The notes beneath the pieces are model-generated. The model saw only the letters and a program-made list of their open reading frames with translations. It was not told where the DNA came from and did not search any database. Position numbers and translations under genes: made by a program. DNA of 64,000 bases, taken from Triglochin maritima. Lineage: Eukaryota; Streptophyta; Magnoliopsida; Alismatales; Juncaginaceae. The stretch spans positions 44,228,925 through 44,292,924 of the forward strand of contig OY821772.1 of assembly GCA_963682175.1 (NCBI GenBank). Direction: 5' to 3'. Shown here in pieces: positions 1 to 64,000 of the stretch (position 1 is its first letter; every line of letters starts with the position of its first letter).

Positions 1-760
1 AAAACAAACATAAAACCTAAATATTGACTGCTCTAATAATAAGTGAGGATGCACGCCAAGCATGATCTTGGGTTCCCTCTCTCTTATCATTAGAGTGGTC
101 AGAAATTAAAATACGGACTACCTTAGTCGTAAGTGAGGATGCACGCCAAGCATGATCTTGGGTTCCCTCTCCCTTACTAGCGATGGAGTCTTCATTTAAC
201 AAATCAAATAAACAAAACAAAAATATATATACAAACCCTCCTAAGTTACGAGGCTAAACTGACCAAGATGTGACGATATCGATCAAAAGGATAATCGTCC
301 AAATAAGTCAAATAATACATACACAAAACCCTCCGGATCACGAGGCTAAACTGTCCAAGACACTCAACAAATTGAGTATATAAAATATTCTCCCAGTTAT
401 GAGATTAAACTAAACTATTTCGATGATATTTATACATAAGAATCATCGGCAATATGACAAAGATGCATACACAAAACCCTCCGGGTTACGAGGCTAAACT
501 AACCAAAACATTATAATATCGATCAAAGAATAATCGTCCACACAGAATATCACACATAAATACCTCCTAGGTTATGAGGCTAAACTAACCGTTTTTACGA
601 TATTCTAATATCAGAATTATCGTTGATAAATTAACACGGTGTATTCATCATAAAGTTGAAGAACCTAAACATATACAAAACCCTCCTAGGTTACGAGGCT
701 AAATTGATCATATTGTGACAATATATCACAACAAAAGGGAGATCATTATCGAATCGATCA
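1..760. repeat. Degenerate tandem repeats, about 65-117 bp period
   Basis: Two near-identical blocks starting near 41 and 132 share a stretch that includes GATGCACGCCAAGCATGATC, about 91 bp apart. From 231 on, a second motif of the form CCCTCC..GTTACGAGGCTAAACT recurs near 234, 328, 391, 476, 563 and 680, with diverged spacers that repeat fragments such as GATATCGATCAAA and AATCGTCCA. No credible coding frame crosses it. It may be part of a larger array or an LTR cut by the window edge. I cannot assign a family. Confidence 0.7.
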
Positions 761-1753
761 AAGCACGAATCGATAAATCCCCGTCCCTAATATATCGAAA
801 CATAAAAACCCTATTAATAAAATATATATCTGAAATTGTTAAATATAACAACAATTTTGGTTTATAGTTCGCAAACGGATGCTTATATATCTTCCATTTG
901 TGCAATGCGTAAATATGTCAACTATTGTATTTCATATTCATTCATTCTATTTAATGAAATGAAAGAAAATGTTGCACTTATTTACTTTCTGCCAGTTCTT
1001 CACATTTATTTAATTTCCTGTACAAATGAATGATATGAGTATGACACGATGAAGCATTCTTCTATACGAAGTTGTAAGGTGCGGAATTCCACCATGAATT
1101 CTTGAGAGGTCTTCGCAACACCAAATATATATAAAAACAAAGAGAAAAAAAACCCACGTTAAACAACATTATAATTTTGTTTTATCAAGGGGCCCACTAA
1201 TATCATCTCTCAATTAAGAGAGGCAATGATAATCGTTTGACTAGCTATCTTTTCCAGCACAAGTCATGTTCAACCAACTATTGCCGTTATCACCACACTC
1301 ATTGGTAGCTTTTGACAATAATCAAATTAAACACTTCTTGAGTGAAAAGATATAAGTCTCATATCTTAGGATCCAAGACACAGTAAAAACATTAATGACA
1401 CGAAACACAATTCCATAATGTTTTACTTGTTAGGTCTATTCAATATATAAAAGTAATCCTTTCCTCTTTTATATACTCGTGTCGTCAATTATTTGTAGAG
1501 CTACAACAATTGATGACCAACACGACAATCTTATCTCGGTAATTAATGTTCCATGTTAACTACCATGATTGTGAATAACTTTTGATTTATGTAAATCATT
1601 ATCTTTTAGAGCTCTACGGTTAAGGACCAAGCGCATCTTCCTTGACACTTACAAAAGACGAATATCATAATCAAGGAAAAAAATGTTTGCACATTCAATT
1701 CATAATAATTGACATATAAAAGTAAAACTTTTAGAACACATTCCTTTCAGAAT
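761..1753. other. Intergenic, no gene seen
   Basis: This stretch is AT-rich with no frame that resembles a known protein. Around 1481-1533 there is an imperfect inverted repeat with arms near TCGTGTCGTCAATT and a short TTGTAG/CTACAA core. It may be 5' flank of the Harbinger remnant that follows. Confidence 0.5.
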
Positions 1754-2315
1754 TGTCCAGCTGCTTGGAAGGGGCAATATTAAGGCCGAAGTGGAAAACC
1801 GACACTTGTTCTGGAAGCTGTTGCATCTTACGACCTATGGATTTGGCGTTCATTTTTCGGGATCCCAGGATTGTGTAACAATATCAATGTCCTCCAACGT
1901 TCTCCAGTTTTCGATTACATTATGGATGGGCGTGCACCACCTGTTAGATATGAAGTGAATGACAACTCGTATGATATGAGTTACTATCTCACAGATGACA
2001 TTTATCCTAAATGGGCAGGATTTATGCAATCAATCCTTCTTCCTCAGACACCCAAAGATAGATTGTTTGCCCAATTTCAGGAAGCAGCAAGGGAAAGATG
2101 TGGAATGTGCGTTTGGAGTGCTTCAAGCAAGATTCACCATCGTGAAAAGGTCATCACTAGCATGGAGTCCAGATATTCTCGGTAAAATTATGACTGCATG
2201 CATAATCTTGCACAACATGATCGTGGAGGGCGAACACGACTCTTACGAACAGTTGATGGATATAAACGAAATTATCCACGAGCGACCTCAAAACATCGGC
2301 AAAAGTTCAAACTAG
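1754..2315 (+). pseudogene. PIF/Harbinger transposase (HARBI1/ALP1-like nuclease), broken C-terminal half
   Basis: The translation matches the C-terminal half of plant PIF/Harbinger DDE transposases. It has a segment ending in VASYDLWIWRSFFG, then INVLQRSPVFD, then YYLTDDIYPKW (a region normally carrying a catalytic Asp), and KDVECAFGVLQARF with the likely catalytic Glu. The frame is broken at least twice. An in-frame TAA lies at 1781-1783, and a frameshift near 2095-2110 moves the reading from the frame of 1871-2185 to that of 1995-2315. The N-terminal half and any Myb-like partner gene are not visible. Known family members cut and paste DNA into 3-bp TTA/TAA sites. This copy is an inactive remnant. 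Confidence 0.8.
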
Positions 2316-2816
2316 TCGGGTCTTCGGTATTCCACTGATAGTATCATGGGTATTAACAGATATCTGCATAACAGAGATCGAGTTCGAGACTCCCGAAAAC
2401 ATATGACATTGCGAGTTGATTTGATCGAAAATATATGACAACGTTTTGGAAGGAATGCAAGTTAAATTTGTTCGTAATATGTATTGTAATATTTTAATTT
2501 TAAATTATCGTAATAATTACTTGTCGAATTTTAATTAAATGTAACTTTTGTGTGTTATGTGTAATTATCGTAATTTAATTAGATTAAGTCATTGTAAAAT
2601 TATTTTATTTAATAGTTTGTATATTTTTGTGATGGAATAGAAAATGAGGTAAAAAGAAATGATGTGGATGAGAGAGAGTGTTGGAAATGAGGTTGAGGTT
2701 AAGAAATGAAAAATAAGTTTGGTTAAGTTGTGAGTTGCATAGTTTTTTTTACTGACGTGACAGAGAGATAAACTAGATTGGGGGAGAAAATGAGGTTAGA
2801 CTTAAGGATGGTCTTA
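2316..2816. repeat. Possible 3' terminal region of the Harbinger element
   Basis: After the transposase remnant, an AT-rich stretch ends at CTTAAGGATGGTC followed by TTA (2814-2816), which would fit a 3-bp Harbinger target site. I did not find the matching left end. A stretch here (TGACGTGACAGAGAGA, near 2754) resembles one near 44832 (TGACGTGACTGAGAGA), suggesting related elements. This assignment is inference. Confidence 0.3.
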
Positions 2817-3382
2817 CTCTTTCAGTCATCTAAACTTTACCGCCAACAGACAATAGACCTTGAAATTCGGACAACGAGACACGGTATTGATTCATATTAG
2901 TAATTCATTAATTTAGTTGACATAGAGTCTGATTAGGTATTTTACCCGTAAATGAGTAATTATATTAGACTAATTGGACAAATTTCACTTAATCATCTTA
3001 TTATTGGTTTTCAAAAATATTTGAGGGGGTCGGAATATAAATGAGTAAAAAATCCACGGAAATCAGACCATGTAAAGTTTTCAAAATATACATAAAATAC
3101 CAAAATTTCTGGATCAAATTCCATTAAAAAATCCAGTGGAGAAGCTTCAATTCTACGTTTCATTTAATGAACTCGAGAGGACGACTTTAATTTATTTTTA
3201 TTTACTTTTTGATTTTATCTACTGTATTACCTGCTGCATTATAAATCAATCCCCCAAATATTGGAGTGAGAATGTTGAGATTCGATCCATAATCTTATAT
3301 ATCTTTGGACCCAGTGATCACCAAACTAAGCTAACTGCAATTTGTGGGAAAAGACTAAAGGCTTTAATTCCAATAACACACA
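2817..3382. other. Intergenic, nothing recognised
   Basis: AT-rich sequence with short, unconvincing frames. It ends at the left target duplication of the MITE. Confidence 0.5.
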
Positions 3383-3390
3383 CTTGGATA

Positions 3391-3585
3391 TAGGGGTGAG
3401 CATCGGTCCGGACCAAACCTGGGTGCTCTTCGGGGTCCGGACCGAATCCGGATTTTTGAGGAAAAAATTAGATTTTGGACCGAATTTGTCCCGAGATCCA
3501 GACCAAAACCCAGACCGGTCAGATTCGACCAGACCGGTCGGTCCAGTCCAAAAAACTTGACCGGACCGAAATATGCACATCCCTA
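3391..3585. mobile_element. hAT-type MITE, 195 bp, with 8-bp target duplication
   Basis: The element starts TAGGGGTGAGCAT and ends ATGCACATCCCTA, whose complement TAGGGATGTGCAT matches the start at 11 of 13 positions. It is flanked on both sides by CTTGGATA (3383-3390 and 3586-3593), an exact 8-bp duplication. TAGGG-type ends with 8-bp duplications are typical of hAT elements. The interior is rich in GGTCCGGACC-like motifs and has no transposase, so it is non-autonomous. Open frames inside it are incidental. Confidence 0.85.
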
Positions 3586-3593
3586 CTTGGATA

Positions 3594-4676
3594 AGTAATA
3601 AACAACTCAAATTTGAAGGCTGTAATATCGTAAGAAAATAAAAGATATTGGTGAGATTTCAAAATTTTCATTGTTACTCGGAAAATAATTATACAAATAG
3701 GAACTACTTGAGAGCATTTTCTTCGTAATAGAGAGTTACCGACGGCACTGAAGCAAACAAAGAAAGACAGGGAAGGTTAGATGGTACAGCACAATACATG
3801 GTTGCATGGGGGTAGAGATTCGAAAATATTAAAAAGGTTTCACGAGCTTTCGGTTCTGTACTGCTCAGTAGCTCTGGATTTTTCCTTTCATTTGCCTGAA
3901 TTGGCTACTATACTATGGTTGTCTGGGGAATGCCAGTAGTTTCTGGTTGCTCGCTTCCTTTTGACTTCCTTCGAGACTAGTATTTTGTCTTTCATTACGC
4001 CAACACTGCTTCGTATCTCAACTATTTGTATGACACTCATGTTTGGAGATATGGTATCACACTTATGTCTGGAGATAAAACCACAATCTTTGATCTAGCG
4101 AATTCATGGCAGTTGCAAACAAAAATAAAGACAAAGGACAATGAATTCAAATCATATAAAACGAAATGTCAAGAATGAGTTATCAACTGTTCCAACTCAT
4201 ATAGTGGATTTGCAGTCATGGAATAGTTAAGAAATTAGAATCTCATGGAGGTGGATTGAAGTCCTGATAGTTTTGCAGAAAAAATCAGGAAAAAGTTATC
4301 AAGATCAAAGAAATTGTTGGTAAGGTGGTGCACATGGGTATGGAAACCTACTAAGCGGTAACTTCCAAATTCAGAGAAACCTGGAATTAAAAATGGGCAA
4401 CTCCCATTGCGATTGAAGAAGTTATGCAATTCCCAAACCTACATGGCTCAGTTCATTTTTTTAAACATCATGAGCAAACATTGTAGAAATGCTTGTTTTC
4501 TCCATCACAAGAAAAAATCATTGCAGCGTGACAGCAAACATATTATTTTCACCTAGTTATGATGTCTCATAAATGTTAAAAAATGAGCAACTCAATTGAC
4601 GTTGCATGTACATGAAAGATAAGATTAAAGGAGATTGTACAAGCATCTTTCGAGATACTGGAAGATTAGGGGCTTA
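3594..4676. other. Intergenic, likely 3' flank of the minus-strand gene
   Basis: I see no coding sequence. The part adjoining 4677 probably contains the 3' untranslated region of the SDR-like gene transcribed leftward. I cannot place its polyadenylation site. Confidence 0.5.
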
Positions 4677-7600
4677 CTACATTTGTTCCTCATTCTTGAT
4701 CTTTGAGGTGAAAATCTCCCTCCAGTCTGAAACCTTTTGTTCTCCATTTGCTACCTATACAATGAGTGATCATTTGCATTCTCAGATATCTCATGGTATT
4801 TTGAAACAGGAAATTATTCGTAACAGATAATCAATTTTCAAACAGTGCCTTCAAGAATGCTACGATACTATGTACAATTTGTATCTTGCTAGTAACTACA
4901 CATATCCGCTTAGGGTACACATTCGTATGCAACCTAGCGGGAATATTTACACAACTGATAAAATATGATGGCTAAGCCGTCCTTTTTGTTTTGCAGAACC
5001 AAAGAAGATTTACACAACCGAAGTTACAACTTGTTATATTGCTGCAGGATACTTGTAAACCGCTAAAACAGAAACATGTGCATACATTTTTTATATTAAA
5101 ATCAGACAAAACTAGAGCTAGTTAGCGAAGGCTGGCTTCAACCCTCGTTTTTGATATGTTATTGGTTCCTGAATAACCTAACTTGCTTTGGATGGTATTG
5201 GTTCCTAAAAGCAACTTTAGGAAGATAGTAAAAGAGAGATAATTGAACATCCAGAGGTTTTTGGTTACCCTGAATTGCATGTTTTCATTTAAAAAGGTAA
5301 TTGAAATATGATTTGATGAGATATAAACGGGTTTGAGGTGAAAAATAGGCACGAGTCCATGACTGAGAAAATGAAAATTTATAGCATATCCTTGTGATTA
5401 ATCAACTAAGAAAGTCTGCCACATAAATAAAGCCAAGAATGAAAAGTGAAAAGCAAAGTTGAAACCAACCTCTAAAATTAATCCCCTTTGTGGGACTACA
5501 TCAAGTGCTTCAGCACATATACGAGCAGCATCCTCCTTGCACAATTTTCCTTTCGATGCTGCTCCCTATCGACAGAAGCAATGTTTTGAAGTAACTGATT
5601 ATTCAGTGAACTTCACCATTGATGCATATTATGCCATTTTTTACAGACAGAATTAAATAATGTTCTTATGTAAAATCATCCATGAGGATCAGAGGATGTC
5701 ATCACTGAATGACCTACAAAACTAAGTCCATAACCCAAGAAAAACACAAATGTGATGGTAATTGTTTTGAAGTTCATTGGCATTTTCTAATTATATGCCC
5801 CAAGAGAATGGAATGCTTGCATTCACCAGCTTGTTGTTGAAGCTACTATTTGAGAAATTGTTTTTCTTATTCTGGATCTTTTTTGGCCAAATGGAATCAG
5901 CTTTCCTAAGAAAGAGTCGGAAATCACCTCACCCCCCGAAAAAAGTTTCTACAACTTTTAGGGATCCAAAGATTTCAAGTTTGAGTTGTCAAAATTTACA
6001 TGGCATAATTCCTATTTTACTTGGATATGTTTCATGTCGGAGCAAGTTCATATTGGGTTTTTTTTCCAGAAAAAAATAACCACCTCATTTCAGAAAGAAA
6101 TAAACAAGGAAGGTGAAAACTACATAAGCAGCGCTCTTTTTACATTACAAAACAAACTAGATTTCAAGCCACTTTCTCTACGGAATGCACACAAGATATC
6201 ACAAGAAAAATCAAGTAGATGGATAACCTCTTCAAAGTTGAATCCCCGTATGTCACCAGGACCATCCTGTAGCATGCCCCCTCTGATTATAGTATAAGCA
6301 ATGCCAGATGCAACAACCAGCTCTTCGTCTCTCTCAGCCAGCGCTCTCATTTTTCCATAAAGAAAGGTTTGGAATCCACTGCTGCCTCTATAAGCAGCCA
6401 GCTGTAACTTCAATAGTGCTCAAGTAGAGAATTTCAAAGATAACTTAGCAGATTTATATGCATGGAAGAAGAGAAGAACCTGAGATAAAAGAATAATATG
6501 TTCAATGCCCTTCATTTGTCCAATATTAGAAAAAAAATCGTCCTGCAAACAGCTTATAGTTATAACAAATTCCATCCTGAAAAAAACAAAAAAATGCATG
6601 AACCTAGAGTTACTATGACTAGTATCACTCGGGACAAGCTTAAATATTTACTGAATACTTGGTGAGACTCGTACATGACATTAAATGTATTCTCCAAACC
6701 AACAACTAAAGGCCTGAAGATGAAACGATTATGAAATTCATAAGATCCAATCGATAACAGCACAAGAGCCAGTTGACATCAAGTGAGACGGTAAATGTAT
6801 TAATTACTACGATTGTGATAAATCATCACATCTTCAGATATCTCGATCTTTTTCAAAATTCTATGACCTGGAGATGAACAGAAATAAAACATCAGGACAT
6901 TACTTCTATAATGTAGAAGTAACCAGACAATGGACGAAGAAGCACTTCACATAGAATACACTTACATGGTGAAATTTGAAAAGTTGGAATCAGTTGGCTA
7001 ATTGATAGCAAACATGTGTGATCAATTTAAACTGGAATACATACATGTGATGGACACATTATTGCTCGAACTCCTCTCAAGGCCTTTGTGAAAAAGGATC
7101 CATCTCTGGCATCTCCAGCTATTGCCTTCAACATAGAGATTTGAGAAACTTAAGGTTAATGGGATGGAATCAAACATGAGTCGACCTGTTCAACAACAAT
7201 AACTAGAGAATTCTACTCTGCTAGGTTGGTAGCTTAACATAAACAAAAAACGCAAAAAAAGAGAAAATTTGTAGCCTCTTTACCTCAACATATGTTCCAA
7301 AGGCATCAATAGCTGCACGTTTGTCCTTAACTATAGCTTTTATCCGAGCCCTTTTCAGGATGAGGGATAATATTACCATCTACATTGGAAAGAGGGACAA
7401 TCTTAGTATGTAATTAGTTGTGGAAGAGAATATTAATTGAGAACGCAGCATGAAAAGCATATCATGTTGTTTAGATACTTTTTCCATTATTTTAAACAGG
7501 CAATTTCTTTCTCTACCACAGAGACAGGGCTTAGCACTAGAAGTCTTGAACACTGCACATATGGAACATCTGGTCTTTTTCAAGTGAACAAATAACAGTT

Positions 7601-8148
7601 ACTTGCTAACCTAATCATGACTCCGTATAAGAAAAAAAAGACAAGTATGGAGCGAATGAATTCAACATCTTAAATGTTACTAAACTATATTACGTAAACT
7701 CTCGAAAATCCAATTTTCAGAAATAAACCACCTGTCCCATCTCGCTGTCACCATTCGTAACCAGCACCGCATCTCGATTCTCCTCCTCCTCTTCCTCTTC
7801 TCCGCACCAGAATCCAATAAAACAGATCAAGATTTATAATTAAAAAAACAGAAATACTCCCAAACGCAAGTTCTTTTTGGTACCTGACGCCTCCTCATCT
7901 TCCGGTCCATAACCCGATCCCCCGTCGACCGGCAACAGGTCGGGCGCCCCATACCACTTCCTCAGCTTCGGACCCCCTTCGATGTAGTCAAGGATCCGAT
8001 CCGTGAAGCTTGCTCCGTCCTTCTTATTGGCGGAGCAGGTGGTGGATGCGGTGCTTGTGGCCGTTCTGGTTGGGGAAAAAGGAAAGGTGCGACGTGCGGC
8101 GGAGTGGGAGGAGAGAGGTGATAAGGCGGGAAGAGAAGTGGTGGCCAT
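4677..8148 (-). CDS. Plastid-targeted NAD(P)-binding Rossmann-fold protein (atypical SDR / NmrA-like)
   Basis: I reconstruct eight exons on the minus strand: 8148-7884, 7799-7732, 7379-7284, 7125-7045, 6542-6480, 6401-6228, 5565-5470 and 4754-4677. All have GT-AG borders and consistent phase, giving 306 residues. The N-terminus (MATTSLPALSPLSSHSAARR) is rich in Ser, Thr and Arg, like a chloroplast transit peptide. After an acidic run of Glu, VLVTNGDSEMGQ is the nucleotide-binding strand-turn with a relaxed Gly pattern. IEHIILLSQLAAYRG and SGIAYTIIRGGML follow the usual atypical-SDR order, and the protein ends with KVSDWREIF. It resembles a family of small plant chloroplast NAD(P)-binding proteins. 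The substrate is unknown. It diverges from RPS3 across a 0.76-kb promoter region. No disrupting change was seen. Confidence 0.85.
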
Positions 8149-8906
8149 TGCGGGTCGAGGTTTTCCACGATTCGTGCGTATGATTTGGAGATTCGGGGAA
8201 TTGCATCTCGGTCCTTCTGGGAAAAGAGATTTGGTCTTGGTCCACTTGTTTTGTTTTGTTTTACACTATTTCACGTTCAAGTTGATATCGGAGGGATGAA
8301 AATTTCAATGATGGTTTTTCTTTCACAAGAAATGTTTGATAGTTCTGCTGTAGGAGTGAAAGAAATTTTATACATTAGTAATATCACTTATCACAAAATC
8401 AATATAATCTTGTTTACTTGACATCTTGCATTCTTGTTGCACCAAAATCTAATCCGTGTATTAAGGGAATAAAAAAATTCGGTAGAAAATATCATTATGT
8501 AAGATTCATGATGGATTTTACCGTTTCTTATTCGTTAGAAGAAAGACGCATTGCAATAGAATTCTAATTTCCAAATCAAGAATTTGGAAACTACAATATC
8601 CTCAACGCTTAAACACGATGACCTCGCAAACTCTTTACAATGAAAAAATGAAGCCGGAACACGTACCAAAAAACTGTGATGTGCAAAATAGCAAAAGCAA
8701 CAGAGATACGGGCTACTCTAGTTATTTTCCCCGGGAAATCTGGACCAGCATCCGACCGTCCAAAATCCCAGCAACCACCACAACCGTCCGATCCTCCACA
8801 AACCACGACCATATAAAATTATAAACACCCTCACGCTCGCGCCGTTCCCTCTCTTTCGCCGCTACACCAGAACATTCACAACAGCACCGTTGCCAAATCC
8901 AACCTC
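8149..8906. promoter_or_regulatory. Shared promoter region between the SDR-like gene (-) and RPS3 (+)
   Basis: This gap lies between two genes that were divergent before the copia insertion. On the plus strand there is a TATA box (TATAAAAT, 8812-8819), followed about 30 bp later by a CT-rich leader (TTCCCTCTCTTTCGCC) typical of ribosomal protein genes. RPS3 leader sequence continues to 8911 and resumes after the retrotransposon at 15154. The minus-strand gene would use the left part, where I see no clear TATA box. Confidence 0.6.
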
Positions 8907-8911
8907 CAATC

Positions 8912-9752
8912 TGTTGATACAATTACAAATATGATCATATAATACAGTGGGTTACATATGTCGAATAAATATTCCATAAGGATCCAGATAAAGGCAACAT
9001 ACAAAAACATGTAATGGAAAACAAGAAACGAAGGAACATGAATCAGAAACGACCTCATAGACCGAGCCGTCGGAAGGCGACTTGCCTCAGAGAAAATATC
9101 GGCCCACATACCAGTGCGTTTGATGGTCTGCCGGTTTTCTCCCAGGATAGAACGGTCTCACCGTCGAACAGGCGCACACCGGAGTCGACGGACCTCGAAA
9201 ACAGCGCGAAACCTCGCAAGAATCAAACGTTGAACAACTTTGGATTCGGGGAGGGGAAATCGCCGGAGAGGGACGGTTTCCGTTTCCGTAGAGATAATGG
9301 GAAAATAGAACGTGTGTATTTTTAGGAGGAAACTGTCATGATATATATATGTATTTATTCTTGTAACCTTCAAGGACTTAATTGCAAAAACAATTACCTT
9401 GAGGTCCAAAAATAAATACACTCATCACCCTGAGGCTAAAGCCTCTAATTTCCCCCAAATCCCCCGCTGCCACGTCACGTCACGCTCCGACCCGGACCGG
9501 GACGGGACGGGACGGGACGGGCGCGCGCGCGCGCGTGTGTGGAGAATTCTCTCCTCCTCTCTTTCCACCTACAAAGTGACAAGTGAATAGTATGTTTATC
9601 AACATCCTTCAACTTGTTAGCTTTACCAATATGGGACTAAAAAGTAGAGGTGAGCACATGGCACATGGGGCAATAGTTCTCATCTTCATCTCAACATTGG
9701 ATTTCTTCAATTGAGCTATTCATGGGCCTAGCCCAAACTCAATATTCCAACA
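8912..9752 (-). repeat. 3' LTR of the copia element (841 bp)
   Basis: It aligns along its length with 14340-15153. Compared with the other LTR it has a 6-bp duplication (TTTCCG) near 9281-9287, extra GGGAC units and a longer run of GC dinucleotides at 9500-9536. An open frame inside it (from 9014) is present in both LTRs but has no recognisable domain, so I treat it as non-coding. Confidence 0.95.
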
Positions 9753-10312
9753 ATCCCCCACAAATCCATTGTTGATCGAGCGACCAAACCTTGCAGCCTA
9801 GTGCTTTCAGTAATGGTACCTTTCTGGTTTGAACCACGACCTGAGTCCTTCAACTTTACCCCCACAGGAACTAAGTGAAATGAAGTCTTGAACTTGAACC
9901 TTTTGTGTGGAGATGTCCATTGAGAACAACACTAAGCAGGTTATGCTGCAATCTACAGGGTTGATGCTTTACGGTCATGCATCCGTATCCTGTTTCATGA
10001 ATGCTTTCAAGGAATGACCCCCATTCCTCTAATTGCGGCCACACAATTGCATTCACATAGTTGGGCTTCTCCAAAGATGCACTGCTAACATCTTGTCTCA
10101 AAGACTTGAACCCATTCAGAGTCTACACTCTTACTAAACTTGCAGTTTCAGCAACATATCCATTCTTTGGGGTATTGACACAGATACAATGTATGACCTA
10201 CAATGTATCACCAATGAGTTGCACTTGACTCACTCAAGAACTTGTTATTACCGCATTGAACCAACTTCGTGGGATCTCCACTCAGATTGGTTGGGTTGCC
10301 ACTCTAGATGAG

Positions 10313-13300
10313 TCATGTAATGGGTCTCAGTCTCATCCCCAACTTGGATTTCAGAACTTGAACTAGATCAAGTCCTTTGGTGAAAGGATCAGCTGTATTG
10401 TCTTTGGTACCAACAAAATCAACAACTATCACCCTTTCCGAGATCAATTTCCTTACAGACTTCAGTCTGACTTGGATGTGTCTCCTTTGTTTGTGGTTAT
10501 ACTTTGAGCTTCTTAACTTTGCAATAGTAGTCATACTATCACAATGTACAGATATTGCAGGAACTGGTTTGCTAGTCATTGACAATTCAGAAAGGAGTCC
10601 TTTCAACCATTCAGCTTCCATTCCACTTGTATCCAAAGCACAAAGTTCAGTCTCAAATGTAGATCGAGACAATATGGTTTGTTTTGTAGACCTCCAGGAG
10701 ACTGCGCCTCCACCCAGAGTAAAAACATACCCTGTAACACCGTTACTCCCAGAGTTTTTGGCTATCCAGCTTGCATCATTGTACCCTTCTAGTACAGCTG
10801 GGAATTTCCCATAATGCAGCCCAAGGGTAGAAGTACCCTTCAAGTACTTAAGTACTCTATCCAAAGCCTCCCAATGAGTACGATCAGGACAACTTGTGTA
10901 TCTACTAAGTTTGCTCACCGAGAATGAAATATCTGGTCGTGTGCAATTTGCAAGATACATCAAGCTACCTATAATCTGAGAATATCTCAGTTGTGAAACT
11001 GGAACACCACTCTTGTTCTTGTACAAAGGTTTTGATGAATCATATGGGGTTTTCACAGATCTACAATTCGTATAGCCAAATCTCTCAAGAATCTTCTCAA
11101 CATAGTGAGATTGAGATATGGAAATACCATCAACTGACCTAGTCAGTTTGATACCCAAGATCACATTTGCAACACCCATATCCTTCATCTCAAACTTAGT
11201 ACACAAGAAGAACTTTGTTTCATGTATTATATTCAAATTAGATCCAAACAGTAAAATGTCATCAACATATAAACACAATGCAATACACGCATTACTTTGA
11301 ACTTTGCAATAGACACATTTATCAGAATCAATAACCTGGAATCCAAATGATAATATAATTTTGTCAAATTTCTCATGCCAAGCTTTTGGGGCTTGTTTAA
11401 GTCTATAAAGAGACTTAACAAGTTTACAAACTTTGTTCTCGTTTCCAGAAGCTACAAATCCTTCAGGTTGGTCCATATAAATTTCTTCTTCAAGGTCACC
11501 ATGAAGAAAAGCAGTTTTTACATCCATTTGATGGATTGTAAAATCATATACAGACGTCAATGCCAAGAGCACTCGGATAGTAGTCATACGAGACACTGGA
11601 GAATAGGTATCGAAATAGTCTATTCCTTCCTTTTGTTTAAACCCTTTGGCAACTAATCTGGCTTTATACTTATCAATGGAACCATCTGGTTTTAATTTCT
11701 TTTTGAATATCCATTTACATCCGATTGTTGAACAACCTGGAGGAAGATTTACCAACTCCCATGTCCCATTAGAGACAATAGAGTCCATCTCGACCTTAAC
11801 TGCATCTTTCCAATGCTTTGCTTCAGATGAAGCCATAGCATCCTTGAAAGTGTTAGGATCACCCTCGATGTGGTATGTGATAAAATCACTTCCCAAATCC
11901 TTGGCAATTCGAGAACGTTTGCTCTTTCTAGGTTCAATTTCAACTTGAGTTTGAGAAGACTCAAAATCGGCAATAGACAAATCTGCCCCCACATTTGTCA
12001 TCCTTTCCACATGCTCGTGGATGGAACCAGACGTAGAGGGATCAACTGAAGGAGAAACTTGTTGAGGAACTCCAGATTTCATAGGAAATACATCCTCAAA
12101 AAATGTGGCATCACGAAATTCAACAATTGTGTTAACATCTATGCCAGATATCTCGGACTTGATTACCAAAAATCTGTACGCATAGCTATTAATCACATAT
12201 CCGATAAAAATTGCATCAACAGTCTTGGGACCAAGCTTTTTCCTCTTATGTTCAGGGATTAACACTTTTGCAAGACAACCCCAAACTTTAAGATATTTAA
12301 GGCTAGGTTTTCGACCACACCAGAGTTCGAATGGACTATCCTCCTTATGTTTCTGAGGAACTTTATTCAGAATATGGCAAGCCGTATTCAAAGCTTCTCC
12401 CCACATATATTTGGGTAATCCTCAACTCTCTAATAATGCATTAATCATATCAGATAATGTTCTATTTTTTCGTTCAGCAATTCCGTTAGATTGTGGAGAA
12501 TACGGCGCCGTCACCTCATGAACTATGTCAGAATCCTGACACACTTGTTCAAACAGTTTGGACGTATATTCACCACCTCTATCAGATCTCAACCTCTTAA
12601 GTTTCTTTTCAGTTTGTGTCTCTGCTTCATTCTTAAAAATAAGAAACTTAGATAACGCTTCATCTTTACTTTTCAAAAGATAAACATAGCAATACTTTGA
12701 ACTATCATCAATGAAAGTGATAAAAAAAAATTTTTATCCTTAGTTAACATGCCATTGAATTCACAAGTATCAGTGTGTACTAAATCTAAAATACTAGTAT
12801 TTCTAGTCACAGAATGAAACGGTCTTTTCGGTTGTTTAGCTTGTACACACACTTGACATTTTTTATTCTCAATAGCATACCTAGGAATCATATTTAAATT
12901 CATCATTCTTTTCAAACATTGATAATTCACATGTCTAAACGTTTATGCCAAACATCACCAGATTCAATGGAATAAACAACAGGAGAAGACACATCTTTAA
13001 CAGAAATAACATTGCGATTATAAAAAGCAGGTTCAACATGAATTAAAAAAGCACCACAAGACAAGTACCCATTGCCAATAAAAGTACCAGAAAGAGTAAT
13101 CACAACTTTGTTACATTTAAATGTTACTTCATAACCCTCAACTACCAGACACGGACCACTAATAATATTACGACGAACAGCAGGCACATGATGCGTCCTG
13201 TGCAAAGAAAGAACTCGTCCTGAAGGTAACTTCAAGTCGATACGTTCAATTCCAAGCACCTTTGCAACATTCCCATTGGCCATCGCTACAGATCTACGAT

Positions 13301-14315
13301 CAACAGGCTGGTAAGAGACAAACATGGACTTGTCAGCACATACATGCACATTAGCCCCAGTGTCAACCAACCACTCACGTGGTTCATAAATGGAAAAAAC
13401 ATGAGGATTAACAGAAACAAACTTACTGTTGGTCTCATCCACCTCGGTCAATACATTGACCTGTGGAGTCGATTCAGTGGTACCTTGTTGGCGTTTGACT
13501 TTCTTGGATGGACAATCCTTAGCCCAGTGCCCAACCTGTCCACAATTCCAACATGGTTTGTTTGTTGGCCTTTTCTGGATTTTGACCTTGGGTTTAGTCT
13601 TATTAATAGGTTGTGGTTTTCCTTTAAAATGTGACTTAGATGAGGATCCAATTAATACGTTTGCCTTTGGTTGGAACTATACAGGCATCACTGGTTTTTC
13701 ACCCCGATGTTCCTCCTCGATTGCAATAGCAACCATGAGGTCATCCATAGTCAGTTTTCCTCTCTTATGCTTTAGAGACATCCCGAAGTCCTCCCAGGAT
13801 CGAGGGAACTTCTCAATAATTGACATTACCAGAAACTTCTCAGGAAGCTTCATGTCAGCCTCTTTTAAGCCATGGATTAGAATCATAAACTGATGAGCTT
13901 GTTCAGTAACTGACTTGCTTTCCACCATTTGAAACTTCAGGAATTTTCCAACATAATACTTTTCATGACCTAAGTCCTCAGTATTATATTTTTTATCCAA
14001 CTCATCCCATAAATCCTTTGCAGTCACAGAAGCAGAGGAGGACGAACTATAAACATCGAAGAGCACGTTGGACAAAGCCAACAGAATGCAACCTCGACAT
14101 AATTTGTCATTCTCTATCCACAGATCTTGTGCTGCTTTGATTTGGGGATCTTCAGTTTCAGAAAGTGGGAAAGCCTTTTCAATTACGTCAACTAAACCAA
14201 TAGCGGTCAACCAGATCTTCATACGTTGTTGCCAACGTTTGAAATTCTGTCCGGAAAATTTTTCCGGCATGCCTGACATGTCCACTTTTGGCGCAAACGA
14301 ATTATTAGACGACAT
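10313..14315 (-). pseudogene. Copia gag-pol polyprotein, broken at four points
   Basis: Order on the minus strand is Gag from 14315, a CCHC zinc knuckle (CWNCGQVGHWAKDC, about 13550-13510), aspartic protease (WLVDTGANVHV), GAG-pre-integrase with integrase (SDRGGEY and SPQSNGIAERKN), reverse transcriptase (YVDDILLFGS) and RNase H. The order integrase before reverse transcriptase defines Ty1/copia. Four breaks are visible: TAG at 13677-13679 between Gag and the knuckle, a one-base shift near 12935, a one-base shift in a T-run near 12727-12736, and TGA at 12422-12424. The RT-RNase H part (12406-10313) is open for 697 codons. In trans supply by relatives would be needed for movement. Confidence 0.93.
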
Positions 14316-14339
14316 AATTAACAATATTTTATCTGAGAT

Positions 14340-15153
14340 TGTTGATACAATTACAAATATGATCATGTAATACAGTGGGTTACATATGTCGAATAAATAT
14401 TCCATAAGGATTCAGATAAAGGCAACATACAAAAACATGTAATGGAAAACAAGAAACGAAGGAACATGAATCAGAAACGACCTCATAGACCGAGCCGTCG
14501 GAAGGCGACTTGCCTCAGAGAAAATATCGGCCCACATACCAGTGCGTTTGATGGTCTGCCGGTTTTCTCCCAGGATAGAACGGTCTCACCGTCGAACAGG
14601 CTCACACCGGAGTCGACGGACCTCGAAAACAGCGCGAAACCTCGCAAGAATCAGACGTTGAACAACTTTGGATTCGGGGAGGGGAAATCGCCGAAGAGGG
14701 ACGGTTTCCGTAGAGATGATGGGAAAATAGAACGTGTGTATTTTTAGGAGGAAACTGTCATGATATATATATGTATTTATTCTTGTAACCGTCAAGGACT
14801 TAATTGCAAAAACAATTACCTTGAGGTCCAAAAATAAATACACCCATCACCCTGAGGCTAAAGCCTCTAATTTCCCCCAAATCCCACGCCACGTCACGCC
14901 ACGCCTCGCCCCGGACCGGGACGGGCGCGCGCACGTGTGTGGAGAATTCTCTCCTCCTCTCTTTCCACCTACAAAGTGACAAGTGAATAGTATGTTTATC
15001 AACATCCTTCAACTTGTTAGCTTTACCAATGTGGGACTAAAAAGTAGAGGTGAGCACATGGCATATGACGCAATAGTTTCTAATCTTCATCTCAACATTG
15101 GATTTCTTCAATTGAGTTATTCATAGGCCTAGCCCAAACTCAATATTCCAACA
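14340..15153 (-). repeat. 5' LTR of the copia element (814 bp)
   Basis: Direct repeat of 8912-9752 with the same termini. Read on the plus strand its right end lies only 31 bp upstream of the RPS3 start codon at 15185. Any transcription of the RPS3 body from the old promoter must cross the whole element, unless an antisense start in this LTR is used. Confidence 0.95.
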
Positions 15154-16137
15154 CAATCTAGGGTTTCCTTCCCCAACCCCAATCATGGCGACTCAGATCA
15201 GCAAGAAACGAAAGGTACCTTTCGACCTTCGGATCCCAAACCCTAATTCCTCTACCCATTCCCAATCTGACATCTCTCCAGTTCGTCGCGGACGGCGTCT
15301 TCTTCGCGGAGCTGAACGAGGTGCTCACACGGGAGCTGGAGGAGGACGGCTACTCCGGCGTGGAGGTGCGCGTCACCCCCATGCGCACAGAGATCGTCAT
15401 CCGCGCCACCCGGACGCAGAACGTCCTCGGTAATCGGATCTTCTTGCCTGGCAGTCGGATCTGTTTCCGGAGTCGCCTTGGATTTAGGTGGTTCGGTTTG
15501 ATTTTGCAGGGGAGAAGGGGAGAAGGGGAGGAGGATAAGGGAGCTTACATCTGTTGTGCAGAAGAGGTTCAATTCCGGAGAATAGCGTCGAGCTTTATGC
15601 TGAGAAGGTTAACAGTAGGGGGCTTTGTGCTATTGCTCAGGCCGAGTCGCTTCGCTACAAGCTTCTTGGTGGTCTCGCTGTCCGAAGGTATATGCTTTTG
15701 ATATGATTTATTTGCTTGCATGTTGTTATTTGTTTTTGTGTAATTCGGAGCATTGCAAAGGAATGAAATCGATAGGTTTTATTATTATTGGATTTTTCGA
15801 GAGAATGGCGTGGTTCCTCTTGTTTTGCTTAATGAATTTGTGTAAACACGTTGATAGTGTTGGGAAAATTCAGGGTTGTTTTGGTAAGTGGAAAGTTTCT
15901 CCCTTCAACTACACTTGAGTTTGGGCTTGATCTGCACATGTGAAACCAATTAATAACATATGTGAGGTATAAGATTTTGAGAACTGTTCATAGTAGTCTC
16001 ATATCCTAAACCAAGGTATATTGTTGTGAGGTATAAAAGTTTGAGTCTGTCCACGCCACCAATTACATTTTGTGATGAGGTTCAAACCTTCAAAAGTTAG
16101 ACTTGTTATCTTGTTCTGCCTCTGTGAACTGTGTGAT

Positions 16138-16798
16138 GTAGATGTCATCTTTACAGCAGACTGGCACTTATTGCCCGCCTGTGTCTGATGGTGACTATAT
16201 ATGTGAATTGCTCTTCCATAGGTTTGAAATTGGGTGATAGGAATTCTTTTGTTCTGTCTCTCGAACCTTGGAAGGGATATTTAAGAATATCTAGTTTCTT
16301 CATAGTTCATTTGTCTGTCTACGATAACTCAATACTAGTGTTTTTAGCATGTTACCCTTCTTTATGTTAATCCTTGTTTGATCAAGGAAGAATCACGTGC
16401 TTCTAAGAAATTGTTGTAGTTGCGATTCAGTGTTACACAAAAAGTAAAAAAACATATCAAAGTTTTTCTTCATGTCGTCATTATGGTAAGTGTAGATGTC
16501 ATCTTTACAGCAGCCTGGCAGTTCTTGCCCGCCTGTGTCTGATGGTGACTACATATGTGCATTGCTCTTTTCCTTAGGTTCGAACTTGGGAGATAAGACT
16601 GCTTCTGTTCTGTCTCTCAAACCTTGGAAGGGATATTTAAGCATATCCCAGTACTAGTGTTTTAGTATGTCACCTTCTTTAGATGAATCCTTGTTTGATA
16701 AAGGATGAACCACGTGCTTCTAAGAAATTGTCATATTTGGCATTCACTGTTACACTGAAAGTCTAAAACTAAAAAAACATATCTGAAATTCTGTTCTT
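16138..16798 (+). repeat. Tandem segmental duplication inside RPS3 intron 3
   Basis: A block at about 16138-16467 is repeated at about 16492-16798. Both contain GATGTCATCTTTACAGCAG, CCGCCTGTGTCTGATGGTGA, CTTGGAAGGGATATTTAAG and CACGTGCTTCTAAGAAATTG in the same order, with small indels between copies. It lies wholly within the intron and seems non-coding. Confidence 0.85.
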
Positions 16799-17258
16799 CC
16801 AAATGTTTCCAACCATTTAAGATTAAGTGCTTGTGCTTAATTTCAGTGGGCTTATTGATTCGATATTATTCATTTTGTCAATTCTTATGTTATATGTTTC
16901 CTTGGTTATTGGAGCTCAAGCATTTTCATTTTGAGTGACTTCTACACTTTTCTCTAGTTATTATATAATTTGAGTTGAACATTTTTGTGTGCTGTATAAT
17001 TTTCTATTCCATGTTCTTCGGTCATATAAAATTTCCTCAAACTTCTATGTTCATCTATAATATGATACTTGTATAGACAGCCTTAAACGTAATTTGTTCA
17101 TATTCACAATTAGCTGAGAAATGTAGAGGCTTTAAGCCTTTAATGGTAAACTATGCCACCTTGTACCAGATTTTAACCAGAATCTGGCCATCCAGCAGAA
17201 TGTTTCTAATGATTCAGTAATTGGACTACTGCTGATTTACTGCGAAGTTGAAAATTAG

Positions 17259-17399
<141 letters not shown>

Positions 17400-17787
17400 T
17401 AATTTTGAAGGTGATCGTTAGTGGAAAACTTCGGGCTCAACGTGCGAAATCAATGAAGTTTAAAGATGGCTATATGGTTTCTTCTGGTCACCCTGTTAGG
17501 GAGTACATTGACTCTGCTGTTAGACACGTTTTGCTTAGACAGGTGCTTTCTCGAATGGATTACAATTATTTTGACATTTGGTTTTTCTACTATTGGGTTT
17601 TCTTTGTTTACCTTGTCGACCACGCTATTTATAGTTTTTTAAAATAAATAATACTTAATTATACCTTTACTATTGTTTAAGCCTTAACAAATGAATCATA
17701 TTTTAGACTTTTATCGTATGGTGTAACTTCCACGATAATGACCACAATGACTTCTAAGTGATCTGGAATGGGTTATAGTATTTACCA

Positions 17788-17985
17788 ATGTTTTAAAAAC
17801 CGAACCGAAGAGTGAACCGAAAACATCTCGGTTTGGTTCAAAGTGGTCGAACCGATGGTTCAACCTGGTCCAACCGATGATGACGTCAACATGACATCAG
17901 CATTTTGTGAACCGAGGGTTGAACCGAACCGACTCCGTAGCGGCGGTCCAACCGACGGTCCGACCGATTGAATCGATTTTTTCTA
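17788..17985. repeat. Dispersed repeat fragment in RPS3 intron 5
   Basis: A GC-richer block made of repeated GAACCGA / TCGGTTTGGTTC / CCAACCGATGG motifs starts after ATGTTTTAAAAACCG. This composition is common in plant dispersed repeats. I could not define its termini or a target duplication. Confidence 0.4.
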
Positions 17986-19196
17986 TTATTTTTTAACATA
18001 ATAAGTAATAACAAAGTACCTAAACTATGAACAATTCAACAAAAAATATCCATTTGTAAAATAACTTAATTAAAATCAGTAAAAAAAATGAACAAACATG
18101 TAACTAAGTAATATTAGTCTACACTTTCCTAGCTATACGGCTACACCTAATACACGGTCAACCTATGACACCTACGAGGTGACCAACAGTTGTAGTCTAC
18201 ACGGTGTGCTCAAATTGCTGATGGAACTTACGGATCTGCAAATAGCTACTTCGCAGTTGATAACATCATAGTTCATAGATTCATAGTACAGTGATATGGT
18301 AACACTTCTTCAATTCTAAACAACGAAATGGTGTCCTGCGAAGTGGTAACCCTAGTTTAGCAGTAGCGTTGTTAACATGCAAACCCTTGGCATTTGCTAT
18401 ATATGCTTCGATTATTTTAATAGACAACAAATTGCAAGGTAGCCCTGCTAGCATCACTTTTCTAAATACATGACTGTCTACTTAATTTACATATTGCGTA
18501 TACTGTTAATACCGTTCAGGGTGTTCTTGTTATCAAAGTGAAGATCATGCTGGATTGGGACCCTAAGGGCAAGATCGGACCGGTGACACCTATGCCAGAT
18601 CTTGTTACGATTCATCCTCCCAAGGAGGAAGATGAATACATGCGGCCATTCACAGCACCTGCACTCCCCACTGAAGTAGAACCTCTTGCAGCTTGAGAAA
18701 ATATCGGTTGTAAGAGTTAAATATTTATAGCAAAGGAATCATTACCAGGGCAGGGGTTATGTAAAATTTTGAACCTTTAAGCTGACATTGGAAGAATGGA
18801 AGTTATTTAATGTTTTTCCAGAGTTTCTATATAATTTGCCTGAACCGTTTTCCATGTTTCCCTTGGATTATGAACGTAGTTATAATATATGTTTTGCTGG
18901 TGTTCTTTTTTGTAAAGGAAAATGATTAGCGACCGCTGTTTAGGACGCGCGTTGAGGACGCTGCTGAGTTGACTGCTTAGTTGGAGTCATCCATGTCAGC
19001 AAAACTTATAATTATTTTCTTATTTTTTATTTTCACTTCCCGATACGTTTCCAATCACATTAAATGCGTCTCAAATCAGTCAGTCCTCCCTCGTTTTGGC
19101 GTTCCTACGAATGATACACATCTCATGGATTTTCTTCCTCATTTTGTCTTCCTTTTGGCTCACTATCAACCATTTTCTTTCGTTCTTTGTACTCAA

Positions 19197-22126
19197 ATGG
19201 AGGAGACCTTAAACGTTCCGAAACAGCAGATATTTTTTCGTTCTTTCGAATACGTCAAAACATTTTACGTTGCCTATGCCGATTCATGTGGTTTTGGTGT
19301 TAAGATAAGACAATCTCATTACGATCGTGATGTTGTGATACGTGTCACACTGACTTGCTCCAAGGAGGGCCACGCTCCAGCAAACCAAGGAGAAGGGAAA
19401 CTAAAGCATAGGTTATCCGGTAGGGTCCAATGCACTGCTCAGATCAGGGTCTCTGGAAACCCAACAAGAGGGTACAACATAAACTATGTTGATCTTCAAC
19501 ATAACCACGCCATGCTTGAGGACGATCAAATGTGTTTCCTCCGACAAAAACGAGTCGTCCCTGATGCCGCCAGAGCACGCATATCGTGCAATGATTCTGC
19601 TGGGATATCGGCTGCTAATACCATGCAATCTTTTGTGGTTGAGGCTGGAGGTCATGACAAATTGACTTTCAACGAGCGGGACCTAAGGTGTGTGTTATTT
19701 TCTGCGTAATTTAATTGAAGTTAAACATTTTGCCCGGTCTTAAACATTACTTTGTGCAGGAACGTTGTAAACGAAGTCAGAAATTTGAAGATGGGACAGA
19801 ACGATGCACAAGCTCTTCAGAATTATTTCATCAGGATGCAGAAAATTGATTCTATGTTTTTTTATGTAATGGATATGGATGACGAAGGAAGACTACGAAA
19901 CGTGTTCTGGGCTGACTGTCGTTCTAGAGCTGCGTACTCATACTTTGGAGACGCAATATGTTTCGACACAACGTACATTACCAACCAATACGACATGCCT
20001 TTTGCCCCATTTGTAGGAGTAAATCACCATTTCGAATCGATTTTGCTCGGTTGCGCTTTGCTGTCTTCTGAGACCACTGAAAATTACATCTGGTTGTTCC
20101 AAACTTGGTTGTCGTGCATGAACGGTACGTATATACTTAGGGTCGGTCCGATTTAAGTCTCGTGTCTGTCCGGTTTAAGTTGTATGTATGCCTGGAATAA
20201 GTTGTGGTTCTGTCCAGAATAAGTAACATGTCTGTCCGGAATAAGGTCATTCTCTGTCCGGAATAAGATGTATGTATGTCCGGTTTAAGGTTTGAGTGTG
20301 TCCAGAATAAGTTCTGGTTGTATCCCGATAAAGTTGCTTGTCTGTCCGGAATAAGACATATGTCTGTCCGGATTAAGGTCATTGTCTGTCCGGAATAAGA
20401 TGTATGTCTGTCCGGATTAAGGTCCTTCTTTGTCCGGAATAAGATGTATGTTAGTCCGGAATAAGGTCCTTCTCTGTCCGGAATAAGATGTATGTCTGTC
20501 CGGTTTAAGTTTTGAGTGTGTCCAGAATAAGTTCTGGTTCTATCCAGACGAAGTTGCTTGTGTCTGGAATAAGGTTCTCCTCTGTCCGGAATAAGACGTA
20601 TGTCTGTCCGGAAGAAGTTCTAGGTGTTTCCGGAATATGGTTTGTTCGGAACAAGTTGGGTGTCTGTCCGGAATAAGTTGGGTGTATGTCCGGATTAAGT
20701 CGTATGTCTGTTCTGAATACTTTGTGGTTTTGTCCGTAATAAGTTGTGCTTGTCCGGATTAAGTTTTCAAAGTAGTTTTTCGTACCTTTGAATATATGAC
20801 TCACTCATTTAAAATTGCTCCCGTCCATGCAGATATAAGTCCCCCAGCGATCATAACAGATCAATGTGGCGTCGTTATTGCTGCTGTGAGGAATGTCTTC
20901 CCAAACGCGATGCACAAATTTTGTATATGGCACATAATGAACAAAGCTCCCGTGAAGTTGCCGACGCAGTATCGGAAACACATGCTATTTGATCTCAAAT
21001 TGATTGTATTTGATTCCGAAACCCCAGCAGAATTTGAGCGTAATTGGTAGGGTTTTCTTGGTGATTTTGACCTCCATAACCATAGTTGGCTCCAATCGAT
21101 TTATGCAATCCGAGGGTCCTGGATACCTGCATTTGTTGGAGATTGTTTCTTCGCAGGAATGACATCTACTCAGAGAAGCGAGGGTATGAACGGCTTTTTC
21201 GAGAAGTACCTGACATCTAAGACCACGCTTACGCAGTTCGTTGGACAATACGAACTCGCGCTCCGCCACAAGTATGAGAAGGAAGCTCAATCCGATTTCG
21301 ATTGTCTTCATAAGAGTCCCCAATTAGTTTCAATGTATCCATTCGAGAGGCAGTTGAGCGAGTTGTATACGGTAGGGGTCTTCAAGAAAGTACAATTACA
21401 AATTGGGAAGATGATATACTCCGATATTATGGAGGAGTTCAATACGGGTGACACATTCCATTACAAAGTATCTGAACGTGTATTATGTGGTGAGCAGCTA
21501 CTGTCGAAACGTTTCCTAGTACAAATCAGATCTACGAACTTCACATGTGATTGTAGAATGTTTCAGCACATTGGTTTTTTATGTTGCCACAATTTTGTTG
21601 TCATTGCACGCTTAGATCCTAATACATTGCTCCCGGAGTCTTACATCGTTAATCGATGGCAGAAAGATATTCGAAGGAGTCATCGAGAAAAAGTTACCCA
21701 GAAGATGACATAATGGAGAAGGATGCGCTTCGTCGTCATGACGACATAATGGGTCGTCTCGTTTGGATCGCACAAGAATCTTTCATTTCACACGCAAGGT
21801 ATCTTGAGGTCGTTAAGTACATTGAATTGCTTAAGGTACGTATGCAAAGTACCCAACGTCCTATTGAACTTGTTGAACCTGAGACGACGGGTACATCTGT
21901 TCTCAATCCAGATAAGGTAAGACGTCCAGGCAGACCGCCGACTAGACGACGGATTTCTTTAGCTGAGAAGATAGTTAGAAGAAGCCATACAAAGCACGAC
22001 AAACAAGAAAAGAGAAAGTTCAAGGAGAAGGTTACATCGTCGTTGCACCCAGTCACACCGAAACCGGGGGATGAAGATTTCGGTGATTGGGACATGAATC
22101 TGTATTACGAGGAACTTCCTCCTTAA
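19197..22126 (+). pseudogene. MULE transposase (MURA/FAR1-like), two breaks
   Basis: Exons are 19197-19687, 19760-20124 and 20833-22126. The N-terminal part (FYVAYADSCGFGVKIRQSHYD) is the FAR1-type DNA-binding domain. The middle part (FWADCRSRAAYSYFGDAICF) carries the first catalytic Asp of the MULE domain, followed by ITDQCGVVIAAVRNVFPNA and WHIMNK. A SWIM zinc finger (CDCRMFQHIGFLCCH) and a basic RRPGRPPTRRR stretch like an AT-hook follow. Breaks: TAG at 21048-21050, and a one-base shift near 21699 after which reading continues to 22126. The start is chosen at the ATG beside the region homologous to copy 2. An upstream ATG at 18981 is open but weak. Intron 2 (20125-20832) is almost entirely a 22-bp minisatellite. 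Confidence 0.88.
20140..20785 (+). repeat. Minisatellite array A, 22-bp unit, in transposase intron 2
   Basis: About thirty units of the general form CTGTCCGGAATAAGATGTATGT run in the direction of transposase transcription. Variants include GGTTTAAG and GGATTAAG in place of GGAATAAG. The array starts just after the donor at 20125 and stops about 50 bp before the acceptor at 20832. Confidence 0.93.
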
Positions 22127-22164
22127 TTTTAGATTTCCTGTTATTTTCCGTCTCTTGTAAAACT

Positions 22165-23355
22165 TATAAGTTGTGAAATGTGTTCCTGGTTTAAGTGGTT
22201 TAAGTGTCCGGATTACGATCTGAATCTGTCCGGATTAAGTGATTTTTGTGTCCAGATTAAGGTCCTGGTTTGTCCGGATTGAGGTCCTGGTTTGTCCGGT
22301 TTACGTTCTACCCTGTACCAATTATGTTGCTTGTGTGTCCAGATTATGGTTCTAGTGTGTCCGGATTACGTTGGGATCCTTCCGGATTACGTTCTGGGTC
22401 TGTCCGGTTTCAGTAGATTTTTTGTCCAGATTAAGTTCATGGTCTGTCCGGATTAAGGTTCTGGTCTGTCCGGATTGAGGTCCTGGTCTGTCCGGTTTAC
22501 GTTCTAGCTTGTACCAATTATGTTGCTCGTGTGTCCAGATTATGGTTCTAGTGTGTCCAGATTACGTTCGGGATCTGTCCGGATTACATTCTGGGTCTGT
22601 CCGGTTTAAGTGGATTTTTTGTCCAGATTAAGTTCATGGTCTGTCCGGATTAAGGTTCTGGTCTGTCCGGATTGAGGTCCTGGTCTGTCCGGTTTACGTT
22701 CTACTATGTACCAATTATGTTGCTCGTGTGTCCAGATTAGGGTTCTAGTGTGTCCGGATTACGTTCTGGGTCTGTCCGGTTTAAGCGGATTTTTTGTCCA
22801 GATTAAGTTCATGGTCTGTCCGGTTTACGTTCTACCATGTACCAATTATGTTGCTCGTGTGTCCAGATTATGGTTCTAGTGTGTCCGGATTACGTTGGGA
22901 TCTGTCCAGATTACGTTCTGGGTTTGTCCGGTTTAAGTCGATTTTTTGCCCAGATTAAGTTCATGGTTTGTCCGGATTAAGGTTCTGGTCTGTCCGGATT
23001 GAGGTCCTGGTCTGTCCAGTTTAAGTTCTAGCATGTACCAATTATGTTGCTCGTGTGTCCAGATTATGGTTCTAGTGTGTCCGGATTACGTTCGGGATCT
23101 GTCCGGATTACGTTCTGGGTCTGTCCGGTTTAAGTGGATTTTTTGTCCAGATTAAGTTCATGGTCTGTCCGGATGAAGGTCTGGTCTGTCCGGTTTACGT
23201 TCTAGCATGTACCAATTATGTTGAGCGTGTGTCCAGATTATGGGGACAGTGTGTCCGGATTACGTCTGGATCTGTCCGGATTACGTTGAGGGTCTGTCCG
23301 GTTTAAGTGTTCTTTGTGTCCAGATTAAGTTCATGGTCTGGTCCGGTTTACGTTC
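22165..23355 (+). repeat. Minisatellite array B with a higher-order repeat of about 197 bp
   Basis: Basic units of 22 bp (for example CTGTCCGGATTAAGGTTCTG) are grouped into blocks marked by GTACCAATTATGTTGCTCGTG. This marker lies at 22315, 22511, 22708, 22839, 23035 and 23209, so the spacings are 196, 197, 131, 196 and 174, close to 9, 9, 6, 9 and 8 units. The array sits between the convergent 3' ends of the two genes of MULE copy 1. Confidence 0.93.
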
Positions 23356-24269
23356 TTTTTAAAGAAAACATTCCAAAAATGGGCTTTGTAATTTGTAATT
23401 TCCTATCTTTTAAAAAATGGAGTTTGTAATTTGTAATTCCCTATCTGTAAAAAAATGAAGTTCGTAATTTGTACAACTAAAAAAAAGGATCACACTCCAG
23501 GAACTGGTGTTCAGATTTGCACACACAAACGGGGGTCCTTAAGCAACCAGAGCGTCAATTCGCCCCTGACACAGTGAATGACCTTCAGGTGCTTCTCCTT
23601 CGTTGGGTCAAGATTTAGCATTAAGCACCTGATCCAGTATAAAACATACGCTCCACAATCGTTGCTCCCAGGTGATTGTCGTTGGCTTTGCTTCCTTAGG
23701 ATTCTCAATGGTCAATCAACCTTCAGCACTTCCCTCCAGTATTTAGCCACCTCTGCTGCTGCGCATTCATGTGCGCCAACAAGGACGTCTGGATCTTCAC
23801 CTCGATCTAGCACCCTAGACGCACTGTTGAACTGCAGGAACTCCGCAGACGGACCGTAGGCAACCACCAGATGCCATTGGCCTGCAGACCAGCATGGTTG
23901 TGCGATTACGGATTCTTTTGGAGACAATCCGTTAATTTTAGGGAGTATACAATCATCAATTGCTCCCCCTTGACCCTCCACAATTCGTCCTGATTCGAAT
24001 GTTGATATACATATAACCTTTCGGGCTTGTCGTCTTCCTTGGAGGACCGAAATCATCACATCCATTGTTTCGTCGCCCATATCCATCCCCGATGTTATTA
24101 TTTCCTCCAGGTCGCAGCGTGTTAGACTATAGATGTCCCCTCTCCAGATCACCTATGTCTGGTCCGTGCTTGGTGCGGTCAAGTTCAATAACACATTGAC
24201 CTCATCAGCTGACAACGTCCCCAATGCGACCATGTCAACATCAGGCCTCGTCGCCCCTGAGTGGACAAC

Positions 24270-25020
24270 CAACTTGTAATTGTCGTCTTCTTTTTTCCCC
24301 TTTTTCGTTAGGCTCCTTTGGGCCACTCTGTCTTTTCTCTTTTGCTCCACTTCCACCTTCTTCTTCTTAGCCTGCTTTTCCTCATCTTTCCTCGAGCGTT
24401 GTCTTTTGACACCCCAGTTTGGTTTCTCCTCCTCTCTCTTCTTCTCCTCCCTCTTCCTCTCTTCTTCCTTCTCCTCCTCTCTCTTCTTCTCCTCCCTCTT
24501 CCTCTCTTCTTCCTTCTCCTCCTCTCTCCTCTTCTCCTCCTTCCTCCTCTCTTCTTCCTTCTCCTCCTCTCTCCTCTTCACCTCTCTCTTCCTCTCTTCT
24601 TCCTTCTCCTCCTCTCTCCTCTTCACCTCTCTCTTCCTCTCTTCTTCCTTCTCCTCCTCTCTCCTCTTCACCTCCCTCTTCCTCTCTTCTTCCTTCTCAT
24701 CCTCTCTCCTCTTCACCTCCCTCTTCCTCTCTTCTTCCTTCTGCTCCTCTCTCCTCTTCTCCTCCCTCTTCCTCTCTTCTTCCTTCTCCTCCTCTCTCCT
24801 CTTCTCATCCCTCTTCCTCTGTTCCGCATTCTCCGTCTGTCTCCTCTTCTCCACTCTCTTCCTTTCTTCTTCCTTGTCCTCCTCTTTTTTCCTCTGTTCC
24901 TCATTCTCTTTCCGGTTCCTCTCATTTTTCTTCTCCTCTTCCCTCTTCCTCTTTTCTGCCTTCTGCTCTTCTCTCTTCCTCTCTTCTTCCTTCTGCTCCT
25001 CCTGTTCCTCCTCTATATTT
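24270..25020 (-). repeat. Homopyrimidine/homopurine tract with 42-bp repeats (coiled-coil coding)
   Basis: The plus strand is almost pure C/T. Within 24420-24835 a 42-bp unit built around CTCTTCTTCCTTCTCCTCCT recurs about nine to ten times and encodes 14-residue Lys/Glu/Arg repeats on the minus strand. Long frames on the plus strand (Ser/Leu/Phe-rich) are by-products of this composition. Confidence 0.9.
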
Positions 25021-25577
25021 ACATATTGGGTCTTCTCCCTAATGTGAGTTTCACATGCCCCCGTTCCTCGTAGAGACACAATCTCTTTGCTCAACCTCCG
25101 ACACTCTTCGTGGGACATCCTCAGTTCTTCCTCCAGTCTGTTAACCTCTTCAGTCGCCTTCTTAAGGGCTGCTTTGGCTTGCAGCCATTTTGTCTTAACC
25201 TCACTCAGTTCCAACTCTTGTAGCAGCGAGTCCAATGGAATGCTGCAGTCTCTAAGTTGTAGCCTTGGCAAAGGGCATGTTGAAGCTGACCCCTTTGCTT
25301 TGTGCGACTCTTGAGCAGGATTTTGATCGGAACTCATCAGTTTCCGCTCCCTTTCACTTAGTGATGGAGGCCCCTTCAGGTCGAATTTGCAGTTGTAAAT
25401 CTCGGCTAAGGTTATTCCACGTTCCTCCCATTTCCTCAGGTGTAAACGTTTCCCAAATATTTCCGTCCAACTTTTCATCCGTGGATATGCTCGTCTGGGC
25501 TCCCCCAATTTGAATTTCTCACAAAACCACACCTTCAAATGGGAAAGATAAATGTTAATAAGCACTTCACAAAACAT

Positions 25578-26282
25578 ACACTATTTATTCCGGACAGACA
25601 GACATCGTATTCCGGACAGACCTATGCTTGATTCCTGACAGCCACAAAACGTATTCCGGACAGACATACATCTTATTCCCGATAGACCGAACTACATATT
25701 CCGGACAGACAGACATCATATTCCGGACAGACCTACGCTTGATTCCGGACAGCCACAAAACGTATTCCGGACAGACAGACATCTTATTCCCGACTGACTT
25801 CACTACTTATTCCGGACAGACAGACATCGTATTCTGGACAGACGCAATCCTGATTCCGGACAACCACAACGTATTCCGGATAGAAACCCAACTAAATAAT
25901 CACTCACAAGTATTCCGGACAGACAGACATCGTATTCCGGACAGACCTACTCCTCATTCCGGACAGCCAAACAACGTATTCCGGACAAACAAAAATCTTA
26001 TTCCGGACAAAAGATCTTACTATTCCGGACAGACAGACATCGTATTCCGGACAGACCTACTCCTCATACCGGACAACCAAACAACGTATTCCGGACAGAC
26101 AAAAATCTTATTCCGGATAAAAGATCATACTATTCCGGACAGACAGACATAACGTATTCCAGACAGACATACATCTTAGTCCCGATAGACCGAACTACTT
26201 ATTCCGGACAGACAGACATCGTATTCCGGACATACACAACACTGAATCCGGACTGACACACAACGTATTTCGGACAAAATTG
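25578..26282 (-). repeat. Minisatellite array C, 22-bp unit, in PMD-ULP1 intron 2 (copy 1)
   Basis: Units read on the minus strand contain TGTCTGTCCGGAATA, so they run in the sense direction of the PMD-ULP1 gene. They fill nearly the whole intron 25533-26287. Larger groupings are visible too: a block of about 130 bp with AAAAGATCTTACTATTCCGG is repeated near 26005 and 26127. Confidence 0.92.
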
Positions 26283-27393
26283 ATTACTTGTAGTATTGCT
26301 ACACAACCATCGACGCAACCCTGCTTCATAATGAAGTTCCCGGCCGATCTCATTTCCTGCAGTTCTAAGCTGGCTTCCTCCAGACCCCGAACCAGTACGA
26401 CGTGAACTGCACGTGCGCATGCATATCTGTTGATGCCTTTGAAGTCCCTCAAATGCTTCATGAACCAAATTTTGGTTCGAAGTGTTCCATCGAATAACAA
26501 AAAATGGTTGAAGATGAAACAAATAAGGAGTCGAACGTACTCCTTGGGGTCGCCCATCACACTAGTTGCAGTCAGATGCCCTAATAGTTGAGTATTGTCA
26601 AGGTTCACTCCATCTCGCTTTTGTACACCCGTCGGTTCCATAACAACTCTCTTCTCACGCACTCTTAGCCCCAGAATTAGGGCAACATCTTCAGCTGTAA
26701 GGGGGACTACCCCTGATCCTATTCTCAGCCCCACCTCCTTCGCGTCGTAGTGTTCGACGAACCATCCGAGTATTTCATTGTCCGTTGGAATGTTAGGAAA
26801 ATGTAGGAAGTGACCGAAAGCGGTCCCCCGGAAGACCTCATTTTCGACGTCCTTCATCCTACCGAACTACTTTTGAATCGCCGTCCAACCACACTTCGTT
26901 TCCCGGAAGTAGTACATCCTTCCCTAAAACAAACAAAAAATTCAAAGAAAGATCGTAAATAACAAATCCACCTACGAAAAAAACCTAAATCGACCCACCT
27001 GATGATCCACAACTTCTGGAGCGACAGCATTCCTCGGTGAATCCATTTATCGTTTTGTTGTGAAACACACGTAGAGGAACGGTTTTCGGATTTCTCTCTT
27101 CACAGTTACAGACACAAAGATGAAGGAACTATTCGTTTCCTTCATTTTTCATGGGTCTATTCGTTTCCTTCCTCGAGACTCGAACCGTCGCCACATTATG
27201 TCTGCGCGTCGTCTAATCGTTTGATTTGGAAACGAACCGTCGTACGTAATCAACCGTCGATTTTTTTTTTAAAAAAGGCACGTAGGGCGACGACTACGTG
27301 TCAACCTGACTGGACGCTGACTCAACATGCCTTAAGTGTCATGTCATGCGCGTCACGGACATCAGTGTCCGTGTATAAGGATCCTTTTGCAAA

Positions 27394-28325
27394 TATACCA
27401 TCGCCACTTCTGTCCTACTTTTTTCGAAATTCCCAAGATGCTAAATCAGTAAATCACTAACTACCCTGGCTGCCTGGCCTCTTTAGCGCGAGTTCTACGA
27501 GGTGTTTTGTGGCCTCTCACGGTCATTATTGATTTTTCAAAACTCTATCTAATTGATTACAGTCTTAATTCGACTTTGGAGAGCTGAGATATCTTCGCAA
27601 TTGACGTTCTTGGAAATCCTTTCACGTGATAATCTTTCTCCAGTCTCGATTGTTTTGGTAGATTAGTCTAACTTTGACTCCAGCGTCTCGTGAAATTTCC
27701 TTTAGGCTTAGGCAAAGAGGGCGGTGATGTATCAATAAAATACAGTACAAAAAAGATAGGGTACAAAACCATCGGCCTAAGGTAACATGATGCAATTAGA
27801 AATAGAACTGTGAAAATAAACAAGTATCCATCCGGACAATCTAACATATGGTGGGATGACTTTTCAGTTGCTTACGTTTTTAGATGAAAGCAGCAGTCTA
27901 CTAATGTCATCGTAACATGATCATTTTACATTTTTACACATGTTTTCCATTTGAATGAAACTTTTGTTCACCAATTCTAACTTTAATAAAAAGTTCAAAT
28001 ATTGTAATAATAATTTTTTGTATCTTAGCCTATTAATACGTGCTTATGAAAACGATTTAAGAAGTTATTTTTTGTAAAAAAAAAAAGATAACGAAGATAT
28101 CCAAGTACTGTTACGAGTATTTCCAATTTCTGAGGAGTCGACTCACACCGTTAACCAAATCCATCACAACCACTAGTATAAATACCAAAGCGGTTGGGGG
28201 CAAAAACGGAAAGAGAAAAAAAAAACCCATTCATCACCGTTACTCCATTCCCCTCACGGCGAGAAGTTGGTCGTTTCCACCCTCACCCCCAAAATCCCCC
28301 AAAACTAGGGTTTGAACGCCTCCAA
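27394..28325. other. Intergenic and RPA70 promoter/leader
   Basis: I see no coding sequence. A TATA-like CTAGTATAAATACC lies at 28171-28184, about 145 bp upstream of the RPA70 ATG. The leader is A-rich and then C/T-rich. Confidence 0.55.
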
Positions 28326-30500
28326 ATGCCGGTGAATCTCACGAAGAACGCGATCGCAGCGGTGATCTCCGGCGATCTGAACCTGAAGCCTCTGGTCCAG
28401 GTCCTGGAGATCCGACCGATTTCCAGCGCACAGGAGCGGTACCGAATCGTCGTCTCCGACGGTGACGCCACTCACCAAGCCCTCCTAGCAGTCCAACTCA
28501 ACGAGAAGATCAAGTCTGGCGGCGTTCGAGGCGGATCCGTCGTCCAACTCGTCGAGTACATCTGCAGCAGCGTCCAGAACCGCCTGTACGTTGCTCACAC
28601 CTTTAAGGTTTTGTTTTTTCAAGTTCGATTATAATCAATAGAGTCGATTGTTGCATTGGATTTGTTTTCTCTCTCCAGAATTTCCGATTATTTCGGTTTC
28701 CCCCTTTGTATTGACTTTAAGTAGAATCAAGTTAAGACTTGTAGGAGTTTTTGCATAATGAATTTGTGTGTATGTAAAATTCGATGCTTATGTTTATGCG
28801 TTTTCCGGAATTTATCGTGCAGAATTATTGTGGTATTGAACATGGAGACTATAATAACAGACTGTGATGTAATTGGGAATCCGAAGCCACTTTTGGATGC
28901 AAATGTTGTCCCCCAGCCGGTGCCTTCGTCAAAGAACAATGGTTTCGGAAATTCAGAAAGGAATAGAACGTTTGTATCTCCTGCTGTTGCTAAACCGCCT
29001 CCTGCTAGAGCTAGTGCGAGTATGGCTAGTAAATTGAATTGTAGGCCTGCGGCATATAATGCAACAGTGCAACCTTCATATAAGCCTCCTCCTGTTTATA
29101 AGAGTCAGGGGGCGGTGGTGAGGAACGAGGCTCCGGCTCGTGTGATTCCTATTGCTGCTTTGAATCCTTATCAGGGTAGATGGGCCATTAAAGCAAGGGT
29201 CACTGCTAAAGGAGACATTCGGCGGTATAACAATTCCAAGGGAGATGGGAAGGTGTTTTCCTTTGACCTCCTTGACTCTGACGGTGGTGAGATACGGGTG
29301 ACTTGCTTCAATGCTGTTCTTGACCGCTTCTATGAAGTTATCGAGGAAGGGAAGGTGTATGTCATTTCAAGGGGAAGTTTAAAACCTGCTCAGAAGAACT
29401 ACAATCATCTGAACAATGAGTGGGAAATATTTTTGGAGGCTTCATCGACTGTAGAACTCCACCATGATGAAGATTGCAGCATTCCGAAACAACAGTTTAA
29501 TTTCAGATCAATTAGTGAGATTGAAAATGTTGAGAATAACTCTATTATTGATATTATTGGCATTGTAACTGCAGTCAACCCTTCAACAACTATTTTGAGG
29601 AAGAATGGCATGGAGACCCAGAGAAGAATTCTGAACTTGAAGGATAACTCTGGCCGGAGTGTCGACTTGACTCTGTGGGGTGACTTCTGCAATAGGGAAG
29701 GGTGTGCTTTGCAAGTGATGTTTGATTCAGGAGCCTCACCTGTGGTAGCTGTCAAGGCTGCAAAGGTTAATGATTTTAGTGGGAAATCAGTTGGAACAAT
29801 TTCGAGCACCCAACTTTTTGTAAATCCTGATTTTCCAGAGGCTCAGCAGTTGAGACAGTGGTTTGATAGTGGTGGAAAATATTCTTCTACCTCATCGATC
29901 TCTAGAGATGTTGCTCCAAAAATTTCTCAAAATGAGCTCCGTAAAACAGTGGCGCAGATAAAAGATGAAGGTCTTGGCAGGGGAGATAGACCAGATTGGA
30001 TTACAGTGAAAGCAACTGTGTCTTTTGTTAAGACTGACGGCTTCTGTTACACAGCCTGCCCTTTGATGATCGGTGATAGAAAATGCAGTAAGAAGGTGAC
30101 TAGATCACCTAGAGGTAACTGGTCCTGTGATCGTTGTGATCAGGAATTCGAGGAGTGCGATTATAGATACCTTCTTCAAGTGCAGGTGCAAGATCACACA
30201 GGTCTAACTTGGGTTACTGCTTTCCAGGAGGCTGGGGAGGAGATCTTAGGTTGCTCGGCGAAGGAGTTGTATTTGTTGCATTATGAGGAGCAAGATGATG
30301 CTAGGTTTACAGAGATTGTGCGCCGATGCCTTTTTGAGCAATATACATTCAAACTCAAAGTCAAGGAGGAAATGTACGGCGAAGAGCAGAAGGTTAAAAT
30401 TACAGTTTCAAAGGCGGAGAAGGTTAACCCCTCCTTGGAAAGTAATTACCTGCTTTATTTCATATCAGGCGTTGCACCTCAGAACTCAAGGTCCTATTAA
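28326..30500 (+). CDS. RPA1: Replication protein A 70-kDa DNA-binding subunit (RPA70/RPA1)
   Basis: Two exons, 28326-28585 and 28823-30500, join in phase to 645 residues. The N-terminal RPA70N OB domain (about residues 1-110) starts MPVNLTKNAIAAVISGD. A Pro/Ala-rich linker follows. Single-strand DNA-binding domain A begins near residue 194 (IPIAALNPYQGRWAIKARV), then domain B (SIIDIIGIV). Domain C (from about residue 475) has the zinc ribbon, with Cys in YTACPLMIGDRKC and WSCDRCDQ. In the RPA heterotrimer this subunit binds single-stranded DNA in replication, repair and recombination. Plants have several paralogues and I cannot say which this is. The C-terminal tail after NPSLESNYLLYF is slightly unusual and could hide a final intron. 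The frame is intact. Confidence 0.95.
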
Positions 30501-31178
30501 CTTGAAGAGATCAGCGGCATTACTCGTAACTTTGTTATTAATCTTTACTTGAGGAGAGAGATCAGAAAATGTGTTGGTTCGACGGTTGAGTTACTATTAA
30601 TAATTAGTAAAAAGAGTCCTTTGAGAAGGATGTTTTTAGTATGTAAGTTTTCTTAATTTTCGTATTCTTACAGCTAAGAAACATTAGATTACAGATAACT
30701 ATTGGTATTCCATTAGTGTGAATGTGTGATTATGTTTCACTTGGCCCTGTTTTTGTATGTCATTTTCTCTTGTTTTTCCCTATACCTGTGATGTGACTGG
30801 TGAGTGTATTGCAGGTGTAGATGCAAATTCCTTTTAAGACCTACAGTAATGAAAATGATTTCTTCTATGTCACCATTTGACAGCCCTTCTTGCAATAATC
30901 TCTTGTTTCCATATTTTCTGCGGCTAAATGCACAAACCGAACTCTTATGGAGTTGTTCGATGGTGACATCATCTTTGTAAGTGCATATAGGAGATAACCC
31001 TATCTGCCTCAGCTTCCATGAGGAGTTGCCACGTATGATAGACCTGCTGATATGGCTTCAAATGACGATGCCCGAGATCTTCATTCCTCATCTCCCACTC
31101 GATTTCTAAACAGCTTCACTACATACTAACACGCAGTTATCAACTTACCATCCAAGCGAACCACTGGTATCAGTAGGA
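30501..31178. other. RPA70 3' flank and psbX promoter region
   Basis: No coding sequence. The left part should hold the RPA70 3' untranslated region. The right part lies upstream of psbX and has G/A-rich and GATAA motifs (GGAGATAACC, near 30989) of the sort seen in light-regulated promoters. Their function is inferred. Confidence 0.45.
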
Positions 31179-31556
31179 ATGGCATCTATGTCTGTTGCCA
31201 TGGCGCTGCCCGTCACAAAGATGGGACAGAGGAGTCCCATGGCCGGAGTATCTGACGCACTTGGTCTGCACATTAGAATCACCCCCAAGGCCTGTAAAAC
31301 ATCCTCACAGATTAGCACCCGCCGCTTCGAAGTGAAGGCCTCAAGCGCAATAAAAGAGAGGGCAGTCGCCGGATTGACGACAGCAGCATTGATGGCCGCA
31401 CTCGTTGTGCCTGACATTGCCGAGGCAGCTCAGCCAGGTGTTTCTCCATCGCTCAAGAATTTCCTACTCAGCATCCTCAGCGGAGGAGTCGTGCTTACTG
31501 TGATAATCGGGGCTGTCATTGGAGTGTCCAACTTCGATCCGGTCAAGCGGGGTTGA
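31179..31556 (+). CDS. psbX: Photosystem II reaction-centre subunit PsbX precursor
   Basis: A single-exon frame of 125 codons. The N-terminal region has a Ser/Arg/Lys-rich stromal transit part. It is followed by a hydrophobic thylakoid-transfer segment ([18 protein letters not shown]) ending AEAA, the likely lumenal processing site. The mature part (about 41 residues, from [16 protein letters not shown]) has one transmembrane helix ([15 protein letters not shown]) and the signature SNFDPVKRG. PsbX sits at the edge of photosystem II near cytochrome b559. The start at 31179 is preceded closely by AGGA; an inner Met at 31188 is an alternative. No break was seen. Confidence 0.95.
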
Positions 31557-34500
31557 GTAAGAAGTTTTCATGACTTGATGTCTGTAAGAATTGATGTGTA
31601 TCAATGTTCATCCGAGTCTTACTTTTCCAAGAAATTATCACCCGAGTCTTTTGTTGGTGTTTCTTTGTCATGAATTTCTGATTGGCAGGCACCAATCACC
31701 ATGGAGGCTCCTTCGTTCCGAATAATGGAGAAGCTATACTTGCTCACGTAGAACGTAACGAAAACAAGATACAACTTTCAAACGCTTATGTCTAGTATTC
31801 ACTACTTCTGTGGACAAACGACACCTTCAAATAAATACACCGATGCAGATGAAACTGCTAGATAATCGTCTCCTGTAAGATTATTGTGAGTATTTTTTGG
31901 ATTATAAATTGAAAGGTATCTTCACACGTCACTAATTGATTTTGAGTTTGATATCACACTTCAATGTGGTATCAGAATCTAAAAAAAGATCTAACAACCG
32001 ACTTGTTCATCATGTTAGCAGTCACGTATACACACAGAGAAAAAATAATTCATGTCACACATGCAGGAGAGTATTAGAGAATACTCATATCAGTTAATTT
32101 GGGAACATTCTCCTAAGTTATAAGTTTTTGGTTCTCTTCGCTCACTACCAATTGGTTTTGAGTTGAATATCAACACTTCGATATAGTATCAAAGTCAACG
32201 ACGAGTTTAACGCATTCACCCTTGTCGTGTTGCATGACTAGACAGAAAAAATAATCTCGGTCACGTATATGAATGAGTGTTTAGCAATTAGTCTCATATT
32301 GTTAGACACAAGATGTGTGCAATATTTTATAATAAAGTTGAATCTACTCGTTCACCCAAAATTTTGGTAAGCCCTTCCTAAGAGAAATGAGATACAACGG
32401 TTGAATCATTAGCATGATTAGAGGCTTAGGTCCAACACGAATTGGGATTAGGGACTGTAAAAATAGAACTTACAAAGGAAAAAAAGGCTTTTGGATAGCG
32501 AGCGAGCATGTATTACTTGGTTAACCATTATATGATGTAAATGCATCTGAAGGTCAAGTTAAAACTTGCCCGAGGATCAACAAACTTCAGTTCATTAAGG
32601 TTAATCCTTAAAAGGTCTAACTGTGAATAAGCTAGCGAATGATTATTCTAACTCTTTGAGATTCAAAACATGAAAGTGGTTTTTCGTTTTGAAGATCTTT
32701 CCTTGATGGACCCAGAGTTGGATAGGATATAACCTTCGGCCCAATATGTAACAGAAGTTTTGATGGAATGCCATGTAAATAAGTATTTTCTGGAAAGATA
32801 ACAGTCCTAAAATAATTGTTTTACACATGCACATGAATTGATGATTAGGTGTTTTAACTTTTTAACGATTTTCTAGCCATCATGTGTTTTTTTCCTGTTT
32901 GTGTGCATGTCGTGCAAAACTGCAAATGATGACCCCCCAAGTAACGCCCATTGCTCCTCCCAAGTCAACCATCATTTTCAGGTGCACTGTGCAGCAGTGC
33001 CCAGCCGATGAAAATTGAGGGAAGGATTGTGAGTCTTATGACCTTGAGTAATTTGAATTTGAATTAAAAAGCATATTGAATCAATTCAAAAAATATCTTA
33101 ATATTTCCGTCCATTACTTTTATCCCAATCACACCCTTAGCTCAAAAATGAAGTTAGTAGTTTGATATATTGAACAAACCATTATATGAATTTAATGTCA
33201 TCATCCCATCTTACTTGGATTTGTGTGATTGGGGTTTCATTGGTTTGATCTTTTGAAGCTTTACACAACTCCAACGAAACAAAACCTCAAGGCAGTGTCT
33301 TCTAAGTCCAGAGTTCTATTAATTGAGATACACGTTCTTAGCTTCCTTTCATTTTTTCTTCTTCTTAAAGTTCTACAGGACTGTAGCGACACTTCAAGAC
33401 TATAAAATTTAGCTACTCCTATACGAACACTTCCATTTATCTTTTACTTCGCAATAATACGATATTAACATAACAATTGTATTAACTTAATTGGTAGATC
33501 TATAATATTAAATTATTATAAACAAAATAATGAATTTCTAATGAGTTTAACAAAACGAAACAATTATTTTTTTTATAAATATAATAGGAAAAAACAGAAG
33601 CACGTGCAAAAAGCGAGGAACAGGGAAGGGGACCGGAGCATTGCCCACGAGGGCCTCTGTGGCTCCAGCAGGCTTTGTCCCCTAATGCTTTGATCCTACA
33701 CACTACCATCTATGCCTCTTTTTTTCTTTTGGTTTACATGTTTGAATCGATCTACCAAAGCTGAGAGGCATCCATTTGCCTACCTTTTCGTATCAGAAAC
33801 TTCTCCCACCAATTTTAAACACTTCAAAGGGGGACCACAGCAGCCACGGGTGCAATCATTAGTGCATCCCGTCTCCTCCTCCTCTGCATAATTCCATCTC
33901 GGTTAAAGGCTAGATTTAGGCTTAGCTGTGGTGCGGTATTTGTTTATGTTAGATGCATGCGAATGGGCTTAGATTCTCTTTGTTGTTTGTTTATGCCAAA
34001 TTGGTGTAGAGCGTTTACGTAGGCATCACATGCAAGCATAACAACGAATTCAGTCGAATAAGCCTATCCTATGACACACACTATTGGGCGTGAATTTCTC
34101 TCGGGTTTACCGTTTTAGCACAACAATTTTTTACCACTAACTTGCGAAGGTAAGTCAACCGTGTGAAAGGTTGAAGTGTTGTATTAAGCTAACCTAGAGA
34201 ACTTAATGCTTTTCAACGTTGATTAAATACGGTACGTAGCACATGCATGTTGACAACGTCGCATCATGTGCAATGTGTCCCAACGTATACAACAACCTAG
34301 TGTTTGAAATACATGATTTTTAGTTCAATTAGAAGATTCATTGTTTTGAGATAGTCAAGATTAGATATCAATTCTTGGCAACCTCATTCATTGGAATTTA
34401 AATGGAAGTGAAGGAGTAGTAAAGTAGATAAAATAAAATAAAATACATTGTTCTGGCAATTCTTGTCCAACAAAATATTAATTGATGATTTTGCTGGAAA

Positions 34501-36538
34501 TGGCAGAAAGTAGGGGGGAAATCTACCCATATGTTACTTTTTGAAAGATGGTAGGACCATATTACTTAATGTTGCTATCTCTTTTTCCAGGAGATTTTTT
34601 CTCCGAAGATACTTAATAATTATAACAGAGAGCAGCTATAGTGCCACCTTGCTTAGGTGGAAATTTTAGTAGGAAATATAAACAATGATATTGGTAAGTG
34701 GTATATGGCCGTAACTTTTTATAACATTTCAAGGACTCATTTGTATTAAAAGGTATAGATCAGCAGACTTATAGGTAGCAAATTGAATCAAATATTACGA
34801 GGCATACAATCAAGAAACGTCTACTATAACAGCTTTCCAACTAAAAGCATTTTTAAAGGCTACATGTAGTGATCTATTTGAAGCTCGTCCGTAGATTCAT
34901 GGATAAGCAAACAATTCAAGCTCGAATGGGTAATTACGAGAAGCCATGTGAAGGCACAATGCAAGTTTATTCATTAGGATCACATAATAGTTTAATAAGA
35001 CTTTATTTGTGATCACCAATTCATTTATCTCAGTAAAAACTTCTTCCTATGGTAATAGACTAATAGCCTACCAATCTCCTTTTACAAGGATGAAAAGGTT
35101 CGTCTATTTTTATTCAGTGGACGCCCAGACGGCTGAGTGGGGTTTTCTTGGTGGTGGTTGTTGTCATTTGCACGTGTTAAGTCAATTAATTAGTGGGAAA
35201 GGCTATCGCGTTAGGGGAACTTTTGCCTTTGATCGTGCTATCTTTCTTAGTGGATGGGTAAACACAAATCTAACAAGCTGATCTGAGAATATCTTATTTT
35301 AGATTACTCTCAACCAATAAAAAAGATGTTTTGCTAAGATGCCGTCTAATCCTTCAATACTTGTGATAAAAGGCACAAATATCAATAGTTGATGACAAAG
35401 GTAGTCTACTAGTCTAGTGGAAGTGGTATAAAGAAATAATGCTAGTTAATTGGTTTAGATGTGTTTTACATCACTTAATGATATATACTAATGCAGTTTA
35501 GTATAGATGTAGCAAAAAGGCTCAATTCATTTCTTTATATCTTCACAAAAAGGTGAGAGTAGCAGCAACTATATTTAGCCTATAATGATTCATTCCATAT
35601 GTCATTACCTTCCACTTTCGTTCTGTTGCTACTTAAAAGAGCACATTAATCGTGTGCAACTACTCTTCTCATAGTATAAAGTTACAGCATATAGGCTGAT
35701 AATCACAAGCATGTGATGTTCTATTGGTCCTGTAAATCCTAGACGCCCACTAATTAATGTATTTCACTGTCTACTTTATTTCAAATTTAGAAAATGTTAA
35801 AAGGAAAATTATGAGTGAATGTCAAATTACTGGATGACTATTTTTTCCCCTTATTATCTCTCATACCCTATAAAAGAGTGATTTTTTTTCAAAATTAAAA
35901 ACATCAAGAAAGAGCAAATGATAAACAAGACAGGAGGAACCTCTAGCATTGATTATTAGTGTTGAGATCCTGGAGTGCAAAAAGAGGTGTTGTGAGCGAC
36001 GGAATTTCATTCGAAATTGTAGTTATTTAGGAGCTTGGAGCAGGTGATGTAAATGAAATTACTTCTTTTAATCTTATGCTTTCAAAAAGAAACTCACAAC
36101 AAAAAGACAGAAAGGAACTCCCAAAACCTGAAATGCATTAAAATAATTTAACGTTTTGAAAAGAGAAATTTGACTTTCTATGCTCCAAGTGACTCAATCT
36201 CTGGAAAAAAAGTTGTACTTTGACATCTTCTGAAAAATATGTTTATGTTTCTCGTTCTACCTAAAATATCATTGTCTTTAAAAACACAAAAACCTCATCT
36301 CTGTCGCTCATATTCTCTATATCTTTCACGCAATCATTCCCCTTCATAGTCGAACCCAGATATATTTCGGGGCGGAGGGTTGTTTATGCATGTTCGGAAA
36401 GTGATTTTTGGATTTTTGTGTTAGGATTGACTCATACTCCTTATGTTCACTCTGACGGGTCGGTCGGGGGTCTCGCTCAAAGTATTTTTGGACTTGGGGA
36501 TTTATTACAATTCTAATAATTTGGATACCAAAAAGAGA
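31557..36538. other. Long intergenic stretch without recognised genes
   Basis: Only short incidental frames occur. Two stretches near 31910-32000 and 32130-32190 share phrases such as TTGATTTTGAG / TTGGTTTTGAGTT and TATCA..CTTC, suggesting degraded repeats. Around 33627-33682 there is an inverted repeat AGGGGAC..GTCCCCT enclosing GGAGC..GCTCC. I see no tRNA, rRNA or complete element. Confidence 0.5.
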
Positions 36539-36945
36539 CGATCTTCTGTGTTTCCAATGAAACTCAATGGACTCGATATGAGTTCAATAAGAATGTGATT
36601 GTTGAGCTTGATAGGTTCGATTACTTTTGCATGTGAGCTCGGTAGGATTAGACTGAGTGTCTTGTGGAGTGTATGGAATTGATGGAAGTCGGACCGATTT
36701 TCTGTGTTTCCAACAAAGCTCGATATGAGTTCGATAAGAACGCGATTGTTGTACTCAATATGCTCAATTACTTTTACATGTGACCTCTATAGGATTAGAT
36801 TGAGTGTTTTGGGGAGTGTATCGAATCGATGGAAGTCGGACCGATCTTTTGTGTTTCCAACGAAGTTCGATATGAGTTCGATAATGACGCGATTGTTGTG
36901 CTCCATAGACTCGATTACTTTTGCATGTGAGCTCGATAAGGCCCG
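36539..36945 (+). repeat. Three tandem copies of a unit of about 150 bp
   Basis: Units start at 36539, 36695 and 36842, so spacings are 156 and 147. Each has TCTGTGTTTCCAA or TTTGTGTTTCCAA, CTCGATATGAGTTCGATAA, GCGATTGTTG and TACTTTTGCATGTGA. The third unit is shorter. The short frame at 36704-36982 crosses two units and has no recognisable domain. Confidence 0.9.
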
Positions 36946-36959
36946 ATGTCGTTTTCACA

Positions 36960-37325
36960 CGATTTGTGAGGATGTTTTATGACGAACGGAATTCGAATCA
37001 TTTGAGTGTGGAGAACTGTAAACTCGATAAGCTCGATGCGCTCAATATGTGCGCGATAGGATCTTCATAATTTAGATTTTTTTGAAAAAATGCCACTTTT
37101 CACCGCACGATTTTCGTGGACGTTTTATGACAGACGAAATTCGAATCGTTTAGGCGTGGAAAATTGTAAACTCGATGAACTCGATGCGCGTGATATGACC
37201 TCGATAATTTAGATTTTTTGAAAAAAATGTTACTTTTCACCGCACGATTTTTTAAGACGTTTTATGACGAACGGAATTCGAATCATTTAGGTATAGAAAA
37301 CTATTCACCGCATAATTTTTGAGGG
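36960..37325 (+). repeat. Second tandem family, about 140-148 bp, adjoining the first
   Basis: The phrase GTTTTATGAC followed by GAACGGAATTCGAATC recurs at 36974, 37122 and 37259 (spacings 148 and 137). Each full unit includes CTCGATAA or CTCGATGA, AATTTAGATTTTTTTGA and CACCGCACGATTTT. The third unit is truncated. It shares CTCGATAAGCTCGATG-type words with the preceding family. Confidence 0.88.
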
Positions 37326-39334
37326 TTGAAAGACAGAGAGAAAGAAAGAAAGAGATAGAAAGATTGAGAAAGAGAATTCTCAAGTTTATGCATGGATATT
37401 TTGGGTAGAACGGGAAAATAAACATATTTTTCTAAGAATGTCATAATGTAGCCTTTTTCCAAAGGTTTGGTCACTTAGTGTATAGAAAGTCAAATTTTCC
37501 TTTGAAAAATGCATCTGAATTACTCATATGCAAACATACAGCCCAAACCAAAAATGTTTATATACGCTTGTAAAAGACTCTTTTAGGAGTTCAATAAAAA
37601 GCAATATCAAATTTGTACGGTACACCACGAGTTTACACATATGAGGTTTGACTTTGACTCTCCAACTCCAAATAGTAGTATGAAATCTCTCAATGATATG
37701 TTCTATAACATTAATGCTTTTTAGCCTCAACAAATTTTGTCTTTGCTGAAGCATTTGAACATGCTCCAACAACCAAGTAACGACACGACACTAGTCCCAG
37801 CATGTAAGTAGGATCATAGATTCATGGACCTCTACTACGTTTCCAAAACAAATGCTTAATTTACAAGTATTTCAAGATGAAACCAGCGTAGAAAGCATCC
37901 AACGAAGCAAATCACGTGAAAACTACGGAAAAAGAACAGGACAGGATAGGAGGGGAGGGGACTTCATACGAGTCCAATTGTTTTGGTGCTGGACTGCTAG
38001 TGTTGGTTCTGAGTGCGGGTCCTCCAACTTGAATTTTTTTAATTTTAGTGGACGATAGTAAAATAATACGAATGATATCCATAATATATATATGGAAAAG
38101 GATTCTGATAATATTGTTAAGAATGTTCGATCGTGATGGACTTCACAAACTGCATGCAAGCAATACTCTGCAAACAGAGAGATGCTACTCTCCATAGGTC
38201 AAGGAAAAATAGACTGCATTTGTCTTCAAATGGTTGGAATTAGAATCCTAGGAAGGAAACAAATCTTTGGAAGGCTAGTGACTAGTGAAGATTTGACAAG
38301 GGAGGCTTTTCGGTAGGTGTCTAACAAAAGTGTGAATTCTTGATCCAGATGATGTTTTGCAGTATGAAACGTTCAACCACTGTCTTAATGAGAAATTGGA
38401 TGACACGTGATCAACCACTGTCTTAAGCATGGTACATCCGAAGGCCATAGCAATCTATCCTTTGGTAGAGAGACAATTAATGCAGCTCTGCTAACTGAAT
38501 GGCTAGTATTAGTATGAAACCTTGTTTTATATTGCAGGTCAAGGTTAAGAATGTCGAGTGTGTGATTTTAGTGGTAAATCAGTTCATTTTTTTAGTTCTT
38601 TAGCCCTCAAAGTTCATGCAAGCCAGACATTCACTACTTTAAAATTCTAAGAAATGGTTACCACTATAAAGAATATTAGTAATGTGCATTACACATATTT
38701 CTGAGTGGTAACTCCAAAATTTGCAAGAAATTTGACACTCATTACTAAGTCATCTAATATGAAAGTGTAGGTTCTAGATTTTTTTGTTCTTCTCTTCAGA
38801 ACTATGTACCTCCATGCACACAAAGTGAACACATCGACCTTATAAGGATACCACACTTCATCATTCGATCATGTGTTCGTAGCTTGTCAAGAATTGCTTC
38901 CTAATAGACCGTGGTGTGTACTACTAGTTAAATATAGGTTCCATATTGCACGAAAATGACAAAAAATAAATTTTCCAAAAAAATGAATTTTAGCAAAGCC
39001 TGATTAAAACAAACTTATCTTAAGTCGACATACCAACAATCCCGCACTCTCCCAATAATGCCTTTGGTCTTCTCCATGGATGTATGTCTTATATATTGGG
39101 CAGTGGTAGTGGAAGGAGGGACCTGATTACTACAAGACTTCGAGTCCGAGACGCTACCGCTACTGAATGTTAATGCGTCCATGTACTCTTAGATCAACTG
39201 CTTTAATAATATTTTTACACCAAATAAATGGAACGACAAGAAGTGTCAGGAAGCAGCGTCCCATCAAAGTTTTTGTTAGTTTTTGTTGTAGTTTACCTTG
39301 AATATGTGATTAAAGTATTTGTGGGATAAAACAA
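37326..39334. other. Intergenic, nothing recognised
   Basis: No supported gene. A GA-rich patch follows the tandem repeats (37325-37380). Remaining frames are short and lack known motifs. Confidence 0.5.
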
Positions 39335-39560
39335 ACATTCGGTCGACCGGAAGGAGTTCGGTCGACCGGAAGGAGTTCGGTCGACCGGATGTGTGTTCAA
39401 TTTTGTCTAGCCAAAGTGTCTGTCGTTTTTCGGTATACCGATAGGAGCTGTTCGGTCGACCGGGCACACACGAGGAAGTTGGGCAAAGTGCATGTCGTTT
39501 TTCGGTCGACCGAGAGAAGTTGTTCGGTCGACCGGATACACACAAGGAAGTATTGAGAAT
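39335..39560 (+). repeat. GGTCGACC-palindrome repeat cluster 1
   Basis: Three 19-bp tandem units (TTCGGTCGACCGGAAGGAG type) start near 39340. Two longer units of about 75 bp follow, each with GTCGTTTTTCGGT, a GGTCGACC or GGTATACC palindrome, and ACACACGAGGAAG or ACACACAAGGAAG. Six exact GGTCGACC palindromes occur in about 200 bp. Such words are common in some plant LTR regions. Confidence 0.85.
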
Positions 39561-40240
39561 TGAACTTAATCCTAGGTGACGACTTAACCCTATGTGGCGT
39601 CCTAGTCACCCGCCACATCATCATTGCTTGATGACTAATCAAGGGGGTGAAGAGTCAACACATGAGAAGACAAAAGGTTGAGGGAGTGGAAGAGACAAGA
39701 GTCTTTTCATTTTTGTGTAATTTTCGTCCTAATTATGTATGCAATTTAAGTAGAGGAGGTAATGATCTTGAATGATCATGTTTATGTAGTCTTTATATTT
39801 GGAAGTTGTAGGGTCATGTAAGTGCCTATATAAAGCACTAGAATTCATCATTTGTAATAGAACAACAATATATATCAAGCATTAGAAGTTGAGCCACGAA
39901 ATTGTGTGAGAAAAGAGTGAGTATGTGAGTAGAAAAAGAAGAAGAGTGTTCATTGCAAAATCGTTTTTTTTTTGCTTTGTGAGTGTCAAGGAGAGAGCCA
40001 CCTTCTTTCTTTCGTGACCCCCAGTAGAATAGATCAAGAATGGATCTAGTGGTGTCAAAAGAAGGCAAAAGGAATGGTGATCAGGGCGGTCTAAGGCAGC
40101 GCACGAGGCGCGCCTTTTAGACCGCCAATTGGCGGTTGGGGACCGCCAATCAGCGGTCCCTGTAGCCCAGGATACGGATATTCTCCTGTGGTGGGTTGAT
40201 CAGTAGCTCCCCGTCCTTCTCCCGTCCTCCAACAGGAAGT
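39561..40240. repeat. LTR-like fragment with TATA box and a GGCGGT inverted repeat
   Basis: A TATA box (CCTATATAAAGCAC, 39825-39838) lies in a context like retrotransposon LTR promoters. At 40083-40165 GGGCGGTCTAA pairs with TTTTAGACCGCC, followed by alternating GGCGGT and ACCGCC words. I could not find matching LTR ends or a coding region, so it is probably a remnant. Confidence 0.4.
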
Positions 40241-40420
40241 GCATGTCGGTTTTTGGTCGACCGAAACTTAAGTGATTCGGTCGACCGAATATGCACTCGA
40301 GCAATTAGGAAAGTGCCGGTTGTTTTTCAATCGACCGGAACTTAGGCTTCGGTCGACCGAAGAAGCCCTGGATTGCGATACGGTTTGAAGTTCGGTCGAC
40401 TGACTGTCCCAGTTTCGCCC
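40241..40420 (+). repeat. GGTCGACC-palindrome repeat cluster 2
   Basis: A second cluster begins with AAGTGCATGTCGG, close to a phrase in cluster 1, and has GGTCGACCGAA three times plus AATCGACCGG and GGTCGACTGA variants. Another LTR-like TATA box (TATATAAAGTC) follows at 40480-40490. Confidence 0.8.
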
Positions 40421-41829
40421 ACGATTTGCACTTTTCTCCACGCGATTTTGGTGCAATTAATATTTGTTTTGACCTACTATATAAAGTCAATTTTGTCTCC
40501 TTTTGTCTTACAACAATTAGATTAACTTTTATTATCTACTCTTAGATTCTTGAGAAAAATGAGAGAGAGCACCCTTGTTGATTCAGTGTGAGCAAATTTA
40601 ACTGGCCATTCTCGTCGGTTGTCCGTGTCTCATGTAAGCCTCTCTATGTAATACGTTTTCTCTATAGTAGATTGAAGTTGTGTCGTCTGTGGTTTTTCCC
40701 AATATTGGATTTCCACGTTAAATTTTGCGTGTTTTGTGTGATTTGGTATTTGGATCTGCATTTGTTCTTTATTTCGTCCATTTGATTTGTTATTTCTATT
40801 TCTCTGCGTATTTAGGATTGATTTTATTCCCTAACAGCTTCAAACGAAAATATAAAGTGCAAGATAAAGGGGGTTCAATTGGGATCCGTTGCTTGAAAAT
40901 GACGACTGAATCCATTCTTCTGAAAAGAAGAGAATGATTTCCTCTACTTGTAAGTTCGAATCCTTGGGTAGGGTCGAATCCTTGGGTGGATGGATAACGT
41001 TCATAGTGGGCACACTCAGAGGACATTTTCAAGACGTGTTCCTTTTTTCATGAAGAATCACTTCACTTAAAAAAAATTCTTCATAAGAATTGATTTGTCC
41101 ACATCAATTCTACCATAACAAACAAACTGTTATATATGGTTTGAATGAGCAAAAACAGAGCAGGAGAAAAAAGACATACACATAAGACGTGCATCCTATT
41201 ATAACTCCACGACAATAACTATATATGGACTTAAAACTCACCATCGATTTATCACATGGATAATTCATGATATATGAATGTGTTTAAATGCGAATGAGGA
41301 GAATGAAAGTAAGGAGATACTAAAAAGAACATTCCGTGAGAGAGTATAGTGGTACCACGGCCATGAGTAGGTTGGCAGCCAGATACTCGATCGTTCCATG
41401 TCAAGTTGGTCTTAATTTTCTAACCAACAAGAACGTAGGATTTGTTGGAAATTTTCTCAAATTAGGATAAAATTAGATTTGTGTAGTGACAAGTGGAGTG
41501 ACTAAAGATGATGAGAAACATGCCAAAGAACGAAAGGGCTCGAGGATGATCCAACGAGGTCGAAATTTGGATAGAAATTATGATAAATGAAATTGACAAG
41601 TTGATATCGTGACACCAAGCACAACTTCATAGATGTGGCAACCGAATTAACCTAAAATCAGACATAAAAGCTTAGACGAAGTTCAATCCTGATCCATGAG
41701 ATCGAATTGGTTATAGCCAAGCGTAAGAAGATTCGATCATGCAATTCATGTTTGATTTTTTTATGACAACTTTTGTTAATAACAAATGAAGTTAAAACGG
41801 ACCCATCAAGTACCATGGTTACTCACCAG
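40421..41829. other. Intergenic, possible LTR remnant then unrecognised sequence
   Basis: The left part up to about 40650 resembles LTR leader sequence after the TATA box. No polyprotein or tRNA gene is visible. Confidence 0.4.
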
Positions 41830-42205
41830 TAAGGGTGCAAATGATTACCAACTATCTGAGTATTCGATTCGATTTTTTTTATTTAGTTGGTATTTGGTTA
41901 GATCCATGTTACCAATTTAATTTCAAATACGAATTTGGTTTAAAAAATATCAAATAGAAATCGGATACGAATTCGGATACACGGTATTTCAAATTTGAAT
42001 TATCCGAATTATTCGGATACATGACCAAATACACATTAGTATTCGAAAATTAGTATTCGAAAATTTTAATTCGAAAATTAATTACAGTATACATATCTAT
42101 TTAATTTTGGATAATATTCGAATACCAATTAGTATTCGAAAATTTTGAAGATTCGAATTCGGATATATCAGGTATCCGAGTCAAATTATTCGAGTTGCAA
42201 CTCTA
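41830..42205. mobile_element. hAT-type MITE, 376 bp
   Basis: The left end TAAGGGTGCAA and the complement of the right end TAGAGTTGCAA are similar. They are flanked by CTCACCAG (41822-41829) and ATCACCAG (42206-42213), an 8-bp duplication with one mismatch. The interior is full of ATTCGAATTCGGATA-like inverted words and has no coding capacity. Ends and duplication length suggest hAT. Confidence 0.75.
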
Positions 42206-42649
42206 ATCACCAGAAGGTACAAGTATTCTTTGTTTGAAAATGGAAGGTACGATTCAAATACTAAAATTTGAGGTGTATGCCTACAAATACGTGCAAAACC
42301 AAGGGTTGTTTTGCATAAGATCCTACAAAATATCAATCAACTCACCCAACTCAGTAATCCTAACGGGTGTCCCCACGCAAATCTGATGGGCAAAATAAAG
42401 CCATGTCAGCAGACACAGCAACGATTGCATCAATCCCGCGCGTGAGCTCTTAAAAGAAAAGCTGTTACACCCAAGAGAGAGAGAAGAGAAGAGAGAGAAA
42501 AACCACACATCCACCCACATATATATCTCCCCACTGCCACTGGACTGCTCGAGCGAGTGAGTGACCTCCGCTTTCACATCCCCCTCAAAGACCACTACTG
42601 TCCGCCATCAACTCCCCACTACTTAACCACCCAAACCAAACCAAAGCGA
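42206..42649. promoter_or_regulatory. Promoter and leader region of the BIG GRAIN 1-like gene
   Basis: A GA-rich microsatellite (GAGAGAGAGAAGAGAAG, near 42476-42498) is followed by CACATATATATCTCC and a CT/CA-rich leader. The coding frame stays open upstream to 42557, but that part lacks similarity to the family. Confidence 0.5.
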
Positions 42650-43612
42650 ATGCTGGAAAAAAAACACATGGAGAGGTGGGAGAGAACCAACACTTACCGC
42701 CTCGCCAGCGACGCCGCCAACCCCTCCTTCTCCTCCAGCCTCCTCGACGCAATTTACCGTTCCATCGACGACACCGGCGAAGACAACAACGTCTGTAGAT
42801 CGCGTACTTACAGTTCCGAACTCGACTTCTCCACTGCCAGAAAACAACTCTACCAAACCAACAACAAAACTGAAACGAAAAAGATTTCCGTTACGGCTAC
42901 GCAGAAACCGACTACCCGGCGCGCCACGTCAGTACCGAAGCAGAGGGAGAGATACGTTTTCAATTCGGCTTCAAGCTCGTCGGAGTCGAGTTACGGCGGC
43001 TTCTCCTCCTCCGACGCCGACTCCAGATCGGTGAAGCCGAAGCTCCTCTCGATCCCTCTCCCTCCGAAGGCCAAATCGGAAAGATCGGGTTCCAACTCTA
43101 ACTCCAACTCGATCCGAAATCGGTTCCGCGCTTCCAAGATCTACGGCGAGCTGAAGAAGGCGAAGTTCTCGAAGACTCCGGAATCCCCCGGCGGCCGACT
43201 CGCGAGTTTCCTTAACACACTCTTCGCTGCGACCCCGAAGAAAGCCAAGCCGGGTGCCGCCGGCGAGGAGTCAGCCTGCTCGTCGGCTTCGTCGTTCTCG
43301 CGTTCGTGCCTCAGCAAGACGCCGACGTCGGCGAAGTCGAGCGGGGCAAAGCGGTCCGTGAGGTTCTACCCCGTCCACGTCGTCCTCGGTGACGACCTCC
43401 CGGCGGTGCCTCCGGTGAGGGTGCGGGAGGAGGTGGATGAGATGGAGGAGGATGACGTGGCGAGCTGTGCGAGCTCGGATCTGTTTGAGTTGGAGAATCT
43501 GACGGCGGTGGGTGGCGTTGGTGTTGGAGAGAGGTTCCGTAACGAACTGCCGGTTTATGAGACGACTCACTTCCACACTAATCGCGCCATCGCGAGGGGT
43601 CTAATCGTGTAG
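42650..43612 (+). CDS. BIG GRAIN 1-like protein
   Basis: A single-exon frame of 320 codons from the ATG at 42650, or 314 from 42668. I favour one of these because family members start close to MERW. The conserved N-terminal block NPSFSSSLLDAIYRSID is clear. Ser-rich low-complexity sequence follows, then a basic block (RNRFRASKIYGELKKAKFSK) with SPGGRLASFLNTLF, and an acidic-Ser block (SCASSDLFELENL) near the end. The final TTHFHTNRAIARGLIV is typical. Rice BIG GRAIN 1 is a plasma-membrane protein that modulates auxin response and grain size. The function here is inferred from the family. Base composition is GC-rich relative to the flanks and no break was seen. Confidence 0.9.
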   Translation: MLEKKHMERWERTNTYRLASDAANPSFSSSLLDAIYRSIDDTGEDNNVCRSRTYSSELDFSTARKQLYQTNNKTETKKISVTATQKPTTRRATSVPKQRERYVFNSASSSSESSYGGFSSSDADSRSVKPKLLSIPLPPKAKSERSGSNSNSNSIRNRFRASKIYGELKKAKFSKTPESPGGRLASFLNTLFAATPKKAKPGAAGEESACSSASSFSRSCLSKTPTSAKSSGAKRSVRFYPVHVVLGDDLPAVPPVRVREEVDEMEEDDVASCASSDLFELENLTAVGGVGVGERFRNELPVYETTHFHTNRAIARGLIV

Positions 43613-44479
43613 AGAGTGGTTAAATGTGTTATTATGTTAATTAGGTAAATAATGGGGTTTAACTTCTTGTTGCATATTGTGTGGTGGTGTAATTTTCGGT
43701 TTTAATTTAGAGATCGTTCTCTGTGTTAAGTGAATTATAACCCGTGTTTTGGTGTTTTCTGCTATTTTAGCTCCATTTATATTTCTGCCATACCTTAATG
43801 CGTTTTGAGTATTGTTGTGGTTTGATTCCTGATCTTTTAATATTCGAAGGGTTCGCTTGAATGATATTCTGATTCTAGATACAGAAAATTTTGCCTTCGA
43901 AAAAACTCCCCACTCTACCCGGAAACTTTGAGATGAAACTCGCCATTATAATTAAGGATTCAATCTCTAGTTATGCTACATTTGTTGTACCTTTCATTCT
44001 AAATGGACATCTTGTTAACCAAATTAAATGCAATTTGGCATATCGTTGAGAATCGAAGGGATGCATGGACCACTAGCATTATCATGGAGTTCTAAGTGAA
44101 ATGGCATGAGGACCACAAGACAGCCAAGGAAGTGCATGTTATGATTCATGGTAGAATGCAAAAAGAGTCTTACTGCGATGGGGACACAACCTCGAGTAAT
44201 ATTTTCAGATGGGCGTGGTCCCAATCTGAAAGTGGAACATCTATTTAGACATACTTCACTTGAAACTATAGTAACATTTGAGTATGAAATTATTATTTGG
44301 TAAGTGTTAAATATTTTAGATCCAAACACATAAAATCACAGATTAGATGAAGAACAATCATCAAACTAGAATATACGAATTTACCCTGGTTCACTCAATG
44401 TTGTTACGTCTTGTCTTTTCTCTTTCTTTTTTGTATTATTCTATAACCGACACATCAACAACAAAAGTATTAAAAAAAT
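43613..44479. other. 3' flank of the BIG GRAIN 1-like gene, otherwise empty
   Basis: The first about 200 bp is probably 3' untranslated sequence. Nothing else is recognised. Confidence 0.5.
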
Positions 44480-44905
44480 TGGGCAGCCTTCGCCCGGGCG
44501 AAAATTTAGGCACCCATCCGCCCGAATTTCCGTCCGGGCGGATGGTTGGGTGGTGGGTGGGGGGCACGTGTCCCCTCACCATTGGTCACTTTTTATTTTA
44601 TTTTTTTATTTTATGTTTAGAAAATGTTTAAAAATTATTTAAAATCGTTTTTTCAAATATATTTTTATGATTTTTTTTATTTGTTTATATTTTTTAGAAT
44701 TCTTTGATAATTTTTCGTGTTTTGCCTAGAATTGATCCCAAAATGACGTGTAGGGGAGAGAATGCGGGGCGCTTGAGTTGTTTCTGGGTGTGGTTAAGAA
44801 AAATTTAGAGGGGTGACGGAAAGAGAAGCTGACGTGACTGAGAGAGAAACCAGAACGTCTGGGAACTGCCTGAGCGCCGTTAACGATGCTCCAACACATA
44901 TGATC
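44480..44905. repeat. Harbinger-like non-autonomous fragment
   Basis: It starts with CGCCCGGGCG and CCGTCCGGGCGG palindromes, has an AT-rich middle, then GGGGAGAGAATGCGGGGCGC and TGACGTGACTGAGAGAGAAA. It ends near TAACGATGCTCCAACA. The TGACGTGAC..GAGAGA phrase matches the region downstream of the Harbinger remnant at 2.75 kb. I could not find both ends. Confidence 0.4.
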
Positions 44906-47900
44906 CAATCCCAACAGTAAGGAGCCACTTACATGACCACCTTCAGATAAGAGGTGATGTTATTTTGGTGTCGGATACAAATTTATGCGTTTGGAATTTG
45001 ATATTTAACCAATGAATAGGTTAGTAACTCGGTATGATTGAAAATCATATACACTTAACGACTACTTTTTTATGTGAGATACATTATCATGTGATTTCTA
45101 TGTATTATACTTTTTCAAGAACTGCACCTTTTGTACATTAATGTAACTGCTAGTATATCACATGTTTGGGGTTCTTTTGCTCTCTAACATGGTTCCTTGA
45201 GGTTGAGATTAGAGAAAGTAAATGGGAAAAATGTTCAAAGTACCATAAAGATGATCTTTATGTGCGTATATGACATGCAACAACGATCAAATTAAGTACC
45301 TAAAGAGAAATAGCACATTTCCTGCCTTTTCCACTTTGAATTTTAGAAACTCGATACTATTATGACTTTGTTTGGTAAATTTGTTTGTATTTCTCTGGAT
45401 CGCATTTGAGAAATTCAGCTCTCCAAATCTAAAATACTTTAGACCTACCATATATTTTATAACAGTCTGCTTAAAAGCACGTTTTGAAGAATTTCTGTTT
45501 CTAAATGCAAAAAACGAAACATTAATAATCTATTTCATGTTGCAACTGAACCACATATATGTTGGGCAAATTCAAATATAAGGCCACATACAAGTTATAG
45601 CGATCTACCAACGTAATTAGGTCTTAACACTATGCACCCGATCTCCACTTCAGTTAAAATAATACTCAACTATGCCTTCAAAAAACAATAATACTCAACT
45701 ACCACATGCATCAAACTTATTCCTTCAGAAGTTTATTTGGTGCAATCATTAATTTGGTATAATTAATTACATATAGATGAGAATATTGGGTTGTTTGCTG
45801 ATTTATTCGGTTGGTACACTGAGCATTTCTGGCATATGTTTTCCTGTGTCTCACTTCTCACACCTTCCAATTGCATTCTTTTAAACGACATGACAACTAC
45901 CGATGCAATAGTTTGTCCTCGTAGATCACCACTCGTACACTATTCACTCGGAACGATGCACTATCCTTATAATTCAATCACTGACAGTAACTATGTCTAA
46001 CGCTAAGATCTGACTGATTCTAAATGAAATGTAGGCTTTGGTTGCCATATATCTAACTATAATTTTAGCTCTGTTGTTTTATTGCAAATAATATGTATTT
46101 GGTTATATTCTTCAGAGTATAATTTACTTCAACAGGCAAAGTCATTGGTTGAATTCATGCTTTATTATGGACTGTATACTAGCCACCAACTGAGCTAGTC
46201 GGTTGATTTTTTCCTTCTACCTAATTCATCAGGAATTTTATCTATTAAATATATGATATCTTTTAGGAAAAGTTATCTCCTTCGTCAAATAAAGGAGGAT
46301 AAATATATATTTTTCCGGAAGAATTTGCTGTGTTTGGTGATGTTTTTGTTCTTCTAGTGCAATCATTAACACTGAAAACAACGAAGAAACATTGGTGTTT
46401 TGTTTTGTAGTGAAAGTGCCCAACAATATCACTTCTTTTTCTTCGAAATTTCAAGTACATATTTGATCACGACTACGAACAAAATAAAGAAGGAAAAACA
46501 CATGCATCCGCGGCTTTCACACATGCAGTGCGTGGTTCTGATTCTGAATCCACTATATATATAGTGACAAAAATAGAACGTTATCGCCCATAATTTCTTT
46601 ATAAACTACAATTTGTTTTTCTTAATAGGTATAAAAAAAATTGTGCATGATATATACCTATGTTTTATTGTAGGCAGTTGTATTAAGATAAAAGTGCTTG
46701 CTATGAACCACAACAAAAACTCAAAAGTAACAATTAGTTTTCACACGAAGGGTCACAAAGAAATAAGTCCAACAGACACAATACATAACCAAAGTCTTAA
46801 TTATGTTACCGTTGATATACTTATGTTGCCGTTGTTGATCGGCAAGAAGTTCAAACCTGAATTACAATATCTAAGTTCACATAATCATATAATAACCAAC
46901 TGAAGCTAACTCAGTTGAAAGAAAATATATTATCTTGTGATAGTCAAGATCAACGATCTAATCCACCAATAGTTTCATTCATAATTAAGTTTGGATGTTG
47001 GGATATTCGTAATGTTAGAATTTAAAATAAAGAGGATAGTATAGTAAATAATATCAAGAAAAAACATAAAGTGATAAAATTAATGCTTCAGGCAAGTAAA
47101 ATCATTTACACCAACAACAAATATCTTCAAAAACTAAGGTCGTAACTTTAACGTGTGTATGTGTATAGATTGTCACTGACCATGACGGGCCAAATTTGAA
47201 TGGTATGGACGGGATTAACAAAATGAACAAATTACAATCCTAATTTACTTAGACATTTCAAGCCGATGCTAAATCACAATATTCTAATAGTAACATTTAT
47301 TCCATTTTCAAATGACATCTAATCCCCATCTACGAAAGATAACACCAAAGCATATGTATGTACTATCAAATGTTGGCGTTGGAACCCACATGCACCACAT
47401 GCCACGCGTGAACCACATTAACCACCGCCACCACTGCACCACAAAGCTGCGGACTTCGACTCGAACCAAACCCAATCCTCGGCCCTACAAAACAGGTCTA
47501 CACACCAGCACTGTGTCCCCCATTAGACAGTCCGTACGGACCACATCCAACTCATTCATTCATTCATTCATTCATTCATTCATTCACTCACAAGCCCATT
47601 TAAGGGAACAACTCACAACTCCACATTAACCACCAACACATAGGATTGGAGGGAGGCATGAATCCATCTTCTATGTTAATGGATGGGGCCGTGGGTGTCA
47701 CGTGCGAATGTGTCAATGACATAATGCTGTGGGTTCCATTTGGCATAATTTTTCTCTCTTTGGGTTATTGTTGTTTGTTGTTGTTTCAATTATGTGATAT
47801 TGACTTAACCATCTTATCCACACAAGGTGCTAGTGTCCATGGGGTGTTAATGAATTTGTGCATTTTGGACAATGATGTTGTTTGATGATGAGTCTGTATA

Positions 47901-49895
47901 TATTGACTCTCGATTCGTTTTCATCAACTAGGAGTAGGAATTGTAATGGGTACCTTAATTTGACCACCTCGATTAGAATTGCCACACAGTTTTGACTCAT
48001 TATGGACGTGATTGAACTCAAAGAAGAGGGACTGCTAAGCAAAATAATTGAAGAAATTTGACTTTGTTCTTCACTCCAATATCATATGGGATATAACTCA
48101 TTTGTCCTAACAAATCATTGCTGCAATAGTGCAATCAAACATGAAGATTCTACTGATCTAGTCTTTTTCAATTGTCAAGCAGATCTAGTCTTTACTCGCA
48201 TGTCGTTGTTTTAAACCAGGCATTGCATTTCAATTTCGAACGACAGGCTACTCAATCATTTAGTCAAGAGTTCAAGACATGCAACACTGAAATGATAGTA
48301 ACCCTCGGTCTTTACATGAGAAGGGAGCTTGATAGAATTTGTAGCCTGGAGAGAGCTTAAGAAAAACTACAAGAATGCCTGTATTTACAGGTTTCTATAA
48401 GGGTATTTCTGCAAAATACTTCCCGCCAATATTTTACTATTTTTCTCTGTCGTTGACTCGTGAGTTGTAGATACAATCTGATAATAAGATTTTGTAACGT
48501 AAAACAACATATACACGAAAAAGAATGTGGATTAAGATTTTTGTCGCTCTATCTTGTTGGTACCAACCACTTAGTATCGATCCGCCCTCGAAATACAATA
48601 ACCAAACAATGGCATTAGAATAACACAAAGTAAGAATCTTGGAAACACTTCAATTATTCTCGTTCTCCAAATTTAGAATTCAATAGAAACAAAAAATCGA
48701 TCTGGCTTGTTGAAGAGTGTCCGTTGCAGCTTTGGATAAAGAGGAAAAGGACATGTCCATGCAAGTATTGTCGTGAGTCGTGACGCTTGTGTTCCAAGAG
48801 ACAAGTAGAGAACAATCTAACAGCTGACAACGGTGGCATCTAAAGACGTAGGTTCATGATCGTGGCATCCCTTGTCTGGGTTTGTGGTTGCATGGGAACT
48901 GCAAAGAAGAAATAGATCGGCGGTGTTGGTCGGAGATGGCGATCCCGAGGTGAAGAGCATGCAACATCACTCTTCTTCTCTTTTGTCTTTTGCTTTCTCT
49001 TTTTTTCTTCACTTTCTTTTATGTCATTTCACATGTACCCTATGCTTTGTTTGGTTGGTTAGTTTTACTACATTCAAATTTTGAAAATTAAATACGAACT
49101 AATTTATTTAAAGACAAATCTGATCCTTGATTAAATAATAGTCTACCAACTAAGATTAGCTCTTTGATATATTATTTTCCATGTTAGACCCCTAACTAAT
49201 TTTGGTGGTTTGTGTAGACACTAAACTTTGATGGTTGATGTCAATATCCTCCGGTTTAGTTCCATTTACAGTGTGTAAACATTGAAAAGCATTGGCTTAG
49301 TATAATGAATTTGTATTGGCCAACAAAGATAAAAATGTTAAATGACGTTATTATTTTTTTGGTAAAATACACTTCTGTCACGCGTGATTCCCATGTGCAG
49401 GATCATATGGATTGCTTGGAAGGCTGGTAAGTGGATTAAAGTATGGAACTTTAATCTTGGTTGTGTGTTCTTTTTCCTGGCGAAGATCCCGTGAAGATAT
49501 ATATGGGACTTGTCCACAGAAGTCTTGAAGTGTCAGTGAGATGCTCGCCGCTTTCTATGACTAGTGTTTCAGTTTCTTGTTGTGTTCTGTTCCCGCACCT
49601 CCCTCAGACGTGACAAGGCATCTATCAAAAGAAGGGTCTTCTACGTGCACAGTTATGCAATAGCATTTTTATATTATATTTATAGTAGTAAGCATAAACA
49701 ACTTCCATAGATGTTGTAAGTTATAGCACAAAGTATTTGAACTGAATTAAGATTGTAATTTAACTTCAGCTCTTAACATTGATGCACAATATATCATGTT
49801 CGGCCCTAACCATGATCAATTTGGTGTTGATGATTTAACAAAAAAAATTAGTTTCCATGTCGCAAGAAGTGGTCTGGTTTCCCTAGGCATGAATA
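44906..49895. other. Long intergenic stretch without recognised genes
   Basis: AT-rich sequence with only incidental frames. It holds one clear tetranucleotide microsatellite (listed separately). The target duplication of MULE copy 2 is at its right end. Confidence 0.5.
47551..47588. repeat. (ATTC)n microsatellite
   Basis: About nine perfect repeats of ATTC, likely length-polymorphic. Confidence 0.97.
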
Positions 49896-50999
49896 TACGT
49901 ATTTGGGTTGTTATACACGGACGTGGGCGTCCGTGACGCGCCCTACGTGGCACCCAAAAGTTGGCGAGTCAGCGTCTAGTCGGATTGTCATGTCACTCTT
50001 TCGAAACGCGCCTTAAATTGTTTTTAATTTTTTTTGACGGTTTTCGAAGAACGACGGTTGCTTTCCAGATAAGACAGCGGTAGACACCCTACGAACGACG
50101 GTTCGGATACCGAGGAAGATACAAAAAAATATCCAGACCGAAAGGGAGAATTTCGCTTTCTTTCTCGTTGTATTACCTGTGAACGGAGGAAGCGTACCTG
50201 TGAACCTTTTCCGCCTTTCTTTCTTCCCGATTAAACGATAATGGATTCTTCGACTTCTGCCGTCGATAGCGAACCTGTCCCAGAACTGGTGGGTCTCTAA
50301 TTTTTTTCCCCTGGGTCGTTATTTTTTTTATGAACTTTCATTTCTTCAATTTTTTGTTTTAGGGAACCACCTACTACTTCCGGGAATCTCGGTGCTCCTG
50401 GACGGCCATCCGAAAGCAGTTTGACAGGATGAAGAAGGTTGAGAAGGAGGTTTTCCGGAGCACCCCTTTCGGTCACTTCCTAGACCTTCCTAACATTACT
50501 ACGGACAACGAAATAGTTGGTTGGTTCGTCGAACACTACGATGCGGAGGAGGTGGGGCTGAGAATAGGATCAGGGGTAGTTCCCCTTACACCAGAAGATG
50601 TTGCCCTAATTTTGGGGTTACGTGTGCATGAGAAGACCGTGGTGATGGAACCATTGGGTGTACAGAGGCGAGAAGGGGTGAACCTTGACAACACACAACT
50701 TTTAGGTCATCTGCTGGCAAGCAGTACCATGTGCGAGACAGAGGAGTACGTTCGTCTACTGATTTCTTTCATCTTCAACCATTTTTTGATCTATAATGGA
50801 ACACTTCGACCGAAGCAATGGTTCATGCACCCTTTGAGGAACATCAGACGCATAAACAGATACGCATGGGCAAGTGCAGTTCACGAAGCCCTGGTTGGGG
50901 GCCTGGAGAAAGCCAACTTAGAACTGCAGGAGAGAAGAAAGGCAGGGAACCTCATTATGAGGATGGGGCGACGGTTGTGTGGCAATACTACAAGTAAGT

Positions 51000-51600
51000 G
51001 TTTTTTGGTTTTATTTTGTCTGTTCGGATTAAGTTTTCTGTCTGTTTGGAATATGTTGTGTGTCTGTTCGGTTTAAGTTGTGTGTCTATTTGGTTTATGT
51101 TGTGTGTCTGTTCGGAATAAGTTGTTTGTCTGTTCGGAATAAGTTGTGTTTATGTTCGGAATATGTTGTGGGTCTGTTCAGATTAAGTGGTGTGTCTGTT
51201 CGGATTAAGTTTTCTGTCTGTTTGGAATATGTTGTGTGACTGTTCGGTTTAAGTTGTGTGTCTGTTCGATTTAAGTTGCGTGTCTGTTCAGAATATGTTG
51301 TGTGTCTGTTCGGAATATGTTGTGGATCTGTTCGGAATAAGTTGTGTGTCTGTTCAGATTAAGTTGTGTATCTGTTCGTAATATGTTGTGGGTCTGTTCG
51401 GAATAAGTTGTATGTCTATTCGGATTAAGTTGTGTGTCTGTTCGGAATAAGATGTCCGTTTGTTCGGAATATGTTGAGTGTCTGTTCGGAATATGTTGTG
51501 TGTCTGTTCAGAATAAGTACCTGTCTGTTCGGATTAAGTTGTGTGTCTGTTCGAATTATGTTGTCTGTCTGTTTGGATTAAGTTGTGCCTATTTTGAATA
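51000..51600 (+). repeat. Minisatellite in PMD-ULP1 intron 2 (copy 2), 22-bp unit
   Basis: About twenty-five units of the form CTGTTCGGAATAAGTTGTGT fill intron 50994-51653 in the sense direction of the gene. The core is TTCGGAA, TTCGGTT or TTCGGAT, whereas the same intron in copy 1 has TCCGGAA. Confidence 0.93.
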
Positions 51601-52149
51601 TGAACGTATGTCAATTGAGTCGTTCTAAACAATTGATTTTTTTCCATTTGAAGGTGTGGCTTTGTGAGAAATTCATATTGAGGGAGCCCAGAACTGGAGT
51701 ATTTCCACGAATGAGAAGTTGGACGGAAATGTTTGGGAAACGATTAACCCTGAGGAAATGGGAGGAACGTGGAATTACCTTACCTCAGATTTACAACGGC
51801 AAGTTCGACCTGATGGGGGCTCCATCAATGAGTGAAAGGGAGCTGGAACTTATTAGTTCTGTTCGAACTCCTGTTCGAAAGGGCTCAGCTTCAACAAGCA
51901 GTTTGCCAAGGCTCCAACTGACAGACTGCAACATTCCATGTGACCCGCTGCTGCAAGAGTTGGAGCTGAGTGAGGTGAAGACGAAATGGCTGAGGGCTGA
52001 AGCTGCCCTTAAGAAGGCGACAGAAGAGATTAACGACCTGAAGGAAGAACTGAGGATGACCCAGGAAGAGTGTGGGAGGCTGAGGGAAGAAATTATATAT
52101 CTTCGAGGGACAGGGACATGTGAAAATACTGGTGGGGAGAAAGACGAAG

Positions 52150-52800
52150 ATCTAAATATAGAGGAGGATGAGGAAGAAGAGGAGAAGGAAGAAGAGAGAA
52201 AGAAAGAGGAGGAAGAGAGAAAGAGGGAGGAGGAGAGGAAGAAGAGAGAAAGAGAAAGGAGGAGAAGGAGGAAGAGAGAAAGAGGGAGGAGGAGAGGAAG
52301 AAGGAAGAAGAGAGAAAGAGAGCGGAGAAGGAGGAAGAGAAGAAGAGGGAGGAGGAGAAGAAGAGGGAGGAGGAGAGGAAGAAGGAAGAAGAGAGAAAGA
52401 GATTGGAGAAGGATGAAGAGAAGAAGAGAGAGGAGGAGAAGAAGAGGGAAGAAGAGAGGAAGAAGGAAGAAGAGAGGAAGAGAGTGGAGAAGGAGGAAGA
52501 GAAGAAGAGGGAGGAGGGGAGGAAGAGGGAAGAAGAGAGGAAGAAGGAAGAAGAGAGGAAGAGAGTGGAGAAGGAGGAAGAGAAGAAGAGGGAGGAGGGG
52601 AGGAAGAAGGAAGAGAAGAATCAAGAAGAGGAAAAGGAACAAGAGAGCAAGCCCCAGAAACCAAACTGGGGCGTGAAAAGACAACGCTCGACGGCCATCG
52701 TGGAGCAGCAGAGGAAGGAAGATGAACAGCGGGGCAAGAAGAAGAAGGTGGAAGAAGAGCAAAAGAGAAAAGAGAGAGCGGCTCAAAGGAGCCTAAAGAA
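52150..52800 (+). repeat. Homopurine tract coding the coiled coil of copy 2
   Basis: The plus strand is nearly all A/G, built from variants of GAGGAAGAAGAGAGAAAGAG. All three plus frames are open for long distances. This hides where the true frame shifts, and long minus-strand frames (Ser/Leu/Pro-rich) are artefacts of it. Confidence 0.9.
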
Positions 52801-53694
52801 AAAATGGAAAAAAGGAGAATTATAGGTTGGTTGTCCACTTGGGAGGTAACAAGCCTGATGTTGACATGGCTGCAATGGGAACGTTGTCAGCAGATGAGGT
52901 CAACATGATATTGAACTTGACCGCAGCCAACAAGGACAATAGAGAGGTCATCTGGAGAGGCGATATGTGCAGTTTAACACGCACCGACCTGAAGGAACTT
53001 ATAACGCCTCGGATGGATATTAGCGACCAAACTATCGACGCTATGCTTTCGGTTTTCGAAGAAAGACGCCCAACACAAAAAGTTAAATGCATATCAACAT
53101 TCGAGTCAGGGCGAATTTTGGGTGGCCAAGGCAGAGCAATTGATGATTTTATCCTCCCTAAAATAGAAGGTGCGTCTCCAACAGAGTCCGTAATCGCACA
53201 ACCATGCTGGTCTGCAGGTCATTGGACTCTGGTGGTTGTCCACGGCCCGTCGAAAGAGATTTTGGCGTTCAACAATATCTCTAGGGAGCTAGAGCAAGGT
53301 GAAGATCCAGAGCAGACCATAGGCGTACATGAATGCACAACAGCGGATGTGGCTGACTACTGGAGGGATCTACTAAAGGTTGACTGACCCTTGAGAATCC
53401 TTAGGAAAAATAGCCAACGACAATCACCGGGGAGCAACGATTGCGGTGCCTATGTTTTATACTGGATAAGGTGCCTAATGCTAAAACTTGACCCGACGAA
53501 GGAGGACACCAATAACATCCACTGTATCAGGGATGAATTGACAGTCATGTTACTTAGGGACCGCCGATCGTGTGTGCAGATCTGAACAGAGACACAACTT
53601 TTAGTGTTTATTTGCTTACATGTACAAATTACAAACTCTTTATTTTGGTTATTTTTATAGTCTTGTGTTTTTTATATGTACAAATTACAAACTC

Positions 53695-54693
53695 TTCCCA
53701 GACAACTTATTCCAAACAGAAACAAAACTTAATCCGAACAGACCCACAACATATCACGAACAGACAGACAACTTATTCCGAACATACACACAACTTATTC
53801 CGAACAGACCCACAACATATTCTGAACAGGAAAACAACTTATTCCGAACAGACACACAACATATTCCGAACAGGAAAATAACTTATTCCGAACAGACCCA
53901 CAACGTATTCCGAACAGACACACAACATATTCCGAACAGACACACATCATATTCCGAACAGACCCACAACTTAAATGGAACAGACACACAACATAAACCG
54001 AACAGACACACTTCATATTCCGAACGGACACACATCATATTCCGAACAAACACAACTTAAACCGAACAGACACACAACTTAATCCAAACAGACACACAAC
54101 ATATTCCGAACAGATACACAACTTATTCCGAACAGACACAACTTATTCCGAACAGACACTCAACGTATTCCGAACAGACCCACAACTTAATCCGAATAGA
54201 CCGACCACTTAAAACGAACAGACCCACAACTTAAACCGAACAGACCCACAACTTAATCCGAACAGACAGACAACTTAATCCGAACAGACAGTCAACTTAT
54301 TCCGAACAGACAGACAACTTAATTCGAACATACAGACAACTTATTCCGAACAGACCCACAACTTAAACCGAACACATACACAACTTAAACCGAACAGTCA
54401 CACCACTTAACCCGAACACATACACAACTTAAACCGAACAGTCACACCACTTAAACCGAACCGTTCAACCACTTAAACCATACCGTTCCACAACTTAAAC
54501 CGAACAGTAACACCACTTAAACCGAACAGTCAAGCCACTTAAATCGAACATTCACACCACTTAAACCGAACGGATTCACACCTTAAACAGAACAGTCCCA
54601 CCACTTAAACCGAACATTTCCACCACTTAAACCCAACAGTTCCACCACTTAAACCGAACACATACATATCTTAAACTGAACAGTCACACCTTA
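53695..54693 (-). repeat. Fused minisatellite between the ULP1 3' end and transposase exon 2 (copy 2)
   Basis: About forty-five units read on the minus strand as TGTCTGTTCGGAATAAGTTG, in the sense direction of the transposase. The left part is mostly the GGAATAAG subtype, while from about 54360 to the right the GGTTTAAG subtype dominates. It directly follows the transposase exon 2 donor. Confidence 0.92.
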
Positions 54694-54694
54694 C

Positions 54695-55635
54695 CGTTCA
54701 TGCACGACAACTATGTTTGGAACAACCATATGTAATTTTCAGTGGTCTCAGAAGACAGCAAAGCGCAACCGAGCAAAACTGACTCGAAATGGTGATTAAC
54801 TCCTACAAATGGGGCAAAAGGCATGTCGTATTTGTTTGTAGTGTAGGTGGTGTCGAAACATATTGCGTCTCCAAAGTATGAATATGCAGCTCTAGAACGA
54901 CAGTCAGCCCAAAACACGTTCCGTAGTCTTCCTTCGTCATCCATATCCATTACATAGAAAAACATGGAATCAATCTTCTGCATCCTAATGAAATAGTTCT
55001 GAAGAGCTTGTGCATCACCAGGTCCCATCTTTAAATTTTTGACTTTGTTTACAACATTCCTGCACACAGGAACCACTAAGACCAGGAGCAAAATGTTCAA
55101 CTTCAATTATGTTAGGCAGAAAGAACACAAACCTTAAATCCATTTTGTTGAAAGTCAATTTGTCATGACCTCCAGCCTCGACCATAAAAAATTGCATGGT
55201 CTTAGCAGTCGATATCCCAGCAGTATCATTGCACGATATGCATGCTTTGGCGGCCTCAGGGACAGTTCGTTTTTGTCTGAGAAAACGCATTTGCTCTTGT
55301 TCAAGCATGACGTGGTTATGTTTAAGATCCACAAAGTTAATGTGGTAACCCCTTGCTGGGTTTCCGGAGACCCTTATCCGAGCAGTGCATTGGACTCTAC
55401 TGGATAACCTAGGCTTCAATTTTCCTTGCCATTGGTTTGTTGGTGTCGTGCCCTCCTTGGAGCAAGTCAGCGTGACCCGTATAACAACACCACGATCGTA
55501 ATGAGATTGTCTTGTCTTAACACCAAAACCACAAGAATCGGCATAAGCCACGTAAAATGTTTTGGCTTCTTCGAAAGAAGGAAAAAACATCTCCTCCTTA
55601 GGAACATTTGCCGGCTCCTCCACTTGGGGGCACAT
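54695..55635 (-). pseudogene. MULE transposase, exons 1-2 only (copy 2)
   Basis: Exon 1 is 55635-55133 and exon 2 is 55059-54695, 365 bp, the same length as exon 2 in copy 1. The FAR1-type domain (FYVAYADSCGFGVKTRQSHYD) and the first catalytic Asp region (RSRAAYSYFGDAICFDTTY) are present. Near the end of exon 2 the codon after WLFQT is TAG (Trp in copy 1). The exon 2 donor (GTAAGG) survives but exon 3, with the SWIM finger and the rest of the catalytic core, is absent. In its place is minisatellite followed by the ULP1 gene. No active protein can be made. Confidence 0.9.
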
Positions 55636-55952
55636 GAACGATTTTCATTGGAGTACAGAGGAAGGACCACAGAAGAGATGAGAAGAAAAGGAAGACGCAT
55701 CTTGAGATGAATAACAAATCTTCTGCTGTGTAGGAGCGCCAAAATAATGAAGGAAGGGAGTGATTTGAGACGCATTAATGAGAGATGAAGGGAGAGATGA
55801 ATAGATGTAGACATTTGTACGTATAACCTAAGAATTGAGGAATAAAATAAAAAATGAATCTTTTTTCTGTACTGACATGGATAGTGTCAACTCAGCTGCG
55901 TCACCGAAAGAGCGTCCTAAAGAACAGTCATCTATCATTTTCCTACGTATTT

Positions 55953-57081
55953 TGTGGTTGCTAGGAATCTTGTTAACCGCCTAATTTGATGTGACCCACA
56001 AACTTCACAATCTACTGCGAAATTTGCACTATTGTTCTCGGGCCTGTAGTACTATTAATTATGAATGAGCCCAACTGGGCACGGCTTGTACTGATAAATG
56101 CAGTCTTCCAACCACATTCTAAAGAATTTCAGGTTTCTAACTTGGAGTTCGGTACAGGACACCTTTTTTTTTTTTTATAACTTACAAGACTACAAGTTAA
56201 ACCCGAGATTTACCTTTTGAATAAAATTGTCTTGGTGACTTTTCAATTCTATAACAATGTCAAGGTTTGATGACTTGTCCAGAATGACCTAAGAAAATAC
56301 ACTTGGACAAACACATGCATGTCTTCATACTTGCTGAATTTTTCATTGTCTAACTTACAGTTATTAGTGTGTATCTGATGGTAAGCATTTTATGTCCTGG
56401 TTACCCGTGCCTCTTTGAAGCAACTCTTCATTAACTTTAACATGTTTAGATAACTTGATGCAATTATTGCGTCAGGACTAGATGAAGTTGTTAATTCCGC
56501 TCTTACATTATCAAAGACACTTTGATTCCCACCTTCCATAAGTATGGTTTGTAGATAAACTATCTTGAAGTGAAGAATTGAAGTTCAGAAAAACATCCGT
56601 GTAAATGGTTTGCAAGAAATGTCTACTTATACTTAGGGCTTCCCACTAAACAAAAAATACTAACCAATTGACTTATTTAACCTACAACGTTAAAAATTAG
56701 AATCACTGAAGATAAAACTTCCTCCAACCCAACCCTATAAGAGGACCATCCCTCACAAACTAAAGTGTACGTTACAAATTACCAAGTCATTTTCACTTAG
56801 TAGAAAACATCTAAGAAGATCAAGTTCCATTTCGTGCAAGTGATTTTACTACTGAGAAGCATGCAGCCATTAGAAGAAAAATGTTCTGTTTGCCATTAAA
56901 AATAGCTTAATTAAGCAGAAAAAAAATTCGGTTTCAAACACAACCGTGTTTAGGTTAGGTGGTACCTTGCAATTGGAAAGAAGTTCTCAGCTTTAATTCA
57001 ATGAATTTGGCAAATATTTGAAATGCTACAACCAGTTAACTTTTCTGGAGCGATATGCTGCTCAATTTAAGTTACTGATAG
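55953..57081. other. Intergenic, 3' flank of the omega-amidase gene
   Basis: No coding sequence. A T-run at about 56164-56177 is followed by unremarkable AT-rich DNA. The part beside 57082 probably contains the 3' untranslated region of the minus-strand gene. Confidence 0.5.
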
Positions 57082-60000
57082 TCACAAATTGCCAATACGC
57101 TGCACATCAACCAATTGATAAATGTCTCCTCGTCGTTGCTTCCCCAAAGGGAGATGAGACCTACACAGTTCAGAACATAAATAGATTGCGAAAAGGTTTT
57201 ACAAAATGCATTAAAAATTTAAAACCCTTCACGAGATGCAAACAAGCAAAACAAAATCAAAAGAAAGGTGACTAAAGTTATAAATCCTTACCTCTTCTGC
57301 TCAATAAGTGAATAATCGATCTCAGCAATGATAATCGTCTCTTCATGCTCTGCAGTAGCAATTACAACACCCAACTGTTTGAACATCAACCAAGCTAAAT
57401 CATTAGAGTCGTCCAATCGTCTTGAGCTTGAAATTTGTAACACATTGGTGCTACGGATACAATTCTATGTATAGGCTATTTTTATAACAGATATTACAAC
57501 ATTTGCCAAATTATAGCAGAAGTTAACTTCAACTTACAGGATCAACAAGTGTTGAGTGACCCCACGTAATGAAAGCTGAACCAGGATCTCGAGCAGGAGA
57601 GCAGGTGGCCACAAATAACTGTCAATCAAAACCAACACCTGAATCTAGTTACAACTTACAACGGAATGAGGAAATGATTTTAAACTATAGTCCTAAAGGA
57701 AAAAATTTACCATAGAGGCTTCAAAATGGATGTAGATATATATATTAATATAAAGATGAAATAATCTGGACAATACCGAGCTAGCCAACTACCTGGTTAT
57801 CAGAAGCCCTGGTAAAAATACAGTAATACACAGAAATCACAAACAAGAAATCAAACAAAAACTGACAAGGCATGATTTTCAAGAAAAGAAGCTCCTCACA
57901 CAGTCCAAGTTTATACATCAACGTCATCCCGGTGCCTCAAAAGAGGCTCCCGCCGCGCTGCGGGGGGGGGGAGGGTATGCAGCCCTACTACTGTTAAACA
58001 GTGAGGTTGTTTTCAATTGACCTATGATGCGAAGTGCATCTGACTATCTGTGATTTCACAATTTATAAGAAATGTAGATCGTTTAGATAGTCATTTGATA
58101 TATAGTCCATGATGCGTCAAATGCCAAAAAATAACATAATCTTTGACACAATGAAAATGGGCATACATATATAAAAATATATATTATATGTTGGAATAAG
58201 TATATGATAGAAGTGAATGAATTCAAATTTTTGCATGAACACTAATTATTAATTTCGAACAGTAAACAATTTAGCCCTCTACATGTGTTCTAAACTTCTA
58301 CTAGAGTTATTCAACATGTTGATAATTAATATGAAAGAATTGATAAAGATTTTGAATAGTACCTAGCCCTTTGAAGCAATTCCCAGTATAGACGACCAGT
58401 AATGGTCTCGAATGCTGCCGGATAGCATAGCAGATGAACACCTATCCACAGACGAAGGAAAAGGTCACATGATATATGAGAATACGTCGCAAAATAATCA
58501 TTCATGGTTATTAACTTATTTTATATGCATGTATCAGGGAATCACCTCTTGCTGCATATAGCATAGCCAATTCAGGGAAACAAATATCATGGCAAATACC
58601 AACACCAAGGCGTCCGACTTCTGCACACCACAATAACAATTAGATAAAATGCCAGAAAAGTAAAAGATAAGCTTTTGGTAGATAAACAAACTTGATTCCG
58701 CTTGTTTCTTTTTTGTCATTTTAAATGCTCAAGTATAAAAATAATATAATTCTCATAGCTTGACATTGTCTAGGGTCAAGAGGCCCGTTATACCCACAAG
58801 ATTCCATCTATAGCAACTCAAAAAGCAATTCAAGGTTGACAGTGTTGTTATTGACAAACAATAATGGATGAAATTGTTATCATCACATTGTTTTGCTGAG
58901 GAAATTAAACTCTCTTCCCAAACGTGATCAAATTATTGCTCGATATATAAAAGGGTTTCATCTATCACAAAATACCAATCTTCCATGGCATATATGAGGA
59001 TTTATGTTTAGGTTATCTATTCCTTCACTTTGAATTTGCTTTGACTTCCAGACTTTAGTAATTAAAGAAGAGCTCAAAATCTCAGCATTGAGTACCATCT
59101 CTCTTTTTTACTTTTCTTGTTGATTGTATAACTTCTTTCATTTATTTATGAAATTAGATCCCAATAGGCATGAGATTTAGATCTGAGAATGAATAAATCA
59201 CTCTTAGCAGGTGAAGAATAATGGATTGAGATGAATTATGAAGAAATAGAATTCACTATGTGCAGTTCATTTGATAGTGCTAGTTTAATGTCACAGACTA
59301 GATCTGCATCTTCTTATGTTAATATCGATTTTGAGTCTTACCATAGCTTGCTTCCATGGCTATGATCATCTAACTGAATGGTTCTTATGAATTATGATTC
59401 TGGTCATTATCCCTACTGCAATAATCTATGTCGTGCATATAGACAGGAGATGACGATACATTCTAACAATTGCCGTGCATGTTTCTTACCTATTTATGAT
59501 AAATATGTATTTCCATTTTGATGGAGAAAAGTTATATCATAAGGAAACAATCTATCTGGATTGGACTTTTACTTGCTCAAGCTACTTCTAAATCTTGAGC
59601 AGTTATTGTTATAAATAACACAACAAGTGTTTGGGATGCTATGTCACATTTACAACCCCATCCAGTAGTTATTTCACGGCAATCATAATGCTAGCAAAAT
59701 TCAAATGCATCTTAGAACATGGTGAGTCATGTGACAAGAAAATGCATATCAAAGAATTTGATAATAGATGCCTTTATATCTGATCTCATAGTGAGTGTGT
59801 TTTATATCTGGGGCATCCAACTAGGGTTGTAGTATCCTAGAGCACCCAACACAAAAACACGCTAGAATGCAAATTTTCCTTCAAGCTTTTGTTAGATATT
59901 AGCAAAGAAAGATCATTTACCTGTGTCTACAATGGTTAGATTCTCCCCAGCAGTGAACGTTTTTGACTCCATGAAGGTAATCTTCCCCGGAATATCAATG

Positions 60001-61289
60001 TCAAAAAGATGAATCTGCAATAGTGAAGCGAAGCCCGACTTGCGCTACTGAGTGACCAGAGGTCGCAGTGTATGAGCCACCATGGGGTAGAAAACTGAAA
60101 TGTGCAACTGCCTCAAGTATAATAATTTATTATGAATATAACAAGCTTCATGAAATAATTATTTTTATACTGAATGCAAAAAATGAACTCTTAAACTTAT
60201 TCTAGGCCATATTTTTTATCCTTAATAAGAAGGTTGTTAATCATAAGGTATTTTCCGTGTAATGTGCCTAACACTCCATTCCTTCGCCGCCACCTGCCAG
60301 AGAAATTACAGATATTTCAAATTTAAGTTAAGACATAAAACTGCAGGGAAATCACAACTACATCCAATTGCTTATTGTTTAAGACTCCACCAACTAGAGC
60401 ATAATATTAAGCACATAGGCACTACCATCAATGAGATTTACTCATCTACAATGAAATACCACGGAATGGGCGATTGAAAACACCAAGATCATGAAATATG
60501 ATGGAATCAGTACAGGTAATCCAATAAAATAAATGATGTTTCATTTAGCCACAAACTTTTACCATCACATAGAGCTCTTCTTTGTCATTGGAAACCCTCT
60601 AACCCACATTTGCACCAGTTTGCCACATTGCAAAGACAATTGAAGTTACAAACATCAAGATGATCGACCGACCCAACAACAAACGATCGCTTGGTAAAAA
60701 TGAAACTCAAACGCATGTCTGGAGGAGGCACTAAATCTCTCCTTGCCATTGGGCCATGCCCATGTGGGCTCAAACAAAGGCTGTGCTGTTTTTTCCCCTT
60801 AAATGTCTAGATGAGCTATTGTGACAATACCCCAAAAGGAGGAATTCATTCATAAGCAGTCATTCAAGATGTCTTCAACTATCATTAGTGCTCTGTCCTT
60901 CAATAGGTTATTTCATGTACAAAATGATATGATGCTGACAGAGTGACAGTCATGTTTTTGAACACATCACCGAGCCAAATTTAAAAGAAATCATTTATTA
61001 CTTTAATAAGGATAAGACTATAAGAGATATGATCAGACGACATAAAGAAAATCATTTTATTTACCTTTCTATGTTTTCCTCTAAGCTTTCCATCAGAGCC
61101 ATACACACAACATGTATTATACAATCGATCACCAGAACGTTCTGGTATTGAACCACCGACAATTGTAATGTGCCGGCTACAAGCAACTTCAGACAACATA
61201 AAAGATGATGGAGACGCCTCACCACCAGCATCAATGTCCTCTGCATATGTAGAGAAGTTGTCGTTTAAATATGGGCTGTTCCAAATTTC
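57082..61289 (-). CDS. Omega-amidase (nitrilase/carbon-nitrogen hydrolase family), 5' part not seen
   Basis: Eight exons on the minus strand join in phase: 61289-61065, 60014-59921, 58620-58546, 58441-58363, 57808-57793 (16 nt), 57618-57538, 57374-57292 and 57160-57082. They give 243 residues to a TGA stop. The nitrilase triad is present: Glu opening EIWNSPY at the first exon seen, Lys in GKHRK, and Cys in [31 protein letters not shown] and the C-terminal [14 protein letters not shown] fit omega-amidases, which hydrolyse alpha-ketoglutaramate and alpha-ketosuccinamate. The usual upstream exon(s), with the transit peptide and first beta strands, were not found to 64000. They may lie beyond the window or be lost. 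Confidence 0.87.
57905..58015 (-). repeat. SINE-like 3' segment (Au-type resemblance)
   Basis: On the minus strand the run GGGCTGCATACCC..GCGGGAGCCT..TGAGGCACCGGGATGACG resembles the conserved 3' part of plant Au-type SINEs. A run of ten G lies at about 57961-57971. It sits in an omega-amidase intron between the 16-nt exon and the next upstream exon. Ends were not defined. Confidence 0.4.
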
Positions 61290-63711
61290 CTACCAAGAAA
61301 AAAAAACTACCCTTATTGTTAAGTAAAACCAGAAACCTGATCAGCAGTAAGAAACTAGAGATTGAGAGTGATCTGATGATTCTTTATTGAAATTATCATT
61401 AACGTGAAAAAATGCAAATTTTTAAGAGAATCGACAAACAGACATAATTCAAAACATACATCTAGGTATTAAACACATTGACTGGTTAAGCACCGCATAA
61501 AATATGGTTCGTAAACAGATACATGCAAAGCCAGAAGTATGGGCAGCTTATGAAAGTGACAAGTGAAATACAAAAAAGGATCATAAGGGTTGCCACCCTG
61601 AAGAAAATATCTCTTAACTCACTTACCCAATCCAGTTATGCCTACATAAACAAAGAAAACACTGATGAGGCTTTATAAACTTTTACAAAAAGGCTTTAAC
61701 CTTGATGCTAGTAGCAAATACTAATCCTTACACATTTGAGTCTTAACCACATATAGCATTTATCAATATGTCAAGTATTTGCAGAAATTTGGGAAACCAG
61801 ATATTTTTTTGGGGTCGGTGGGAAAACAAACTTCAAAATTGAAGACATCAATGAACCAAATTGGTAACGACAAAAGGTTGGGAGTAGAAACTAAAATTCA
61901 TTCCATTGTTAAGGTTATTCAGTTTGAAACATCCCCCAAGAAGAAACTGCTGTTCTTCTCTTTCCTGCTTTTCAATTCCTATTTGTTTCTTATTAATTTT
62001 GTTGTTATTTCAAAGGTGTTTTATCATGACATCTGAAAATGAATGAATCTGTGGTTATCTCCCAAGACGAAACTGCTCTATGTTTTCTTCCGTGCCTTCA
62101 AAAATTCTAGCTGCTTTGTTAAGTATACAAAGTACCCGAGGTCATCCAGGGCCGAGCCTGCAGGACATCCCCATCTCCTTAGGGATCATGGAATAGGGAA
62201 ATAATTAGAGCAGTTCTCCGAAAACAAGCTGCAAAATAATTAGTCTCGTTCTCAAGATAAGCATACCATTTAGGTTTTATAGTTGAGAACCATTTGGTAG
62301 ATCTCTTTTTATCATATTTATTACCTCTTCATTTCTTTGATATAAATTGGGCCTAGTAGAACCACCTCTGTGTTGAGAAAGTATTAGGTATGAAACATAG
62401 TGGATAAATAAAGTAGTAGAAGTCACCCTAAGTATAATATATGAACTGATTTATTCTGTTCTACTTCTACAGCATATAGGAAACCAATCTTACGATGCCA
62501 TCAGAACCTAATCATTATGCAACTTATGAAAAGGAAAATAGATATGGGAAATGGGTGGATGAGCTGGGTAAATTGTTTCAAATGATAAATTATCTCTTCC
62601 TTTGAGAGGGCACCCATAGCAGTTAATACTATACATGAACTTGATTCACAGTTTATTTACTATTGTTTGTGATGCATGATTACGTGAGCCGAAAACAGTC
62701 TCACGTCAGACTACTTTTCATGTGACTTATAAGATCCTCTGTCTCTTCACTCATTATCAATTGGTTTGAATTGGAATTCAACAATGTAATGATGTGTAGA
62801 GAGCTACCAAATACGAGAAGTCCCTCGTAAATGCTCCTGTAGTACTCAAGCAAAAGTGTGATTGTTTTGGAGGAGGTCAAGTAGAGTTGGCATTTCCAAG
62901 CTTCCAATTCACAATAACTTTGTTACATGTAGTTGAGTGGTCCTATAGTTAAAAAGGGTTTTTTAGGGGTTTTTTTGAAATAATGGTGTAAAAAATGGAA
63001 ATTGGAAGAATATAACGCAGCAAAACTTATCTGACAAACTATGGGTATTGAAAACAACAATTGTGCTGCCGTTTTTATTCCTTAACAAAAATGGCAGCAC
63101 AGATGCCATTTTTCAGTAGGGTAAAACGACAACCACCAGCCACCTTTCTTTCCCCAATCCTCCCATAACTGCCCACCCCCTCTCCTTCTTCCTCTCTTCG
63201 GCGATTTTCGTCCTCCCGGTGGCGGTTTCACGTGTTGGATTCGTTTTTAGGTACATTTAGCTTATTTTTTGTTAACATTTGACTTGATTAGTGTGGATTG
63301 GTTTGAAATACTTGTTTGTGTTTTAAAATTGATTTGGGTTGATAGAGACTTGTGTGGATTGGTTTGGATTAGTTGTATGTGTTTAGAAATTGATTTGGAT
63401 CTCACTTTGCATAGAACACTACAAATAGAAACATACATTTGAAGTATAAAAATATACAAATAGAAACACACATGAATGTCTTCAATTTGGTTAGTTGTGC
63501 TTATTATTTGGCTAGTGAATTTCAAGTAAGATTAGAAGGTTGTTGCTTTTTTTTCAACATTGATTAGAGGGTTACGAATAAGTTTGAGATTTAGAGACCG
63601 TTTAAATTCACATACTCTTTATATATTCTTGATATTGTTAAATATTTTACATGTTTGATGTCAAATTACACTTGTATTATAGTTGTGTTTTTTTAAATAA
63701 ATGATGATTTA
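61290..63711. other. Intergenic or upstream intron of omega-amidase; possible leader near 63.1 kb
   Basis: I looked on the minus strand for the missing N-terminal omega-amidase exon and did not find it. Around 63121-63245 a C/T-rich stretch followed by an AT-rich region could be the leader and first intron of the plus-strand sequence at 63.7 kb. Confidence 0.4.
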
Positions 63712-63758
63712 TTGATATGTTTTGTTCTTATTATATTTTGGTTTTTTAACAGTTTCAA

Positions 63759-64000
63759 AATGTCTACTTCACACGATTCTCACGATGTTGTGGATCATCC
63801 AGTCATAGTATTACAGAAGAATCATATATCATCTTCGATTCTCGAAATTGTAAGTGTTTTGATTATCAAATTTAAATTTGTTTATTGGTTTATATTAGAC
63901 GTTAAGTAATTTAAAAAAATTCAAAAGTGACTACAACTAGATTGGAATCTGATTCGTGTTGTGGTTGAGAAGTGGAGATCGGAGACTCACAGCTTTCACT
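63759..64000 (+). pseudogene. Start of a PMD/long-form phosphatase-7-like sequence, cut by the window edge
   Basis: A possible first coding exon runs from the ATG at 63759 (MSTSHDSHDVVDHPVIVLQ) to a GTAAGT donor at 63850. Near the window end, LQLDWNLIRVVVEKWRSETH (about 63930-63990) matches the opening of plant mobile domain proteins annotated as MAIN-like or phosphatase 7 long form. In the reading frame of that match a TGA lies just before LQLDW (about 63928-63930). The join therefore does not work as seen, and it may be a degenerate transposon-derived copy. Only the first residues are visible. Confidence 0.45.

Follow-up and report, generated by a model that had tools for sequence, protein, structure and literature searches.

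Why should an intron of each gene and the intergenic gap of a transposable element be filled with tandem repeats of a short motif? The question is raised by a Mutator-like element (MULE) lying in the 64,000-nucleotide stretch of the Triglochin maritima genome analysed here (the window; contig OY821772.1, positions 44,228,925 to 44,292,924). Its two convergent genes encode a FAR1/MULE transposase and a protein that joins a plant mobile domain-like (PMD) region, a coiled-coil and a Ulp1 domain (hereafter PMD-Ulp1). The fixed presence of arrays at three places in this element and its relatives suggests docking sites for an element-encoded protein.

Structure and state of the element

The element (element 1, Table 1) is bordered by a target-site duplication (TSD) matching at 8 of 9 positions (TTTTGTAAA/TTTTGCAAA, at 18908-18916 and 27385-27393). 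The MULE transposase domain (PF10551) is matched on two exons (Pfam E = 2.3e-16 and 7.4e-10), and the coiled-coil in exon 3 of the PMD-Ulp1 gene is made of charged repeats of 45 bp (15 aa). The preliminary description of this DNA had called the element a coding MULE; both genes are indeed present, but this copy is decayed: transposase exon 3 is broken by one nonsense codon and one frameshift, and exons 2 and 3 of the PMD-Ulp1 gene also carry nonsense codons. Two element 1 stop codons that were compared across copies are stops in 3/18 and 6/25 rows, element 1 counted.

The three arrays lie where that description had placed them: array A makes up 624 of the 708 bp of transposase intron 2, array C 691 of the 755 bp of the PMD-Ulp1 intron, and array B 1152 of the 1384 bp between the stop codons of the two genes. 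The proposed 22-bp units with a TCCGGA core were likewise recovered, with a period-22 row for each array from Tandem Repeats Finder, which also set the array limits, and with 15, 19 and 23 exact TCCGGA cores in A, B and C, respectively. Identity at lag 22 reaches 0.65 in A, 0.61 in B and 0.59 in C, whereas none of 200 base shuffles of each array exceeded 0.33. Array B is antisense to the PMD-Ulp1 gene and sits in the middle of the element, more than 3 kb from both ends. Higher-order repeats within the arrays are a sign of turnover; array B has two such periods, 131 bp and about 197 bp, and is the only array in which off-register spacings clearly follow helical phasing.

Table 1. Features of the two MULE copies in the window
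Feature	Position	Strand	Basis
Element 1, complete MULE, 8,468 bp	18917..27384	+	End positions and TSD
Transposase exon 1, FAR1 DNA-binding domain	19197..19687	+	Pfam PF03101, E 1.4e-15; limits from sequence
Transposase exon 2, start of MULE domain	19760..20124	+	Pfam PF10551, E 2.3e-16; limits from sequence
Transposase intron 2, GTACGT...GCAG, holds array A	20125..20832	+	Splice sites compared across copies
Array A, 22-bp units, transposase sense	20142..20765	+	Consensus (close relatives) TGTCCGGAATAAG + 9-bp spacer
Transposase exon 3, remaining MULE domain, SWIM (below cut-off), C-terminus; broken	20833..22126	+	
Array B, between convergent genes, transposase sense	22205..23356	+	Consensus (close relatives) TGTCCGGATTAAG
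PMD-Ulp1 exon 3, coiled-coil and Ulp1/C48 domain; nonsense codon	23511..25532	-	
PMD-Ulp1 intron, holds array C	25533..26287	-	Limits from sequence; acceptor compared across copies
Array C, 22-bp units, PMD-Ulp1 sense	25586..26276	-	Repeat finding and unit count
PMD-Ulp1 exon 2, plant mobile domain-like; nonsense codon close to its start	26288..26923	-	
PMD-Ulp1 exon 1, putative	26999..27046	-	From sequence
Element 2, related copy, orientation opposite to element 1	49905..55943	-	TSD 9/9, 49896-49904 / 55944-55952
Element 2 array C', PMD-Ulp1 intron, core TTCGGA, gene sense	51017..51587	+	
Element 2 joined A/B array, transposase sense, core TTCGGA	53702..54690	-	

Placement and divergence of the arrays

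The layout, compared in element 2 and 25 other coding copies, is fixed. Wherever both flanks exist an array is present (A 23/23, B 25/25, C 22/22), always in a single sense at each place and with A and C in the sense of their host gene, as first seen in element 1; full copies without arrays were found nowhere among those with both flanks. Independent insertion of an unrelated satellite, an alternative raised at the outset, is rejected, since 70/70 flanked array positions agree in place and sense, across subfamilies. A first look at the genome gave 2,372 Ulp1 candidates. Twenty loci were hand-picked, not drawn at random, from the upper part of 150 matches, with the matched piece free of stops; the L035, L036, L038, L039 and C21 pieces were likewise chosen by hand, and copies closely related to element 1 do not count as independent evidence. 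The coiled-coil piece was excluded from the tblastn feature lists on account of its low complexity.

The splice sites around the intronic arrays are mostly retained. Among copies in which the anchor was found, transposase intron 2 has a GT donor in 21/23 and an AG acceptor in 20/21, and the PMD-Ulp1 intron has an AG acceptor in 23/24; at the donor of the latter, TAA follows the anchor (which includes the G of GT) at 22/25 sites, the remaining three looking like false anchors. This retention, the host-gene sense of A and C and the resemblance of AATAAG in the unit to AATAAA fit a role at the RNA level, in which intronic and 3' arrays would act in splicing, in poly(A) choice or as sources of small RNAs; tandem repeats are possible siRNA sources according to passages of PMC10398659. 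We consider such a role very unlikely: the best-kept common part of the units is not AATAAG but the CpG-containing TGTCCGGA, array B is antisense to the PMD-Ulp1 gene, and an array is present in a non-autonomous element that has no genes. This element (TSD 9/9) contains a single array in which the TCCGGA core is kept, and outside the array it gave no match below E 0.1 to the coding parts of the coding element.

The non-coding parts had been described as largely one homogenised satellite, which does not hold for the TCCGGA subfamily. Across 18 TCCGGA elements, a unit differs by 5.53 mismatches from units in the remaining arrays of its element, by 5.53 from those of non-matching arrays in other elements and by 2.54 from those of the array at the same position elsewhere. 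In this subfamily A, B and C are separate lineages with a common 8-bp core but not a common spacer. Neighbouring units are 78-90% identical at positions 1-8 and 44-50% at positions 14-22 (ungapped adjacent units anchored on positions 9-13, with 27-29% expected from composition), and the averaged divergence among A, B and C (JS) is 0.017-0.052 at positions 1-8 and 0.076-0.153 at positions 9-22. Arrays A and C have A at position 9, array B has T, and the base at position 12 varies in both B and C. Within the core, array B varies at positions 6 and 8 (neighbour identity 46% and 39%), which counts against reading the units as binding sites. Segments with fewer than five cores and units with fewer than 9/22 consensus matches were excluded from the unit counts; the count for array A of L034 seems to take in a segment outside the element.

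A second core type

Element 2, of which the preliminary description made no mention, belongs to a subfamily with the core TTCGGA. Its joined A/B array spans from near the end of the Ulp1 gene to transposase exon 2, and we looked for transposase exon 3 in this copy and did not find it. At position 4 of the unit, C is the majority base in 72/72 arrays of 26 elements and T in 7/7 arrays of three TTCGGA-subfamily elements. Counting 10 T-consensus array segments again confirmed their majority base. The genome holds about 50,000 exact 22-bp-spaced core pairs for each of the two core types. In an unrooted tree, the clade of element 2 and L035 (support 1.000) adjoins L039, a TCCGGA element. The core difference is thus one event on this tree, so that co-variation of protein and motif has no statistical support, and the direction of the change between TCCGGA and TTCGGA is only likely. 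Arrays of the TTCGGA subfamily are alike in their spacer too (2.5-3.7 mismatches between arrays) and show a weak contrast between core and spacer (identity 0.90 vs 0.75), so re-founding or conversion could explain their uniform core.

That the TTCGGA arrays appear re-founded would be in keeping with neutral satellite growth, whereby slippage and unequal exchange expand a 22-bp seed where it is tolerated and the copies inherit the result. So would the turnover seen in higher-order repeats, the array length, which varies strongly even between closely related copies (325-1139 bp in C, 581-2063 bp in B), and a C to T change in a CCG context, of a kind expected from plant DNA methylation. Neutral growth does not predict, however, that an 8-bp core is kept in three separate arrays and in the non-autonomous element while the spacer drifts, nor a single fixed sense at every flanked position, and we regard it as improbable. 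Among the roles first suggested for the arrays, protein binding fits best, and runaway amplification fits less well since core and spacer decay differently.

Candidate binding proteins and related systems

Which protein might bind? In the PMD-Ulp1 gene, Peptidase_C48 (PF02902) was found in 7/7 other copies scanned (best E 2.8e-8), and the catalytic His and Cys of Ulp1 are invariant in all seven, with Asn in the presumed Asp slot. The PMD (PF10536) was matched in 6/6 members scanned (best E 1.1e-6), and in the window copies at E 0.024-0.028 and about 14 bits, below the Pfam cut-off of 34.9 bits. The PMD and Ulp1 pieces gave no Pfam match to DUF1985 or DUF287, the other Pfam lines being a weak EF-hand (0.26) and S_100 (0.26). 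Searching the protein collection with the Ulp1 region yielded 535 candidate homologues, not one of which reached E <=0.001; a PDB search returned three weak matches, all within the coiled-coil part, and AlphaFold models built for PMD and Ulp1 of both window copies were unusable (pLDDT 43.6 and 35.8). Judged by dN/dS, both genes are under constraint between subfamilies, with medians of 0.09-0.39 for all pieces except the transposase C-terminus (0.66); inside the element 1 subfamily the ratio is 0.45-0.73. Between subfamilies, dN is 0.15-0.20 for PMD and Ulp1 vs 0.03-0.11 for the FAR1 and catalytic pieces (exon 2 0.03, FAR1 0.11), and the transposase C-terminus (exon 3c), at 0.19, is as high as PMD and Ulp1.

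These values bear on the possibility that the arrays are sites for the FAR1-type transposase, serving transposition or a transposase-linked demethylation, with PMD-Ulp1 having its role elsewhere. Subterminal repeats are bound by TnpA in Spm; here a FAR1 domain, called DNA-binding by Pfam, is present, and the non-autonomous element retains the ends and an array. TnpA and MURA have moreover been linked to demethylation, according to passages of Sasaki 2023 (PMC10398659). Yet array B is remote from either end, TCCGGA and TTCGGA are absent from the terminal 70 bases of both window elements, and the catalytic part is nearly unchanged across the core boundary, even if the FAR1 and exon 3c pieces differ. 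Transposase binding is unlikely in our judgement, though the least so of these three alternatives.

The ends themselves are degenerate, as in non-TIR MULEs: we found no long terminal inverted repeats in 10 elements, and the end-to-end score was matched by 0/200 shuffles in L021 and L037 and by 2-61/200 in the other eight. The best-matching TSDs near the ends are 9/9 in 8/10 elements and 8/9 in the other two, counting L022 as 9/9 with its boundary shifted by one base and taking the best of the nearby offsets, searched on a grid of 9 x 12 in eight elements and on a wider one in element 2 and L037. VANDAL elements have 9-bp TSDs. ACGCGC, a FAR1 site-like motif, was considered as a site of transposase binding in the ends and rejected, its counts being inconsistent (0-2 per end in eight elements, absent from the transposase-side end in 7/8).

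We favour the reading that the arrays are reiterated binding sites, with one 8-bp core per 22 bp (TGTCCGGA, or TGTTCGGA in the second subfamily), for a DNA-binding protein encoded by the element itself, the likeliest candidate being the PMD-coiled-coil-Ulp1 protein. By occupying the introns and the intergenic gap, this protein would lift or prevent the DNA methylation with which the host silences the protein's own family, on the model of VANC and the motif arrays of Arabidopsis VANDAL elements. We infer binding, ligand and effect alike and hold this reading tentatively, at somewhat less than an even chance; it draws on the fixed placement and sense, the core kept while the spacer varies, the separate array lineages, the core difference between subfamilies and the core of the non-autonomous element. 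To our knowledge, the PMD has no established DNA-binding role. A broader scenario is possible but rather doubtful: that a PMD-Ulp1 MULE evolved a sequence-specific anti-silencing factor with self-addressed intronic arrays, separately from the DUF1985-type VANC, turning a host silencing domain (MAIN/MAIL1) against the host, and that one genome harbours two or more such specificities (for TCCGGA and for TTCGGA) in parallel, together with non-autonomous followers. Should a MULE lineage with another type of transposase and with a PMD protein use the VANC architecture, escape from silencing via intronic motif arrays would be a recurrent strategy. This genome, with two motif types at tens of thousands of sites each, offers a natural test of protein and target co-change and provides a concrete candidate DNA target for the PMD.

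Satellite introns of this kind, at first thought unfamiliar in MULEs, have a precedent: in VANDAL21, the introns of VANC21 and VANB21 contain motifs repeated in tandem (Hosaka 2017, PMC5735166, in part), and VANC anti-silencing has been shown in Arabidopsis VANDAL elements (Hosaka 2017; Sasaki 2023, PMC10398659). As far as excerpts of these papers describe VANDAL21 and VANDAL6, they and the present elements are MULEs with degenerate TIRs, a transposase and a second protein with tandem peptide repeats, and a short tandem motif in non-coding parts, including introns and the gaps between genes. Subfamilies differ in the motif, here with one difference (TCCGGA/TTCGGA; TTCGGA in 3/3 elements of one subfamily), and the second protein is less conserved than the transposase, VANC differing more than VANA between VANDALs (PMC5735166); some VANC genes also carry Ulp1. 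The present element differs in its FAR1-domain transposase, in a PMD-coiled-coil-Ulp1 protein lacking a DUF1985/DUF287 match, in convergent genes with one array between them and in a regular 22-bp unit with a TCCGGA/TTCGGA core, where the reported VANDAL motifs are YAGTATTAY or AGTTGTMC.

Kaonashi (KIU) elements are Ulp1-carrying non-TIR MULEs (Hoen 2006, as cited in PMC13317346 and PMC6117577) and share the Ulp1/C48 domain in a MULE gene; KIU-carrying VANDALs are reviewed as recognising motifs in their own kind and inducing hypomethylation. The KIU protein as reviewed is a VANC, whereas the N-terminal part here is PMD-like. Ikeda 2017 (PMC5418596) speculated that MULE-captured PMDs serve anti-silencing; the PMD within a MULE is common to both cases, but the cases reported there, from grasses and Amborella, are transposase fusions of PMD-C, whereas here the PMD lies in a separate gene, fused to Ulp1, and motif arrays are unmentioned in the accessible text of that paper. 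A literature search, mostly of titles and with Sasaki 2022 outside it, found no PMD-Ulp1 MULE with motif arrays; the latter (EMBO J) is reportedly the key eudicot survey of VANC. The MAIN/MAIL1 DOWN motif CATGCAGTTT was compared by eye with the array core and rejected as unlike it. We know of no PMD-Ulp1 gene or motif array in Jittery/FAR1-type MULEs, the source of FHY3/FAR1, with which the element shares the FAR1-MULE-SWIM order of its transposase.

Fixed placement of arrays in coding elements

The window carries two related Mutator-like elements (MULEs) with degenerate ends, and the interval that a preliminary description had drawn for element 1 proved to coincide with the ends of such an element, including a target-site duplication (TSD). 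Element 1 encodes, on the + strand, a transposase with FAR1 and MULE domains and a SWIM domain below the Pfam cut-off, and, convergently on the - strand, a second gene (PMD-Ulp1) comprising an exon like the plant mobile domain, PMD (all 6 copies scanned match PF10536, at best with E 1.1e-6; the window's copies are below cut-off), and, at its end, an exon that encodes a charged coiled-coil of 45-bp repeats and an Ulp1/C48 domain (matched in all 7 copies scanned, at best with E 2.8e-8). Of two nonsense codons of element 1, one is a stop in 3 of 18 rows across copies and the other in 6 of 25, element 1 counted in. The 22-bp arrays described in transposase intron 2 (A), in the gap between the convergent genes (B) and in the PMD-Ulp1 intron (C) are real, standing far above shuffled sequence.

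Features of the two elements and of related loci (window coordinates unless a locus is named)
Feature	Position	Description
Element 1, MULE	18917-27384	9-bp TSD, 8/9 bases matching
Element 1, Ulp1 region in alignment	23514-24152	
Element 1, coiled-coil coding exon	24424-24983	tandemly repeated, 45-bp unit
Tandem repeat	36572-36938	147-bp unit, 2.5 copies; separate from and outside both elements
Element 2, related MULE	49905-55943	opposite orientation to element 1; TSD TACGTATTT, 9/9
Element 2, coiled-coil exon	52160-52651	63/81-bp units
Element 2, joined A and B arrays with missing exon 3	53702-54690	
Locus L034, extra repeat	L034 9426-9788	11/22-bp repeat past transposase exons, cores in mixed sense
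L037, non-autonomous element		2,383 bp; TSD ATTTAAAAA, 9/9

When the 1.06-Gb genome, whose genes mark it as that of a plant, was searched with an Ulp1 piece (2,372 first-look candidates), 150 of the 150 scored matched. Among 27 hand-picked coding elements (20 close relatives, one on C1, two from the match list, two intermediate and the window's two), wherever both flanking exons were present, array A was found in 23/23, B in 25/25 and C in 22/22, always in the position and sense reported for element 1. Intron A has a GT donor in 21/23 copies and an AG acceptor in 20 of the 21 found, and intron C an AG acceptor in 23 of the 24 found. TSDs match at 9/9 bases in eight of ten elements examined, which suggests fairly recent insertion.

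Array C' of element 2 occupies the same intron as array C, and one long array (A/B') fills the stretch between transposase exon 2 and the vicinity of the Ulp1 gene end; no exon 3 was found in this element. Recombination between two arrays of the same sense would produce such exon loss and array joining. Locus L035 likewise lacks part of the exon 3/array region.

Three array lineages with one core

Units of arrays homogenised within an element should resemble those of its other arrays. Across 18 TCCGGA-type elements, the mean best unit distance was 2.54 mismatches to the same-position array of other elements and 5.53 to other-position arrays, whether in the same element or in others, so that the idea of one homogenised satellite has to be abandoned for these units: arrays A, B and C form three separate lineages that have a core in common. 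Jensen-Shannon divergence among them averages 0.017-0.052 at unit positions 1-8 (near-equal composition) and is larger, 0.076-0.153, at positions 9-22. Ungapped neighbour units, in a comparison anchored on positions 9-13 only, are 78-90% identical at positions 1-8 versus 44-50% at 14-22; the core of array B is not uniformly tight (agreement falls to 46% at position 6 and 39% at position 8), and in TTCGGA arrays the core/spacer contrast is weak (0.90 vs 0.75). A core that is retained while the spacer drifts would be the pattern expected of a repeated binding site, whereas a neutral satellite should drift evenly across the unit. Core CpG loss is asymmetric, position 6 being A in 17% of array A units and 26% of array B units, and position 5 T in just 3-4%, which symmetric CpG deamination does not predict; TCCAGA may represent a second type of motif that is tolerated.

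Core types and genome-wide scale

Position 4 is by majority C in 72/72 arrays of 26 elements and T in 5/5 arrays of two TTCGGA elements; both fetched arrays of a third TTCGGA-subfamily element have 25 T and 0 C. In element 2 it is never C (A/B', 45 T in 49 units; C', 28 T in 29). Since the clade of element 2 and L035 (support 1.000) adjoins the TCCGGA-bearing L039 and L038 in the Ulp1 tree, a single core change is the simplest account; because the tree is unrooted, TTCGGA can be called the likely newer state but no more than that. TTCGGA arrays are alike in spacer as well as core by unit distance, and they could therefore have been re-founded from one unit. The core difference is one event only, not to be over-read.

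TCCGGA-N16-TCCGGA occurs at 49,603 places in the genome and the reversed pattern at 11; for TTCGGA-N16-TTCGGA the two strands give 25,602 and 26,079 (reversed, 23 and 33). With a mean of 24 pairs per element in 17 near-complete TCCGGA elements, the former extrapolates to ~2,000 element-equivalents, and many C1 places listed for this pattern have a different spacer (GTGTATTTG...). The non-autonomous class is represented by one element, L037, which is among these C1 places, whose ends partly resemble those of coding elements and whose single 22-bp array has the same core (position 4: 56 C and 2 T of 62 units), its units lying 4.35, 5.90 and 4.66 mismatches from those of A, B and C. Outside the array it has no match to element coding parts below E 0.1; matches inside are to a query stretch reading into array C.

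The candidate ligand of the core

In architecture the element is VANDAL/VANC-like. Hosaka 2017 (PMC5735166) describes, as here, repeats of a motif within introns and between genes, joint evolution of these repeats, a binding protein that contains peptide repeats (compare the tandemly repeated coiled-coil exon of PMD-Ulp1) and a transposase more conserved than the motif-binding protein; degenerate terminal repeats are shared with VANDALs (Sasaki 2023, PMC10398659), and Ulp1 occurs in some VANC genes according to a review. The DUF1985 feature of VANC was not found here, so present evidence does not justify classing the element as a member of VANDAL/VANC. Work by Sasaki from 2022 reportedly found VANC domains gained and lost across eudicots, motif density and helical spacing to matter, and non-autonomous copies to be targets as well.

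Median dN between subfamilies is 0.15-0.20 for PMD and Ulp1 versus 0.03-0.11 for the FAR1 and catalytic transposase pieces; the C-terminal transposase piece (0.19) is as divergent as PMD/Ulp1. By analogy with VANC, the PMD-Ulp1 protein would most likely bind the array core and, once bound, free its own element family from silencing; the main rival ligand is the transposase, and DNA alone cannot choose between the two. That MULEs have captured PMDs is already published, together with the suggestion that these serve anti-silencing (Ikeda 2017, PMC5418596); in the literature searched, no PMD-Ulp1 gene accompanied by matching motif arrays was found.

The Ulp1 His and Cys are invariant in 7/7 copies aligned, and element 1's own copy has lost the His. 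The slot 17 residues past the His, which we take to be that of the catalytic Asp, holds Asn in 7/7, as in papain-type triads.
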